The position numbers and the translations under genes were made by a program. Shown piece after piece: positions 1-54,045 of a stretch of DNA of 54,045 nt (position 1 is the first letter of the stretch; every line of letters begins with the position of its first letter). Origin of the DNA: an uncultured Gammaproteobacteria bacterium (lineage in GTDB: Bacteria > Pseudomonadota > Gammaproteobacteria > Arenicellales > JAANXG01); NCBI GenBank assembly GCA_947259175.1, contig CAMYKW010000028.1, positions 1 through 54,045 of the forward strand, given 5' to 3'. A model generated the notes under the pieces. The model saw nothing but the letters and a program-made list of their open reading frames with translations, was not told the origin of the DNA and searched no databases.

Positions 1-265
1 TTCTCACCAGGATCCCGGATGCTGGCGCAGGACTCGTGCGGCTGCGTGCTGTGCCTGGAGCGAGACCCATAGCGAGCTATGGGTCGAGTGAAGGTCAAGC
101 GCAGGTGTGCGAGGACCAGCCAGGGCCGGGATAGCCCAGCTACTATTCCCAGCAATCCACATCAGGTATTTAAGCTGTCTCTTCATAGAATTTACGGATC
201 GAGTCTTTCCGGTGCATGCCAGGAATAGTCGCTGGGCGCCTGGTGAGAAATGCGGGCTAGTACCA
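1..265. repeat. Composite dispersed repeat, copy A
   Basis: This region is built of modules that recur, rearranged, at about 35980-36175. Outer inverted repeats TTCTCACCAGG (1-11) and CCTGGTGAGAA (239-249) enclose: a block ending in the catalogue-like string GATCCCGGATGCTGG; a block around a near-perfect hairpin GACCCATAGC/GCTATGGGTC (64-85); and a 102-bp element with its own terminal inverted repeats (135-236). The tail AATGCGGGCTAGT (248-260) is also shared with the second copy. A 60-codon open frame on the minus strand (4-186) lies wholly inside the repeat and is probably not a gene. The repeat may continue beyond the left edge of the window. Confidence 0.8.
135..236. mobile_element. MITE-like element, about 100 bp, copy A
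   Basis: Terminal inverted repeats CCCAGCTACTATTCC (135-149) and GGAATAGTCGCTGGG (222-236) bound 102 bp. The interior is nearly identical, in inverse orientation, to 36035-36136, including AGACAGCTTAAAT and CCTGATGTGGATTGCTG on the reverse strand. No coding capacity for a transposase exists, so if mobile it would be mobilised in trans. No target-site duplication is obvious. Confidence 0.75.
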
Positions 266-305
266 AACCGAATTGCCGCGGGCTTTAGGTGGCTGTCGGC
301 TGGGT

Positions 306-845
306 TTATTTTCTGTCCTTGCTGATCTGGTTGAAGCCGGCGGTGAATCCCTTGAGCGACAGCGGCACGGCGATGGTCTTTCCCGCGGTGTTGTTGAATC
401 CGACCCGCCCCTGACGGCCTTTCTTGAACAGCCCCAGGGTCTTCTCGTCGAGCTTAAGCGAGGCCCAGCAGCCTCTTTGATCGCAGCGTTGTATGACCAG
501 ATTGATTTGTTCTGAGTCGTCGACCTGCATGGCCGCCCCCGCCGGCAGGAATATTCCCAGCGGTAATCTGAACACCGCCGCGGCTTCGTCAGAATCGGCT
601 GGGTAGGCGGCGGTCACGCTGAGCACCGTCTGACCACTGTCCAAGGCAATGCGTTGAAACAGAACGCAGGATCTTTTCGTCTCGGTGTCGCGCTGCGCAC
701 AGCGCACCGCCCAATCCTTGAATTGCAGGATCTCGGCATTGGGTTGATCGCCGGGCGGCGTGTTTGTTTGATCCTGGGACTGCAGCGGTAGCGAGACCAG
801 CGTCAGGCTTGCCGCGATAAAAAACTTCTTCATAGTAAGGCGCAT
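306..845 (-). CDS. IalB-family (invasion-associated locus B) secreted protein
   Basis: The product of about 179 residues starts with a hydrophobic signal peptide (MRLTMKKFFIAASLTLV...) and then a compact domain with the layout of the invasion-associated locus B family: an early FKDWAVRC motif, a paired cysteine at KRSCVLFQ, a CDQRGCWASLKL segment and a closing LSLKGFTAGF. The family is periplasmic or outer-membrane associated and its biochemical role is poorly defined; in most free-living bacteria it has nothing to do with invasion. I chose the ATG at 845 because GGAAT lies about ten bases upstream; an ATG at 833 (MKKFF) would also leave a signal peptide. The frame extends to 914 but that extension lacks signal-peptide character. 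It stands alone, divergent from the next gene. Confidence 0.75.
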   Translation of the reverse strand: MRLTMKKFFIAASLTLVSLPLQSQDQTNTPPGDQPNAEILQFKDWAVRCAQRDTETKRSCVLFQRIALDSGQTVLSVTAAYPADSDEAAAVFRLPLGIFLPAGAAMQVDDSEQINLVIQRCDQRGCWASLKLDEKTLGLFKKGRQGRVGFNNTAGKTIAVPLSLKGFTAGFNQISKDRK

Positions 846-1044
846 TGCTCGGATTCCAATCGGTGACTCAAGAGTTGGATACTCAGTGGCCGTGGCAAGT
901 GCCATTATAACCATGTTTCAACGAGCCGGTTGCGGCGCTCGAAAATCGCGGTAACCGCGTACCCCGCCCTGTTATCCTCGCGGCGATTGTCCACGTGCCA
1001 TCATCCGCTACACAGGCCCGCGGTGAATTTGCTATGGTGATTCG

Positions 1045-1434
1045 ATGAACCAGAAATATCCTTGCCCGTGTTGCGGATACCAGGTGTTTGACCGCGAACC
1101 CGGCAGCCATGCGATATGTCCGATCTGTTGCTGGGAGGACAATCTCGTGCAGTTGCGCTTCCCCACCATGCCGGGGGCGGCCAATGTGGTGTCGTTGGAA
1201 CAGGCACAAAAAAACTACGCCGAATTCGGCGCCGCCGAGCGCCGCCATCGCGATCAGGTGCGCCGGCCGTCGTCCGCTGAAACTCAGGAACGGGAGTGGC
1301 GGCGTTTCGACCCCGGGCGCGACAATCCGGAATTGCCGCGCGCGGGAATCGCCTATGGCGACTCCTATCCCGAGCAGGACTACACCGTGCTCTATTACTG
1401 GCGGGTAACCTACTGGCGGCGCCTGGTGAGCTGA
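1045..1434 (+). CDS. Cysteine-rich CPCC-domain protein
   Basis: A 129-residue soluble protein beginning MNQKYPCPCCGYQVF. Two paired-cysteine knuckles, CPCCGY near residue 7 and ICPICCWED near residue 25, match the small CPCC family, in which the cysteines are expected to bind a metal, probably zinc. The rest is rich in charged and aromatic residues and ends TYWRRLVS. The molecular function of the family is unknown. The Shine-Dalgarno sequence is weak (GGTGA). The gene sits between the IalB-like gene and the aldolase with about 110 bp of spacer on the downstream side, so co-transcription with the aldolase is possible but not shown. Confidence 0.75.
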   Translation: MNQKYPCPCCGYQVFDREPGSHAICPICCWEDNLVQLRFPTMPGAANVVSLEQAQKNYAEFGAAERRHRDQVRRPSSAETQEREWRRFDPGRDNPELPRAGIAYGDSYPEQDYTVLYYWRVTYWRRLVS

Positions 1435-1545
1435 AATCGGTTGGCGGCGAGATTCGTTCGTCGGCGATTGCGTTGGCCGGCGAAAAAAATCAAAATCTTG
1501 AGTAATATTCTTGGTATTGGCGAATGACCCAGTGAGGAGACGCCC

Positions 1546-2568
1546 ATGAATATCCAGCAGCTAAAAGACATCGCCGCCGCGATGGTTGCGCCGGGACGCG
1601 GCATATTAGCGATGGATGAAAGCCATCCTACCTGCAACAAGCGGTTCGAGAAGCTCGGCATCCCCACCACCGAAGAGAAGCGCCGGGAATACCGGCACAT
1701 GCTGCTCAAGGAAGACGAGATGGGCCAGTACATCGGCGGCGCGATTTTGTTCGATGAAACGCTGCGCCAGGCCACGCTCGATGGCAAACCCTTTGCGCAG
1801 CGATTGACCGAGATCGGCATCGTTCCCGGGATCAAGGTCGATCAAGGCGCCAAGCAGCTGGCCCTGCACCCGGGAGAAAAAATCACCGAGGGGCTGGACG
1901 GATTGCGGGATCGGCTCGCGGAGTACTACGAGCTGGGCGCGCGCTTCGCCAAGTGGCGGGCGGTAATCACCATCGGCGACGGCACACCCAGCCGGGCGTG
2001 TCTGGTAGCGAATGCCCACGCCTTGGCGCGCTATGCGGCGTTGTGCCAGGAGGCCGACCTGGTTCCGATTGTCGAGCCGGAGGTGTTGATGGATGGCGAC
2101 CACACCCTAGAACGCTCCTACGAGGTGACCCATGCGGCGCAACAGCTCGTATTCGAACAACTAAAAGAGCAGGGCGTGGTGCTCGAGGGCATGGTACTGA
2201 AGCCGAACATGGTGGTCTCCGGGTATGCATGCCCGCAGCGGGCCGACGTCCAGCAGGTTGCCGAGCAGACGATACGTTGTCTCATGAGCACCGTGCCCCC
2301 GCAGGTGCCGGGAATCGCGTTTCTGTCCGGCGGGCAGACCGACGAGGAGGCGACCGAGCATCTGGATGCGATGAATCGCCTGGAGCGAAACCTGCCGTGG
2401 CGGTTGACGTTTTCCTATGGACGCGCGCTGCAACAGGCCGCGATGCAGGCGTGGAATGGCGACGCGAATAATATCGACCGGGCGGCCAAGGTCATCTTGC
2501 ACCGCGCGCGCATGAATGGTGCGGCGACCAATGGTGAGTACACCCCGGAGATGGAAGACGCCGCCTGA
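1546..2568 (+). CDS. fba: Fructose-bisphosphate aldolase, class I
   Basis: A 340-residue enzyme of the glycolytic class I aldolase family, which cleaves or forms fructose-1,6-bisphosphate (and sedoheptulose-1,7-bisphosphate in the Calvin cycle) through a lysine Schiff base. The N-terminal MDES segment, the VPIVEPEVL motif (residues 173-181), the Schiff-base lysine at K219 in GMVLKPNMV, and the phosphate-binding FLSGGQTDEEA are all present. Metal ligands of class II enzymes are absent. The ribosome site GAGGAG lies directly before the ATG. It is convergent with cbbR and within 1.3 kb of the RuBisCO operon, so a role in the Calvin cycle is likely, though it would also serve gluconeogenesis. Confidence 0.93.
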   Translation: MNIQQLKDIAAAMVAPGRGILAMDESHPTCNKRFEKLGIPTTEEKRREYRHMLLKEDEMGQYIGGAILFDETLRQATLDGKPFAQRLTEIGIVPGIKVDQGAKQLALHPGEKITEGLDGLRDRLAEYYELGARFAKWRAVITIGDGTPSRACLVANAHALARYAALCQEADLVPIVEPEVLMDGDHTLERSYEVTHAAQQLVFEQLKEQGVVLEGMVLKPNMVVSGYACPQRADVQQVAEQTIRCLMSTVPPQVPGIAFLSGGQTDEEATEHLDAMNRLERNLPWRLTFSYGRALQQAAMQAWNGDANNIDRAAKVILHRARMNGAATNGEYTPEMEDAA

Positions 2569-2641
2569 CCGATTGCGTGACCGTTTCCTGAATGTCGGTC
2601 GCACCGTTCGACCATGCAGTGTGTTCGCGGTGGAAGCGAGG

Positions 2642-2663
2642 TGTCATCCTGCGCAGGATGACA
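2642..2663. repeat. Perfect 22-bp palindrome between fba and cbbR
   Basis: The half-site TGTCATCCTGC is followed immediately by its reverse complement, with no loop bases. It lies between two convergent genes. There is no T-run, so a classical intrinsic terminator is not supported; a transcription roadblock, a protein site or a fragment of a dispersed palindrome are alternatives. Confidence 0.7.
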
Positions 2664-2711
2664 GTGGAAAGGGGCCGGAGCACGACATAAGAATTGTATC
2701 GGCTGCGAACT

Positions 2712-3626
2712 TCACTCTGTGTCGATCCGGCCCTCCCGGCGCGGTGTGTCGCTGAGCAGAAACTCTTTGAACGCCTGTGCAAACGATGACAGGCGCTTGC
2801 CCCGCCGGTGCACCAGGAACCAGCTGCGCATGATGGGGAATCCCTCTACGCTGAGGATGCTCAGTTGCTTGAGTTTCAATTCCATCGCCAGCGTATCCCG
2901 GGATAACAGCCCCAAGCCCAGCCCGGCCTGGACGCTTTGTTTGATGGCTTCGTTGCTGCCGACCTCCATGCCGGTTCGTACCTCCACGCCGCGCTCGGCG
3001 AAAAAACGCTCCATGGCGATGCGTGTGCCCGAGCCCGGTTCGCGCACCAGGAACGTCTGGTCGCGGAGTTTGGACAGCGGGATTCGTTTGCGCTGCGCCA
3101 ACGGATGGTCCGGCGGCGCAACGATGACCAGCGGATTGTCGCGAAACGGCTCATACTCCAGGTCGTGGCCCGCCGGCGGCTGGCCCATGATCACGACATC
3201 GGTTTCGTTGAGTTCCAGCTGCTCCAATAAGCCCGAGCGATTGGTGACATCGAGCACGATGTTGACGCCGGGATGCCGCGTGTTGAATGCGGCGAGCAGT
3301 TTGGGAATGAAATAATTGGCGGTGGTCGCCACCGAAATTTTCAAACGCCCGTGGCGCAGGCCCTTGAGTTCATCGATAACCGCCTCGGCCTCTGCGAGTT
3401 GCGCGGCGATCGCGCGGCTGTAATGCTGGAGTTCCTCGCCGGCTTCGGTGAGGAAAATCTTCTTGCCCAGCTGCTCGAACAGCGGCAGTGCGACGGAATG
3501 CTCGAGCTGGCGCACCTGGATGGACACCGCCGGCTGGGTGAGGTGCAGCTCTTCAGCGGCACGGGTGTAGCTTAAATGACGCGCGACCGCCTCGAATACT
3601 TGAAGCTGGCGCAGGGTGACGTGCAT
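2712..3626 (-). CDS. cbbR: LysR-type regulator of the RuBisCO operon (CbbR)
   Basis: A 304-residue LysR-family activator. The N-terminal winged helix-turn-helix (about residues 1-60) includes SYTRAAEELHLTQPAVSIQVRQLE, followed by a two-lobed effector domain with the CbbR-like segments VATTANYFIPKLLAAF and EPGSGTRIAMERFF. In autotrophs CbbR is transcribed divergently from cbbL and activates it in response to metabolites such as RuBP, PEP or NADPH; that is exactly the arrangement here, with a 200-bp A+T-rich intergenic region. The family assignment is certain. The CbbR identity rests on context plus overall similarity. Confidence 0.93.
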   Translation of the reverse strand: MHVTLRQLQVFEAVARHLSYTRAAEELHLTQPAVSIQVRQLEHSVALPLFEQLGKKIFLTEAGEELQHYSRAIAAQLAEAEAVIDELKGLRHGRLKISVATTANYFIPKLLAAFNTRHPGVNIVLDVTNRSGLLEQLELNETDVVIMGQPPAGHDLEYEPFRDNPLVIVAPPDHPLAQRKRIPLSKLRDQTFLVREPGSGTRIAMERFFAERGVEVRTGMEVGSNEAIKQSVQAGLGLGLLSRDTLAMELKLKQLSILSVEGFPIMRSWFLVHRRGKRLSSFAQAFKEFLLSDTPRREGRIDTE

Positions 3627-3826
3627 GGAGCTAAGTAATCATAAATATTTATTTATATAAAACATAATTATTATTCATTTTTATTCATGACACAATTCAA
3701 CTATCGTGCATTTTCGTGACCCGTATCAAAGAGCGTCTCATTTGGCGTTCGTAAACTACCTGGAAACCATCATGGTTTGGGTGCTGTAGAACCAGTCAAG
3801 CTAGTGCAACATTTTGGAGAACAGAG
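3627..3826. promoter_or_regulatory. Divergent cbbR-cbbL control region
   Basis: The cbbR-proximal 80 bp are strikingly A+T-rich for this window. An exact 8-bp direct repeat TTATTCAT occurs at 3671-3678 and 3681-3688, one helical turn apart, as expected for a LysR-type operator; several TNA-N7-TNA-like matches overlap it. Nearer to cbbL, a 15-base palindrome AAACCATCATGGTTT (3764-3778) falls in the probable 5' leader. GGAGAA at about 3814-3819 is the cbbL ribosome site. Operator assignment is inference. Confidence 0.6.
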
Positions 3827-5251
3827 ATGGCAAAAACTTACCAAGCCGGCGTCAAAGACTACCGCGAAACTTATTGGATGCCGGATTACACACCGAAGGA
3901 CACCGATATCTTGGCCTGCTTCAAGATCACCCCACAGCCGGGAGTGCCCCGCGAGGAGGCCGCGGCGGCGGTGGCGGCCGAGTCTTCGACCGGCACCTGG
4001 ACCACCGTGTGGACCGATCTGCTGACCGACCTGGATTACTACAAGGGCCGCGCCTATGCCATTGAGGACGTCCCGGGCGACGACGAATGTTTCTATGCGT
4101 TCATCGCCTATCCCATCGATCTGTTCGAAGAGGGTTCGGTAGTGAACGTATTTACGTCCCTGGTGGGCAACGTGTTCGGCTTCAAGGCCATTCGCGCCCT
4201 GCGGTTGGAGGACGTGCGCTTCCCGATCGCCTATGTCATGACCTGTAACGGCCCGCCGCACGGCATCCAGGTAGAGCGCGACAAGCTCAATAAGTATGGT
4301 CGCGCGCTGCTGGGCTGCACCATCAAACCGAAGTTGGGTCTGTCCGCGAAGAACTACGGCCGCGCCGTCTACGAGTGCCTGCGCGGCGGACTGGACTTGA
4401 CCAAGGACGACGAGAACGTTAACTCGCAGCCGTTCATGCGCTGGCGCAACCGATTCGAGTTTGTCATGGACGCGATCCACAAGGCGGAGCGCGAGACCGG
4501 CGAGCGCAAGGGCCATTATCTCAACGTCACCGCGCCGACGCCGGACGAGATGTTTAAGCGCGCCGAGTTCGCAAAGGAACTGGGCGCCCCGATCATCATG
4601 CACGACTACCTCACCGGCGGCTTCTGTGCCAACACCGGTCTCGCACAGTGGTGCCGGGACAACGGCTTACTGCTACACATCCACCGCGCCATGCACGCGG
4701 TGCTCGACCGCCATCCGCGCCACGGCATCCACTTCCGCGTGCTGACCAAGGCCCTGCGCCTGTCGGGCGGCGACCATCTACATTCCGGTACGGTGGTGGG
4801 TAAGCTCGAGGGAGATCGTGACGCCACCCTCGGATGGATCGATCTCATGCGCGACAGCTACATTAAGGAGGATCGTACCCGCGGCATCTTCTTCGACCAG
4901 GACTGGGGCTCCATGCCCGGTATCTTCCCGGTGGCCTCCGGCGGTATCCACGTGTGGCACATGCCCGCCCTGGTCACCATCTTCGGCGACGACGCCTGCC
5001 TGCAGTTTGGTGGCGGCACCCTGGGCCATCCGTGGGGCAACGCGGCCGGCGCCGCGGCCAACCGCGTGGCCCTGGAGGCCTGTGTCGAAGACCGCAACAG
5101 AAACGGCGCGGAGGGCCTCGAGAAGCGTGGCGGCGACGTGCTGCGGGCGGCGGCAAAGAGCAGCCCCGAGCTGGCGACCGCCATGGAGACCTGGAAGGAA
5201 ATCAAGTTCGAGTTCGATGTCGTAGATAAGCTCGATGTAGCCCATAAGTAA
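3827..5251 (+). CDS. cbbL: RuBisCO large subunit, form IA
   Basis: The 474-residue catalytic subunit of ribulose-1,5-bisphosphate carboxylase/oxygenase. Every catalytic residue I checked is present with a constant offset of 8 from plant numbering: K167 and K169 in TIKPKLG, the carbamylated lysine K193 with metal ligands D195 and E196 in [10 protein letters not shown]286/R287, and loop-6 K326 in [10 protein letters not shown]. The start [17 protein letters not shown] is typical of proteobacterial form IA. The downstream partners cbbQ and cbbO and the absence of csoS2 or shell genes point to the non-carboxysomal IAq type. The enzyme assembles as L8S8 with CbbS. A strong Shine-Dalgarno GGAGAA precedes the ATG. 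Confidence 0.98.
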
Positions 5252-5257
5252 CGGACA

Positions 5258-5284
5258 CGCGGCCTGCGCAACGCGCAGGCCGCG
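5258..5284 (+). other. Perfect hairpin between cbbL and cbbS
   Basis: A 12-bp stem (5258-5269 with 5273-5284; CGCGGCCTGCGC on the left) closes an AAC loop in the 74-bp cbbL-cbbS spacer. It has no T-run and lies upstream of the cbbS ribosome site, so it more likely stabilises the upstream mRNA or marks a processing point than terminates transcription. Confidence 0.8.
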
Positions 5285-5325
5285 ATCTCGAAATAGAAAT
5301 GTGAATCTTTTAGAGGAATTGACTC

Positions 5326-5685
5326 ATGACTGAAATGCAAGACTACGCGTCACGGCTGTCCGATCCGGCGAGCCGCAAGTTCGAAACCTTCTCCTATCTG
5401 CCGGAGCTGTCTCAAGACGCCATCCGCAGCCAAGTCCAATACATCTGCGATAAGGGCTGGAATCCCGCGATCGAGCACGTCGAGCCGGAAAACGCCTTCG
5501 ACCACTACTGGTATATGTGGAAATTGCCGATGTTTGGTGAGACCGATGTCGACCGCATTCTGGCGGAGGCCGAAGCGTGCCACAAGGCCAACCCCAACCA
5601 CCATGTACGGCTGATCGGCTACGACAATTACGCCCAGTCGCAAGGCACCGCGATGGTTATCTTTCGCGGACCGATAAAGGTCTAG
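5326..5685 (+). CDS. cbbS: RuBisCO small subunit, form I
   Basis: A 119-residue small subunit. The diagnostic features are [12 protein letters not shown] near residue 18, [30 protein letters not shown], and the C-terminal [26 protein letters not shown]. It caps the CbbL octamer to form the L8S8 holoenzyme. GAGGAA precedes the ATG. It is co-transcribed with cbbL across a hairpin-bearing spacer and is followed by cbbQ after 116 bp that contain another hairpin. Confidence 0.98.
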
Positions 5686-5709
5686 GCGACGACATACCTG
5701 CCCCGGCAG

Positions 5710-5738
5710 GGCCCCTGACGCCAGGCGGCGCAGGGGCC
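5710..5738 (+). terminator. Hairpin (partial terminator/attenuator) between cbbS and cbbQ
   Basis: GGCCCCTG (5710-5717) pairs with CAGGGGCC (5731-5738), followed only by TT. This is a GC-rich stem without a full U-tract, so a leaky terminator or 3'-stabilising structure giving high cbbLS and lower cbbQO expression is the likely role. Confidence 0.6.
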
Positions 5739-5801
5739 TTCGCCGGGCCCGTTGATTGCACCAAAGCGCAAAGCGTACAGCCCCAACGAGCCAGCGATAT
5801 C

Positions 5802-6602
5802 ATGACTGACAAAGATCAATATCTCGTCAAGGCGGAGCCCTACTACCGTCCTGTGGACAATGAAGTGCAGATGTACCAAGCGGCCTACGAAGCGCGCATG
5901 CCGGTGATGCTCAAGGGCCCCACGGGTTGCGGCAAGTCCCGCTTCGTGGAGTACATGGCCTGGAAGCTGAAAAAGCCGCTTATTACCATCGCGTGTAACG
6001 AGGACATGACCGCCTCCGACCTGGTCGGCCGCTTTCTACTCGACATCAACGGCACCAAGTGGCAGGACGGGCCCCTCACCGCGGCCGCACGCCTCGGAGC
6101 GATCTGCTATCTGGATGAGGTCGTCGAGGCCCGCCAGGATACCACCGTGGTGATCCACCCCCTCACCGATCATCGCCGCAACCTGCCGCTGGAAAAGAAG
6201 GGAGAGTTGGTTGAAGCGCACCCCGATTTCCAGATCGTCATCTCATACAACCCGGGTTACCAGAGCCTGATGAAGGACCTGAAACAGTCCACGAAACAAC
6301 GCTTCGGGGCGCTGGACTTCGACTACCCGGACGCATCGGCCGAAGCCGAGATCGTCGCCCACGAGGGTGGCGTCGATAACGAGGTCGCGGATAAGTTGGT
6401 CCAGGTAGCGCGGCGCTCGCGCAACCTCAAGGGCCATGGCCTGGACGAGGGCATGTCGACCCGGTTGCTGGTGTATGCCGGACAGCTGATCAGCAAAGGC
6501 ATCGATCCGCAGGCGGCTTGCCAGATGGCGTTAGTGCGGCCGCTGACCGATGATCCGGACATGCGCGACACCTTGGATGCCGCGGTCAATACGTATTTCT
6601 GA
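5802..6602 (+). CDS. cbbQ: RuBisCO activase AAA+ subunit CbbQ
   Basis: A 266-residue MoxR-type AAA+ ATPase. Walker A GPTGCGKS spans residues 39-46, Walker [11 protein letters not shown] has D105/E106, and the region [22 protein letters not shown] contains sensor and arginine-finger elements. With CbbO it forms a hexamer plus adaptor that remodels inhibited RuBisCO active sites, releasing tight-binding sugar phosphates. The frame is open from 5577, inside cbbS, but the ATG at 5802 yields the normal family N-terminus and length. The distance from cbbS (116 bp) and the intervening hairpin suggest reduced expression relative to cbbLS. Confidence 0.96.
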
Positions 6603-6677
6603 ACCGCTTCGCCGCGGCGAACTCATCACCCGCCCAGGCGCTTGATTGACAGGGGATAACGGGGACATGGATCAGCC

Positions 6678-9059
6678 ATGAGCATAGATTTCAGCGAGTA
6701 CGTCTCCTGTATAGATTTCGAGGATGAGCACGAGCACCGCGAGGCGCTCGAGTCGGCCTATCATGAAGCCGCACGGGTAATGTCGCCGCGCGGATTGCAG
6801 AACTATCTCGAAGGCATGCGCGCCATGTGCAGCCTGGGGCGTGGGCAGGATCTGGTGCTCACGTACGTTCAGGAGATGCCAAGCGTGGCGAAAGAGGTGG
6901 GGGAGGATGTGGTCCCCGATGTGGTCACCAGTCTGATGAAGCTGTCGTCACACACTTCGGGCACCGTCATTACGCTGATGATGAGCACCATGCCCCTGGC
7001 CGCCCGCCGTCTGGGCGACATAGACGTAATGCGGGGGTATCTCAAACTGCTGCATCAGTTGGCCGGCAAGGCGCCGCGCGGCTTAAGGCCGATGATGGAG
7101 CATCTCGATGAACTGTTGTCCAAGCTCACACTTGGGGGTCTGCGCCGCTGGGCACAGTGGGGCATGCAGGCCCACCAGCGCGATTTGGACGGACAGATGG
7201 CGTACTTCGGGCTGCAGACCCAATCCTCGCAGTCGGTCCTGCAGAAGGAACGCCGCGGCACGCTGTTTATCGACAATCAGCGCAAGCTCAACTTCTATTT
7301 GCGGGCGCTGTGGGCGCGGGCGTTTTATATGCGCCCCACCTCCGGGGATTACGAGACGCGCCAGGGCCTCAAGCCCTATATCGAAGACTTTCAAGTCCAC
7401 TTGCCGGACGCGTTTGATTCCTTTCGCGGGATAGACGGGATGGAAATCTATCGCGCCGCCGCCGCGCACTGCGCCGCCCACCTGGTGTACACGAGCGAGC
7501 CGCTCAGCGCCGAACAGCTCAGTCCCGCGCAGATGAAATTCATCGAGCTGTTCGAGGACGCACGCGTGGAGCACATGGCGATTCGGGAATTCCCGGGCCT
7601 GAAAAAGCTATGGCTCGGATTTTTCACCGAAGCGCCGTCCGGCGATGAGGACGTCGCGGATGTTCACCCGACCATGGAGTTGATGATGCGCATGGCGCGG
7701 GCGCTACTGGACGAGGACTACCAAGACGACGCGGCTTTCGTAAACGAAATCGCCGCGGAATTTCGGGCACAGTTAACCAGTAACCCGGATGCAAATCGAA
7801 TCAGCTGGATGGCGGGCGTGGACTTCTATAACCGTGTCGCCGAAACCAGTGCCATCCCGGGCCTTCGGCAGCTCGAAAACATGCCGGTGTCCTATCGCGA
7901 CGACAATCGCTACATCTGGGTGTTTGCGGAGAACCTGTTCGAGTCGCAAGGGGTGGATTATCTGCCTGAGGCCAATCAGCAGGTGCGCCGTTATGTGAAC
8001 ATCATGGAGATGGCCAATGAAATCGACGTACCCGGCGCCGGAGACGACGCGCAGGAGATTTGGGTGTGCGCCGACGAGGTCTTCCCTTACGAGGATGAAG
8101 GCGTCAGCTATAACCAGATGGAGGGTAAAGAACCGGTCTCCGAGCCATATCACTACGATGAATGGGATTACCACGTTCAGCTGACGCGTCCCGAATGGGC
8201 GACTGTGATCGAACGCCGCCAACCCAGGGGCGACCCGGAAATAATGGACGAGATTCTTACAAAGTATAAGCCGGTCGCCAGCCGTATCCGCCATCTGATC
8301 GATGCCATGCAACCCCAGGGCATCGTGCGCCGCCGTGGCTACGAGGAGGGTGAGGAACTCGATCTCAACGCGGCGGTGAGGGCGATGATTGATATACGCC
8401 GCGGTACCATGCCCAACCCGCGCATTAATATTCGTGTCACCCGACACATACGTGAACTGGCGATTGTGGTGCTCATGGATTTGTCCGAGTCCACCAACGA
8501 AAAAGTCGGCGTCAAAGAGCACGAGCCGGGATACGAAGACGCGCCCAGCATCCTGGATCTGACGCGCGAGTCCACCGGCCTTCTGGCCTGGGCAATCGAC
8601 TCCATCGGCGATGCCTTCGCCGTGCACGGATTCGCCTCGGATGGCCGCCACGACGTCCAGTACTTCCGCTTCAAGGACTTCAACCAATCCTATGACGATG
8701 AGTCCAAGGCGCGCCTGGCCGGTATGCAAGGGGGGCTGTCTACCCGCATGGGCGCTGCGCTGCGTCACGCGGGTTGGCACCTGTCCCAGCAATCGGCACA
8801 GAAGCGCCTGGTGCTGCTTATCACTGACGGCGAACCGGCTGATATCGACGAGCGTGATCCCCAATACCTGCGGCACGACACCAAGAAAGCGGTGGAGGAG
8901 CTGGCCATGCAGGGTATCTACACCTTTTGCCTGACCCTGGATCCGATGGCGGATCGCTACGTCGCCAGGGTTTTTGGGGAGAACAATTACTCCATCGTGG
9001 ATCACGTGGAACGATTACCGGAGCGGTTGCCCGCCGTGTTCGCCGCGTTGACCGGGTAA
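6678..9059 (+). CDS. cbbO: RuBisCO activase adaptor CbbO (VWA domain)
   Basis: A 793-residue protein: a long alpha-helical N-terminal region that docks on CbbQ, and a C-terminal von Willebrand factor A domain. The MIDAS motif DLSES is at residues 601-605 (VVLMDLSESTNEKV), with later VWA elements LSTRMGAALRHA and LLITDGEPADI. In characterised IAq systems the VWA domain, through its metal site, recruits the CbbQ ring to RuBisCO. It is 75 bp downstream of cbbQ and followed after three bases by the next gene, so translational coupling is likely. Length and layout match known CbbO proteins. Confidence 0.95.
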   Translation: MSIDFSEYVSCIDFEDEHEHREALESAYHEAARVMSPRGLQNYLEGMRAMCSLGRGQDLVLTYVQEMPSVAKEVGEDVVPDVVTSLMKLSSHTSGTVITLMMSTMPLAARRLGDIDVMRGYLKLLHQLAGKAPRGLRPMMEHLDELLSKLTLGGLRRWAQWGMQAHQRDLDGQMAYFGLQTQSSQSVLQKERRGTLFIDNQRKLNFYLRALWARAFYMRPTSGDYETRQGLKPYIEDFQVHLPDAFDSFRGIDGMEIYRAAAAHCAAHLVYTSEPLSAEQLSPAQMKFIELFEDARVEHMAIREFPGLKKLWLGFFTEAPSGDEDVADVHPTMELMMRMARALLDEDYQDDAAFVNEIAAEFRAQLTSNPDANRISWMAGVDFYNRVAETSAIPGLRQLENMPVSYRDDNRYIWVFAENLFESQGVDYLPEANQQVRRYVNIMEMANEIDVPGAGDDAQEIWVCADEVFPYEDEGVSYNQMEGKEPVSEPYHYDEWDYHVQLTRPEWATVIERRQPRGDPEIMDEILTKYKPVASRIRHLIDAMQPQGIVRRRGYEEGEELDLNAAVRAMIDIRRGTMPNPRINIRVTRHIRELAIVVLMDLSESTNEKVGVKEHEPGYEDAPSILDLTRESTGLLAWAIDSIGDAFAVHGFASDGRHDVQYFRFKDFNQSYDDESKARLAGMQGGLSTRMGAALRHAGWHLSQQSAQKRLVLLITDGEPADIDERDPQYLRHDTKKAVEELAMQGIYTFCLTLDPMADRYVARVFGENNYSIVDHVERLPERLPAVFAALTG

Positions 9060-9062
9060 CCC

Positions 9063-9383
9063 GTGCGTAACGTTTCCAGCTTTACCGAGACCGTCACCCT
9101 GAACGACGAGCAGTTACGTGAGCAAGTGCGTTATTGCGGTGAGCGCGGCTGGGCGTTATTGATCGAGCATACCGCAGATCCGTCTCCGGACAATCACTTC
9201 TGGGCGCGCTGGGGATTGCCGTTGTTGGATCCCGACGATCCCGAGTTGGTGTTATTCGAAATCAACGCCTGCCGCCAGGCGTTTCCCCAACATCATATCC
9301 GGGTGATCGCGAACGATTCGGCCATGGGAAGGTCGCTGGTTCGCCATAGCATATTGGTGCACGCGCCAACGCTGAGCAAATGA
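9063..9383 (+). CDS. RuBisCO small-subunit-like protein (CbbS paralogue)
   Basis: A 106-residue protein that aligns end to end with the cbbS core: LREQVRYCGERGWALLIEH against [30 protein letters not shown] against [10 protein letters not shown], and NACRQAFPQHHIRVIAND against [18 protein letters not shown]. It diverges where true small subunits are most conserved: the FSYLP start is replaced, and the DNxxxQ plus C-terminal RGP region is SAMGRSLVRHSILVHAP. It starts with GTG two bases after the cbbO stop and overlaps the next gene by ATGA, so it belongs to the activase end of the operon. It may bind RuBisCO as a decoy, adaptor or assembly factor, as the small-subunit-like domains of CcmM do. 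Function is inference. Confidence 0.85.
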   Translation: MRNVSSFTETVTLNDEQLREQVRYCGERGWALLIEHTADPSPDNHFWARWGLPLLDPDDPELVLFEINACRQAFPQHHIRVIANDSAMGRSLVRHSILVHAPTLSK

Positions 9384-9745
9384 CTCGCCGTATTCGCGAT
9401 GTCGCGCCGTTGCGCTCCATACCCAAAACCATCGAAGCGCGGTATTACAACCGCGTGCGCCTGGCGTTGACGCGCCTGGGCAAACCGCTGGAAGTGGAGC
9501 TGGATGGTGAGATGCGTCAAACCGATATGCTGCTCAGCGACCGCGAATGGTTGTGCGTCGACCGTGCACGCGATGACCTGCCGCTGCTCGCGTGGACAGA
9601 TTTTTCGATTAAAGAGCGGGACGCACTGCACGCCCCGGTCCGCTGCACGTTAAATCTGTATCACTCCCACGCAGGTCTGCTTATCGGACGCATACTGCCG
9701 ATCCTGGACCGGATCCTGGAACAGCGCTTGGCCGCAAAGGGCTAG
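9380..9745 (+). CDS. Unknown protein coupled to the cbb operon
   Basis: A 121-residue basic, apparently soluble protein without a signal peptide or membrane segment; I do not recognise the family. The N-terminus is arginine-rich (MTRRIRDVAPLRSIPK), the middle alternates beta-like segments (LEVELDGEMRQTDMLLSDREWLCVDRAR) and the end is amphipathic (LLIGRILPILDRILEQRL). It overlaps the small-subunit-like gene by four bases (ATGA), which implies translational coupling and perhaps a shared complex. It is the last gene of the cbb operon. The ORF is certain to be coding because of the overlap and the regular codon use; the function is unknown, with RuBisCO assembly or activation the contextual guess. 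Confidence 0.7.
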   Translation: MTRRIRDVAPLRSIPKTIEARYYNRVRLALTRLGKPLEVELDGEMRQTDMLLSDREWLCVDRARDDLPLLAWTDFSIKERDALHAPVRCTLNLYHSHAGLLIGRILPILDRILEQRLAAKG

Positions 9746-9764
9746 CCCGAAGATCGCACCGGGG

Positions 9765-10070
9765 CTAATCGTCGTCGCCCAGTTCCGGGTCCCAACCCCG
9801 ATCCCGCGCCAGTTGTATCGCGTGCGACTGAATCTCAGCGTGCCGCGTGCGTAAATCGGCCGGCAGGTTGGACGCCAGGTGCCCGTAGGGTTGCCACGCC
9901 TGTGTCACTTGATCGTAGAGCTGGTTGATTTGCTGATAACTCCAGCCCGTACAGGTCTCGTTTTCGTCAAGGATTCCAAACAACCACGCGTCGCGAATAA
10001 TGCGGCCGATATCGGTCATGCCGCCGTGCACGTCTTTATCGATGCCCGGATAATTGCGGTCGGTCTTCAC
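9765..10070 (-). CDS. Unknown acidic protein, convergent with the cbb operon
   Basis: A small soluble protein (101 residues from the GTG at 10070, starting VKTDRNYPGIDK) containing HGGMTDIGRIIRDAWLFGIL, a tryptophan-rich centre (TCTGWSYQQINQLY, AWQPYG) and an acidic tail DPELGDDD. I do not recognise it. The reading frame is open to an ATG at 10202, but codons upstream of 10070 lose the strong G/C preference at third positions seen in the rest, so I prefer the shorter start; an ATG at 10019 is a further option. It ends 19 bp from the last cbb gene on the other strand and faces it. Confidence 0.55.
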   Translation of the reverse strand: MKTDRNYPGIDKDVHGGMTDIGRIIRDAWLFGILDENETCTGWSYQQINQLYDQVTQAWQPYGHLASNLPADLRTRHAEIQSHAIQLARDRGWDPELGDDD

Positions 10071-10199
10071 GTGTCTCGCGCTTGTGTTTCCGCCAAGTAT
10101 CTCGCCCAAACCATAGGTCGGGCAGAGGGAAATACATTCAAATAAATCGGTTATTGGCGGATTGTACTGCGCATCGAAACAATACCCAATGGATAGGCC

Positions 10200-10313
10200 C
10201 ATAAAAATGCTGTATAAAGATGCAACGTTCGGACGCAGCCAAGAACGGACATAAAAATGCGTGAACCGGTCGTGATACCGGTTCCAACTGACCCCAAGTG
10301 GAGGATCAAAAAG
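10200..10313 (+). promoter_or_regulatory. Leader of the TRAP-lut operon with repeats and hairpin
   Basis: An exact 11-bp direct repeat CATAAAAATGC occurs at 10200-10210 and 10250-10260. A perfect 8-bp stem GAACCGGT/ACCGGTTC (10263-10270 with 10277-10284, loop CGTGAT) follows, then the ribosome site GGAGG at 10300-10304. The repeats could be regulator sites and the hairpin an operator or leader structure. I could not identify a convincing -35/-10 pair. Confidence 0.5.
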
Positions 10314-11381
10314 ATGAGAAAGTCACTTATCGCCGCCCTCGCCGGGCTGGGTCTCGGGTTGGCATCCCTTTCCGCGCTCGCGGCGGATAAACCGGTACTG
10401 CTCAAGACGCCAATTGCCTTTGCCACCAAGCTGCCCGGTTTGGGCACGACCATCAAGTGGGTGGGCGACCGTGTCAACACCCTCAGCGCGGGCAGCGTCA
10501 AGATGAAGGTCTATGAACCCAGTAAACTGGTGGCGCCGTTTGAGATTCTGGACGCGGTGTCGTCGGGTAAGGTCAACTCCGGATACACCACCGCGGGTTA
10601 CTGGGCCGGTAAGATCCCCGCCTCGCCGTTGTTCTCCGCGGTGCCTTTCGGGCCCGAGGCCGGGGAGTACCTCGCCTGGCTTTGGCACGGCAACGGCATG
10701 AAGCTGTATCAGGAGATGTACGACCAGGCCGGCTATAACGTCAAGGTCCTGGTGTGCGGCATCATCGCCCCGGAGACCTCCGGCTGGTTCGGGAAGGACA
10801 TCAACAGCGGGGACGACCTCAAGGGCCTGAAGATGCGGTTTTTCGGTCTTGGTGGCCAAGTCATGCAGAAGTTAGGGGTTTCCACCAGCCTGCTGCCCGG
10901 CGGTGAGATCTTTCCCGCGCTGGAGAAGAAAGCCATCGACGCCACCGAGTTCTCCATGCCAGCGATCGACAAGCTCCTGGGTTTCCACAAGCTGGTAAAG
11001 AACAACTATTTCCCGGGCTGGCATCAACAGGCGACGGTGTTTGAATTGTTGATCAACAAAGACGTTTGGAATGGTCTGAGCGATCACCAGAAGATGGTCA
11101 TCGAGATGATCACCATGGCCGCCACCGCCAACTCCTTGGCCGAGGGTGAGGCGGTGCAGTTCGCGGTGATGAAAGAAAACGTCGAGAAAAATGGAGTGAA
11201 ACTGAAGTACTGGTCAGACGATATGTTGGCCCTGTACCGGAAGACCTGGGAAGGGGTCGCCAACGAGATGGCCGCCGATGACGCCTTCTTTAAGAAGGTG
11301 TGGGACGACATGCAGCAGTTCCGCGAGGGATACGATTTGTGGGAGTCCTACGCGTTTTTGCCGAGGAAACGTCCCGAGTAG
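10314..11381 (+). CDS. TRAP transporter substrate-binding protein (DctP family)
   Basis: A 355-residue periplasmic binding protein with a Sec signal peptide (MRKSLIAALAGLGLG..., cleavage expected after ALA at residue 23). The family signature LKGLKMRFFGLGGQVMQKLG followed by LLPGGEIFPALEKKAIDATEF contains the arginine that clamps the substrate carboxylate and is of the type seen in 2-oxoacid and lactate binders. The ATG at 10314 was chosen over the longer frame from 10257 because of the GGAGG ribosome site and the signal peptide. DctQ, DctM and lutABC follow on the same strand, so lactate or a related 2-hydroxyacid is the probable ligand; that is inference from context. Confidence 0.9.
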   Translation: MRKSLIAALAGLGLGLASLSALAADKPVLLKTPIAFATKLPGLGTTIKWVGDRVNTLSAGSVKMKVYEPSKLVAPFEILDAVSSGKVNSGYTTAGYWAGKIPASPLFSAVPFGPEAGEYLAWLWHGNGMKLYQEMYDQAGYNVKVLVCGIIAPETSGWFGKDINSGDDLKGLKMRFFGLGGQVMQKLGVSTSLLPGGEIFPALEKKAIDATEFSMPAIDKLLGFHKLVKNNYFPGWHQQATVFELLINKDVWNGLSDHQKMVIEMITMAATANSLAEGEAVQFAVMKENVEKNGVKLKYWSDDMLALYRKTWEGVANEMAADDAFFKKVWDDMQQFREGYDLWESYAFLPRKRPE

Positions 11382-11420
11382 AGGACCGTCGGCCCTGAAC
11401 AGCCGCTGACCTGAGATCGG

Positions 11421-11440
11421 CGGCGCTCATGAGGGCGCCG
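11421..11440 (+). other. Hairpin between TRAP binding-protein and permease genes
   Basis: CGGCGC (11421-11426) pairs with GCGCCG (11435-11440) around an eight-base loop, in the 84-bp gap before the DctQ gene. Such structures commonly allow more binding protein than permease to be made. No U-run follows. Confidence 0.5.
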
Positions 11441-11465
11441 TCGCGGTTCGCGAGGAGGAGACGCC

Positions 11466-12023
11466 ATGACCTTGCCCGAATCCACCAGTCATCTGCCGAT
11501 ACATGACCAGGGCAAGGAGCCCAAGGTTCCACTGGCCGACTGGATCGACGGTTTGGTGCGCGCCGTCGGTGGGGTGCTGTGCTGGCTGAATGCCCTGCTG
11601 ATCATCGTCATTATCGTCCAGGTCGTGCTGCGCTACGGATTCGGCACCGGCGACCCGAAGTTCGAGGAACTCCAGTGGCATCTCTATGCGGCGGCGGTGA
11701 TGTTCGGATTGTCGTACGCCCAGGTAACCGACTCCCACATCCGCGTGGATATCGTTGCCATGCGTTTGTCGCCCACGGCACTGCGTATTTGGGAGATCTT
11801 CGGCATTCTGGTTTTTGTTCTCCCGTTTATCTATGTCGTCTTCTACCACAGTCTGGATTTTGTCGCCGAATCGTGGCGGCTGAATGAGCGCTCCGACGCA
11901 CCCACCGGACTGCCCTGGCGATGGGCGATCAAGGCGGTGATACCGCTCAGTTTCGGCCTGTTGGCGCTGGCGATCTTTTCCCGGCTGATACGCGATTTCG
12001 TGGCCCTGGTGCGCAAAGGGTAG
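11466..12023 (+). CDS. TRAP transporter small permease (DctQ)
   Basis: A 185-residue membrane protein with four predicted transmembrane segments: LNALLIIVIIVQVVL, a segment around YAAAVMFGLSYA, FGILVFVLPFIYVVF and the last at IPLSFGLLALAIF. The WRWAIKAVIP segment before the last helix is typical of DctQ. It forms the Na+-driven importer with the adjacent DctM and receives substrate from the binding protein upstream. GAGGAGGAG lies just before the ATG, and DctM begins four bases after the stop. Confidence 0.92.
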   Translation: MTLPESTSHLPIHDQGKEPKVPLADWIDGLVRAVGGVLCWLNALLIIVIIVQVVLRYGFGTGDPKFEELQWHLYAAAVMFGLSYAQVTDSHIRVDIVAMRLSPTALRIWEIFGILVFVLPFIYVVFYHSLDFVAESWRLNERSDAPTGLPWRWAIKAVIPLSFGLLALAIFSRLIRDFVALVRKG

Positions 12024-12027
12024 ACGC

Positions 12028-13413
12028 ATGGATATAAACAACATCCTCGTCATCGCCATGTTCTTGAGCTTCGCCGTCTTTCTGTTCACCGGGTTTCCGG
12101 TGGCGTACGTGTTGGGCGGCATCGGCGTCATCTTCGCCGGCGTCGGATATCTCTCCGACACCTACTTCGGCACCATCACCGGCCTGGATTTCCTGACCCT
12201 GGGCCTGGTGGTGAACCGCATCTACAAGATCATGGACAACTGGGTGCTGGTCGCGTTACCGATGTTCATTTTCATGGGTTTGATGCTCGACAAGTCGGGG
12301 GTCGCGGAGCGCATGATGCACGCCATGCAGGAACTTTTCGGTGAAGTGCGTGGCGGTTTGGCGGTGACCGTCACCTTGATCGGCATCATCCTCGCGGCCT
12401 CCACCGGCATTATCGGCGCCTCGGTTGTGTTGCTGGGCTTGTTGTCCCTGCCGGCGATGATGAACCAGGGTTACAGTCGGGCCCTGGCCACCGGCACCAT
12501 CTGCGGCGCCGGTTGTCTGGGGATTCTGATCCCCCCCAGCATCATGTTGGTGATCATGGCCGATCAGCTCGCGCTGTCGGTCGGCGACCTGTTCATGGGG
12601 GCGGTGTTCCCGGGCCTGATACTCGGCGGTCTGTACATCACTTACATTCTGACTATCGCTTACATGCAACCGCAGGCGGCGCCGCTTTCCGCCGAACGCC
12701 GTCCCATCGGTTGGCACATCATCCTGGATGTATTGTATTCGGTGCTGCCGCCGGCAATGTTGATCATCGCCGTGCTGGGATCGATTTTTGCCGGCATCAC
12801 CACGCCGACCGAGGCCAGCGGTGTCGGTGCCCTAGGTGCCGTGCTGCTCGCCGCGTACAACAAGAGACTCAATCTGCGCGTGTTCAAGGAAGTGCTGATT
12901 TCCACTTACAACACCACCGCGTACATTTTCGCCATCTTCCTCGGCGCCACCTGTTTTGCCCTGGTGCTGCGGGAACTGGGAGGCGACCAGCTCGTCGAGG
13001 AGATGCTGACGGGCCTGCCGTTTGGACCCTACGGCATTTTGCTGTGCATTTTGGCGATCGTGTTCCTGCTCGGATTTCTGCTCGACTGGATCGAAATCAC
13101 GCTGATCATGCTGCCCTTGCTGTCCCCGGTGGTTGCCGCCCTCGGCTTCGATATCGAAGGCTACGGCAAGATCGATGAACCCGCCCTGGTGTGGTTCGTG
13201 ATGCTGGTGGCCGTGGCTCTGCAGACGTCGTTTTTGACGCCGCCGGTGGGGTTTGCGCTGTTTTATCTCAAGGGCGTGTGCCCCCCCGAGGTGCGGCTCA
13301 CCGATATCTACCGCGGCGTGGTGCCCTTCATCATCCTGCAGCTGATCGGTCTGACGGTGCTCATCATATTTCCGGAATTGGTGACCTGGCTGCCGTCGGT
13401 TGCCTACGATTAG
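12028..13413 (+). CDS. TRAP transporter large permease (DctM)
   Basis: A 461-residue polytopic inner-membrane protein, about a dozen hydrophobic segments, the substrate-translocating subunit of the TRAP importer. Family hallmarks are the FPVAYVLGG start region, LAASTGIIGASVVLLGLL, GAGCLGILIPPSIMLVIMA, TPTEASGVGALGA and the C-terminal QTSFLTPPVGFALFYLKGV. It is slightly longer than typical 425-residue DctM proteins because of the extended loop around MQPQAAPLSAERRPIG. It is co-directional with lutABC, 18 bp downstream. Confidence 0.94.
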   Translation: MDINNILVIAMFLSFAVFLFTGFPVAYVLGGIGVIFAGVGYLSDTYFGTITGLDFLTLGLVVNRIYKIMDNWVLVALPMFIFMGLMLDKSGVAERMMHAMQELFGEVRGGLAVTVTLIGIILAASTGIIGASVVLLGLLSLPAMMNQGYSRALATGTICGAGCLGILIPPSIMLVIMADQLALSVGDLFMGAVFPGLILGGLYITYILTIAYMQPQAAPLSAERRPIGWHIILDVLYSVLPPAMLIIAVLGSIFAGITTPTEASGVGALGAVLLAAYNKRLNLRVFKEVLISTYNTTAYIFAIFLGATCFALVLRELGGDQLVEEMLTGLPFGPYGILLCILAIVFLLGFLLDWIEITLIMLPLLSPVVAALGFDIEGYGKIDEPALVWFVMLVAVALQTSFLTPPVGFALFYLKGVCPPEVRLTDIYRGVVPFIILQLIGLTVLIIFPELVTWLPSVAYD

Positions 13414-13431
13414 CGCGATGGAGGGGACTGC

Positions 13432-14214
13432 ATGACAACTGCCTCGGAAAATCCCAGCTCCCCGCGCGTCGCATTGTTCGTTACGTGCTTGATCGATATG
13501 TTCCGCCCCAATGTGGGATTCGCCGCGGTGAGGCTGTTGGAACGGGCGGGATGCAAGGTCGAGGTGCCGCGTGCGCAAACCTGTTGCGGACAGCCGGCAT
13601 ACAACAACGGCGACCAGGAAACTACAGCCTGCATCGCCCGTCAGGTGATCGCCGCTTTCGACGGCTTCGATTATGTCGTCGGCGCGTCCGGTTCGTGCAT
13701 CGGCATGCTCAAGGAGCACTATCCGCGGGTGTTGAAGGATGACCCTGATTGGTTTCATCGCGCCGAGCGACTCGCCGGCAAGTGCTACGAACTCACCACA
13801 TTTTTGATGGACGTGATGCAATGGCGCGACGTCGAATCGAGCTTTACCGCCACCGTGACCTACCACGACTCCTGTTCCGGCCTGCGCGAGCTGGGCATCA
13901 AACAACAACCGAGGGCACTGCTGTCGCAGGTCAGCGGCCTGAACCTGAAGGAGATGGAGGACAGCGAAGTCTGTTGCGGGTTCGGCGGCACCTTCTGCAT
14001 CAAGTATCCCAAGATCTCCGAGCGCATGGTGAGTGACAAGACCGCGAATATTACCGCTTCCGAAGCTGAATGCATCCTGGGGGGCGACATGGGGTGCCTG
14101 TTGAATATCGCCGGCAGGCTGAAACGCGAAGGCAGTAATATCAAGGTCTACCATGTTGCCGAGGTGTTGGCGGGGATGACTGACCAATCTGCAATCGGCG
14201 ACGGAGAGGGGTAA
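13432..14214 (+). CDS. lutA: Lactate utilization protein A, (Fe-S) oxidoreductase
   Basis: A 260-residue cytoplasmic protein of the LutA/YkgE family. It has two cysteine-rich CCG domains: CLIDMFRPNVG with AQTCCGQPAYNNG in the first half, and YHDSCSGLRELG with SEVCCGFGGTFCIKYP in the second. With LutB and LutC it forms the flavin-independent L-lactate oxidation system that yields pyruvate. It starts 18 bp after DctM and ends four bases before lutB, consistent with one operon. The CCG domains also occur in GlcF, so identity relies on the LutABC trio, which is complete here. Confidence 0.93.
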   Translation: MTTASENPSSPRVALFVTCLIDMFRPNVGFAAVRLLERAGCKVEVPRAQTCCGQPAYNNGDQETTACIARQVIAAFDGFDYVVGASGSCIGMLKEHYPRVLKDDPDWFHRAERLAGKCYELTTFLMDVMQWRDVESSFTATVTYHDSCSGLRELGIKQQPRALLSQVSGLNLKEMEDSEVCCGFGGTFCIKYPKISERMVSDKTANITASEAECILGGDMGCLLNIAGRLKREGSNIKVYHVAEVLAGMTDQSAIGDGEG

Positions 14215-14218
14215 ACCG

Positions 14219-15628
14219 ATGCAGCGATCTACCGCGGAATTCAAATCCCAGGCCGAGCTGGCGCTGCAGGATGCGACGCTGCAACGGGCCATGGCCAAGG
14301 CCAAGGGCGGTTTCGTCGATAAGCGCCGCCTGGCGGTGTCCAGGCTTCCCGAGTTCGAGCAAATCCGCGCCGAGGCGAAATCGATCAAAGACCACACCCT
14401 GGCGCATCTCGATTATTATTTAGACCAGTTCGAACAAAAGGTGGTGGCGTCGGGCGGTCGCGTCCATTGGGCGCGGACCACCGAAGAGGCGTGTGCGGCG
14501 GTGTTGAATATTATCGGCGCGCCTGGAAAACAGGTGCTCAAGGGCAAGTCGATGGTATCCGAGGAGATCGGACTCAACGACGCTATGGAACGCGCCGGTC
14601 ATACGGTGGTGGAGACCGATCTGGGCGAGTACATCATCCAGTTGGCCCATGAACCGCCCAGTCACATCATTGCGCCGGCGGTGCACAAAACCCGGGATCA
14701 AATCACCGATCTGTTTCACGCGGAACATGAGCAGTATGGCTTGACCGAGTTGGTCACCGAGCCCGAGGATATCGTAAACGAGGCGCGACAAGTGCTGCGC
14801 ACCAAGTTTTTGAGTTCCGACGTCGGGATAACCGGCGCAAACTTCTTGATCGCCGAGACCGGATCGACGGTGATAGTGACCAATGAAGGCAACGGCGACT
14901 TGACCCAGATTCTGCCCCGGGTGCACATCGTTACCGCGAGTATCGAAAAAGTCGTGCCGTCGCTGGATGACATGACCATTCTGCTCCGGCTCCTCGGGCG
15001 CAGCGCCACCGGCCAGGAGATGTCGAGTTATAACACCCTGTCCACCGGCCCGAGGCGGGGCGATGACGCCGACGGCCCGGACGAATTCCACGTGGTGATC
15101 GTCGATAACGGGCGTAGCGAGATGTTGGGTAATGAATTCCACGACATGTTACGCTGCATTCGCTGCGGCGCCTGCCTGAACCATTGCCCGGTGTACGGCG
15201 CGATCGGTGGCCACGCCTATGGCTGGGTGTATCCCGGCCCCATGGGTTCGGTGCTGACGCCGTTGATGATCGGTTTGGAAAACGCCCGCGATCTGCCTAA
15301 CGCATGCACCTTGAACGGACGCTGTGGAGAGGTGTGCCCGATGAGCATTCCCTTGCCGGACCTGCTGCGAACGCTGCGCTTCAAGGAGCACGAGCGTAAA
15401 CTCTCCGGCGCGCGGGCGCGTTGGGCGTTGAAACTCTGGGGCATGGTTGCCCGGCACCCCGGACTGTATCACGCGGTCACCGGCGTGACTGCCGCCGTCC
15501 TGGGAAAACTCGGCGCCCGCGCGGGCCGGTTCCGTTCCCTGCCGCTTGCGTCCGGGTGGACCCAGGCGCGGGACCTACCCGCCCCCCAGGGGACGACGTT
15601 CCACAGGTCCTGGGGCCGGCGGCGATGA
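14219..15628 (+). CDS. lutB: Lactate utilization iron-sulfur protein B
   Basis: A 469-residue LutB/YkgF-type protein. The N-terminal two thirds are the LUD domain (ALQRAMAKAKGGFVDKRR, KGKSMVSEEIGLNDA, VGITGANFLIAETGSTVIVTNEGNG). The C-terminal part carries two 4Fe-4S clusters: CIRCGACLNHCPVY and CTLNGRCGEVCPMSIPLPDLL. It mediates electron flow during L-lactate oxidation together with LutA and LutC. GAGAGGGG precedes the ATG. Its stop overlaps the lutC start by four bases, indicating translational coupling. Confidence 0.95.
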   Translation: MQRSTAEFKSQAELALQDATLQRAMAKAKGGFVDKRRLAVSRLPEFEQIRAEAKSIKDHTLAHLDYYLDQFEQKVVASGGRVHWARTTEEACAAVLNIIGAPGKQVLKGKSMVSEEIGLNDAMERAGHTVVETDLGEYIIQLAHEPPSHIIAPAVHKTRDQITDLFHAEHEQYGLTELVTEPEDIVNEARQVLRTKFLSSDVGITGANFLIAETGSTVIVTNEGNGDLTQILPRVHIVTASIEKVVPSLDDMTILLRLLGRSATGQEMSSYNTLSTGPRRGDDADGPDEFHVVIVDNGRSEMLGNEFHDMLRCIRCGACLNHCPVYGAIGGHAYGWVYPGPMGSVLTPLMIGLENARDLPNACTLNGRCGEVCPMSIPLPDLLRTLRFKEHERKLSGARARWALKLWGMVARHPGLYHAVTGVTAAVLGKLGARAGRFRSLPLASGWTQARDLPAPQGTTFHRSWGRRR

Positions 15629-16269
15629 GTGCGGCGCGCGACGAGATCTTGGCGCGGATCCGCCGCTCGCTGCGGCGCAGCGATCCGCTTGAAGCACCGC
15701 CGGTTGCGCGATCACCGGCACCAAAGTCCAGTGTTCGCCCGCAACTGGATAGCGAACGGCTCGAGTTTTTTGTTGAAAAGATACACGCCGCCGCGGGCAC
15801 CGTGGACCGGGCAGCAACAAGTCCCGATGTGGTTCCGCTGATCAAAGATTATCTGGATCGGCACGGTCTTGAGCCCAGATTGGTGGTTGCGGAGCACCCG
15901 CTGGTTTCCGAGTTGGCGTGGCCGCCGGAATGGGAGATCCGCACCGGCGCCGCCGGCGGCGACGACCATGTCAGTGTCACCGCGGCGTTCGCCGGGGTTG
16001 CCGAAACCGGCACCCTGGTGATGTTGTCCGGGGCCGACAGTCCCGCGACACTGAATTTCCTTCCCGACGATCATATCGTTATCGTGAGTGCGCTGCGCAT
16101 TGTCGCCCACTTCGAGGATGCATGGCGTTTGTTGTACGACCGTGTTGCCGAGATGCCGCGCACGGTAAACCTCATTACCGGCCCCTCCCGTACCGCGGAT
16201 GTTGAACAAACGATCCAACTCGGCGCTCACGGACCCCGGCGATTACATGTAATCGTGATAGACGGCTGA
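15625..16269 (+). CDS. lutC: Lactate utilization protein C (LUD domain)
   Basis: A 214-residue LutC/YkgG-type protein. The N-terminal helix SAARDEILARIRRSLRR and the LUD core VSVTAAFAGVAETGTLVMLSGADSPATLNFLPDDHIVI are characteristic. The last segment LITGPSRTADVEQTIQLGAHGPRRLHVIVID is strongly conserved in the family. The ATG at 15625 overlaps the lutB stop (ATGA), which is better than the upstream extension open from 15421 in the same frame. It completes the lutABC set after the TRAP transporter. Confidence 0.95.
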   Translation: MSAARDEILARIRRSLRRSDPLEAPPVARSPAPKSSVRPQLDSERLEFFVEKIHAAAGTVDRAATSPDVVPLIKDYLDRHGLEPRLVVAEHPLVSELAWPPEWEIRTGAAGGDDHVSVTAAFAGVAETGTLVMLSGADSPATLNFLPDDHIVIVSALRIVAHFEDAWRLLYDRVAEMPRTVNLITGPSRTADVEQTIQLGAHGPRRLHVIVIDG

Positions 16270-16308
16270 CAGCCGGCTGACTTTGACTCCTGGGGCCCCG
16301 GCTGGCAG

Positions 16309-17184
16309 ATGATTTTCCGCATCGTCACCATCGTGTTTCCGGTATTTGCGATCGTCGCAGTTGGCTATCTATACGGGCGTCGCAAGCAACCGGAAATGAC
16401 GATCTTGAATCAGTTGAACATGGATATCTTCATGCCGGCGCTGATTTTTTTTGTGCTGGCGCGCAGGGAGTTCGCGCCGGAACAGTATCTGGCCCTGGCG
16501 CTTGCCGGGATCATGGTGGTGATCGGGTCGGGCCTTGTGAGTTACCCGATCGCCCGCCTGCTCGATTTCGACTGGCGAACATTCGTGCCGCCGATGATGT
16601 TCACCAACTATGGGAACCTGGGCCTGCCGCTGTTCGTGCTCGCATTTGGTGATTCAGCGCTATCGGCCGCCGTGGTATTGTTTATCGCCGGTAACATGCT
16701 GCATTTCACGCTTGGGCGGTATTTGCTCGACCACACGCTGCATCCGATAGAGCTGCTTCGTACACCCATCTTAGTCGCAGCGATGCTGGGATTGCTGTTT
16801 ACGTCAATGCAGTGGCACCTACCCAAGGCGATCGAGTTTCCTATCGAGATGCTGGGGCAGGTCGCCATACCTCTGTTGCTGTTTTCATTGGGCGTGCGGC
16901 TGACAAAGTTTGACTGGCATGACTGGAAGATCGGATTGACAGGTGCGCTCGTATGCCCGGCGGTGGGGTTGGCTACCGCATGGTCGGTGACGGCGATTAT
17001 TGAGCTGCCGGAACTACAGGTGAGGCAGCTATTGCTTTTCGGCGCATTGCCGCCGGCGGTGCTCAACTTCCTGTTTGCCGAACAATTTGTGCAGGAGCCC
17101 CGAAAAGTCGCCTCCATCGTGGTAATCGGGACCTTGTCCAGTATTGTAATTATCCCAGTAATTCTGGCGGTAATTTTGCCCTGA
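16309..17184 (+). CDS. AEC-family (auxin efflux carrier-like) transporter
   Basis: A 291-residue integral membrane protein with about ten hydrophobic segments, of the AEC/malonate-transporter family. It opens with [18 protein letters not shown] and has the family segments [18 protein letters not shown] and [14 protein letters not shown]. Members move organic anions such as malate or malonate, but specificity cannot be read from sequence. It lies 39 bp after lutC on the same strand and may be the last gene of the lactate operon, perhaps exporting or importing a carboxylate. The ribosome site is weak. Confidence 0.85.
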
Positions 17185-17339
17185 GGCACGCGGCGGCCGC
17201 GGCACCCGATTGTGTGTTAAAACCGGACGATAACGTTGATTTTCGCCATGACACGCTTGATTTTTTACCCCGCGGCGTTACTCTAGCTCCCCCGTTGCAA
17301 AGAATTCGTGAGCGCCCTTTGTTGAGGCAATGGATCCAA

Positions 17340-17861
17340 GTGTCCCCGAAAAATCAATACCATTACGATGAGTTATTGGCTTGCGCCCGCGGCGAACTGT
17401 TTGGCCGCGGTAACGCACAATTGCCGTTGCCGCCGATGCTTATGTTCGACCGCATCACCCATGTCACCGCGGATGGCGGCGCCCACGACAAAGGTATGAT
17501 TACCGCGGAATTGGATATCAAGCCGGAACTGTGGTTCTTCGATTGTCATTTTATCGGGGATCCGGTGATGCCCGGGTGCCTGGGCTTGGATGCGCTGTGG
17601 CAACTCGTCGGTTTCTTTCTTGGTTGGCGCGGCGGGCCGGGGCGCGGCCGGGCCCTGGGAGCGGGGGAAGTTAAATTCACCGGGCAGGTTACGCCCGATA
17701 CCAAGCTCGTGAAATACCGCGTTGATTTGAAACGTGTGATCATGCGCAATTTGTGCATGGGCATCGCCAACGGCGTCGTCGAGGCGGATGACAGGGAAAT
17801 CTATTTCGCCAAGGATCTTCGGGTGGGTTTGTTCACCTCCGACGGACATTTTCAAACTTGA
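17340..17861 (+). CDS. fabA: 3-hydroxydecanoyl-ACP dehydratase/isomerase FabA
   Basis: A 173-residue enzyme that dehydrates 3-hydroxydecanoyl-ACP and isomerises trans-2 to cis-3-decenoyl-ACP, the branch point of anaerobic unsaturated fatty acid synthesis. Catalytic H70 and D84 lie in [24 protein letters not shown]'s motif region at the same numbers as in E. coli. I chose the GTG at 17340 because it gives the standard N-terminus [21 protein letters not shown] and length; the frame is open to 17214 but that extension has no homology. A GAGG lies 13 bases upstream. fabB follows, forming the usual fabAB pair of gammaproteobacteria. Confidence 0.95.
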
Positions 17862-17883
17862 GACCTGGAGTAAGAGTAGAACT

Positions 17884-19098
17884 ATGCGTCGCGTCGTCGT
17901 AACTGGGGTGGGAGTGGTTTCCAGCATTGGGAACGATAAACAAGAGGTCGCGGATAGTCTGTTGAACGCGCGTTCCGGAATTCACAAGCAGCCGGTCTAT
18001 GAGGAAATGGGGCTGCGCAGTCACATCGAGGGCACTATTGACGTCGATCTGGCTGAGTTGATTGACAGAAAAGTAAAGCGGTTCATGGGCGACGGCGCCG
18101 CGTTTAATTATCTGGCCATGCGCGAAGCGCTGGCGGATGCCGGACTGCGCGAGGACGAAATATCCGATCCCCGTATCGGATTGATCATGGGTTCCGGAGG
18201 TCCGTCCACCGAGAACGTCGTGCGCGCGGCGGATCTTCTTCGCGAGCGGGGAGTACGCAAAGTCGGCCCGTACATGGTGACCCGTACGATGTCCAGCACG
18301 AATGCCGCCTGTGTGGGTACCGCGTTCAAGATCAAAGGTGTGAGTTATTCCATCAGCTCAGCGTGCGCCACCAGCGCGCACTGCATTGGTCACAGCGCGG
18401 AGCTGATTCAACTGGGCAAACAGGACTTGATGTTCGCCGGTGGCGGTGAAGAGATCCATTGGACGATGTCGGTGTTGTTCGATGCGATGGGGGCGTTGTC
18501 GACACAGTACAATGAAACTCCGCAACAGGCGTCTCGCCCTTACGATGTAAATCGCGACGGATTTGTGATCTCCGGTGGTGGCGGGGTCATGGTCATTGAA
18601 GAGCTGGAACACGCGATGCGGAGGGGGGCGAGGATATATGCGGAGCTAGTGGGTTACGGCGCGACCTCGGACGGTTATGACATGGTGCAACCCTCCGGTG
18701 AAGGGGCAGTGCGCTGCATGCGCCAGGCCCTGGAAACGGTCGATGGAAACGTTGACTATATCAATGCCCACGGCACCAGCACGCCGGTTGGCGATATGCG
18801 CGAATTGGAGGCGCTGCGGGAGGTGTTCGGCGACCGGATACCCCCCATAAGTTCCACCAAATCGCTGACCGGACATGCGCTCGGCGCTGCCGGTGTATGT
18901 GAGGCGATCTACAGCCTGCTGATGATGGAACACGGCTTTATTGCGGCATCCGAGAACATTGCAGAACTCGATCCGAGTGCGCACGGATTTCCGATCGTCC
19001 GCGACACGCAGACCGATGCGGCGTTGAATCTTGTGATGTCGAATAGTTTTGGTTTTGGCGGCACCAACAGCTCCCTGGTATTCAAACGCTTCGCATGA
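17884..19098 (+). CDS. fabB: 3-oxoacyl-ACP synthase I (FabB)
   Basis: A 404-residue condensing enzyme that elongates unsaturated acyl-ACPs with malonyl-ACP. The Cys-His-His triad is complete: C161 in [11 protein letters not shown]296 in [12 protein letters not shown] and H331 in [12 protein letters not shown]. The closing [13 protein letters not shown] is standard. The ATG at 17884 has GGAGTAAG upstream and gives the usual start [13 protein letters not shown]; the longer frame from 17788 overlaps fabA and is not needed. It is 22 bp after fabA, so the two are co-transcribed. Confidence 0.97.
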
Positions 19099-19181
19099 CA
19101 AATACATGTCATGAGCGCGGTCCCGCCTCATACACTGGCGACTCCCAATGTTAACGCTTCTAATCCCCGGCTGGGCGCACG

Positions 19182-20231
19182 ATGTGGGTTACGAACGCCG
19201 GCCATAAACCCATTGCCGCGTGGCTGTTGATTTGTTGTGTCGCGGTTTTCGCCATGGTGGTTGTCGGGGGTGTGACCCGGTTGACCCAATCGGGGCTGTC
19301 GATGGTGGATTGGCAGCCGATTATGGGAGTCGTACCGCCGTTGACCGACGACGAGTGGCGACAAGCCTTCGAAGACTACCAGCAGTTTCCGGAGTATCAG
19401 AAGATCAATCGTTACATGACGCTTGCTGAATTCAAACCAATCTTCTGGCTCGAGTATTCTCATCGCATACTTGGACGGACAATAGGATTGATTTTTCTGC
19501 TTCCATTATTGTTTTTCTGGTACACCCGCCGGATTCCCAGACGGTTGGCGCCAAAGCTCGTTGGGGTGTTTTGTCTTGGCGGGCTACAGGGTCTGCTCGG
19601 CTGGTATATGGTGCAAAGCGGCTTGGTCGATGAACCCCATGTCAGCCCCTATCGGCTGACCTCTCACCTGGCCTTGGCGGTGTTGATATACGGTTACATG
19701 CTGTGGCTGGTGTTGGACTTGTATGCCCGCGATCAGCGAATGCGCCCATGGTCGGTCGATCCCCCTTGGCGTTTGAGTCTGTTTGTCACCATGTTCGTCG
19801 GGCTTATGATCATCAGCGGCGGTTTTGTGGCGGGGACCAAAGCGGGTTTCGCGTTTAACACATTTCCAACCATGAACGGCGACTGGGTGCCGCAGGGAAT
19901 TTGGGCGATGCAGCCGGGGTGGCGAAATCTGTTCGAAAATCTGGCGACGGTACAATTCATGCACCGGCTCATTGCGCTCGGTTTGTCGATACTGGTGCTG
20001 TTGTTATGGTTATCCGTACTGCTCGCCAACGTGTCACCACGGGTGCGTCTGGCGGCCCACGGCTTGTTGGCGATGATGGTCGTGCAGCTGGTGTTGGGTA
20101 TCACTACACTGCTCAACGTGGTCCCGGTGACCCTGGCGGCCATGCATCAAGGTGGCGCGCTTCTGGTATTGACCATGGCGCTTTGGGTGACCCACGGCGT
20201 ATTGCGCGAAAAACGCACGTATAGCCTTTGA
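19182..20231 (+). CDS. ctaA: Heme A synthase (COX15/CtaA)
   Basis: A 349-residue inner-membrane protein with eight transmembrane helices that oxidises the C8 methyl of heme O to make heme A for cytochrome aa3-type oxidases. The four family histidines are visible in EYSHRILGR, TSHLALAVLIY, VQFMHRLIALG and AAMHQGGALLV, and the first helix carries VVVGGVTRLTQSGLSMVDW. Its presence implies an aa3 or caa3 terminal oxidase elsewhere in the genome. No ctaB or cox genes are in this window. It stands 83 bp after fabB without a clear ribosome site. Confidence 0.95.
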   Translation: MWVTNAGHKPIAAWLLICCVAVFAMVVVGGVTRLTQSGLSMVDWQPIMGVVPPLTDDEWRQAFEDYQQFPEYQKINRYMTLAEFKPIFWLEYSHRILGRTIGLIFLLPLLFFWYTRRIPRRLAPKLVGVFCLGGLQGLLGWYMVQSGLVDEPHVSPYRLTSHLALAVLIYGYMLWLVLDLYARDQRMRPWSVDPPWRLSLFVTMFVGLMIISGGFVAGTKAGFAFNTFPTMNGDWVPQGIWAMQPGWRNLFENLATVQFMHRLIALGLSILVLLLWLSVLLANVSPRVRLAAHGLLAMMVVQLVLGITTLLNVVPVTLAAMHQGGALLVLTMALWVTHGVLREKRTYSL

Positions 20232-20383
20232 GCGCCGGGGGTTACGGATAACGGAAAGAAATAGCGGGGAATGCGTCGGCGCGATGGGGCGGTTTCCGCT
20301 TGTCTGCTCGGCGAAGCGTAAGCCGCCGCATGTAGCGCCCGGCGCCGCCAGCGAACCTATGCGTCCGTGGAACGCGTGCGGTT

Positions 20384-20414
20384 TTCCAGTTATACAGCGG
20401 CATTGGCGTATAAT
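20384..20414 (+). promoter_or_regulatory. Sigma-70-like promoter before the 20455 gene
   Basis: A perfect -10 hexamer TATAAT is at 20409-20414. The best -35 is weak (TTCCAG or TTTCCA around 20383-20389, spacing 19-20). Because the -10 overlaps a possible upstream ATG (20413), the promoter supports translation from 20455. Confidence 0.5.
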
Positions 20415-20454
20415 GGCGTCTTGCATGCAACTAAACCCGAGGAGCGAGGCGCCA

Positions 20455-20811
20455 ATGGGTAATAGGCCATTACTTTCCAGTTTGATAATTGCGGCGAGTC
20501 TGTTGCCGATATCCGTGCACGCCGACGGGTGGCGTTATTCAATTGCGGCGGGTGCGCAATCGGCGGACGTAGCACGCGCTACGCCCGCGGCGGGTATGAA
20601 CGTCCATAGCGCCACGGTGCCGAGTGCGGCGCTGCCGCGCAACAATCTGACTAAGATTGCCGTGCGCGAGAAATTCGGTGATCCCCGGGAACAGCTGCCG
20701 CCGGTGGGTGAGCCGCCTATTTCCCGCTGGCGTTACCCGGACTACACAGTCTATTTCGAACGCGACCTGGTGATCATCTCGGTGGCCAACGAAGTGGGGA
20801 TGACTCGCTAG
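20455..20811 (+). CDS. Small secreted protein of unknown function
   Basis: A 118-residue protein with a Sec signal peptide (GNRPLLSSLIIAASLLPISVHA, cleavage near residue 24). The mature part has a short conserved C-terminal module, KIAVREKFGDPREQLPPVGEPPISRWRYPDYTVYFERDLVIISV, resembling an uncharacterised gammaproteobacterial family of small periplasmic proteins. The ATG at 20455 follows a GGAG ribosome site and a TATAAT promoter; upstream in-frame ATGs overlap the promoter. It could be monocistronic. I cannot assign a function. Confidence 0.7.
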   Translation: MGNRPLLSSLIIAASLLPISVHADGWRYSIAAGAQSADVARATPAAGMNVHSATVPSAALPRNNLTKIAVREKFGDPREQLPPVGEPPISRWRYPDYTVYFERDLVIISVANEVGMTR

Positions 20812-20916
20812 AGCGCCGTGGTTGCAGCAAACAATGCCATAAGCTTCACGCTCGCTCCATGGTCTCGGTGTGCTCCGTGTGTGTGGCAGCCGTTATTCCG
20901 CCGCACGCTCGACCGC

Positions 20917-20947
20917 CTTGGTCCGTGACTCCCTGGTACGGACCAAG
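20917..20947. other. Hairpin in the decayed LolA-like region
   Basis: CTTGGTCCGT (20917-20926) and ACGGACCAAG (20938-20947) form a perfect 10-bp stem with an 11-base loop. It lies in the stretch 20812-20995 in which I see no coding frame. It may be a terminator for the upstream gene lacking a U-run or a scar in the decaying locus. Confidence 0.5.
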
Positions 20948-20995
20948 CGCTCACAGTGGACAGCGAGTGACCAGCGTTTCCAGTTAGTGTCTGTA

Positions 20996-21410
20996 ATGTT
21001 GTTGTCGGTAGGTTTCGCGCCGGTTTTAAGTGAGGCGGACAACGGCTGGACCCTGCGCAGGGTGATGCTGTTGTTGTCCGGTGTCCGGTGTCAAACAGCT
21101 GGAATCCACGTTTGTTGAGAAAAAACAATCCGCCTTCTTGAGGGACGATCTGGTTATGTCGGGCATGCTGCGCTACAAGGCGCCCGGCACGCTCGAGAAG
21201 CACGTATTGTCGCCATTCGACGAATTGATCATTATCGACAACAACCAGATCACCATTGAACGTCAAGAGGGAGACTCAGTTCAGCGCATCATTCATGTGA
21301 TACCTGCGGCGGTCCGTGCCCTGGTAGACAGTATTCGAGCGACCTTGGCTGGAGATCACATCCGCCTGCAGCAGCATTACGACGTGCGCGTGATAAGTAT
21401 CGGTATCTGA
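20996..21410 (+). pseudogene. LolA-like lipoprotein carrier, frameshifted and 3'-truncated
   Basis: Remnant of the LolA-like gene that normally precedes an MMPL-type exporter. The first frame encodes a signal-like start and NGWTLRRVMLLLSGV (to about 21085); the second encodes SGVKQLESTFVEKKQSAFL...MLRYKAPGTLEKHVLSP up to YDVRV near 21390. The two are separated by a tandem duplication of the heptamer TGTCCGG at about 21076-21089; removing one copy restores SGVKQLEST in a single frame. The C-terminal third of the domain is absent: homology stops at about 21390 and the MMPL gene's homology begins at once. An alternative is a sequencing or assembly error at the heptamer, but that would not explain the 3' truncation. 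Confidence 0.75.
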
Positions 21411-21433
21411 TCAGTGATGATCTTGATCAACGA

Positions 21434-23452
21434 ATGAGCACCGGCGGCCTGAAACAGGATCTGCGGCGCCGGCTTCGCGGTCTCGGCTCGCCAATGGCTG
21501 CCATGGAAAAACGTTTTCTTGCCGCCGATCCCAGCGGTATCTTTATTGGTCTGGTGCGATCGCTGTCCAGCCTGGGTGAAAACGCGCACGGTCCACGTCG
21601 CGACCGCGGTGTCTGGATGACCCGGGATGACAGTCGTGCGATGCTGGTGGCGGAGATTGTTCCCGATGCCTTCGATCTGGAACGGCAGGTGGTGGCGGTG
21701 AAGACGCTGAGGGAGATTTTCGAGGACATACGACAGGGAAACACAAGCATGGTCGTCACCGGACCTCCGGCATTCGCGGTGGATACCCGCGATGTTATAC
21801 GCGCCGATGTGCGCCTGCTGTCAATCCTCGCGTTGCTCGCGGTGGCCGCCTTTTTGTTTTTGGTGTTCTGGTCCGGAACGTTCCTGGTGCTGGTTATGAT
21901 TCCACTGTTGATCGGGTCGCTGGTGGCGATTGCATCGGTAATCCTCGCCTTCGGTTCGATTCACGGCATAACCCTGGCCTTCGGTGTGACATTGACCGGT
22001 GTCGCGGTGGATTACCCCATCCATCTGGTGTCGCAGATCCGCGGCGGCCCGGCCCAGGCGCGGGAACATGTGCGCCAGATCTGGCCGACTATTCGGCTTG
22101 GGGTGATCACCACATTGATTGCTTATGCCGCGCTGATATTTTCGGATTTTACGGGCCTGACCCAGCTTGGATTGTTCACGGTCACCGGATTATTGACCGC
22201 TGCGGGGGTCACGCGTTGGTGGTTGCCGCTCATGATTCCGAAGGGGGCGGTGTTCCGTCACGGTATGCGGCGACCTCACAACGTGCTCGAACGGCTCGGA
22301 AAGCGGGCGCCACGGGCACGAACTTGGGCGGCGCTGAGCATAATCGTCGCCGCGGCCTTCATCATATTGGTGGATCAACCGATTCGTGAGTACAGCATTG
22401 ACTCGCTGAGCCCCATACCCGCCGATCGTCGCCAGGACGATCGTCAGTTGCGCAAAGATCTAGGTATGTGGTCCGGCGGCAAATTGCTCGCTGTGGTTGC
22501 GCCGGCTAAGGAGCAAGCGCTGCGAAAGAGCGAGCTAATCGCCCGGCAACTCGATCAATTGAAGTCCACAGGGGCATTGCGCGATTTCGAGTTGGCGGCG
22601 CGTTTCCTGCCGAGCCAGCGGACCCAGAGGCAACGTCAATTGCGGCTGCCCGACGTGGACACCCTCAGGAATCGTTTCGACACCGCCGTCGACGGCTTGC
22701 CGTTCAAACGCGAGGCGTTCGAACCATTCTTTAGGGATTTCAGTGACGCGCGCTCCCAGCCACCGTTAACGATGGAGATGTTACAGCACACCACTATCGG
22801 TTCCCTGTTATCCACCATGCTGTTTCAAATTGATGGGCAGTGGGTGGCCACGATTCTGCTCCATGATGTCAGGGATCCGGCGCGGTTGGATCAATTGACC
22901 GGCCGGGATGGTGAAACTCAGACGGTGTATATCGACCTAAAGGCGATGTCAAACGCGATCATGTATCGGGCCACGGATCGCATCTTGCGGCTGCTGGCAT
23001 GGGGAGGGCTGTTTATCTACCTGGTGTTGGCGGTCTATTTTCGCGATCTGCGTAAACCGCTGTACATCCTGATTCCCACTGGAGCAGCCGTGATGATGGC
23101 TACCGCTTTGTTGCTTGCCGCGGGCGTGAAGTTGACGGTTTTTCACATGGTTACACTACTGCTGGTGATCGGCCTCGGTCTGGACTACGCGTTGTTCTTC
23201 AACCGCTTGACCCATTCCGAGCGGGAGTGGGCGACCACGTTCAAGGCGTTGTGGGTATGTGCCGTAACCACAGTGCTGGTGTTTGGAATGTTGACTTTGT
23301 CACATACGCCGCCGCTGCAAGCCGTCGGTCTCACCGTCGCCATGGGCGCGGCGCTATGCCTGGTGTATGGCGCAATCTGGTCGACAGCGACGCCGCGCAA
23401 GCGCAAACGAAAAAAGAAGTGGCGGCGCAAAAAGCAACCGGCCCCGGGCTGA
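21434..23452 (+). pseudogene. MMPL-family exporter lacking its N-terminal part
   Basis: A 672-codon frame for an RND/MMPL-type inner-membrane exporter. Two membrane bundles are visible (about residues 125-270 with FGVTLTGVAVDYPIHLVSQ, and about 515-655 with GLGLDYALFFNRL), separated by a periplasmic domain. Full-length relatives are about 770-800 residues and begin with a transmembrane helix followed by a first periplasmic domain. Here the first helix and most of that domain are missing; recognisable homology starts with YRYLISDDLDQRMSTGGLKQDL, whose first residues precede the first ATG and abut the truncated LolA-like gene. A residual transporter is conceivable but unlikely to be functional. 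GTG/ATG initiation at 21434 has no good ribosome site. Confidence 0.7.
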
Positions 23453-23491
23453 TATACTTGTTCACAGCAAAGGAGTATCGGAGTCGTTGAC

Positions 23492-24346
23492 GTGAGAACA
23501 ATATTAACCAGACTGGTCATCGCCACGGTATGTGCCACCGCGGTGGTCCACGCAGAGGAGCTGCCGCTATGGGAGCTTGCCCTGGGCGGCGGTGCACTGC
23601 AGATTCCCGAATACCGCGGCTCCAATGACAATCGCCAGATCGCGTTCCCGTTCGTGTATCCGGTCTATCGCGGTGACTTTCTGCGCGTCGACGATCGCGG
23701 AGTCCGTGGTGTGTTCTATGTCACCGACCGGGCCGAGCTGGATATCAGCGCGGATGCCAATACCTCCGTGAACAGCGATGACACCAGCGTGCGCAACGGC
23801 ATGCCGGATCTCGATCCGACGGTACAATTTGGACCGATAGTGCAACTTCGGGTATGGCCCGAGCAGCCGTCGCGCCAAGTACTGCTGCTGAATCTGCCGG
23901 TGCGCTCGGTGTTTGCGATCGGGGATTCGGTTAGACAGGTGGGGTGGACCGCCTCCCCTCACCTGACCTTATACAAGCGTGTTGATCTGTTCGATCGACG
24001 CTGGCGCCTGGGATTGTCCGCAGGACTCGAGTTCGGTGATAACGACTACCATGACTACTATTATCGAGTGAATCCCGAGTTCGCCACCGATTCGCGACCC
24101 GCATTCGACGCCGGCGGCGGTTTCGGCGGTACGCGATTCATCGCCACCTTCGTATCGCGTGGAAAGAAGAGCTGGATGAGCTTTTTCGCGCGCTACGATC
24201 GGCTGGACGGCGCCACCTTCGACGACAGCCCGTTAGTGGAGCGCAATGATGGTCTCACCTTCGGGTTTATCTACGCGCGATTCTTCGCCCGTTCCAAGCG
24301 CATGGTAGAGGTGAAAGAAATGCGCCGGGTTGAGCAGCAGGAATAG
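23492..24346 (+). CDS. MipA/OmpV-family outer-membrane protein
   Basis: A 284-residue beta-barrel protein. A signal peptide (MRTILTRLVIATVCATAVVHA, about 21 residues) precedes a family-typical start LGGGALQIPEYRGSNDNRQIAFPFVYPVYRG and alternating amphipathic strands. The family includes MipA, a scaffold for murein-synthesising complexes, and OmpV; actual role here is unknown. The GTG at 23492 has GGAG eight bases upstream. The C-terminus FGFIYARFFARSKRMVEVKEMRRVEQQE extends past the last strand. The stop codon is directly adjacent to the inverted-repeat element at 24347. Confidence 0.8.
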   Translation: MRTILTRLVIATVCATAVVHAEELPLWELALGGGALQIPEYRGSNDNRQIAFPFVYPVYRGDFLRVDDRGVRGVFYVTDRAELDISADANTSVNSDDTSVRNGMPDLDPTVQFGPIVQLRVWPEQPSRQVLLLNLPVRSVFAIGDSVRQVGWTASPHLTLYKRVDLFDRRWRLGLSAGLEFGDNDYHDYYYRVNPEFATDSRPAFDAGGGFGGTRFIATFVSRGKKSWMSFFARYDRLDGATFDDSPLVERNDGLTFGFIYARFFARSKRMVEVKEMRRVEQQE

Positions 24347-24446
24347 CCCAGCTACTATTCCTGTTACGCACCGGTAAGACTCGCAAGTGAATGCCAAGAA
24401 CAGACGGCGTGAGGTCGTGACACGTTTTACCGGGAATAGTAGCTGG
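24347..24446. mobile_element. MITE-like element, copy C, filling a convergent gene gap
   Basis: Terminal inverted repeats CCCAGCTACTATTCC (24347-24361) and GGAATAGTAGCTGG (24433-24446) enclose 100 bp. After the left end, the sequence GCACCGGTAAGACTCG resembles GCACCGGAAAGACTCG of copy A (reverse strand); the rest of the interior differs. It begins at the base after the mipA-like stop codon and ends one base before the coq7 stop codon on the other strand, so the element makes up the whole intergenic region. It may serve as a two-way terminator. Confidence 0.75.
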
Positions 24447-24447
24447 A

Positions 24448-25083
24448 TTAAATTCTTTCCGTGGCCGTGGTCATCACTTTGGCCGCCACGCGCATCGACT
24501 TTTTTATAAAGTCCGGAAGCTCCACCGCACCCGCCTTTACCGCGGTGGTGGCGTGCACCGCCTCATCGTCGCGCATGCGTGCGACAATTTCCCGGCTCTT
24601 GGTGTCGTTTATCGGCAGCCGATCGAGGTGGTTCTCCAAGTGGCGAACCACCTGGCGTTCGGTTTCGGCCAGAAATCCCAGGCTGATGCGGTCACCGGCG
24701 AGCCCGGCGAGGGCGCCGATGGTAAACGATCCGGCATACCACAAGGGATTGAGGTAGCTTTTGTGGCTGTCCAGTTCTTGAATGCGTTCTTCGCACCACG
24801 CAAGGTGGTCGTTCTCTTCCGCCGACGCGGTGGACATCTGCTGCCGCACCCGCGGCGACCGGGCGGTCAGCGCCTGCCCCTGGTACAAGGCCTGGGCGCA
24901 CACCTCGCCGGTATGGTTGACGCGCATCAGACCGGCGGCGAGATCGCGTTCTCTGTCATTCATTTCTGCACCGATATCGGCAGGTTGGGGTGTCTTCCGT
25001 TGCCGCGGCGGACGGCCGAAAACGGTGCGTAGGCCCTGATCAAGTTGATTGATCATCTGATCGAGAAGTGAATATTCGCGCAT
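24448..25083 (-). CDS. coq7: Demethoxyubiquinone hydroxylase (Coq7)
   Basis: A 211-residue ferritin-like di-iron monooxygenase that hydroxylates C6 of 2-octaprenyl-3-methyl-5-methoxy-benzoquinol in ubiquinone synthesis. The iron-ligand motifs are present: GEVCAQALY (near residue 61), EENDHLAWCEER, an interior ETERQVVRHLENHL, and the closing DDEAVHATTA. This is the short, Coq7 form of the O2-dependent step, which replaces UbiF in many proteobacteria. It implies aerobic respiration through ubiquinone. Confidence 0.95.
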   Translation of the reverse strand: MREYSLLDQMINQLDQGLRTVFGRPPRQRKTPQPADIGAEMNDRERDLAAGLMRVNHTGEVCAQALYQGQALTARSPRVRQQMSTASAEENDHLAWCEERIQELDSHKSYLNPLWYAGSFTIGALAGLAGDRISLGFLAETERQVVRHLENHLDRLPINDTKSREIVARMRDDEAVHATTAVKAGAVELPDFIKKSMRVAAKVMTTATERI

Positions 25084-25120
25084 GGGATCACGATACTAGA
25101 CGCGGGACCCGGCGCGCAAG

Positions 25121-25219
25121 CCCCGCTACGGCTCTTGATAGGCGGTGGAGGGGTTGCAGCGCCGCGTCGATGAAGTGACAACGCCAAGTACTCGATAGCT
25201 TGACGAGAATAGTCGCTGG
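25121..25219. mobile_element. Decayed MITE-like element, copy D
   Basis: The right end GAATAGTCGCTGG (25207-25219) is a clear match to the element terminus. About 99 bp upstream, CCCCGCTACGGCTC (25121) matches the left terminus at 10 of 14 positions. The interior is not alignable by eye. It ends five bases before the stop of the minus-strand iron-sulfur gene. Only the right end is secure. Confidence 0.45.
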
Positions 25220-25224
25220 ATGAC

Positions 25225-26496
25225 TCAACCCTCGGAATTCAAGACTCTGTCGATCAGCACCGCCGGATGTATCACTTCGACATCGAGATGCTCACCGTGA
25301 ATGCCGGCCATGAGGTGCAGAGCGCATCCGATATTTGAGGTGACTACGGTATGGCAAGCCGCATCGCTGATGGCTTGCAGTGTGTCGTCGCGCAGCTGAG
25401 CCGACATCTCGGGTTGGGTAAGGAAGTAGATTCCGGCGGCGCCGCAGCAGGTCCCATTATCGGGCAAGGCAGCGACCTTGGACCGGCAGACACGACTGAT
25501 CAATCGCAGGGTTTTATCCGCGGATTTCATGACATTGCGCAGCGAGCACGGTTGGTGCACCGCAACGCCGTGCATTTTGGGCGTGAGGTGTGTCACTAAT
25601 CCGGCATGGTGATCTTCGAGAAAGGCGCTAAGATCATACACACGCGAACCCAATTCTGATGCCCGCACGTCCTTCGTATGTTGACCATACTCCTTTAGCA
25701 TGGCGCCGCATCCGCTTGCCAAGGTGATGACAGGCACATCGCTCAAAGACGCGAATGCCGCCAGGTTCTGCTTGACCAATTCCTTCGCGCCCACGGCGTC
25801 ACCGGCATGTTGTTGGATGGCGCCGCAGCAATTCTGACCCGGCGGTATCGACACGCTGTAGCCCAACTTGTTGAGTACACGGATGGCGGCGTCGATAGAC
25901 GGCTGATCCACAACACGCGCAATGCATCCCAAAAACAGTGCCACTTCACCGCGATTCCCGTGGTTCACCGGATACGAGGCGGCGTAGCGTTTGAGCCGCG
26001 GGATAGCCGGCAATTGCGCTTCCAGGGCCGCCAGGCCCAGCCACCGCAGCAGCCGCGAACGGCGCATCACCGCCTGCAAGCCGGAACGCTGATAGCCGCG
26101 CAGCAGGTGGCCCAGGTAAGCCAATCGACCCGGATGCGTGAGTAACCCAGCTACCGCCCACCGCCACACCAGGCGCCGCGCCGGCGAGCTGCGGCGGCGG
26201 GCGGCGGTGAACGCGCGCGCGTCGTCGACCAGCCGTCCATAGGGCACCTGGGCCGGGCACGCTGCTTCACAGTTGCGACAGCCGAGACAACGGTCGAGAT
26301 GGGACTCCAATCGGGGAGTCAACGGCAGTTGATTGCGGACCATGGCGCGCATCAATGCGATGCGCCCGCGCGGAGATTCGTTTTCGTCGCCGGTTTTACG
26401 ATACGTGGGGCAATGCGGCAAACACAGGCCGCACTGTACACACTGATCCGCCGCGCGGATTGGGAACCGGTCGCTCGCTGATAAGATCTGGGTCAT
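25225..26496 (-). CDS. GlcF-like (Fe-S) oxidoreductase, stand-alone
   Basis: A 423-residue cytoplasmic iron-sulfur protein with two N-terminal 4Fe-4S clusters, CVQCGLCLPHCPTY and CLGCRNCEAACPAQVPYGRL, and two CCG domains (NCCGAIQQHAGD, HQPCSLRNV and GTCCGAAGIY). The layout equals GlcF, the iron-sulfur subunit of glycolate oxidase, and there is a second GlcF at 49361 that sits with GlcD and GlcE. This copy has no flavoprotein neighbours, so its partner is elsewhere or unknown. The ATG at 26496 starts MTQILSASDRFP and is preferred over 26538. A weak ribosome site (GGAT) precedes it. Confidence 0.88.
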   Translation of the reverse strand: MTQILSASDRFPIRAADQCVQCGLCLPHCPTYRKTGDENESPRGRIALMRAMVRNQLPLTPRLESHLDRCLGCRNCEAACPAQVPYGRLVDDARAFTAARRRSSPARRLVWRWAVAGLLTHPGRLAYLGHLLRGYQRSGLQAVMRRSRLLRWLGLAALEAQLPAIPRLKRYAASYPVNHGNRGEVALFLGCIARVVDQPSIDAAIRVLNKLGYSVSIPPGQNCCGAIQQHAGDAVGAKELVKQNLAAFASLSDVPVITLASGCGAMLKEYGQHTKDVRASELGSRVYDLSAFLEDHHAGLVTHLTPKMHGVAVHQPCSLRNVMKSADKTLRLISRVCRSKVAALPDNGTCCGAAGIYFLTQPEMSAQLRDDTLQAISDAACHTVVTSNIGCALHLMAGIHGEHLDVEVIHPAVLIDRVLNSEG

Positions 26497-26693
26497 GAAT
26501 CCGATTGTACCGGCATGGGTGAAATTCCCTGTAATCATAGGGGATTAAGACGGGCGCCGTCGCCCGTACCTGGCTATACATACGCTGGCTACCGGTGTAT
26601 GTTAAACGTTGCCCGTGGGGGTTGCGCCTTCGCGGTGATGTATACGAATGATATAGATCATTGTTGTATTGTTTTAGTCCAGAGGAGGAAAGC

Positions 26694-27833
26694 ATGAAAC
26701 CAAAGAGCAATAACAGTGCAAAACCTGCATCTAGCCGCCGCAAGTTCCTGAAGACTGCGGGGGCTGCTACTGCGGGGGCTGCGACCCTGGGTTTCCCCAT
26801 GGTGTCGCGTGCGCAAACGACCACCCTGAAGATGCAGAGTTCCTGGGGTGCGAAGGCGATTTTCCAGGATATGTTCCGCCAGTATGCGGAGCGCGTCGAG
26901 GCGATGTCCGGCGGACGCTTGAAGATCGACGTGTTGCCCGCGGGCGCCGTGGTCAAGGCGTTTCAGGTGCAGGACGCCACGAACAAAGGAGTGATCGATG
27001 GCGCGCACACGGTGACCGCCTATTGGTACGGCAAGAACAAGGCCGCGTCGCTGTTCGGTACCGGTCCGGTGTTTGGCGCCAACGCGTCGCAAGTGCTGGC
27101 GTGGATTCATTTCGGTGGCGGTAAGGAACTGTACCGGGAACTGGTGCAGGACATGCTCAAATTGAACCTGGTGGGCTTTTTCGCCATGCCGATGCCGACC
27201 CAGCCCCTGGGTTGGTTCAAGAAGCACGTCAAGAGCGCCGCAGATATGCAGGGCCTGAAATACCGCACCGTGGGCTTGGCCACCGACATCATGCAGGGCA
27301 TGGGGCTCAAGGTGACCCAGCTTCCCGGCGGTGAGATCGTCCCTGCCCTGGAGCGCGGCGTCATCGAGGCGTTCGAGTTCAACAACCCGACTTCGGATAT
27401 GCAGTTCGGCGCCCAGGACGTGTCCAAGCACTATCATATGGGCAGTTACCATCAGGCGGCGGAGTTCTTCGAGATCATCTTCAACAAGGACAAGTTCAAC
27501 GGCCTGCCCAAGGAGCAGCAGGCGATCCTTGAGCACGCTGCGGAGGCCGCCAATACTGCGAACTACGGCTTCGCCCTGGACAACTACTCGCGCGACCTTC
27601 AAGATCTTATGAAGAAGCATGGGGTCAATGTGTATCGCACCGATCAGTCGATCATGAAGGCCCAGCTCGGCTCTTGGGACACGGTTCTGAAGAAACTCGA
27701 GGCCGATGCGTTCTTCGCCAAAGTGGTGAAGAGCCAAAAAGAATGGTCGCACCGGGTGGCGTTTTACGATCTCATGAACTCGGCGGACTACAAGCTCGCC
27801 TTTGAGCACTACTTCCCTGGCGAACTCGGTTAA
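26694..27833 (+). CDS. TRAP transporter substrate-binding protein, Tat-exported
   Basis: A 379-residue DctP-family binding protein with a twin-arginine signal (SSRRKFLKTAGAATAGAATLG) rather than a Sec signal. The core LKYRTVGLATDIMQGMGLKVTQLPGGEIVPALERGVIEAFEFNN's type is the same subfamily as the lut-linked protein; the carboxylate-clamping arginine is retained. Export through Tat is common when the binding protein folds before export or binds a cofactor. AGGAGGAAAG lies just before the ATG at 26694. DctQ and DctM follow, then an amidase. The ligand is not predictable; an amide- or hydroxyacid-related compound is suggested by the neighbours. Confidence 0.9.
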   Translation: MKPKSNNSAKPASSRRKFLKTAGAATAGAATLGFPMVSRAQTTTLKMQSSWGAKAIFQDMFRQYAERVEAMSGGRLKIDVLPAGAVVKAFQVQDATNKGVIDGAHTVTAYWYGKNKAASLFGTGPVFGANASQVLAWIHFGGGKELYRELVQDMLKLNLVGFFAMPMPTQPLGWFKKHVKSAADMQGLKYRTVGLATDIMQGMGLKVTQLPGGEIVPALERGVIEAFEFNNPTSDMQFGAQDVSKHYHMGSYHQAAEFFEIIFNKDKFNGLPKEQQAILEHAAEAANTANYGFALDNYSRDLQDLMKKHGVNVYRTDQSIMKAQLGSWDTVLKKLEADAFFAKVVKSQKEWSHRVAFYDLMNSADYKLAFEHYFPGELG

Positions 27834-27861
27834 ATCAGACGTTAATTAACCCGTTCGTGTC

Positions 27862-27885
27862 GGGCGGCGCCGTGCGGCGCCGCCC
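27862..27885 (+). other. Hairpin between second TRAP binding-protein and permease genes
   Basis: GGGCGGCGC (27862-27870) pairs with GCGCCGCCC (27877-27885), loop CGTGCG, in the 96-bp gap before DctQ. It is very stable and lacks a U-run, so it more likely stabilises the upstream message than terminates it. Confidence 0.7.
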
Positions 27886-27929
27886 GGGCGGGCGCTAGCC
27901 GCAATGACTGTCAACATCGAGCGTTAGCG

Positions 27930-28547
27930 ATGCTGAGCTTCATATTGTTCGTGGACCGTGTATCCGCGTGGGCTGGTAAAGCGTTTGCGTGGTGTATCCT
28001 GATTATGACCTTTGGCGTCAGCTACGAGGTATTCGTCAGGTATGTATTGAGGGATCCCACCTCCTGGGCATTCGACATCAGCTACATGATGTACGGCGCG
28101 CTGTTCATGATGGCGGGTGCCTATACACTTTCTCGAGACGGCCATGTACGTGGAGACGTGCTCTATCGGCTATGGAAGCCGAAAACCCAGGCCAAAATTG
28201 AACTGGTTCTGTATTTCTTGTTCTTTTTTCCGGGAATACTGGCGTTCATCATTGCCGGCGCCGATTACGCCGGCGAGTCGTGGTTCTACAAGGAAGTCAG
28301 CGTCATGAGCCCCGCGAACGTGCCGATTTTCCAATTCAAGACGATTATACCGATCGCTGGTGGATTGTTATTGCTGCAAGGTATGGCCCAGGTATGCCGG
28401 TGCATCATTTGTATCCGCACCGGTGAGTGGCCGATACATCTGGAGGACGTAGAAGAAATGGAGACCATGATGCAGCAACATGGCGACGCCAGCGGAGGAC
28501 TCGAAGAATTCGTCGAACACGTCAAGGGGGAAGACAAGCATGAGTGA
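27930..28547 (+). CDS. TRAP transporter small permease (DctQ)
   Basis: A 205-residue membrane protein with four hydrophobic segments (ILFVDRVSAWAGKAFAWCILIMTFGVSYEVFVRY, MMYGALFMMAGAYTLS, ELVLYFLFFFPGILAFIIAG, TIIPIAGGLLLLQGMAQV regions) and an acidic cytoplasmic tail EDVEEMETMMQQHGD. Its partner DctM overlaps the 3' end by eight bases (28540-28547), so the two are translationally coupled. It belongs to the Tat-dependent TRAP system. The tail is longer than usual for DctQ. Confidence 0.92.
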   Translation: MLSFILFVDRVSAWAGKAFAWCILIMTFGVSYEVFVRYVLRDPTSWAFDISYMMYGALFMMAGAYTLSRDGHVRGDVLYRLWKPKTQAKIELVLYFLFFFPGILAFIIAGADYAGESWFYKEVSVMSPANVPIFQFKTIIPIAGGLLLLQGMAQVCRCIICIRTGEWPIHLEDVEEMETMMQQHGDASGGLEEFVEHVKGEDKHE

Positions 28548-29901
28548 TCCCCTCATTGCCGTCATCATGCTCGGCATCTTCGTGCTCACGATACTGCTCG
28601 GTTTTCCGATCTGCTTCACGCTCATGGCCATGGGCGTCGCCTTTGGTTACTACGCGTATTACGACGCCGAGCGAATGCAGTCGATCTTTGACAACCAGAT
28701 CTTTGATCTGTTGGTCAATCAGACCTACTCGGTCATGGCCAACGACGTGCTCACCGCGGTGCCTCTGTTTCTGTTCATGGGTTACATCGTCGAGCGCGCC
28801 AACATCGTTGATCGTTTATTTTTCAGCATGCAGATCGCCGCGCGGCGTCTGCCCGGGTCGATGGCCATTGCCGCGCTCTGCACCTGCGCCCTATTTGCCA
28901 CCGCCACCGGCATTATCGGCGCGGTTGTGACGTTGATGGGGCTGCTGGCGTTCCCTTCCATGCTCAAGGCACGCTACGATACCAGCTTCGCGGCCGGCGT
29001 GATTTGTGCCGGCGGCTGCCTGGGCATCCTGATACCGCCGAGCATCATGCTGATCGTCTATTCGGCCACCTCCAATGTGTCGGTGGTGCGCCTGTATGCG
29101 GGCGCCATACTGCCTGGTTTCATGCTGGCGGGACTCTACGTCGTGTACGTCATGGGGCGGGCGATGTGGAATCCCAAGCTGGCGCCCAAGCCCAAGGCCG
29201 AGGATGTGGGAGATCTTTCCTACGGCCGGGTGTTTTTAATGATGATCACCTCGTTTTTCCCGCTGGCGTTCCTCATCCTATCGGTGCTGGGTGCCATCTT
29301 GTTCGGTCTTGCGACTCCGTCTGAAGCCGCATCGATGGGTGCATTGGGTGGCCTGGTTCTGGCTGCCGCATACCGCGCCCTGACCTGGGAGCGGTTAAAG
29401 GAATCGGTCTATCTCACCGTGCGTACCTCGGCGATGGTATGTTGGCTGTTCGTCGGATCGTGGACCTTCGCATCGGTATTTTCCTATCTCGGCGGACACT
29501 CGCTCATTGAAGAAACAGTATTGGGTATGGGCTTGACCCCGGTCATGTTTCTGATTATGGCGCAGCTCATAATCTTCCTGCTCGGCTGGCCGCTGGAATG
29601 GAGTGAGATCATCATTATCTTTGTGCCGATCTTTCTACCGATGCTGCCGGCCTTCGGAGTCGATCCGCTGTTTTTCGGCATCCTGGTGGCGATGAATTTG
29701 CAGACATCATTTCTTACCCCGCCGATGGCCATGGCCGCCTATTACCTCAAGGGTGTGGCGCCGCCTCACGTGCAACTCATTGATATATTCAAAGGCGTGT
29801 TGCCGTTCCTGTCGATGGTGATTCTGGCGATGGTGTTGCTGTACCTGTTTCCCCAGATCATCACCTATCTGCCCGACCTCGTGTACGGTAAAAGCAGGTA
29901 G
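28540..29901 (+). CDS. TRAP transporter large permease (DctM)
   Basis: A 453-residue polytopic DctM protein. Family segments: LLGFPICFTLMAMGV, ATATGIIGAVVTLMGLLAFP, CAGGCLGILIPPSIMLIVYS, TPSEAASMGALGGLV, and QTSFLTPPMAMAAYYLKGVAPP. The ATG at 28540 overlaps the end of dctQ and gives the standard N-terminus MSDPLIAVIMLG; the frame is open further upstream within dctQ. It forms the Na+-coupled channel with DctQ. Confidence 0.94.
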   Translation: MSDPLIAVIMLGIFVLTILLGFPICFTLMAMGVAFGYYAYYDAERMQSIFDNQIFDLLVNQTYSVMANDVLTAVPLFLFMGYIVERANIVDRLFFSMQIAARRLPGSMAIAALCTCALFATATGIIGAVVTLMGLLAFPSMLKARYDTSFAAGVICAGGCLGILIPPSIMLIVYSATSNVSVVRLYAGAILPGFMLAGLYVVYVMGRAMWNPKLAPKPKAEDVGDLSYGRVFLMMITSFFPLAFLILSVLGAILFGLATPSEAASMGALGGLVLAAAYRALTWERLKESVYLTVRTSAMVCWLFVGSWTFASVFSYLGGHSLIEETVLGMGLTPVMFLIMAQLIIFLLGWPLEWSEIIIIFVPIFLPMLPAFGVDPLFFGILVAMNLQTSFLTPPMAMAAYYLKGVAPPHVQLIDIFKGVLPFLSMVILAMVLLYLFPQIITYLPDLVYGKSR

Positions 29902-29907
29902 CATTCC

Positions 29908-31272
29908 GTGGATCGTCCCTCGTTGATAAACCCAGCGGACTTGACCGCCTCCGAAGCGGCGCGGCAGATACGCGATGGGGAGTTACGCAGTGAAGACCTG
30001 GTTCGCGCGTGCCTGGATTGCATCGAAGCACGGGAGGATCAAGTACGGGCGTGGACGCATCTGGATCCGGAATACGCCGAGCAGCAGGCGCGCCGGGCCG
30101 ACGAGCTCCGGCAATCAGGCGCTGAGATCGGTCCGTTGCACGGCTTGCCGGTGGGAATCAAGGATATCTTCGATACCGATGACATGCCGACGGAGTGCGG
30201 CACGCCGTTGTTCGCCGGGCGTCAACCGAGCGCAGACGCCCACGCGGTCGCCGCGTTGCGGGAGGCCGGGGCGGTCCTTGTTGGGAAGACCGTGACCACC
30301 GAGCTGGCGGTGTATTCGCCGGGCAAAACGACCAATCCCAACGATCCCGCGCGCACCCCGGGTGGTTCGTCCAGCGGATCTGCCGCGGCGGTAGCCTCCC
30401 ACATGGTGCCGCTTGCGCTCGGCAGTCAGACCAATGGTTCCATGATCCGCCCGGCGTCGTTTTGCGGCGTGCATGGATACAAGCCGAGTTTCGGCGCCAT
30501 TTCGCGACACGGTGTGCTGTCGCTGTCCCCGCCTCTGGATACGGTCGGTGTGTTCGCGCGATGCGTTGAAGACCTTGCTCTGGTTGCCGAGTCATTGATC
30601 GGCTTCGATGAGCGGGACCCCGACACGCGGCTGCGGGCGCGTCCCCGACTGGTGGCCACGGCGGCGTCGGAACCGCCGCTGACGCCCAATCTGGCGTTCG
30701 TCAAATCACCGGTATGGGAACAAGCGGACGATGATGCCCGCGGGGCGTTTCTCGAGCTGGCGGATTTTCTCGGCCCACATTGCGAAGCGGTGGAGTTGCC
30801 GGCGCTGTTTGATTCGGCGGTGGATTGGCATCGCACGATCATGTACGCCGACCTCGCCAAGAGCCTGGGAAGGCTGTACGAAGACGGCAAGGACAAACTG
30901 AGCGTCAAGCTCCAGGGTATGATCGAGGACGGCCGGCGCTGCTTGGCGGTGGATTACAATCGCGCGTTGGACATGACCGACGTGCTGTACGCCGGGATCG
31001 AACAAGTATTCGCGCGCTACGATGCGATTGTCACGCCGGCAACCATCGGCGAGGCGCCGGCGGGACTCGAATCCACGGGGGATCCGGTGTTCTGCACGCT
31101 ATGGACGTTGATGGGTTTGCCCGCCGTGAGCCTGCCGTTGTTGCAGGGGGGCAATAACCTGCCCATAGGCGTGCAGCTGGTTGGCGCGCGCAATGACGAC
31201 GCGCGTTTGCTGCGCACCGCGCGCTGGCTGGAACGGCGGGTCAGCGAAGAAACTGAAAGCGAGCGTGAATGA
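29908..31272 (+). CDS. Amidase, amidase-signature family
   Basis: A 454-residue Ser-cisSer-Lys hydrolase. The catalytic lysine is in GLPVGIKDIFDTDDMPTECGTPL (near residue 84), the cis-serine in the glycine/serine-rich GGSSSGSAAAVAS, and the nucleophile region GSQTNGSMIRPASFCG follows. The C-terminal GLPAVSLPL is also standard. It is six bases behind DctM and overlaps the next gene by ATGA. Substrates in this family range from amino-acid amides to carbamoyl compounds. Its place in a TRAP operon suggests it hydrolyses the imported compound or a derived amide, and that the TRAP ligand may carry an amide; this is inference. GTG start. Confidence 0.85.
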   Translation: MDRPSLINPADLTASEAARQIRDGELRSEDLVRACLDCIEAREDQVRAWTHLDPEYAEQQARRADELRQSGAEIGPLHGLPVGIKDIFDTDDMPTECGTPLFAGRQPSADAHAVAALREAGAVLVGKTVTTELAVYSPGKTTNPNDPARTPGGSSSGSAAAVASHMVPLALGSQTNGSMIRPASFCGVHGYKPSFGAISRHGVLSLSPPLDTVGVFARCVEDLALVAESLIGFDERDPDTRLRARPRLVATAASEPPLTPNLAFVKSPVWEQADDDARGAFLELADFLGPHCEAVELPALFDSAVDWHRTIMYADLAKSLGRLYEDGKDKLSVKLQGMIEDGRRCLAVDYNRALDMTDVLYAGIEQVFARYDAIVTPATIGEAPAGLESTGDPVFCTLWTLMGLPAVSLPLLQGGNNLPIGVQLVGARNDDARLLRTARWLERRVSEETESERE

Positions 31273-31463
31273 CCATGATGTTAGACAAGATACTGGCGAC
31301 GATCTCGATCCTTTCCCTGGTTGCATTTATGGGTGTGGTGGCGGTGTTCGTGAATGAACCCGACCTGTGGATAATCATCATCGTGGTATTGCTCATGGGT
31401 GTATATGACTTTTACCGCGAGATTAGCCGCGCGAGCCGCAAGCAAAAGGAATCCACAGAATAG
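31269..31463 (+). CDS. Two-helix small membrane protein
   Basis: A 64-residue protein with two hydrophobic segments, ILATISILSLVAFMGVVAVFV and LWIIIIVVLLMGVYDFY, and a positively charged C-terminal tail (SRASRKQKE). It is not recognised. The ATG overlaps the amidase stop by four bases and ATG codons follow at 31275 and 31278, so the exact start is uncertain. Its coupling to the amidase and TRAP genes suggests a small auxiliary membrane protein of that system. Confidence 0.65.
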   Translation: MTMMLDKILATISILSLVAFMGVVAVFVNEPDLWIIIIVVLLMGVYDFYREISRASRKQKESTE

Positions 31464-31479
31464 CGGTTTATTGAGGAAC

Positions 31480-31507
31480 GAAACCCCGTGCGTGAGCACG
31501 GGGTTTC
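31480..31507. terminator. Terminator-like hairpin between convergent genes
   Basis: A perfect 12-bp stem GAAACCCCGTGC/GCACGGGGTTTC closes a GTGA tetraloop. The A/T-rich base of the stem gives a short U-tract on both strands, so it can end transcription in both directions, from the TRAP operon and from the reductase. Confidence 0.8.
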
Positions 31508-31574
31508 AATTCTCGGCCTCGCGCAATCGTGCGACTCCTCGGTACTTCCTGGCGCCGCGTAGCCGCGGTTGAGT

Positions 31575-32459
31575 TTATCGCCTGTTATCAATCACTTTGA
31601 TCAGCGCGCTGTGGTCTAGTTCCCCTCCGCCCTGCTCAATGAGTTGATCATACAGATCCCGGTTTAGACGCGTCGCGGGCAGGTCTATACCGATTTGTTC
31701 CGCTAATTCCAGGGCCTGGGCGAGATCCTTGCGTTGCGTCGCGGCTTTACCGCCCGGTGTAAACTCACCGTCGATCATGCGTTGACCGTGCAACTCCATG
31801 ATCCGTGACCAGGCGAACCCGCCCTCGAAGGCGGTGCGGACCTTCGCCGGATCTACGCCGGCCTTGCTCGCCAGGGTCAGCGCCTCCGCGACCGCGCCGA
31901 TGGTCAGCCCGACGATAATTTGATTGGCGGCCTTCGCCACCTGCCCGGCGCCGACCTCGCCGACCCGGGTGATATGCTGACCCAGCGCCTCCAGCACCGG
32001 TTTAGCCCGCGCGAATGCGGCTTCGCTGCCCCCGGCCATGATCGTCAGGGTAGCTTGTTGGGCTCCGACCTGGCCGCCGGACACCGGCGCGTCCACGTAC
32101 TGGCCGCCGCGTTCCTCTATCTCATGGGCGAAACGGCGTGTTGCTGCGACCGCGGTTGTGCCCATGTCGACGACCAGCGTCCCGGAACGTATATCCCGCA
32201 CCACGCCCTTGTCGCCCAACAGCACGTCCTCGGTCGCTGCGGTATCGGACACCATGATAACGATAATCGTCGATCGCCGGGCAAGGTCCGCGGGTGATTC
32301 AGCGGCGTTCATGCCGGTGGCTTGCAGTTCTGCGACCGCGGACTTGCCGCGGTTGTATATCACCATGGGATATCCCGCCTGGTGAAGGTGCCTGGCCATC
32401 GGCCGCCCCATCAGCCCAAGGCCGACAAAGCCTACGATTTCGCCGGGTGAATTGTTCAT
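31575..32459 (-). CDS. Beta-hydroxyacid dehydrogenase (tartronate semialdehyde reductase-like)
   Basis: A 294-residue NAD(P)-dependent enzyme of the 3-hydroxyisobutyrate dehydrogenase family. The nucleotide-binding motif GFVGLGLMGRPMARHL is at residues 9-24, the substrate-binding DAPVSGGQVGAQQATLT's core in the middle, and the catalytic lysine in GQVAKAANQIIVG (near 172). Relatives include tartronate semialdehyde reductase (GarR/GlxR) and 3-hydroxyisobutyrate dehydrogenase, which sequence inspection cannot separate. With GlcDEF and RuBisCO in the window, a glyoxylate-to-glycerate salvage role is plausible, but no gcl gene is present here. Confidence 0.85.
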   Translation of the reverse strand: MNNSPGEIVGFVGLGLMGRPMARHLHQAGYPMVIYNRGKSAVAELQATGMNAAESPADLARRSTIIVIMVSDTAATEDVLLGDKGVVRDIRSGTLVVDMGTTAVAATRRFAHEIEERGGQYVDAPVSGGQVGAQQATLTIMAGGSEAAFARAKPVLEALGQHITRVGEVGAGQVAKAANQIIVGLTIGAVAEALTLASKAGVDPAKVRTAFEGGFAWSRIMELHGQRMIDGEFTPGGKAATQRKDLAQALELAEQIGIDLPATRLNRDLYDQLIEQGGGELDHSALIKVIDNRR

Positions 32460-32610
32460 GTGCGTCGCTGTGGTTTTCCGGTGCCTGTAATTCTACCCTG
32501 AAAAAGCCCGGCGGCAGGCGTTGCGTCGGTATGCGCCGCCCAGGCTCAGCCGGGTCCGGCGCTTCGATATCGCCGCATCAATCTTCAAGCCCGGAAAGCC
32601 GAACCGCAGG

Positions 32611-32623
32611 CTGCTGATATAAT
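32611..32623 (+). promoter_or_regulatory. Extended -10 promoter before the 32727 gene
   Basis: TGATATAAT at 32615-32623 is a perfect extended -10 (TGn plus TATAAT at 32618-32623) with no good -35. It lies about 100 bp before the TTG start at 32727 and is correctly oriented. Confidence 0.6.
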
Positions 32624-32726
32624 ACTTTTGTGGGTGGAATGACGTGATTGCCGAGACTGCAACTCACGACATGAGAACCCGGATCAGCCTCATACCTGAG
32701 GGATTTGACCGTATCGGGAGGACATC

Positions 32727-33617
32727 TTGGCCCAGATTCACATAATGGTTTCCAGGCATTCCGCATTCTACAGTCCGTTGATATCCGCGATCAGCGCCGG
32801 GTTCCTGAAACAGCAGGGGTTGGAGCCGAGCTATTCGATCATGACCCCGCAAAAATCCGTGGCCGAAGGACTCGCCGACGGAACGGTTCATGTCGGTCAG
32901 TCTGCGGTTGCCGCGAGTTGGGGGGCGATGGAAACGGGCGAATCGAATCCGATGATGCATTTCGCGCAAATCAATGAGCGTGATGGATTCTTCATTGTCG
33001 GCCGCGAACCTGAGCCGGATTTTACCTGGGACCGGCTGCGCGGACGCGAGGTGCTGGTAGATCATTTCGGACAGCCGCTGGCCATGTTCAAGTACGCGAC
33101 GCATAAGATGGGTGTGGGTTACGCGGAGATCAATGCCATCGACGCCGGCGATGTGCATGAAATCGAGCGCGCGTTCTATGACGGACAGGGCGACTACGTG
33201 CACCTGCAGGGTCCGGCGCCCCAGCAGATGGAAAAGGACGGGGTGGGTCACATAGTAGCCTCGGTGGGTGAGGCCATCGGGCCGGTCGCGTTCAGCAGTC
33301 TGGTGGCGGCGCGTGAGTGGCTGGAAAGCGAGATGGCGCGCGCATTCATGGCTGGGTACCGTCAAGCCCGGGACTATGTCAATCAGACGCCGGCGGAGCG
33401 CATTGCCGAGTCCGAGGCGGAGTTCTTCAAGGGTATCGATATCGACGCCCTTGCCGCGGCGATCGGCTCTTATCAACGGCTGGGTTGCTGGAATCCGGAC
33501 GTGCACATCAATCGCGCGCACTATGACGTGGCGTTGGATGTGTTCCTGCACAGCAAGCTCGTCAGTAAACGTCACCGTTACGAGCACGTCGTGGCGCCGC
33601 CGCCGGACGAACACTGA
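32727..33617 (+). CDS. Leaderless substrate-binding-like protein (NMT1/SsuA-ThiY fold)
   Basis: A 296-residue protein of the NMT1/THI5-like periplasmic-binding fold (MVSRHSAFYSPLISAISAGFLKQQGL, ...KSVAEGLADGTVHVGQSAVAASWG) but without any signal peptide, so it is presumably cytoplasmic or not an ABC binding protein in the usual sense. No permease or ATPase is adjacent. The start is TTG at 32727 with GGGAGGA 5-6 bases upstream, which is strong evidence for that start. An ATG at 32745 is an alternative. The CCCFC motif of the yeast pyrimidine synthase THI5 is absent. It may bind a small sulfonate- or pyrimidine-like ligand; function unknown. Confidence 0.75.
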   Translation: MAQIHIMVSRHSAFYSPLISAISAGFLKQQGLEPSYSIMTPQKSVAEGLADGTVHVGQSAVAASWGAMETGESNPMMHFAQINERDGFFIVGREPEPDFTWDRLRGREVLVDHFGQPLAMFKYATHKMGVGYAEINAIDAGDVHEIERAFYDGQGDYVHLQGPAPQQMEKDGVGHIVASVGEAIGPVAFSSLVAAREWLESEMARAFMAGYRQARDYVNQTPAERIAESEAEFFKGIDIDALAAAIGSYQRLGCWNPDVHINRAHYDVALDVFLHSKLVSKRHRYEHVVAPPPDEH

Positions 33618-33924
33618 CCGCCACGCGGCTTGCGCCGGTGCAATAACCGGGGCGGGCCGCAAGTCGTTGATTTGCTTGATCCCGTCTCCGGCGCCGGCGC
33701 GGGATGCTGGAAAAAATGCTTATCGCACCTACACTTGCAGATGGGTGCGGAGCTTTTCGCCAATCCGGGTGTGTCACGTCACCGATTCTTAACCGATCGC
33801 TTTTAAGACGTGTTTTTTTTGCGCCGGCAGGATGCGAAAGTCCGTCAAGTTTAAGCCGGGATTTAGCCGCATGGGCGCGGATTGACGCGTTAGGCTCATC
33901 CCGCAAGACCTTGAGTGAGGGTCG
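33618..33924. other. 307-bp intergenic region without a recognised gene
   Basis: Contains an A/T-rich patch with an 8-T run at about 33810-33820 and a possible weak sigma-28-like sequence near 33848-33880 (TCAAGTTT...GCCGCATG, wrong spacing). I could not find a supported gene. The region likely carries the 3' end of the upstream transcript and the promoter of the GGDEF/EAL gene. Confidence 0.4.
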
Positions 33925-35934
33925 ATGTTTAGGTCGCATCGCTACGGTTTGATAACCAGCATCGTCGGAATCGTCGCCGTCATCGTTCTGCTGTTTATCT
34001 ACCGGCATCTTGCGTGGCACGAGTTGATCAATCACGAGATCAAGTCCCACGCGACCCTCACCCAGGTATTTTCCAACACCATTTGGCCCGAATACGCTGG
34101 GTTTCTCGTCAACGCCACGGGGTTTTCCGAGGCCGAACTCCAGCAGCATGAGGTCATTCAGCGGTTGCATCGTGACGTAGCGCGCTACATCGCGCGATCG
34201 AGCGTGGTGAAAGTCAAGATCTACGATCTGCGCGGAATCACGGTTTTCTCGACCGATGTTTCGCAGATCGGGCAAGATCAAAGCGATAACTCCGCATTCA
34301 TCGCCGCAAAGTATGGCGTGGTGACCGGCGAAGTTTCGTTTCGCGACCGTTTCGACACCCATGAGGGCGTTATCGTCGATCGGGACCTGATCGCGTCGTA
34401 CATACCCGTTCGAATCAGCGAGAACGCGCCGGTGGAGGCGGTGTTTGAACTGTATTCCGACGTAACCGATCTGGTGGGCGACCTGAACAAACACCAACGG
34501 GAACTTGCGTTCTGGGTCGTGAGCAGTCTCTCGCTGCTGTATCTGTTCCTGCTCATCATTGTGCGCCGCGCGGACAAAACTATTGTCAGGCAGGAAAAGG
34601 AACGGCGGGATCAGGAAGCCAAGATTCACTACCAGGCGCATTACGACGCACTCACGGGTCTGCATAACCGGACCAGTTTCGGTGAGCGGCTTGAAGAGGC
34701 CACCAAGCGCTCCGACCGGGCGAACCGCATGCTGGCGTTGCTGCAGTTTGATCTCGATCATTTCAAGCTTGTTAACGACAGTCTTGGTCAAACGGCGGGT
34801 GATCAAGTGCTGCGAACCGGCGCCAAGCGCATTCAGGAACAGGTTCGTGAAAGTGATATGGTATTCCGGATCGGTAGCGATCAGTTTGCGGTAATCATGG
34901 AACCGCTGCGCAACACTGAAGACGCGTCGCGTCTGGCAACGCGCGTCATTGAGTCGATGGCGGCTCCGATGTCAGTCGATAACCAGGAAGTCATGATAAC
35001 CGTCAGCATCGGTATTTCAGTTTACCCGCAGGACGATCTCTCTCCCGATATGCTGGTAAAAGATGCGGATACCGCCCTGCACCTGGCAAAGCAAGAAGGC
35101 CGGAATCAGTACCGGTATTTCTCGCCGGCGATGAAAAGCCAAGCTCTCGACCGGCTCGACTTCGAGACCGGCTTGAAGCAGGCGCTGCAGCGTGACGAGC
35201 TGGTTCTGTATTACCAGCCGCGGGTCGAAAGCAAAACCGGGGAAGTTATCGCGCTCGAGGCGTTGTTGCGCTGGGCGCACCCCAAACGCGGTTTAGTGCC
35301 GCCCAACAGTTTCATTCCGCTGCTCGAAGAATTGGGCTTGATCAGTCCCGTTGGCGAATGGGTTGTGTATACCGCCTGCCGGCAGGTGAAAGATTGGCAT
35401 GACGCGGGCCTGGCTAACATCAGGGTTTCCGTAAATATATCATCCGGGCAGTTCAGGGCGGTCTCATTTGTCGACATGGTGAGAGACGCCCTGGATCAAT
35501 CTGGATTGGATGCTCGATTCTTGGAGCTCGAATTGACCGAGAGCGTTCTTATTGAAAATATCGACACCGCGGTCAAGATCATGCAAGAACTGAAGGAAAT
35601 CGGTGTTTCGATATCCATCGATGATTTCGGGTCAGGCTACTCTTCCCTCAACTATCTCAAATTGTTGCCGCTTGACTATCTGAAGATCGACCGGACCTTC
35701 GTGAAGGATCTGGCAACCAATGACAAAGACGTAGCGATAATCAAAACCATCGCCGCGTTGGCACACAGCCTGAAGATAAAATTAGTCGCGGAAGGGGTCG
35801 AGGAGAATAGTCAGCTCGAGTTCCTTCGCTCCCAGGATTGCTGCGAATTCCAGGGGTTCCTGTTTTCTCCCCCGGTCCCATCATCGGCCATACCTGATAT
35901 GATATCCGTACAGGAGGCACGTCGCGCGGTTTAA
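33925..35934 (+). CDS. Membrane-anchored GGDEF/EAL cyclic-di-GMP protein
   Basis: A 669-residue signalling protein: a first membrane helix near residues 8-26, a periplasmic sensor region with no recognised family, a second helix near 195-215, a short coiled-coil linker, a GGDEF domain (about 240-405) and an EAL domain (about 412-665). The GGDEF site is degenerate, GSDQF in FRIGSDQFAVI, so cyclase activity is doubtful. The EAL domain keeps EALLRW, SVNISSGQF, ELELTES, DDFGSGYSSL and KIDRTFV, so phosphodiesterase activity is likely, with the GGDEF domain perhaps regulatory. GTGAGG precedes the ATG. It is not linked to an obvious partner. Confidence 0.9.
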   Translation: MFRSHRYGLITSIVGIVAVIVLLFIYRHLAWHELINHEIKSHATLTQVFSNTIWPEYAGFLVNATGFSEAELQQHEVIQRLHRDVARYIARSSVVKVKIYDLRGITVFSTDVSQIGQDQSDNSAFIAAKYGVVTGEVSFRDRFDTHEGVIVDRDLIASYIPVRISENAPVEAVFELYSDVTDLVGDLNKHQRELAFWVVSSLSLLYLFLLIIVRRADKTIVRQEKERRDQEAKIHYQAHYDALTGLHNRTSFGERLEEATKRSDRANRMLALLQFDLDHFKLVNDSLGQTAGDQVLRTGAKRIQEQVRESDMVFRIGSDQFAVIMEPLRNTEDASRLATRVIESMAAPMSVDNQEVMITVSIGISVYPQDDLSPDMLVKDADTALHLAKQEGRNQYRYFSPAMKSQALDRLDFETGLKQALQRDELVLYYQPRVESKTGEVIALEALLRWAHPKRGLVPPNSFIPLLEELGLISPVGEWVVYTACRQVKDWHDAGLANIRVSVNISSGQFRAVSFVDMVRDALDQSGLDARFLELELTESVLIENIDTAVKIMQELKEIGVSISIDDFGSGYSSLNYLKLLPLDYLKIDRTFVKDLATNDKDVAIIKTIAALAHSLKIKLVAEGVEENSQLEFLRSQDCCEFQGFLFSPPVPSSAIPDMISVQEARRAV

Positions 35935-35979
35935 TTCCGGCGGAAGTCGAACACACTGCAACGCCGGATGATCGGGGCC

Positions 35980-36175
35980 ACCTGCGCTGGGCCTTCACTC
36001 GACCCATAGCTCGCTATGGGTCTTGCTCCAGGCGCCCAGCTACTATTCCTGGCATGCACCTGAAAGACTCGTTACTTCATTGATATGAAGAGACAGCTTA
36101 AATTCCTGATGTGGATTGCTGAGAATAGTAGCTGGGCACGAGTCCAGCGCCAGCATCCGGGATCCTAGTAACAAA
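35980..36175. repeat. Composite dispersed repeat, copy B
   Basis: Shares modules with 1-265 in a different order: CACCTGCGCT...CTTCACTCGACCC, the hairpin GACCCATAGC/GCTATGGGTC (36001-36022), the 102-bp element at 36035-36136, GCACGAGTCC with CCAGCATCCGGGATCCT and, after it, AAATGCGGGCTAGT. A 27-codon frame from 36086 (MKRQLKFLMWIAENSSWA...) matches the minus-strand frame of copy A up to SSWA and again at the C-terminal RQHPGS. Confidence 0.8.
36035..36136. mobile_element. MITE-like element, about 100 bp, copy B
   Basis: Left terminus CCCAGCTACTATTCC (36035-36049) and right terminus GAATAGTAGCTGGG (36123-36136) with the same total length (102 bp) as copy A and near-identical interior in inverse orientation (GATATGAAGAGACAG, CTGATGTGGATTGCTG). 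Confidence 0.78.
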
Positions 36176-36330
36176 TGCGGGCTAGTTCCATTCCTGCGAA
36201 ATAGTGTATGGACCAATCCGCGGCTAGCGCAGATACGCATGAAAATTGAAGCGGAAGCGGCGGAACCGGCATCCCGGGGGAAGATGCAAACGGCTTACCA
36301 TCCTGTGGGCTAATCCGTAATAAGACAAAG

Positions 36331-38266
36331 ATGGAATTCAAGACCTTAACCGAAGCGTTAGACCAGCGCCGCGATTCAAACCGCCGCATTACCTACTTGG
36401 CCACGCGGGATCGCAGCCGGTCGATTTCGTTCGCTGATCTGCACCGAAGGGCGTTGGGCATTCTTCGCTATCTCCAGGATCGCGGCGTCGGGCAGGGCGA
36501 CCAGCTGATCATCGTTAATCGACGTATTCTGGGCGTGCCTGTACGGAGGCATAATTCCGGTTCCCATCGCCGTCGGCGTTTCCGACGAACAGCGTTTCAA
36601 AATGTTTCGTGTGTACCGTAAGCTGCCCAATGCATTCGTGTACACCGATCGTCCGATATCGCACCGGTTTCAGGCATTCGCCGCCGATCGGGGGATCGCG
36701 GATGTTGCAGCTGAGATCCGATCCCGAAGTATATTGACCGACGACATACACGACACGGCGCAGCCCGGTAATGCCGCCAAACTGAGCGGCGATGACATCG
36801 CCTTCGTGCAATATTCTTCCGGATCCACCAGCGAGCCCAAGGGCGTGATTCTCACCCATGAAAATTTGCTCGCCAACATACGCGACATCATGCGCGCAGC
36901 CCAATTCACCCGTGACGACGTCAGTTTGAGTTGGATGCCGTTGACCCACGACATGGGGTTGATCGGTTTTCACTTGAACATGCTGGTGAGTGATATGAAC
37001 CACTATTTGATGGATACCGAGGCGTTCATTCGCCGGCCATTGAGCTGGCTGCAGGCGGCGAGTTCCGTGGGTGCCAATGTCCTGTGCTCTCCAAATTTTG
37101 GATATCGTCATTTCCTGCGCGCGTTTCGTAACCACCGACTCAACGGCGCCGACGTCGAACTGTCCCACGTGCGCCTGATATTCAACGGCGCCGAACCTAT
37201 CTCGGCGTCCTTGTGCGAAGAGTTCTTGCGCGCCCTCGAACCCTATGGGCTGCGCCCGGAAACCATGTTCCCGGTATACGGGCTGGCCGAGGCGAGTCTG
37301 GCGGTGTCGTTTCCCCCGATCGGTCGCGGCTTGCGTTGGCGGGATATCGATCGCAGTACCGCCACAGTGGGTGATGCGGCACGCCCGGCGTCCGACGGTT
37401 CCCGCGCCATGCGCTGTGTGAGCGTGGGTCGCGCCATTGGTGCTTGCCGCATACGCATAGTCGACCAAAATCGACAAACCCTCCCGGAGGGCACCATCGG
37501 GCGTATTCTCATCCGTGGGCCCAACGTCACCGCCGGGTACTATCTCGATCCCGGCGCCACCGCGGCGGCCGTCCATGCGGATGGTTGGCTGGACACCGGT
37601 GATTTAGGTTTTCTGCAAAACGGTGAGTTATTCGTCACCGGGCGCGAAAAGGATGTGCTGTTTGTCAACGGTCAGAACTTCTACGCCCACGACCTCGAGT
37701 CCGTCGCGTTGCAGTCGGGGCGCTTGGAGTTGGGCAAAGTGGCGGTCGGCGGCTACCGCGATGAAGGCTCGGACACCGATAAAGTGTTGGTGTTTGTGCT
37801 GCGCCGGGGTGGACTCGACGGGTTTGTGGCTGTGGCTCGCGAGGTGGGCGGATACATCAATGAGCACACCGGCGCCGAGGTGTCGGAGGTAGTGCCGGTG
37901 CCGCGCATACCCAAAACCACCAGCGGTAAATTGCAGCGATTCGCTCTGGTGAACGCTTTTTTAGACGGTGATTTCGATCAGCAGCGGGCGGAGCTCAAGC
38001 AACATGCGGCTGAGCGCCAAGCCGATGAACCGACGACCGAAGTGGAGCGCCGTCTCAAGGATATCTGCGATCAAGCGCTGGGGGACATACGCCTGGGCCG
38101 CAACGACAATTTCTTCGAAACCGGTGCCAGTTCGTTGAAGCTCATCGAAATCCACGAACAGATTGACGAAGCATTTCCCGGTTTGGTCGAGGTAAAGGAC
38201 TTATTCGACAATCCTTCCCTGGCGAAGCTCGCGGAATATGTGGAACGACGACTGTCAGCCGTATAG
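36331..38266 (+). pseudogene. Acyl-AMP ligase with carrier domain, frameshifted
   Basis: A fatty acyl-AMP ligase (FAAL-like) fused to a C-terminal phosphopantetheine carrier domain. The first frame (36331 on) encodes the N-terminus through DQLIIVN (about 36519). The second frame starts at IDVFWACLYGGIIPVPIAVGV's equivalent (36518) and runs to 38266; it contains QYSSGSTSEPKGVILTHENL (AMP-binding), PVYGLAEASL, GWLDTGDLGF and the carrier motif DNFFETGASSLKLIE with the modified serine in GASS. The join lies within 36511-36530 and is consistent with a small deletion between short repeats; a 1-base sequencing error is an alternative. Only the first ATG of the second frame is at 36602, so a truncated product of 554 residues lacks the N-terminal domain. 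Confidence 0.8.
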
Positions 38267-39112
38267 CGAACGTTTGCGCTTCCATCGGTTGTGAAACCAG
38301 AACCAATCGGAAGGGCAGGCGGCAATCTGTTCCTCCACCGCGCGCACATATGCCTCGATGATCGCGTGTTCGCTTTTGTGGTAAGGCGGTTCCGCCAGTA
38401 GTTGCACATTTGCCTGGTAGTAACCTCGTTTTAGTCGCGACATGCCAATGAACATCACTGGGAAATTCGAGAATTTCGCCAGTATCTCCGGTGCGAGAAA
38501 AAAACCGGTTTCCTGATTCAGAAAGGTGGTCCAGTAGGTCTCGTCCTGCCTGTTGGGGGCCTGATCCGGTGCAATGGAAACCAGCCGCGGTTCGTTGCGC
38601 CGTTGCATGACCGTGGACACCACATCGTGGTCGCGGATCAACGTGCCGCCGAATCGCCGATAAACACCGGCCATCAGGGTTTCCAACGAGCGGTTGCGCA
38701 GGGGGCGATACACGGCCTCGAGCGGGCAGTTGAACTTCAGATTCAACGCCAGTAGCAGCCATTCGATATTGCATTGGTGGGCGAGTGTCACCAGTACCGG
38801 TTGATCGCCGCGCAAATACTGGTCAATGGTCTCGCTGCCCGAGAATGTTACGCGTCGATCCAAATCCACTGGTGCGATGGAGACGGATTTGATCATTTCC
38901 ACGGCGACGTCGGTATAATTACGATAGACTTGTCGCGCCATGCGCTCCACCTCGCGGCTGTCCAGCCGCGGAAACGCCTGTTGCAAATTCCTCAACACGA
39001 TCGCGCGTCGCGACGGAACGAGGCGATAGAGCAGGAATCCAAGCAGCGGCGAGAGTCCATAGAGTGCCGCGAGCGGCAACCGGGACAGCAGGGTCAATGT
39101 CGTGGCGAGCAT
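38255..39112 (-). CDS. Lysophospholipid/lipid A-type acyltransferase
   Basis: A 285-residue LpxL/HtrB-family acyltransferase. An N-terminal membrane segment (LPLAALYGLSPLLGFLLYRL) anchors it; the catalytic H-X4-E motif is in AHQCNIEWLL, and the C-terminal FGGTLI..., PDQAPNR and FWFHNRWKR segments match the family. It is convergent and overlaps the acyl-AMP ligase by 12 bases. The pairing suggests transfer of an acyl group activated by the ligase-carrier protein to a lipid, but the ligase is frameshifted here. Confidence 0.88.
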   Translation of the reverse strand: MLATTLTLLSRLPLAALYGLSPLLGFLLYRLVPSRRAIVLRNLQQAFPRLDSREVERMARQVYRNYTDVAVEMIKSVSIAPVDLDRRVTFSGSETIDQYLRGDQPVLVTLAHQCNIEWLLLALNLKFNCPLEAVYRPLRNRSLETLMAGVYRRFGGTLIRDHDVVSTVMQRRNEPRLVSIAPDQAPNRQDETYWTTFLNQETGFFLAPEILAKFSNFPVMFIGMSRLKRGYYQANVQLLAEPPYHKSEHAIIEAYVRAVEEQIAACPSDWFWFHNRWKRKRSLYG

Positions 39113-39171
39113 GGCTTAGCCTGTATATCGAATCGATATGCAGGAAGCTGGAGCCGCCACAGTCTGCATCG

Positions 39172-39272
39172 CCAAGTCGTTATTCTTCGTCCGCCATATC
39201 ACGATGTTTTACCGATTCTGCGTAGAACTCCCATTGCGATTGTTTTCGACACATAGCAGGAATAGTCGCGCG
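39172..39272. mobile_element. Decayed MITE-like element, copy E
   Basis: The right end GGAATAGTCGCG (39259-39270) is clear. The left end CCAAGTCGTTATTC (39172-39185) matches the terminus at 9 of 14 positions. Spacing is again about 101 bp. Assignment of the left end is tentative. Confidence 0.4.
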
Positions 39273-39533
39273 GCGACCGCTCCAACAGGCGGGATAGCAT
39301 AAACGATTCACACGCACATCGTATCCGTGGGTGCACCGGCGCCGAGCCATGCCGGGGGATCGGGCCGGAACGCCGGGCACAACCTGGTGTGGCGCCGGGA
39401 AATTCAGCCGGCGCCGCAGGCGGGCGAAAGCCCTTGGCTTCGTGGACCGCAGCCGATAAAGTATCGACCGGGAGTATTTCAACTACGGAGGGGGTTGCGA
39501 AGAGGTTTTAACCAGAGGAGTTAGGAGGAAATC
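39273..39533 (+). promoter_or_regulatory. Structured leader before the ABC transporter operon
   Basis: The 260 bases before the binding-protein gene form a series of stable hairpins: a 10-bp stem at 39389-39417 (GGCGCCGG/CCGGCGCC core), a GNRA-type tetraloop GGGC-GAAA-GCCC (39422-39433) and GGCT/AGCC (39436-39454). The ribosome site AGGAGG is at 39523-39528. I compared it by eye with known riboswitch cores (guanidine-I, glycine, c-di-GMP) without a match. It is a candidate structured regulatory RNA; evidence is the density of hairpins only. Confidence 0.45.
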
Positions 39534-40775
39534 ATGTATCGATACTTGAAATCTGCCTTCGTCGCGCTTCCGTCGGCAGCCCTGGCGATGTCGCTTTTCG
39601 GCACCGCGCAAGCCAAGGTGGAGGGCGATACCATTGTTCTCGGCGCCGCCCTGTCGTTCACGGGCAAATACAAGACCAACGGCAAGCACACCAAGAACGG
39701 CTATGAACTCGCCGTAAAGCGGGTCAACGAGATGGGCGGCGTGAAAGTCGGAGGCAAGAACTACGAGCTGAAAGTCGTCTACTATGACGATGAGTCCACG
39801 CCCGCGCGCGGCGCCCAGCTGGTTGAGCGCCTGATCAAGCAGGATGGCATCCAATTCATGCTCGGCCCGTACAGTTCGGGCCTCACCAAGGCGATGGCGC
39901 CGGTTACCGAGAAATACAAAATTCCCATGGTCGAGGGCAACGGTGCCTCCCGGTCGCTGTTCAACAAGGGTTACAAATACCTGTTCGCGGTGCTCTCGAC
40001 TTCGGAGCAGTATCTGGCCGAGGCGATTAATCTTGCCGCCGAGCAGGCGAAAGCGGCGGGCAAGGACCCGGGCACCCTCAAGCTGGCCCTGGCGGTGGAG
40101 AACGATCCGTTCTCCCAGGACATCCGCGCCGGCGTGTTGGATGATGCCAAGAAACACGGCATGAAGGTGGTCATTGACGACAAGCTGCCCAAGGAACTGA
40201 ACGATATGACCGTCACGCTGACCAAGGTCAAGGCGCTCAAGCCCGATGTGCTGGTGGTCTCCGGTCACTCCAAGGGTGCGGCCACCGCGGTGCGTCAGAT
40301 GATGGAGCAGAAGGTCGAGGTGCCGATGTTCGCCATCACCCACTGTGAGGCCGCCGATGTGGTCGGCAAGTTCGGCCCCGGTGCCGACTACACTTTGTGC
40401 GCCACTCAGTGGGCGGAGACCATGACCTACGAGGACGACTACTTTGGATCGGCCAGCGACTACGCTAAGCTGTTCGAGAAGGAGTACGGCTACGTGCCAC
40501 CCTATCAGGCCGCCGAATCTACGGCGTCGGTGCTGGTGTGGGTCGATGCCCTGCAGCGAGCCAGTTCCTTCGATACCGCCAAGCTGCGCGACGCGCTGTC
40601 CGCGACCGACATGCGGACCTTCTACGGCAACGTGAAGTTCGACGAAACCGGCAAGAACATCGCCAAGCCGATGGTGCTGCGGCAGATCCAGGGTGGCCAG
40701 TACAAGGTGGTGGCGCCCACCAAGTGGGCGTCGGACAAGCTGGTCCATCCGCGCCCCAAGTGGAGCGAGCGGTAA
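39534..40775 (+). CDS. livK: ABC transporter substrate-binding protein, branched-chain/amide type
   Basis: A 413-residue periplasmic binding protein (HAAT family). The signal peptide SAFVALPSAALAMSLFGTAQA (cleavage near residue 28) is followed by ILGAALSFTGKYKTNGKHTKNGYELAVKRVNEMGG and QFMLGPYSSGLTKAMAPV. The mature lobe pattern and size fit branched-chain amino acid, amide or urea binding; ligand specificity is not readable. TTAGGAGG precedes the ATG. The four other components of the importer follow: two permeases and two ATPases. Confidence 0.88.
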   Translation: MYRYLKSAFVALPSAALAMSLFGTAQAKVEGDTIVLGAALSFTGKYKTNGKHTKNGYELAVKRVNEMGGVKVGGKNYELKVVYYDDESTPARGAQLVERLIKQDGIQFMLGPYSSGLTKAMAPVTEKYKIPMVEGNGASRSLFNKGYKYLFAVLSTSEQYLAEAINLAAEQAKAAGKDPGTLKLALAVENDPFSQDIRAGVLDDAKKHGMKVVIDDKLPKELNDMTVTLTKVKALKPDVLVVSGHSKGAATAVRQMMEQKVEVPMFAITHCEAADVVGKFGPGADYTLCATQWAETMTYEDDYFGSASDYAKLFEKEYGYVPPYQAAESTASVLVWVDALQRASSFDTAKLRDALSATDMRTFYGNVKFDETGKNIAKPMVLRQIQGGQYKVVAPTKWASDKLVHPRPKWSER

Positions 40776-40792
40776 GCTAGGACTATGGGCAC

Positions 40793-40824
40793 GGCCCGCC
40801 CCGGGTTTCCCCGCGGGGCGGGCC
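40793..40824 (+). other. Hairpin between binding-protein and permease genes of the ABC operon
   Basis: GGCCCGCCCC (40793-40802) pairs with GGGGCGGGCC (40815-40824), a perfect 10-bp stem with a 12-base loop, in the 56-bp gap before livH. It is followed by ATTCATC, not a U-run, so it would protect the upstream message or limit read-through. Confidence 0.75.
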
Positions 40825-40831
40825 ATTCATC

Positions 40832-41731
40832 ATGGGTAATCTCGAGATCCTGATACAGGCACCGATCTTCTCGGTGCAGCTGTTGATCGACGGCTTGCTG
40901 GTGGGGTCGATCTTCGCTTTGGCCGCCTATGGCATGGCCCTGCTGTGGGGGGTGATGAACATCATCAACATCTCCCAGGGCGATTACGTCATTCTCGGCG
41001 GCTATGTCACCTTGACGCTGTACAATGCCGGGATCCACCCCTTGTTCGGCGTTCCGGTGGCGGCGGTGGTACTATTTTTCGTCGGTTGGGCGATCTACCG
41101 GGTGGTGATATTCCGCGTCGTCGATCGCGATCTATTCATCTCCATACTGGCTACGTTCGGTATCTCCATTCTGCTGCAGCAATTAATGGACCAGATCTTC
41201 GGCGCCGACATCCAGTCTGCCGAGTCCGGCCTGGGGACCTTGTTCCTGTTCGATGATCGAGTAACGGTTGGCCAGATCAAGCTCGTGGCCCTGGCCGTGG
41301 TCATCGTCGTCAGCGTGTCGCTGGTGCTGTTTTTCAAGAGATCGCGCATGGGTCAGGCGATTCGCGCCACCGCGCAGAACGCGCGGGCCGCGCGGCTGAT
41401 GGGGATCAATACCGACCGCGTCTACGCGATGACGTTCGCCATGAACGCCGCCATCTGCGGCGCCGCCGGAGCGCTGGTCGTGATGACCTGGGTCATCCAG
41501 CCGTTCATCGGCCTGGCCTACACGATCCGGTCATTCATGATCGTGGTGGTGGCCGGCCTGGGCAACATCGCCGGGGTGGTCGCCGCAGCCTTGGGACTGG
41601 GCGCGGCGGAGCAATTCGCCGCCTTTCTGCTCGGCGCGGAATTCCAGATCGGGTTCGTATTCGGCCTGTTGGTGGTGATCCTGCTGGTGCGCAACATGAA
41701 TCTGAAGCGTCAACGCCGGGTCCTGAAATGA
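40832..41731 (+). CDS. livH: ABC transporter permease (LivH type)
   Basis: A 299-residue inner-membrane permease with about eight hydrophobic segments. Family landmarks: LLVGSIFALAAYGMALLWGVMNIINISQGDYV's region, the mid-loop AIRATAQNARAARLMGINTDRVYAMTFAMN, and VVVAGLGNIAGVVAAALGLG. It overlaps the second permease by four bases (ATGA). It forms the translocation pore with LivM. Confidence 0.92.
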   Translation: MGNLEILIQAPIFSVQLLIDGLLVGSIFALAAYGMALLWGVMNIINISQGDYVILGGYVTLTLYNAGIHPLFGVPVAAVVLFFVGWAIYRVVIFRVVDRDLFISILATFGISILLQQLMDQIFGADIQSAESGLGTLFLFDDRVTVGQIKLVALAVVIVVSVSLVLFFKRSRMGQAIRATAQNARAARLMGINTDRVYAMTFAMNAAICGAAGALVVMTWVIQPFIGLAYTIRSFMIVVVAGLGNIAGVVAAALGLGAAEQFAAFLLGAEFQIGFVFGLLVVILLVRNMNLKRQRRVLK

Positions 41732-42792
41732 ACGGGGGTGGAAAGATAGCGCTGTATCTGGGGTTGGCGGTCGCGGCGCTGCTCGTCCCCCAGGTTCCTT
41801 TTTTGCAGCCCTATCTTATCCAATTCGCGTTTTTGTGGGTGATGATCCTGTTTGCCATGACCTGGGACGTCATGGGTGGGCAAATGGGCTATAACTCGTT
41901 CGGCAATATCGTGTTTTTCGGTGTCGGCATGTATGCCACCGCGGTCGTGCAACGGGATCTCTACTTCACGGTCGAAGAATACGCCAACGTGGCCGGTGGT
42001 GAGCAGGCGGCATTGACGCCGGCGGAATACCTGACCGGCCTGGCGCTGGGCATGGGTATCGGTGGAATGTTGGCGGTGCTGATTGCCGCGGTGCTGGGTT
42101 CGGGAATCCTCGGTTTGCGTGGACATTATTTCGCCATCTGCACCTTGGGCCTCGGCATCGCGGCCGGTGAGTTGGCCAGCGGCTGGGACTACATCGGCGC
42201 CGGATCGGGACTGGTGACGCCGCTGTTGCCCGACGCCCTCGGCGAGCGCGGCCCGTTTTTTTATTACGTGTTTCTGGTGCTGGCGGTGATCACATTCCTG
42301 GTGCTCAAGCGTCTGTACGCCGGTCAATTCGGCCTGGCGATAAACGCCATCCGTGACGACGAGGACAAGGCGGACGCCCTGGGCCTCCACGCCACTCGTT
42401 ACAAGACCGTCGCCTGGTGCGTGTCGGGATTTTTCCTGGCGTTAGCCGGCGGCGTCTTCGGCAATCTGGTGATCTTCATCGACCCCACGGACGTGGCCTT
42501 CGCCGGGCCCACGTTCGGGGTGTGGATGGTGCTGATGGCTATTCTTGGCGGGAAGGGAACGCTGTGGGGACCCGTCATCGGCGCCACGGTGTTTCACCTC
42601 ACCCAGGAATTCTTCTGGACCTATCTGTTCGGTTGGCAGCGCGTTGCCCTGGGCCTGTTGATTGTTGTGGTCGTGGTGTTCTTTCCGCTGGGGATCGTCG
42701 GTTGGTTGCGTGAACGCTGGCCGCAGCGTTTCGGCGAGATGGTGGATGAAGACGCCCGCCGGGTGCAGGTGTCGCTGGAGGGAGAGCGATGA
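41728..42792 (+). CDS. livM: ABC transporter permease (LivM type)
   Basis: A 354-residue permease with about ten hydrophobic segments. It shows the LivM cytoplasmic loop FGLAINAIRDDEDKADALGLHATRYK and the core DVMGGQMGYNSFGNIVFFGVG and GLRGHYFAICTLGLG. It overlaps livH by four bases and livG by four bases. The interior loop around EEYANVAGGEQAALTPAEYL is longer than in typical LivM. Confidence 0.92.
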   Translation: MNGGGKIALYLGLAVAALLVPQVPFLQPYLIQFAFLWVMILFAMTWDVMGGQMGYNSFGNIVFFGVGMYATAVVQRDLYFTVEEYANVAGGEQAALTPAEYLTGLALGMGIGGMLAVLIAAVLGSGILGLRGHYFAICTLGLGIAAGELASGWDYIGAGSGLVTPLLPDALGERGPFFYYVFLVLAVITFLVLKRLYAGQFGLAINAIRDDEDKADALGLHATRYKTVAWCVSGFFLALAGGVFGNLVIFIDPTDVAFAGPTFGVWMVLMAILGGKGTLWGPVIGATVFHLTQEFFWTYLFGWQRVALGLLIVVVVVFFPLGIVGWLRERWPQRFGEMVDEDARRVQVSLEGER

Positions 42793-43532
42793 ACGCGATC
42801 CTGGAGGTCGAGAACGTCACCAAGACCTTCGGCGGCGTGGTCGCCAACAACAATGTCAGCCTGTCGGTTCCCAAGGGCGCGATCATAGGATTGATCGGCC
42901 CCAACGGCTCCGGTAAGACCACGTTGTTCAATTCCATCGTCGGCTATCACCCCATCGACAGCGGCGCGGTTCGGTTCCAGGGTGTTGAACTGTCCCGCTT
43001 GAGAACCCCGCAGATTGCAAGGCTGGGTCTGCTGCGCACCTTTCAGCAAACCCGCATCTTCGGCAAGATGAACTGTGTGCAGAACATGCAGATCAGCCTG
43101 CCGCACGTAGACGACGGCTTCGCAACCATGCTGCGCAGATTTCCTCACGAAGTCACCGAGCGGGCGGAGAGTCTGTTGGAATTCGTCGGTTTGTACGCCA
43201 AGCGCAATCTGCGCGCCGAAGATCTGTCGTTCGGCCAGCAGAAGTTGCTGGAATTCGCGATGGCGCTGATGAATGAACCCGCTACGTTATTGCTCGATGA
43301 ACCCACCGCGGGGATCAATCCAACACTGATCAACGGCCTCATCGACCGGTTGAAGCGCGCCAACGCCGAATTCGGCATCACCTTGTTCGTGATCGAGCAT
43401 AATATGCGCGTCATCATGAATCTGGCGGAGCACATCTACTGCCTGGCCCACGGCGAATTGTTGGCCGACGGGCCGCCGGACGAAATCCAGTCCGATCAGC
43501 GCGTCATCGACGCCTATCTGGGCGCCCACTGA
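42789..43532 (+). CDS. livG: ABC transporter ATPase (LivG type)
   Basis: A 247-residue ATPase. Walker A GPNGSGKTT (near residue 38), signature LSFGQQKLLE, Walker B LLLDEPTAGI and the H-loop IEHNMRVIM are intact. It overlaps livM by ATGA and the next ATPase by one base (TGATG). With LivF-like it powers the importer. Confidence 0.95.
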   Translation: MNAILEVENVTKTFGGVVANNNVSLSVPKGAIIGLIGPNGSGKTTLFNSIVGYHPIDSGAVRFQGVELSRLRTPQIARLGLLRTFQQTRIFGKMNCVQNMQISLPHVDDGFATMLRRFPHEVTERAESLLEFVGLYAKRNLRAEDLSFGQQKLLEFAMALMNEPATLLLDEPTAGINPTLINGLIDRLKRANAEFGITLFVIEHNMRVIMNLAEHIYCLAHGELLADGPPDEIQSDQRVIDAYLGAH

Positions 43533-44407
43533 TGACACAAAACGATCGCGACGACACCAGCTCCACGATTCACGGTCACGGCACGGGGTCCGTGGACACG
43601 GTGTTGTCGGTGGACGAAGTCACGCGCGAAGCCGGAGCGCTGTCCCAGGAACGGCCCGCGGTGGAGAAGTTCGCCGCGCTCGCGGATAACGCGCCATTAC
43701 TCACCATCGAGAAACTGAATGCCGGTTATGGCAAGATGCAAATCCTGTTCGACGTGCATCTGCAGGTGAAAAAGGGCCAGTCGTTGTGTTTGATCGGTCC
43801 CAACGGCGCGGGCAAATCCACGGTGCTGCATTCGATTTACGGGTTCACCAACATTATGGGTGGCTCAATTCGCGTGAACGATCGGGAGATCACCGCACTG
43901 GGGCCCAATCAGAAGCTAAAGGAAGCGAAGATCGCCTACATCCTCCAGGACAACTCGGTGTTTCCGGATATGACCGTGGAGGAGAACCTGTGGATGGGCG
44001 GTTACCTCATGCAGGATCACGCCCATGCGCGCGATGCGGCAGACAGGATCTTTGACAAATATCCGAAGCTGTCCGAGCGCCGCCACCAACCCGCCCGGGT
44101 GCTTTCGGGCGGCGAGCGGCGCCTGCTGGAGATCTCCCGTGCCCTGGTGATGAACCCCGAGATACTGCTGGTGGACGAGCCGTCAATCGGTCTGGAGCCG
44201 CGTTTCATCAACATGGTGTTCGAGATCCTCGATGACCTGCAACACAACGAGGGCAAGACCATCATCATGGTGGAACAAAATGCCAAGAAGGGACTCGAGT
44301 TTTCCGATGTTGGTTATGTCATGGTGTCCGGTGAGATCGCGATGGCCGACGAGGGGGACCGGTTGCTGGCGGACCCGGAAGTGGGACGGTTGTTCCTGGG
44401 TGGCTAG
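43532..44407 (+). CDS. livF: ABC transporter ATPase (LivF type) with N-terminal extension
   Basis: A 291-residue ATPase. The ABC domain begins at LLTIEKLNAGYGKMQILFDVHLQV (about residue 55); Walker A GPNGAGKST, signature LSGGERRLLE, Walker B LLVDEPSIGL and VEQNAKKGLEFSD follow. Typical LivF proteins have about 237 residues; here about 55 extra residues (MTQNDRDDTSSTIHGHGTG...) precede, rich in T, S, D and E and apparently disordered. No internal Met/GTG start with a ribosome site is evident at the usual N-terminus, so the extension is probably real. Confidence 0.92.
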   Translation: MTQNDRDDTSSTIHGHGTGSVDTVLSVDEVTREAGALSQERPAVEKFAALADNAPLLTIEKLNAGYGKMQILFDVHLQVKKGQSLCLIGPNGAGKSTVLHSIYGFTNIMGGSIRVNDREITALGPNQKLKEAKIAYILQDNSVFPDMTVEENLWMGGYLMQDHAHARDAADRIFDKYPKLSERRHQPARVLSGGERRLLEISRALVMNPEILLVDEPSIGLEPRFINMVFEILDDLQHNEGKTIIMVEQNAKKGLEFSDVGYVMVSGEIAMADEGDRLLADPEVGRLFLGG

Positions 44408-44453
44408 CGAGAACAAGTAGTAAGCATCTGCGAGTCGGACATCCGGTACAACG

Positions 44454-44499
44454 CCCGTGTTAACCTAGGACGCGCATCAACACGGGTGGTTTCTTTTTT
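44454..44499 (+). terminator. Rho-independent terminator after the ABC operon
   Basis: CCCGTGTT (44454-44461) pairs with AACACGGG (44479-44486) around a 17-base loop and is followed by a T-rich tract TTTCTTTTTT (44490-44499). It ends the liv operon before ttuC. Confidence 0.8.
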
Positions 44500-44537
44500 C
44501 ACATCTGTGAACGCCTGTTAACGTCGGATCGAAAACA

Positions 44538-45602
44538 ATGACCAAAGCACATTACAACATCGCAGTCATACCCGGGGACGGGATCGGCAAAGAGGTCGTC
44601 CCGGAAGGCATGCGGATCCTGGAAAGCGTGGGCGCGCGTTTCGATATTGAATTCAGCTGGTCGGAATACCCGTGGAGTTGTGAGACCTATGCCAGGACCG
44701 GTGAAATGATGCCGGAGGACGGACTCGCTCAGCTCGAACCCGCCGATGCCATATTTCTGGGTGCGGTGGGTTTCCCCAATGTCCCGGACCACGTGTCCTT
44801 GTGGGGCCTGCTGATTCCGATACGCCGCGAGATGCATCAATATGTCAATTTGCGGCCGGTTCGGCTGCTCGAGGGCATTCAGTCGCCGTTGCGGGACCGC
44901 AGCGCGGCTGATATCGACTTTATTGTCGTGCGTGAAAACAACGAAGGCGAGTACTCGGAGATCGGTGGCCGCCTTTACGGCGGCACCGATGCGGAGATGG
45001 TGGTGCAGGAAAGCGTATTTACCCGACGAGGGGTCGATCGCGTGATCAAATATGCGTTCGACTTGGCCCGCACCCGAGACGCCAAACATCTGACGTCGGC
45101 GACCAAATCCAACGGCATTCTTCACACCATGCCTTATTGGGATGAACGCTTCGCCGCCTTGGCCGGTGAGTATCCGGACGTGCGCACCGATCAGTATCAC
45201 ATTGATATCCTTGCGGCGAATTTCGTGCTGCATCCGGATTGGTTCGACGTGGTGGTGGGCAGCAATCTGTTTGGCGATATTCTCTCCGATCTCGGTCCTG
45301 CGGTGGCGGGCACCATCGGCATCGCGCCTTCCGCCAACATCAATCCGGATCGGCGTTTTCCCAGCATGTTCGAGCCGGTGCACGGCTCGGCACCGGACAT
45401 TGCCGGCCGGGGCATCGCCAATCCGATCGGTCAGATCTGGTCCGGCGGCATGATGCTGGATCACCTCGGCCATCACGACGCGGCAAAGGCCATCGAGCGG
45501 GCCATCGAGGCCGTGCTCGCGGAACCCACGCTGCATACCCCGGATATGGGCGGGAGCGCCACCACCAGCCAATTGGGACAGGCGATCGCATCGGCGATCT
45601 AA
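44538..45602 (+). CDS. ttuC: Tartrate/D-malate dehydrogenase-like oxidative decarboxylase
   Basis: A 354-residue enzyme of the isocitrate/isopropylmalate dehydrogenase fold, closest by eye to TtuC/DmlA (tartrate dehydrogenase, D-malate dehydrogenase): it opens IAVIPGDGIGKEVVPEGMRILE, has RRGVDRVIKYAFDLAR, the metal/substrate-binding SNLFGDILSDLGP and closes with VHGSAPDIAGRGIANPIGQIW. The TtuC/DmlA group accepts tartrate, D-malate or related 2-hydroxydiacids with NAD+. A terminator separates it from the liv operon, so it is likely its own transcript. Isopropylmalate dehydrogenase is excluded as the more likely answer by the start and length, but not proven. Confidence 0.8.
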   Translation: MTKAHYNIAVIPGDGIGKEVVPEGMRILESVGARFDIEFSWSEYPWSCETYARTGEMMPEDGLAQLEPADAIFLGAVGFPNVPDHVSLWGLLIPIRREMHQYVNLRPVRLLEGIQSPLRDRSAADIDFIVVRENNEGEYSEIGGRLYGGTDAEMVVQESVFTRRGVDRVIKYAFDLARTRDAKHLTSATKSNGILHTMPYWDERFAALAGEYPDVRTDQYHIDILAANFVLHPDWFDVVVGSNLFGDILSDLGPAVAGTIGIAPSANINPDRRFPSMFEPVHGSAPDIAGRGIANPIGQIWSGGMMLDHLGHHDAAKAIERAIEAVLAEPTLHTPDMGGSATTSQLGQAIASAI

Positions 45603-45684
45603 ACGCGTACCCTAACTTCATTGGTGCAGGGTCCACAGTGTTGCTGCACGGGTCGCTGAGTTAGCCCGAGAGCCCAGTAACCGC

Positions 45685-45853
45685 TGGGAGCGACTTGCAG
45701 CAGCGATTAATCATTCGCGCTTACAAAGCGCTCCCACGGTGTTCGGGGTTCGATCGGGTAGCCGGTGGTGGCATCGGCTGTCTTCGTGGGCAGTAGTTTG
45801 TGGGAGCGGCTTTAAGCCGCGATACGATCATTCGCGCCTGCAAAGCGTTCCCG
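45685..45853. repeat. Pair of 53-bp REP-like palindromic repeats
   Basis: Two 53-bp copies at 45685-45737 and 45801-45853 share TGGGAGCG at the left, the interior ATCATTCGCGC, and end in CAAAGCGCTCCC or CAAAGCGTTCCC. The ends are inverted repeats, so each unit can fold into a hairpin. The layout is that of REP/BIME-type units; the two are 63 bp apart in the same orientation between ttuC and the peroxiredoxin gene. The rest of 45603-45906 holds no gene. Confidence 0.75.
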
Positions 45854-45906
45854 CAATACCGGCGCCGGTAGCGGTGAATCCGGCCCCGGTATTGCTATCT
45901 TAGTTG

Positions 45907-46389
45907 CTAGAGTTGCTTGAGAATCCGCTCGGCGCTGCTCACCTCGAACTTCCCCGGCGCCTCAACGTTCAAGGTCCGCACGACCCCGTCTTCGATGATC
46001 ATCGAGTAGCGTTGTGAGCGAATGCCCATGCCACGTTCGTGCCGGTCCTCGTCCAAGCCGACCGCCTCGGTAAAGTCGGCGTTGCCATCGGCCACCATGA
46101 GTACATTATCGTCGGCATTCTGGACCTTTCCCCAGGCATCCATGACGAAGGCGTCGTTGACGGACAAGCAGATTATCCGGTCGACTTGTTTATTCCTGAT
46201 CTCGTCGGCATGCACTACGAAGCCCGGCAGATGAGCGGCGGAACAGGTTGGCGTAAATGCGCCGGGCAGGGCAAACAGCACTACCCGTTTGCCGGACAAC
46301 AGTTCATCGGTGGTTACGGGCTGCGGTCCGCCCTCGGCCATGATGTGAAGCGTGACATTGGGAATTCGATCGCCGACTTTTATGGGCAT
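45907..46389 (-). CDS. Peroxiredoxin of the Prx5 type
   Basis: A 160-residue thiol peroxidase. The peroxidatic cysteine is C49 in LPGAFTPTCSAAHLPGF (PxxxTxxC motif) and the activating arginine is in IRSQRYSMII. A second cysteine occurs near residue 71 (IICLSVND), so a 2-Cys mechanism is not excluded; Prx5-family enzymes reduce H2O2 and alkyl peroxides. The ATG at 46389 has GAGGAA upstream and is better than 46440, which adds a short non-conserved leader. It is divergent from glcD. Confidence 0.92.
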   Translation of the reverse strand: MPIKVGDRIPNVTLHIMAEGGPQPVTTDELLSGKRVVLFALPGAFTPTCSAAHLPGFVVHADEIRNKQVDRIICLSVNDAFVMDAWGKVQNADDNVLMVADGNADFTEAVGLDEDRHERGMGIRSQRYSMIIEDGVVRTLNVEAPGKFEVSSAERILKQL

Positions 46390-46645
46390 GGGGTGTTCCT
46401 CGCGGTGGATTGATGCGCACAGCTTAGGGCCAGCACGCACGGTTTATCAAGATGTGCCGCGATTGGCGGCTTATCGTCAGATGGAAAACTATACCGGGCG
46501 CGGACTAAAACCGCGGTCCGCGTTGGGCGGCGCGGGCCGGGCGCCGCAACGACACACGCCGCGTCGGCGGGTCTCCTGTCGGGTGGTGCGTTCCGGTGGG
46601 GGATCATGGTATGTTGACGATCCCCATCCATGTGGAGGTGTACCC
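46390..46645. promoter_or_regulatory. Divergent region between the peroxiredoxin gene and glcD
   Basis: A 256-bp G+C-rich region that must hold promoters for both genes. No obvious paired -35/-10 or operator was found. The strong ribosome site GTGGAGGTG at 46631-46639 belongs to glcD. Confidence 0.4.
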
Positions 46646-48133
46646 ATGGCCCAAACCGCGGAACCAACGCCGGCCGCCGGCGATCGAGAAGCGTTGGGGC
46701 GGGCGCTGCGGAGCCTGCTGCCCGACGATGCGGTGCTCGATCATCCCGAGGAGTTGCGGCCGTACGAATGCGATGGTCTCAGCGCCTATCGCAAATTACC
46801 CCTGGTGGTGGTGCTGCCGGAAACCGTTGAGCAGGTGCAGGAGGTAATGCGCTACTGCGCCGGCCAGCGCATTCCGGTGGTCGCCCGCGGCGCGGGCACC
46901 GGCCTGTCGGGAGGCGCGCTGCCGCTGGAAAACGGGGTGTTGATGAGTCTTGCCAAGTTCAACCGGATTCTCGACATCGATCTGCTCAATCGCGCCGCGC
47001 GGGTGCAGCCGGGGGTGCGCAATCTGGCCATTTCCGAGGCGGTGTCCGCGTCGGGTTTTTACTACGCCCCCGATCCCTCGTCGCAAATCGCCTGCAGCAT
47101 CGGCGGCAATGTTGCAGAAAACGCCGGCGGCCTGCACTGCCTGAAGTACGGATTGACGGTGCACAATATTCTGAAGTTGCAGGTGGTCACCGTGGAAGGG
47201 GACCTGGTTACGATCGGGTCGGACGGCCTCGACGCACCGGGATACGATCTGCTCGCGTTGATGACAGGCTCCGAGGGCATGCTCGGTATCATCGTGGAGA
47301 TCACCGTCCGGTTGTTGCCGAAGCCGATGTCGGCGAAGCTCATCATGGCGTCTTTCGACGATGTCGAGAAGGCCGGCGACGCGGTGGGGAATATCATTGC
47401 CACCGGGATCATCCCGGGCGGCCTGGAGATGATGGACAACCTGGCGACCCGGGCGACCGAGGATTTTGTCCACGCCGGCTACGATACCAACGCCGCGGCG
47501 ATACTTTTCTGCGAGCTGGACGGAACGCCCGAGGAAGTCGATGCCGACCTGGTTCGGGTCAATGAAGTGCTGGAGCAAAGCGGATGCACTGATATCCGCA
47601 TCGCCAAGGATGAACAGCAACGACAACTTTTCTGGTCCGGACGCAAGGCGGCGTTTCCAGCGGCGGGGCGATTGTCGCCGGATTACTATTGCATTGACGG
47701 TACCATCCCCAGGAAGAAGATCGGCTACGTGCTGACCCGTATCGCTGAAATGGGACGGGAGTACGGTCTGCGCATCGCCAACGTATTTCATGCCGGTGAC
47801 GGCAATCTGCACCCGCTGATTCTTTATGACGGCAACAAGCCCGGAGAGTTTGAACGCACCGAAGAGCTGGGCGGCAAGATATTGGAGTTGAGCGTCGAGG
47901 TCGGTGGCACCATCACCGGTGAGCACGGTGTCGGAGTGGAGAAGATTAATCAGATGTGTGTGCAGTTCGAAAGCACCGAATTGACGCAGTTTCATGCCCT
48001 GAAGCATGCGTTCGATCCCCATAGTCTGCTCAACCCGGGCAAGGCAGTACCCACCTTGAGCCGTTGTGCAGAATTCGGCGCCATGCATGTACACAAAGGG
48101 GAGCTGAAATTCCCGCACCTGGAACGTTTTTGA
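46646..48133 (+). CDS. glcD: Glycolate oxidase FAD subunit
   Basis: A 495-residue flavoprotein, the FAD-binding catalytic subunit of glycolate oxidase, which converts glycolate to glyoxylate. It has a FAD-binding-4 domain (VVVLPETVEQVQEVMRYC, GAGTGLSGGALPLENG, SIGGNVAENAGGLHCLKYG) and a FAD-oxidase C-terminal domain (NVFHAGDGNLHPLILYDG, GEHGVGVEK). The ATG at 46646 has GGAGGTG upstream; the frame is open further upstream, but that region overlaps the divergent control region. glcE follows 16 bases downstream. In an autotroph the enzyme salvages glycolate from RuBisCO oxygenation; growth on exogenous glycolate is equally possible. Confidence 0.95.
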   Translation: MAQTAEPTPAAGDREALGRALRSLLPDDAVLDHPEELRPYECDGLSAYRKLPLVVVLPETVEQVQEVMRYCAGQRIPVVARGAGTGLSGGALPLENGVLMSLAKFNRILDIDLLNRAARVQPGVRNLAISEAVSASGFYYAPDPSSQIACSIGGNVAENAGGLHCLKYGLTVHNILKLQVVTVEGDLVTIGSDGLDAPGYDLLALMTGSEGMLGIIVEITVRLLPKPMSAKLIMASFDDVEKAGDAVGNIIATGIIPGGLEMMDNLATRATEDFVHAGYDTNAAAILFCELDGTPEEVDADLVRVNEVLEQSGCTDIRIAKDEQQRQLFWSGRKAAFPAAGRLSPDYYCIDGTIPRKKIGYVLTRIAEMGREYGLRIANVFHAGDGNLHPLILYDGNKPGEFERTEELGGKILELSVEVGGTITGEHGVGVEKINQMCVQFESTELTQFHALKHAFDPHSLLNPGKAVPTLSRCAEFGAMHVHKGELKFPHLERF

Positions 48134-48149
48134 CGGCGTGTGACCGGTT

Positions 48150-49217
48150 TTGAGTACCGACAACAACATCGACAAAGAGCTGTGCCTAGTGGTCAAACAG
48201 GCGGCCGCGGAGGGGACGCCGCTGCGTCTGCACGGTGGCGATACCAAGTCGTTCTATGGGCGCGCGAGTGACGGGCAACCCTTGGATTTGCGCGGCCACA
48301 GCGGGATCGTGAACTATGAGCCGTCGGAGTTGGTGATCACCGCGCGCGCCGGCACATTGCTCGTCGACCTCGAGTCGAGCCTCGCCGAGCAGGGCCAGAT
48401 GCTGGGATTCGAGCCGCCCCATCTCGGCGCCGGCGCGACCCTCGGCGGTACTATTGCCTGCGGGCTTTCCGGTCCGCGGCGGCCCTATGCCGGGGCGGCA
48501 CGGGATTTTGTTCTCGGCGTCCGGATCATCAACGGCCGCGGCGAGCTGTTGCGATTCGGCGGCCAGGTGATGAAAAACGTCGCCGGCTACGACATATCCC
48601 GACTGTCGGTCGGCGCGCTGGGTACCTTGGGGGCGATCGTCGAGGTATCGCTCAAGGTGCTACCCGTTCCCGTCCGCGAGGCCACGATGCGATTCGCGAT
48701 GCCCGCGGATCAGGCGATCCGGCAAATGAACGAATGGGCCGGACAGCCGATTCCGATCTCAGGCACCTGCCATCACGATGGTGTCCTCTATGTGCGCGTG
48801 TCCGGTTCGGCCGCCGGCGTGGACGCGGCGATCGCCAGACTCGATGGCGAGATGGTCGACGAGGGCGCCGCGTTGTGGCACGGTATCAGGGAACACAGCC
48901 ATGCGTTCTTCGCGGACGATCAACCGCAGTGGCGTATCTCGGTCCCGCAGGCCGCAGCGCCACTTTCCCTGGACGGCGACTGGTTGATCGAGTGGGGAGG
49001 AGCGCAACGTTGGCTGAAGACCGAGGCGCCGGCGGACGTCATCCGAGAGCAAACCGAAGCCGCGGGCGGGCACGCCACCCTGTTTCGCGGCGGCGACCGG
49101 ACGCAGGAGGTATTTCATCCCCTGCGCCCGCTGCTGTTCAACCTGCATCGCAATCTGAAAGATGCATTCGATCCACAGCGCATATTCAATCCAGGCCGGT
49201 TATACCGGTACTTGTAA
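48150..49217 (+). CDS. glcE: Glycolate oxidase FAD-binding subunit
   Basis: A 355-residue second FAD-binding subunit. Family segments: LHGGDTKSFYGR, LGAGATLGGTIACGLSGPRRPYAGAARDFVLGVRIING and FGGQVMKNVAGYDISRL, ending DPQRIFNPGRLYRYL. It forms the GlcDEF complex. The predicted start is TTG at 48150, and the ribosome site is not obvious; the coding assignment itself is strong. glcF is 143 bp downstream. Confidence 0.93.
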   Translation: MSTDNNIDKELCLVVKQAAAEGTPLRLHGGDTKSFYGRASDGQPLDLRGHSGIVNYEPSELVITARAGTLLVDLESSLAEQGQMLGFEPPHLGAGATLGGTIACGLSGPRRPYAGAARDFVLGVRIINGRGELLRFGGQVMKNVAGYDISRLSVGALGTLGAIVEVSLKVLPVPVREATMRFAMPADQAIRQMNEWAGQPIPISGTCHHDGVLYVRVSGSAAGVDAAIARLDGEMVDEGAALWHGIREHSHAFFADDQPQWRISVPQAAAPLSLDGDWLIEWGGAQRWLKTEAPADVIREQTEAAGGHATLFRGGDRTQEVFHPLRPLLFNLHRNLKDAFDPQRIFNPGRLYRYL

Positions 49218-49360
49218 TTCACAGGGGTGAGCCGGATCGCAGCCAAAACATCGAACGCGGGCTAACCCAACGCCGCACACGGCATCCAACGTGCTTGGAC
49301 TTGGATACGCGCCATGTGATGTTGCCGAGAACAACGTCTGGCTCTTTTATCGATTAAATC

Positions 49361-50566
49361 ATGCAAACCGCACTCGCAGAATTCATTAGCGGAACCGCCA
49401 AGGGGGACGAGGCCGAGGCCATCTTGCGCGCCTGTGTCCACTGCGGATTTTGTACCGCAACCTGCCCCACCTATCAGTTGCTGGGGGACGAACTCGACAG
49501 CCCGCGGGGCCGCATCTACCTGATGAAACAGGTGTTGGAGGGTGAAGCCCCCACCGGAGCCACGCAGATACATCTTGACCGTTGCCTTACGTGCCGCAGC
49601 TGTGAGACCACGTGTCCGTCGGGGGTGCAGTACGGTCGCCTGCTCGATATCGGCCGCGAAGTAGTGGACGAGCGCGTCTCGCGGCCGGTGGCGGATCGCG
49701 TCACGCGCGCCCTGCTGCGTCTGGTTATTCCGCATCGCCGGCGTTTCGCGGCGCTGCTAAGGCTTGGCCAGTGGGTCAGGCCGGTGCTGCCGAATCCACT
49801 CAAACGCACGGTGCCCTTGACGCCGCCGGCCGGAACGTGGCCGCATGACACCCACCCCCGCACCATGCTCGTTTTACAGGGCTGCGCGCAAGCGGCGCTT
49901 GCGCCGCAGATCAACGCCGCTGCGGCGCGGGTATTGGACCGCTTGGGGATCCAACTGATCGCCGCGCAGGACACGTGCTGCGGCGCGCTCAGCCACCATT
50001 TGTCGGCAAGCGAAGAAGCGCTGGATTACATGCGCCGCAACATCGATGCATGGTGGCCGTATGTCGAACAAGGCGCGGAAGCGATCGTTATGACCGCCAG
50101 CGGCTGCGGCGTGCTGGTAAAGGAATACGGCCATCTGTTGCGCCACGACGCGGAATACGCGGACAAGGCCGCCCGGGTGTCTGCACTCACCAAGGACCTT
50201 TGTGAGGTATTGGATGCGGAGGATCTCGAGCCGCTGCGCAGCGCGGTCAATCGGCGCGTTGCTTTTCACACGCCGTGCTCGCTGCAGCACGGCCAGAAGT
50301 TGCAAGGTGTGGTGGAGTCGATACTCGCCCGCATCGGATTCAGCCTGACGCCGGTTCCGAACGCCCACCTGTGCTGCGGCTCCGCGGGCACCTATTCGAT
50401 CCTGCAAAGAAAAATCGCCGATCAGCTCAAGGCGGACAAATTGCAGGCGCTGCAATCCGGCAACCCGGACCTGGTGGCGACCGCGAACGTCGGCTGTCTG
50501 GCCCACATGCAGGCGGATGCCGCGGTGCCGGTCAAACACTGGATCGAACTGCTCGACGGCGACTGA
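49361..50566 (+). CDS. glcF: Glycolate oxidase iron-sulfur subunit
   Basis: A 401-residue iron-sulfur protein. Two 4Fe-4S clusters, CVHCGFCTATCPTYQLLGDELDS and CLTCRSCETTCPSGVQYGRL, and CCG domains (DTCCGALSHHLSA; HTPCSLQHG; HLCCGSAGTY) match GlcF. It transfers electrons from GlcD/GlcE to the membrane quinone pool. The product closely resembles the stand-alone copy at 25225, so one may have arisen by duplication or may serve another dehydrogenase. No strong ribosome site was found. Confidence 0.94.
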   Translation: MQTALAEFISGTAKGDEAEAILRACVHCGFCTATCPTYQLLGDELDSPRGRIYLMKQVLEGEAPTGATQIHLDRCLTCRSCETTCPSGVQYGRLLDIGREVVDERVSRPVADRVTRALLRLVIPHRRRFAALLRLGQWVRPVLPNPLKRTVPLTPPAGTWPHDTHPRTMLVLQGCAQAALAPQINAAAARVLDRLGIQLIAAQDTCCGALSHHLSASEEALDYMRRNIDAWWPYVEQGAEAIVMTASGCGVLVKEYGHLLRHDAEYADKAARVSALTKDLCEVLDAEDLEPLRSAVNRRVAFHTPCSLQHGQKLQGVVESILARIGFSLTPVPNAHLCCGSAGTYSILQRKIADQLKADKLQALQSGNPDLVATANVGCLAHMQADAAVPVKHWIELLDGD

Positions 50567-50606
50567 GGGTCGTGGCGCGGCACGCGCCCACCGACACATC
50601 CGGCCC

Positions 50607-51956
50607 ATGGCATTATTCGAAAAACTGCAGCAACGGCAACAGTCGGACGATCCGATCCGCGTCGCGTTGATCGGTGCCGGCAAGTTCGGCTCCATGTTTC
50701 TTGCTCAGGCGCCGACCACCCCGGGCCTGCACGTCGCCATCATCGCCGATCTCGATCCAGGCCGGGTGCGGTCCGGCCTGGCGCGCATCGGCTGGACGCA
50801 CGCGGCGCAAGTCGCAACAACGGTGGGCGAAGCGCTCGCCCAGCGCCGTACCTTGGTCACCGACGATGTCGATCTGGTGTTCGCCACCGAGGACATCGAC
50901 GTGGTGATCGAGTGTACCGGCCATGTGATCGCGGGCGTGGATCATGCGATGCGCGCCTTCGAGGCGGGCAAGCACGTGGTCATGGTGACTGTGGAGGCGG
51001 ACGCCGTGGTAGGTCCATTGCTGGCGAAGCAGGCGGCCCAGGCGGGCGTGGTCTATTCGCTGGCCAACGGCGACCAACCGGCGTTGATCTGTGAGTTGGT
51101 CGATCTGTTGCGCACCGCGGGGTTCAGCATCACCTGCGCCGGCAAGGGCACCAAATACCTGCCGGCGTACCACGAGTCCACGCCGGACACGGTGTGGGGG
51201 CACTATGGTTTCAACGAACAGCAAGTCGCCAGCGGCGATTACAACGCGCAGATGTTCAATTCATTCCTGGACGGCACCAAGTCGGCGATTGAGATGGCGG
51301 CGGTGGCCAATGCCGCGGGCCTGATTCCGCAATCCGACGGCTTGCGATTCCCGCCCAGTTCGGTGGATGAATTGGCGCAGGTGTGTCGCCCGCAAAATCA
51401 CGGTGGCGTGCTGGGCCGCAGCGGCACGGTGGAGGTGGTGTCCAGCCTGTACCGGGACGGCGCCCAGGTGCCCAGGGATCTGCGCTGGGGCGTGTATGTC
51501 ACGTTCGAGTCCGATAACGACTACGTGCGGCGCTGTTTCAGCGAGTACGGGGTGGTCACCGACGACAGCGGCCGCTATGCGGCATTGTACCGGCCCACCC
51601 ATTTCATCGGCTTGGAACTCGGTCTGTCGGTAGCCCATGCGGTGCTTCGCCACGAGGCCACCGGGACCGCTACCGGATTCAACGCCGATGTCGCCGCGGT
51701 CGCCAAGCGTGACCTGGCGGCGGGTGAAACGCTCGACGGAGAAGGGGGCTATACCGTATACGGCCGATTGGTACCGGCCGCGGACAGTCTCGACCAGGGC
51801 TATCTGCCGTTGGGTCTGTCTGCGGGTGCGCGGTTGCGGCGGCCGGTGGCGGCGGGAGGGCCGGTGCTTTGGCGCGATGTTGAACCCCTGGAAAACTCCC
51901 TGGCAGTGGAATTGCGGCGGCGTTTGGAGCGCGAGTTCACCGCGGGTTCGCTATAA
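50607..51956 (+). CDS. NAD(P)-dependent oxidoreductase with C-terminal SAF domain
   Basis: A 449-residue protein. The N-terminal Rossmann fold VALIGAGKFGSMFLAQAP (about residue 19) with DIDVVIECTGHVIAGVDHAMRAFEAGKHVVM is related to homoserine dehydrogenase and Gfo/Idh proteins; the C-terminal SAF domain (AKRDLAAGETLDGEGGYTVYGRLVPAADS) is the segment that causes misannotation as flagellar FlgA. Family function is not settled; relatives act on sugar-acid-like substrates. It starts 40 bp after glcF on the same strand, so it is probably transcribed with glcDEF and may act on a glycolate-derived or C3/C4 hydroxyacid. The ATG at 50607 is preferred over the longer frame from 50517. Confidence 0.85.
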   Translation: MALFEKLQQRQQSDDPIRVALIGAGKFGSMFLAQAPTTPGLHVAIIADLDPGRVRSGLARIGWTHAAQVATTVGEALAQRRTLVTDDVDLVFATEDIDVVIECTGHVIAGVDHAMRAFEAGKHVVMVTVEADAVVGPLLAKQAAQAGVVYSLANGDQPALICELVDLLRTAGFSITCAGKGTKYLPAYHESTPDTVWGHYGFNEQQVASGDYNAQMFNSFLDGTKSAIEMAAVANAAGLIPQSDGLRFPPSSVDELAQVCRPQNHGGVLGRSGTVEVVSSLYRDGAQVPRDLRWGVYVTFESDNDYVRRCFSEYGVVTDDSGRYAALYRPTHFIGLELGLSVAHAVLRHEATGTATGFNADVAAVAKRDLAAGETLDGEGGYTVYGRLVPAADSLDQGYLPLGLSAGARLRRPVAAGGPVLWRDVEPLENSLAVELRRRLEREFTAGSL

Positions 51957-51986
51957 TCGCCGGCTCATTGCCCAATCCACTGTGTC

Positions 51987-52304
51987 ATGAGCGACGAACC
52001 TTACTACCGGCGCCACGTTTTTTTTTGTGTCAACCAGCGAGACAACGGCAAGGCCTGTTGCGCCGACCACGACTCGGCGGCCATGCGCGAGTACGCCAAG
52101 GCCAAAGCCAAGGAACTAGGGATTCATGGCGCGGGCCGGGTGCGCATCAACCAGGCCGGTTGTCTCGACCGCTGTGAGCAGGGACCGGTGATCGTGGTGT
52201 ACCCGGAAGGGGTCTGGTACAGCTACGTGGATGAGGAGGATATCGACGAGATCATTGAGGAGCACCTGATCAACGGGCGCGTCGTCGAGCGCCTGCGCAT
52301 TTAA
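51987..52304 (+). CDS. Thioredoxin-like [2Fe-2S] ferredoxin
   Basis: A 105-residue ferredoxin of the thioredoxin-like fold. The four cluster cysteines are in FFCVNQRDNGKACC (two, near 14 and 24 or 25) and AGCLDRCEQGP (C58, C62), a fold also found in NADH dehydrogenase 24-kDa subunits and hydrogenase partners. The final IDEIIEEHLINGRVVERLRI is typical. It lies 30 bp after the SAF-domain gene and may be its electron partner. Confidence 0.88.
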   Translation: MSDEPYYRRHVFFCVNQRDNGKACCADHDSAAMREYAKAKAKELGIHGAGRVRINQAGCLDRCEQGPVIVVYPEGVWYSYVDEEDIDEIIEEHLINGRVVERLRI

Positions 52305-52413
52305 CCTGCGCACCAAAATGGTGCAGGTGCGGCCGGGATCGGGCACCGTGCGCGGAAGCGTCCCGGCACAAGAGATTAACTTTATTTTAACGTGTGAATC
52401 GGGAAATCTTGTC

Positions 52414-52419
52414 TATAAT
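52414..52419 (+). promoter_or_regulatory. Upstream -10 sequence TATAAT before the candidate RNA
   Basis: A perfect -10 hexamer at 52414-52419 without a convincing -35. It is about 48 bp upstream of the stronger promoter at 52439 and may be a second start. Confidence 0.35.
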
Positions 52420-52438
52420 AGTTGTAGAGAGGACGGGA

Positions 52439-52467
52439 TTGACAAATCTAGAGTAATATTAGATAAT
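52439..52467 (+). promoter_or_regulatory. Near-consensus sigma-70 promoter
   Basis: A perfect -35 TTGACA (52439-52444), a 17-bp spacer and a -10 GATAAT (52462-52467, 5 of 6) predict a start at about 52474. It lies in a conspicuously A+T-rich patch. It is the strongest promoter I found in the window and precedes a terminator-bounded RNA rather than a coding sequence. Confidence 0.8.
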
Positions 52468-52473
52468 TATTAT

Positions 52474-52605
52474 ATCCTGAAGTTATGGAAGTGTTTCAGG
52501 TGGAAAGTACACCGGGTATTGGCAGGGAAGCGGGTGCCCGTAAACGTCTCCTCCATCCTCCTTTGGTGGTTTGGGCGTGGCTCCTCTAGGCCACGCCTTT
52601 TTTTT
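52474..52605 (+). ncRNA. Candidate small RNA or rplM attenuated leader, about 130 nt
   Basis: A near-consensus promoter at 52439-52467 is followed about 130 bp later by a strong intrinsic terminator (52574-52605), with no coding frame between them. The RNA would contain CTCCTCC at 52549-52555 and CCTCC at 52557-52561, the reverse of a Shine-Dalgarno sequence, as in alphaproteobacterial anti-SD small RNAs, plus GGA-bearing segments (GGAAG, GGAAA). Alternatively it is a leader that attenuates rplM-rpsI, which starts 98 bp beyond the terminator. Both readings are possible; promoter and terminator are seen, function is inferred. Confidence 0.6.
52574..52605 (+). terminator. Rho-independent terminator upstream of rplM
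   Basis: GGCGTGGC (52574-52581) pairs with GCCACGCC (52590-52597) around an 8-base loop, followed by eight T residues (52598-52605). This is a canonical intrinsic terminator. Confidence 0.92.
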
Positions 52606-52640
52606 GCCCTCCCACCGGCTCGGGTAACCGCCCCGGCCGC

Positions 52641-52703
52641 TTGTATCTTCCACCCCCGTTTAGTAGTATGCGCCCCCGCCCTTAACTGGGCGAGCCGACT
52701 GTT
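52641..52703 (+). promoter_or_regulatory. rplM promoter and leader
   Basis: A possible promoter TTGTAT (52641-52646), 17-bp spacer, TAGTAT (52664-52669) would start transcription near 52676. A 5-bp stem CGCCC/GGGCG (52677-52681 with 52688-52692) lies just before the rplM start, where it could affect ribosome access, a location typical of autoregulated ribosomal protein messages. The -10 is weak. Confidence 0.4.
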
Positions 52704-53135
52704 ATGAAGACCTATTCCGCTAAACCAAAAGACATTCGCCGCGACTGGTATATCGTCGACGCCACCGACAAGGTGCTGGGGCGTCTGGCCACGGAAGTCG
52801 CGCGGCGCCTGCGGGGCAAACACAAGCCCATATACACCCCGCATATGGATACCGGGGATCATGTCGTGATCGTGAATGCGGGAAAAGTGCGCGTCACCGG
52901 CAACAAGGCCAGCGACAAGGTCTATCATCGGCACACCGGCTTCCCCGGGGGCATCAAATCGGAGACGTTCGAGAAACTCCAGGCCAGAAAGCCGGAACTG
53001 GTCATCGAGACCGCCGTCAAAGGGATGCTGCCGAAAAATCCCTTGGGCCGCGCGATGTTTTCAAAACTGCACGTTTACGCGGGGTCCGAACACCGGCATC
53101 AGGCGCAGCAGCCCAAGCCGTTAGAGCTAACCTGA
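52704..53135 (+). CDS. rplM: 50S ribosomal protein L13
   Basis: A 143-residue large-subunit protein. The start [39 protein letters not shown] and the motif [21 protein letters not shown] are diagnostic, as is the C-terminal [32 protein letters not shown]. It is followed by rpsI after 14 bp, the conserved L13-S9 operon. Confidence 0.98.
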
Positions 53136-53149
53136 CGACGAGGCAGTCA

Positions 53150-53548
53150 ATGGCGAACAGCGAACAAAGATATTGTGGTACCGGCCGGCGAAAGTCATCC
53201 ACCGCGCGGGTGCGTTTAACACCGGGCAGTGGACACATCGTAGTGAACCGGTTGCCCCTGGATCAATATTTCGGCCGTGAGACGTCGCGCATGATCGTGC
53301 GCCAACCCCTGGCGACCGCGGAGATGGAAAAGACATTCGACATCGAAGTGAACGTCAACGGCGGCGGTAACAGCGGCCAGGCGGGCGCCATTCGCCACGG
53401 CATTACCCGCGCATTGATGGTATATGACGAAACCTTGCGCCGTAAGCTGCGCAGGGCCGGTTTCGTCACCCGCGACGCCCGGGAAGTCGAGCGCAAGAAA
53501 GTGGGTCTGCACAAAGCGCGCAAACGCCCGCAATATAGCAAGCGTTAG
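53150..53548 (+). CDS. rpsI: 30S ribosomal protein S9
   Basis: A 132-residue small-subunit protein. The start [21 protein letters not shown] and the C-terminal [17 protein letters not shown], which reaches the tRNA in the P site, are present. GAGG at 53140-53143 is the ribosome site. It is co-transcribed with rplM. Confidence 0.98.
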
Positions 53549-53642
53549 CGACCGCCTCGCGGACCGCTGGCGCGGTCATTCCGGCCCCGGGGCCAATGCG
53601 CCAGACCACCCACCCGCCGGTCCAGCGCCGCGGCGCCTGCAC

Positions 53643-53670
53643 TTTTACATCCCGCCCGCTATCTTGTAAT
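53643..53670 (+). promoter_or_regulatory. Probable promoter of the tRNA-Gln gene
   Basis: TTTTAC (53643-53648) and TGTAAT (53665-53670) are spaced by 16 bp and predict a start about 15 bases before the tRNA. Both hexamers match consensus at most of the important positions, but the -35 is not strong. Confidence 0.45.
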
Positions 53671-53691
53671 CTGCTATCGGTACTCATCCCC

Positions 53692-53765
53692 TGGGGGATC
53701 GTCTAGTGGTAGGACAGCGGACTCTGACTCCGCCAGCGGGGGTTCGAATCCCTCTCCCCCAGCCA
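53692..53765 (+). tRNA. tRNA-Gln (anticodon CUG)
   Basis: A complete cloverleaf: acceptor stem TGGGGGA (53692-53698) with TCCCCCA (53755-53761), D-arm with GTGGTAGGAC, anticodon stem GCGGA/TCCGC with loop CTCTGAC (anticodon CTG), T-loop TTCGAAT, discriminator G and a genome-encoded CCA. It decodes CAG. Confidence 0.97.
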
Positions 53766-54045
53766 GTTCATGTAGGTCAATACCGATTCCCGGCGTCCCA
53801 GCTCGCGCTAATGCCGGTGCCTCCTGCTAGCCCGTTCTACTGTCACTCAACGGGTGGGAGTGGCTTTCACTGGTTACGGTTGCGACATTTGCCCCAAGAC
53901 GTAGACGACGGTGCGCCGGCTGGTCACTACGCTTTGGGAAAACCGAGGTCTGACCCGAATGGCACTTACTTAAGCTTTCTGGGATGGCCATGTTTGCGGA
54001 CTTCGTCCCGCGCGATGTGCCGCGGTTTTGTGAGTAAAGGGAAGG
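53766..54045. other. Right edge, no recognised feature
   Basis: I see no gene, repeat or terminator with confidence. Around 53848-53870, GGGTGGGAGTGGCTTTCAC faintly resembles the start of the 53-bp REP-like units at 45685, but the rest does not match. Confidence 0.4.

Follow-up and report, generated by a model that had tools for sequence, protein, structure and literature searches.

A RuBisCO small-subunit-like gene and its neighbour OrfX behind the CbbQO activase genes of a gammaproteobacterial form IAq operon

In cyanobacteria, small-subunit look-alikes are already known to serve as docking modules for RuBisCO, and in the Rubisco activase of these bacteria a small-subunit (SSU)-like domain is fused to an Rca-type activase. 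The SSUL modules of CcmM are small-subunit-like, lack the RbcS motifs for RbcL and are distinct from the real subunit (PMC8580825; PMC9833052); they bind the groove between large subunits, not the RbcS site (PMC8580825), as described in the available text of these papers. The modules are repeated, and the long form of CcmM adds a gamma-carbonic-anhydrase-like domain; their likeness to RbcS is called coincidental in the accessible part of one review (PMC9833052). As for the CbbQO activase, CbbO binds RuBisCO via its VWA domain, with specificity traced to the RbcL C-terminus, according to the portion at hand of the work by Tsai, Mueller-Cajar and colleagues (PMC8718961). In the available parts of the CbbQO literature, that paper among them, we found no mention of the two proteins described below.

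The window analysed here, a stretch of 54,045 nucleotides, encodes the CbbQO activase in a cbb operon of the order L-S-Q-O, with all genes on the plus strand. Specifically, cbbL (3827..5251; NF003252, 780 bits) encodes a form I large subunit, cbbS (5326..5685; PF00101, 132.4 bits) a genuine form IAq small subunit that carries FSYLP and falls in the IAq group of our trees, cbbQ (5799..6602; PF08406 CbbQ_C, 123 bits) a MoxR-type AAA+ ATPase, and cbbO (6678..9059) the activase adaptor with a von Willebrand factor A domain at residues 596-759 (PF00092, above cut-off). Two further genes follow. The first, at 9063..9383, begins with GTG three bases after the cbbO stop at 9059 and encodes a 106-residue protein, here called SSUL; the second, at 9380..9745, overlaps the end of SSUL by 4 bases and encodes the 121-residue OrfX. 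The preliminary description of this DNA had read 9063-9383 as a second RuBisCO small-subunit-like gene at the end of the cbb operon, directly behind the activase genes and coupled to an unknown gene, and this reading is upheld in both respects by the Pfam match given below and by the spacing.

PF00101 matches only twice in the 4.18-Mb genome, at SSUL and at cbbS (match 5380-5667). The neighbouring cbbL, beside the IAq cbbS, is the sole PF00016 match, and SSUL is thus left without a large-subunit partner of its own lineage. A search of the genome for BMC shell proteins gave none (PF00936, 0 matches; E. coli and Synechococcus control genomes gave signal), and a carboxysome role for SSUL in this host is therefore unlikely and was set aside. 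CsoS2 likewise gave 0 matches (PF12288), a search run without positive control and uninformative alone.

Like the CcmM modules, as the accessible sources describe them, SSUL resembles a small subunit and lacks the RbcS motifs for RbcL. Unlike them, it is a single free PF00101 domain and a clear small-subunit homologue, apparently red-type in affinity, and it stands beside CbbQO in a genome in which no shell protein was found. An SSU-like domain is linked to a RuBisCO activase here as in the cyanobacterial activase, with the difference that SSUL is a separate protein beside a MoxR-type activase. In the openly licensed literature, we found no SSU-like gene behind cbbO, no name for the SSUL-OrfX pair and no SSU look-alike beside the CbbQO activase of chemoautotrophs.

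Fold, missing parts and affinity of SSUL

SSUL matches PF00101 with 83.5 bits (E 1.1e-23, model positions 8-95 of 97); against the cut-off of 27, its likeness to small subunits is far beyond chance. A chance match or a misread frame was excluded by this score, by orthologues in seven other genomes and by omega. The AlphaFold2 model has a mean pLDDT of 82.9, with residues 1-9 below 50 (no true lone subunit was modelled as control). Its best Foldseek match is 5nv3_I (E 7.4e-10, TMq 0.84), and the small-subunit fold is present. Among solved structures, the R. sphaeroides form IC subunit is the best match by sequence and by fold alike.

The alignment reveals what is missing. At the site of the N-terminal S-x-L-P arm motif, the SSUL of the window reads FTETV and none of the eight SSUL members keeps SxLP, where form IC rows have FSFLP (FSFLH in two rows) and form IA rows FSYLP, FSFLP or FGFLP. 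The arm lies in a region credited with at least two thirds of the RbcS-RbcL interaction energy in the available part of a review (PMC9833052). At the other end, the DNxxxQ...RGP terminus of IA subunits is absent, and so is the beta-E/beta-F hairpin of red-type subunits, SSUL ending at residue 106 and complete IC rows measuring 135-140 aa. The red-type hairpins line the central channel, contact the large subunit more than their green counterparts and act in biogenesis, in the accessible text of a second review (PMC9833100).

Between these ends, SSUL keeps 28 of the 59 IC-conserved positions. With region borders set by us, these are 1/8 in the N-terminal arm, 3/7 in helix A, 4/4 in strand A, 4/9 in the A-B loop, 4/7 in strand B, 2/3 in the next loop, 4/7 in helix B, 3/5 in strand C, and 3/9 in strand D and the tail. 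Arg49 is found in all eight SSUL members, at a position occupied by Met in IC and IA rows. Besides the arm, the near-universal CbbS residues in the part of PMC9164163 at hand (Table 2) are Y25, E36, W48, L53, P54, F56 and E67 in C. necator numbering; with an offset of one, taken from the PDB alignment, the SSUL of the window keeps six of these seven (Y24, E35, W47, L52, P53 and E66, F being replaced by L55) and 6/10 of all residues in that list. Together, the alignment and the predicted fold show that the small-subunit core is kept in SSUL and that the N-terminal arm motif and the red-type C-terminal hairpin are gone.

The eight SSUL members have a mean identity of 38.5% to 14 IC rows vs 27.7% to 15 IA rows, and at 14 IC/IA-diagnostic columns the SSUL of the window agrees with IC 7 times and with IA once; neither count includes the partial IC row L016. 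In a small-subunit tree of 73 rows, all from the bacterial class of the host, SSUL forms one clade (100/100) and the IA subunits form one side of a branch that excludes SSUL (100/100). An 80-row tree, which also holds 4 carboxysome-locus rows, the G383 fusion described below and 2 partial IC rows, agrees. Placing SSUL with all IA subunits on one side (within IC vs between IC and IA) gave p-AU 0.459, and grouping it with IAq alone gave p 0.105 in the 73-row tree. Forcing SSUL and a csoS2-linked subunit, described below, into one clade gave p 0.323, which leaves room for a single origin of the truncated subunits.

Judged by sequence, SSUL does not belong to the IA clade, and its nearest relatives are the red-type (form IC) small subunits. 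It shares with them a DPxPxN..W loop, found in most SSUL members, and a similar N-terminal start, and OrfX stands in red-type operons too; it differs from red-type CbbS in the missing SFLP arm and hairpin, in Arg49 for Met and in having no second large subunit in the genome. The preliminary description had likened SSUL to the cbbS product and had counted an FSYLP arm and a DNxxxQ/RGP end as lost. Homology to small subunits and the absence of both motifs are borne out; the closest relatives, however, are red-type and not the neighbouring cbbS, and the absent RGP end is therefore expected of a red-type relative and is not a loss.

SSUL in related genomes

We then turn to relatives of the host, where PF00101 matched in 16 of 60 genomes (the own genome and 59 others). 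A second, weaker match 3.7-4.0 kb from cbbS is present in the own genome and G001-G007, that is, in eight of the 13 sampled genomes of the family. The order cbbO-SSUL-OrfX is the same in all eight, and OrfX occurs in these same eight of the 60 genomes. Within the family, G011 and G012 carry red-type cbbLS and OrfX was not found in them, and G008-G010 gave neither a PF00101 match nor OrfX. Eight of the 12 IAq operons in this sample carry SSUL and OrfX, all eight in the one family; in the other four, namely a second operon in G003, of the order cbbLSQO (L168:1-14000), and those of G013, G018 and G032, both were absent from the stretches read. Patterns specific to SSUL, run against 84,980 species genomes, hit seven loci, those of G001-G007, all from uncultured gammaproteobacterial MAGs. 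The SSUL gene was thus found in one family only, and OrfX is widespread.

The gap between SSUL and OrfX is -4 to 27 bases in all eight genomes. That between cbbO and SSUL is -1 to 3 bases in six, 63 in L033 and 275 in L031 (G001). In L031, an insert of ~270 bases with inverted ends (5720-5994) lies in the first SSUL codons and parts SSUL from cbbO; past it the frame is open, with a start at the insert's edge, and this copy may be damaged.

Median omega (Nei-Gojobori) is 0.151 for SSUL (23/28 pairs unsaturated), 0.118 for OrfX (24/28) and 0.037 for CbbS (28/28), values that are rough given a median dS of 0.7-1.1. Median dN is 0.175 for SSUL vs 0.029 for CbbS, a difference of about six times. 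Purifying selection keeps both SSUL and OrfX, and the constraint on SSUL is much looser than that on CbbS.

These data bear on two further claims of the preliminary description. SSUL is indeed a small-subunit mimic associated with the activase genes, conserved with OrfX in eight of 13 family genomes under the omega given above and with the arm missing. Conservation of the cbbO-downstream pair across IAq operons was only partly confirmed: the pair is conserved in the eight operons and OrfX widely beyond them, but SSUL itself belongs to one family. As a general feature behind cbbO, SSUL did not hold up, since 78 other OrfX genomes yielded a single divergent fusion to OrfX (in G383) and the A. 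ferrooxidans cbb2 operon has cbbO as its last gene in the available text of PMC2942843.

OrfX and its settings

OrfX matters as much as SSUL in this finding. It has no Pfam match, and an NCBIfam amidase match lies far below cut-off. Its AlphaFold2 model has a pLDDT of 91.5; Foldseek gave no match at E <= 0.001, and the best VIA-align match, to the assembly chaperone Atp11 (2p4f, Z 6.5), is in the tool's "common" range and thus at noise level. The Nitrosomonas europaea operon cbbLSQON carries a gene of unknown function, cbbN, behind cbbO, and OrfX may be cbbN; no paper on cbbN was found in the openly licensed literature.

Of 369 genomes of the class, 82 carry OrfX by a profile built from the eight members, the own genome counted, and 16 of the 82 have two or three copies. 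A PF00016 match is present in 78/82 genomes with OrfX vs 109/287 without (Fisher p ~2e-22, from a table that omits the own genome and has one genome too many in its no/no cell; RuBisCO-like proteins are counted by PF00016 as well). The four OrfX genomes without such a match are G092, G342, G357 and G383; the G383 contig begins just before cbbS, and OrfX of G357 stands directly behind cbbO.

The gene context was read for the best-scoring loci and some chosen ones, giving 73 entries for 72 genes (L052 and L113 are one gene). OrfX follows CbbX in 14 entries (13 genes), 12 of them within 50 bases, lies <=1.5 kb behind CbbO in 25 and further from CbbO in 4, and follows a small-subunit-like gene in 9, of which 8 are the SSUL operons; 16 entries have none of these contexts and 5 lie at contig ends. 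The CbbX assignment is based on the L064 protein, which has AAA+ and lid domains and lies behind red-type cbbLS, and on the likeness of the others to it; we take this type of protein to be the one named CbbX. All 13 OrfX genes seen in red-type operons stand behind CbbX, in the order L-S-X-OrfX. In RuBisCO operons, members of the OrfX family thus often stand behind the gene of an activase, be it CbbX or CbbO, and the majority of the copies read in context have no SSU-like neighbour. Additionally, we observed OrfX near low-scoring large-subunit matches resembling form II (L061, L098), two OrfX genes close together behind cbbO (L102:4011-4733 and L103:1173-2214), and, 5' of OrfX in G298 (L135:8305-9081), an open frame in which a short peptide unit recurs, probably because of tandem repeats that do not code for protein.

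OrfX is found alongside an SSU-like protein in three settings, of which the SSUL operons are one. The second emerged from a PF00101 search of 78 of the 81 other OrfX genomes (G211, G305 and G417, with OrfX matches near E 1e-3, were left out): in G383 alone, an SSU-like domain stands behind CbbO, and it is divergent and fused to OrfX. The 230-aa frame (L134:3784-4476; PF00101 33.3 bits, cut-off 27) lies behind cbbS, cbbQ and cbbO, cbbL being lost to the contig end; two members of the G383 family with OrfX have frames of 141 and 145 aa, too short for the fusion. The third setting is that of G227 and G429, two genomes of one genus, in which a hairpin-less small subunit that keeps FSFLP, then OrfX, directly precede csoS2 (L073:7015-7742 and L180:8622-9336); the stretches read contain no cbbL. 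In G227, csoS2 matches PF12288 with 744 bits and the only PF00016 match, an IAq cbbL, lies ~16 kb away. Such a pair could possibly act as a cargo adaptor where the RuBisCO genes of the carboxysome lie elsewhere; in Thiobacillaceae, csoS2 without cbbLS immediately upstream is described in the available part of a review (PMC9164163).

In the OrfX tree, in which context labels were set by us from neighbouring genes and the cut copy L113 was left out, a 43-row group (88/85) holds 27 of the 29 IAq-linked OrfX, with the OrfX of the window outside it, and the csoS2-linked OrfX groups with a red-type one (100/99). The eight SSUL-linked rows require two changes and form one group in 77% of bootstrap trees; OrfX of L033 is placed weakly (24/61) beside a very long row. 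This tree suggests that the pairings of OrfX with SSU-like proteins may have arisen separately.

Proposed role and alternatives

SSUL probably works with the adjacent OrfX. The reading we favour, with a probability of about 0.4, is that a small subunit of red-type affinity has turned into the stand-alone docking module SSUL, working with OrfX at the CbbQO activase. SSUL would no longer be a holoenzyme subunit; by analogy with the CcmM modules, it would hold the form IAq holoenzyme weakly and reversibly, and through it OrfX, and perhaps also CbbQO, would reach RuBisCO when the enzyme is activated or repaired. OrfX would do the same work unaided in most organisms, the SSU-like anchor having been gained here and apparently separately elsewhere. 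Contact of SSUL with IAq RuBisCO is not a given, because its affinity is red-type and the enzyme is green-type. If SSUL does dock on RuBisCO, the small subunit has become an adaptor more than once in nature, here as a red-type one beside a green-type enzyme.

A wider and more tentative proposal is that OrfX is an unrecognised accessory of both CbbX- and CbbQO-class activases, to which a hairpin-less or divergent SSU-like module has been attached as RuBisCO anchor, by adjacency or fusion, in several lineages; the fusion of G383 is known from one genome. If true, SSUL and OrfX would make up an activase docking unit of a new kind, and the pair that precedes csoS2 in G227 and G429 would perhaps act as a carboxysome cargo adaptor. 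That OrfX, itself without Pfam match, stands behind the activase gene in operons of both the red and the green type points to a part of RuBisCO maintenance still missing from the picture, one that can be tested in a genetically tractable autotroph.

The main rival, which we consider unlikely, makes SSUL an alternative holoenzyme subunit that occupies the ordinary site on IAq large subunits and yields a mixed L8S8 enzyme with other kinetics. SSUL shares its operon with cbbL, it has kept the core fold and the 28 IC-conserved positions, the near-universal residues that it retains mean that the ordinary site could still be used, and RuBisCO hybrids that contain foreign small subunits have been described (PMC9833052, Table 2, as far as that text is available). 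However, the arm motif is gone in all eight members with no hairpin in its stead, dN is some six times that of CbbS, and a subunit of red-type affinity would have to sit beside a green-type large subunit. Somewhat less likely still is that SSUL partners or stabilises OrfX in biogenesis, for example as a decoy SSU surface during assembly, making no stable contact with finished RuBisCO. The tight SSUL-OrfX coupling, the fusion in G383 and the noise-level match of OrfX to an assembly chaperone would fit such a role, whereas the frequent position of OrfX behind activases and its absence from 109 of the 187 genomes with a PF00016 match speak against it.

We regard it as improbable that SSUL is a functionless remnant of a red-type operon (cbbL-cbbS-cbbX-OrfX) that has otherwise disappeared. 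Without L and X, the red-type order would indeed leave a small subunit beside OrfX, red-type cbbLS is present in the family (G011, G012) and one of the eight copies has an insert at its start; yet median omega (0.151) is low over the 23 unsaturated pairs, and the frame is open from near its normal start in eight genomes, always in the same place behind cbbO. Least credible of all is that SSUL arose by simple duplication of the neighbouring cbbS, with which it has fold and operon in common, because in a tree with genuine CbbS, as proposed in the preliminary description, constraining SSUL to group with the cbbS genes of the genomes that carry it costs 24 log units (p-AU 0.010, ~120 columns) and the diagnostic columns of SSUL are IC-like.

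Divergent small subunits are also seen apart from OrfX. Among the 109 genomes with PF00016 and without OrfX, 80 were searched; 56 of these have a small subunit, and two have a second, divergent one (G074, and G356 with stops). Another type of divergent SSU-like protein is encoded at L140:6434-6970 (minus strand), L141:15209-15529 (plus), L143:14676-15086 (minus) and L142:6944-7444 (plus); these proteins match PF00101 with 33-48 bits and form one clade in the 80-row tree (99/99). Those of L140, L141 and L143 lie ~6-9 kb from csoS2, and those of L140 and L142 have a hydrophobic C-terminal stretch that could be a membrane tail.
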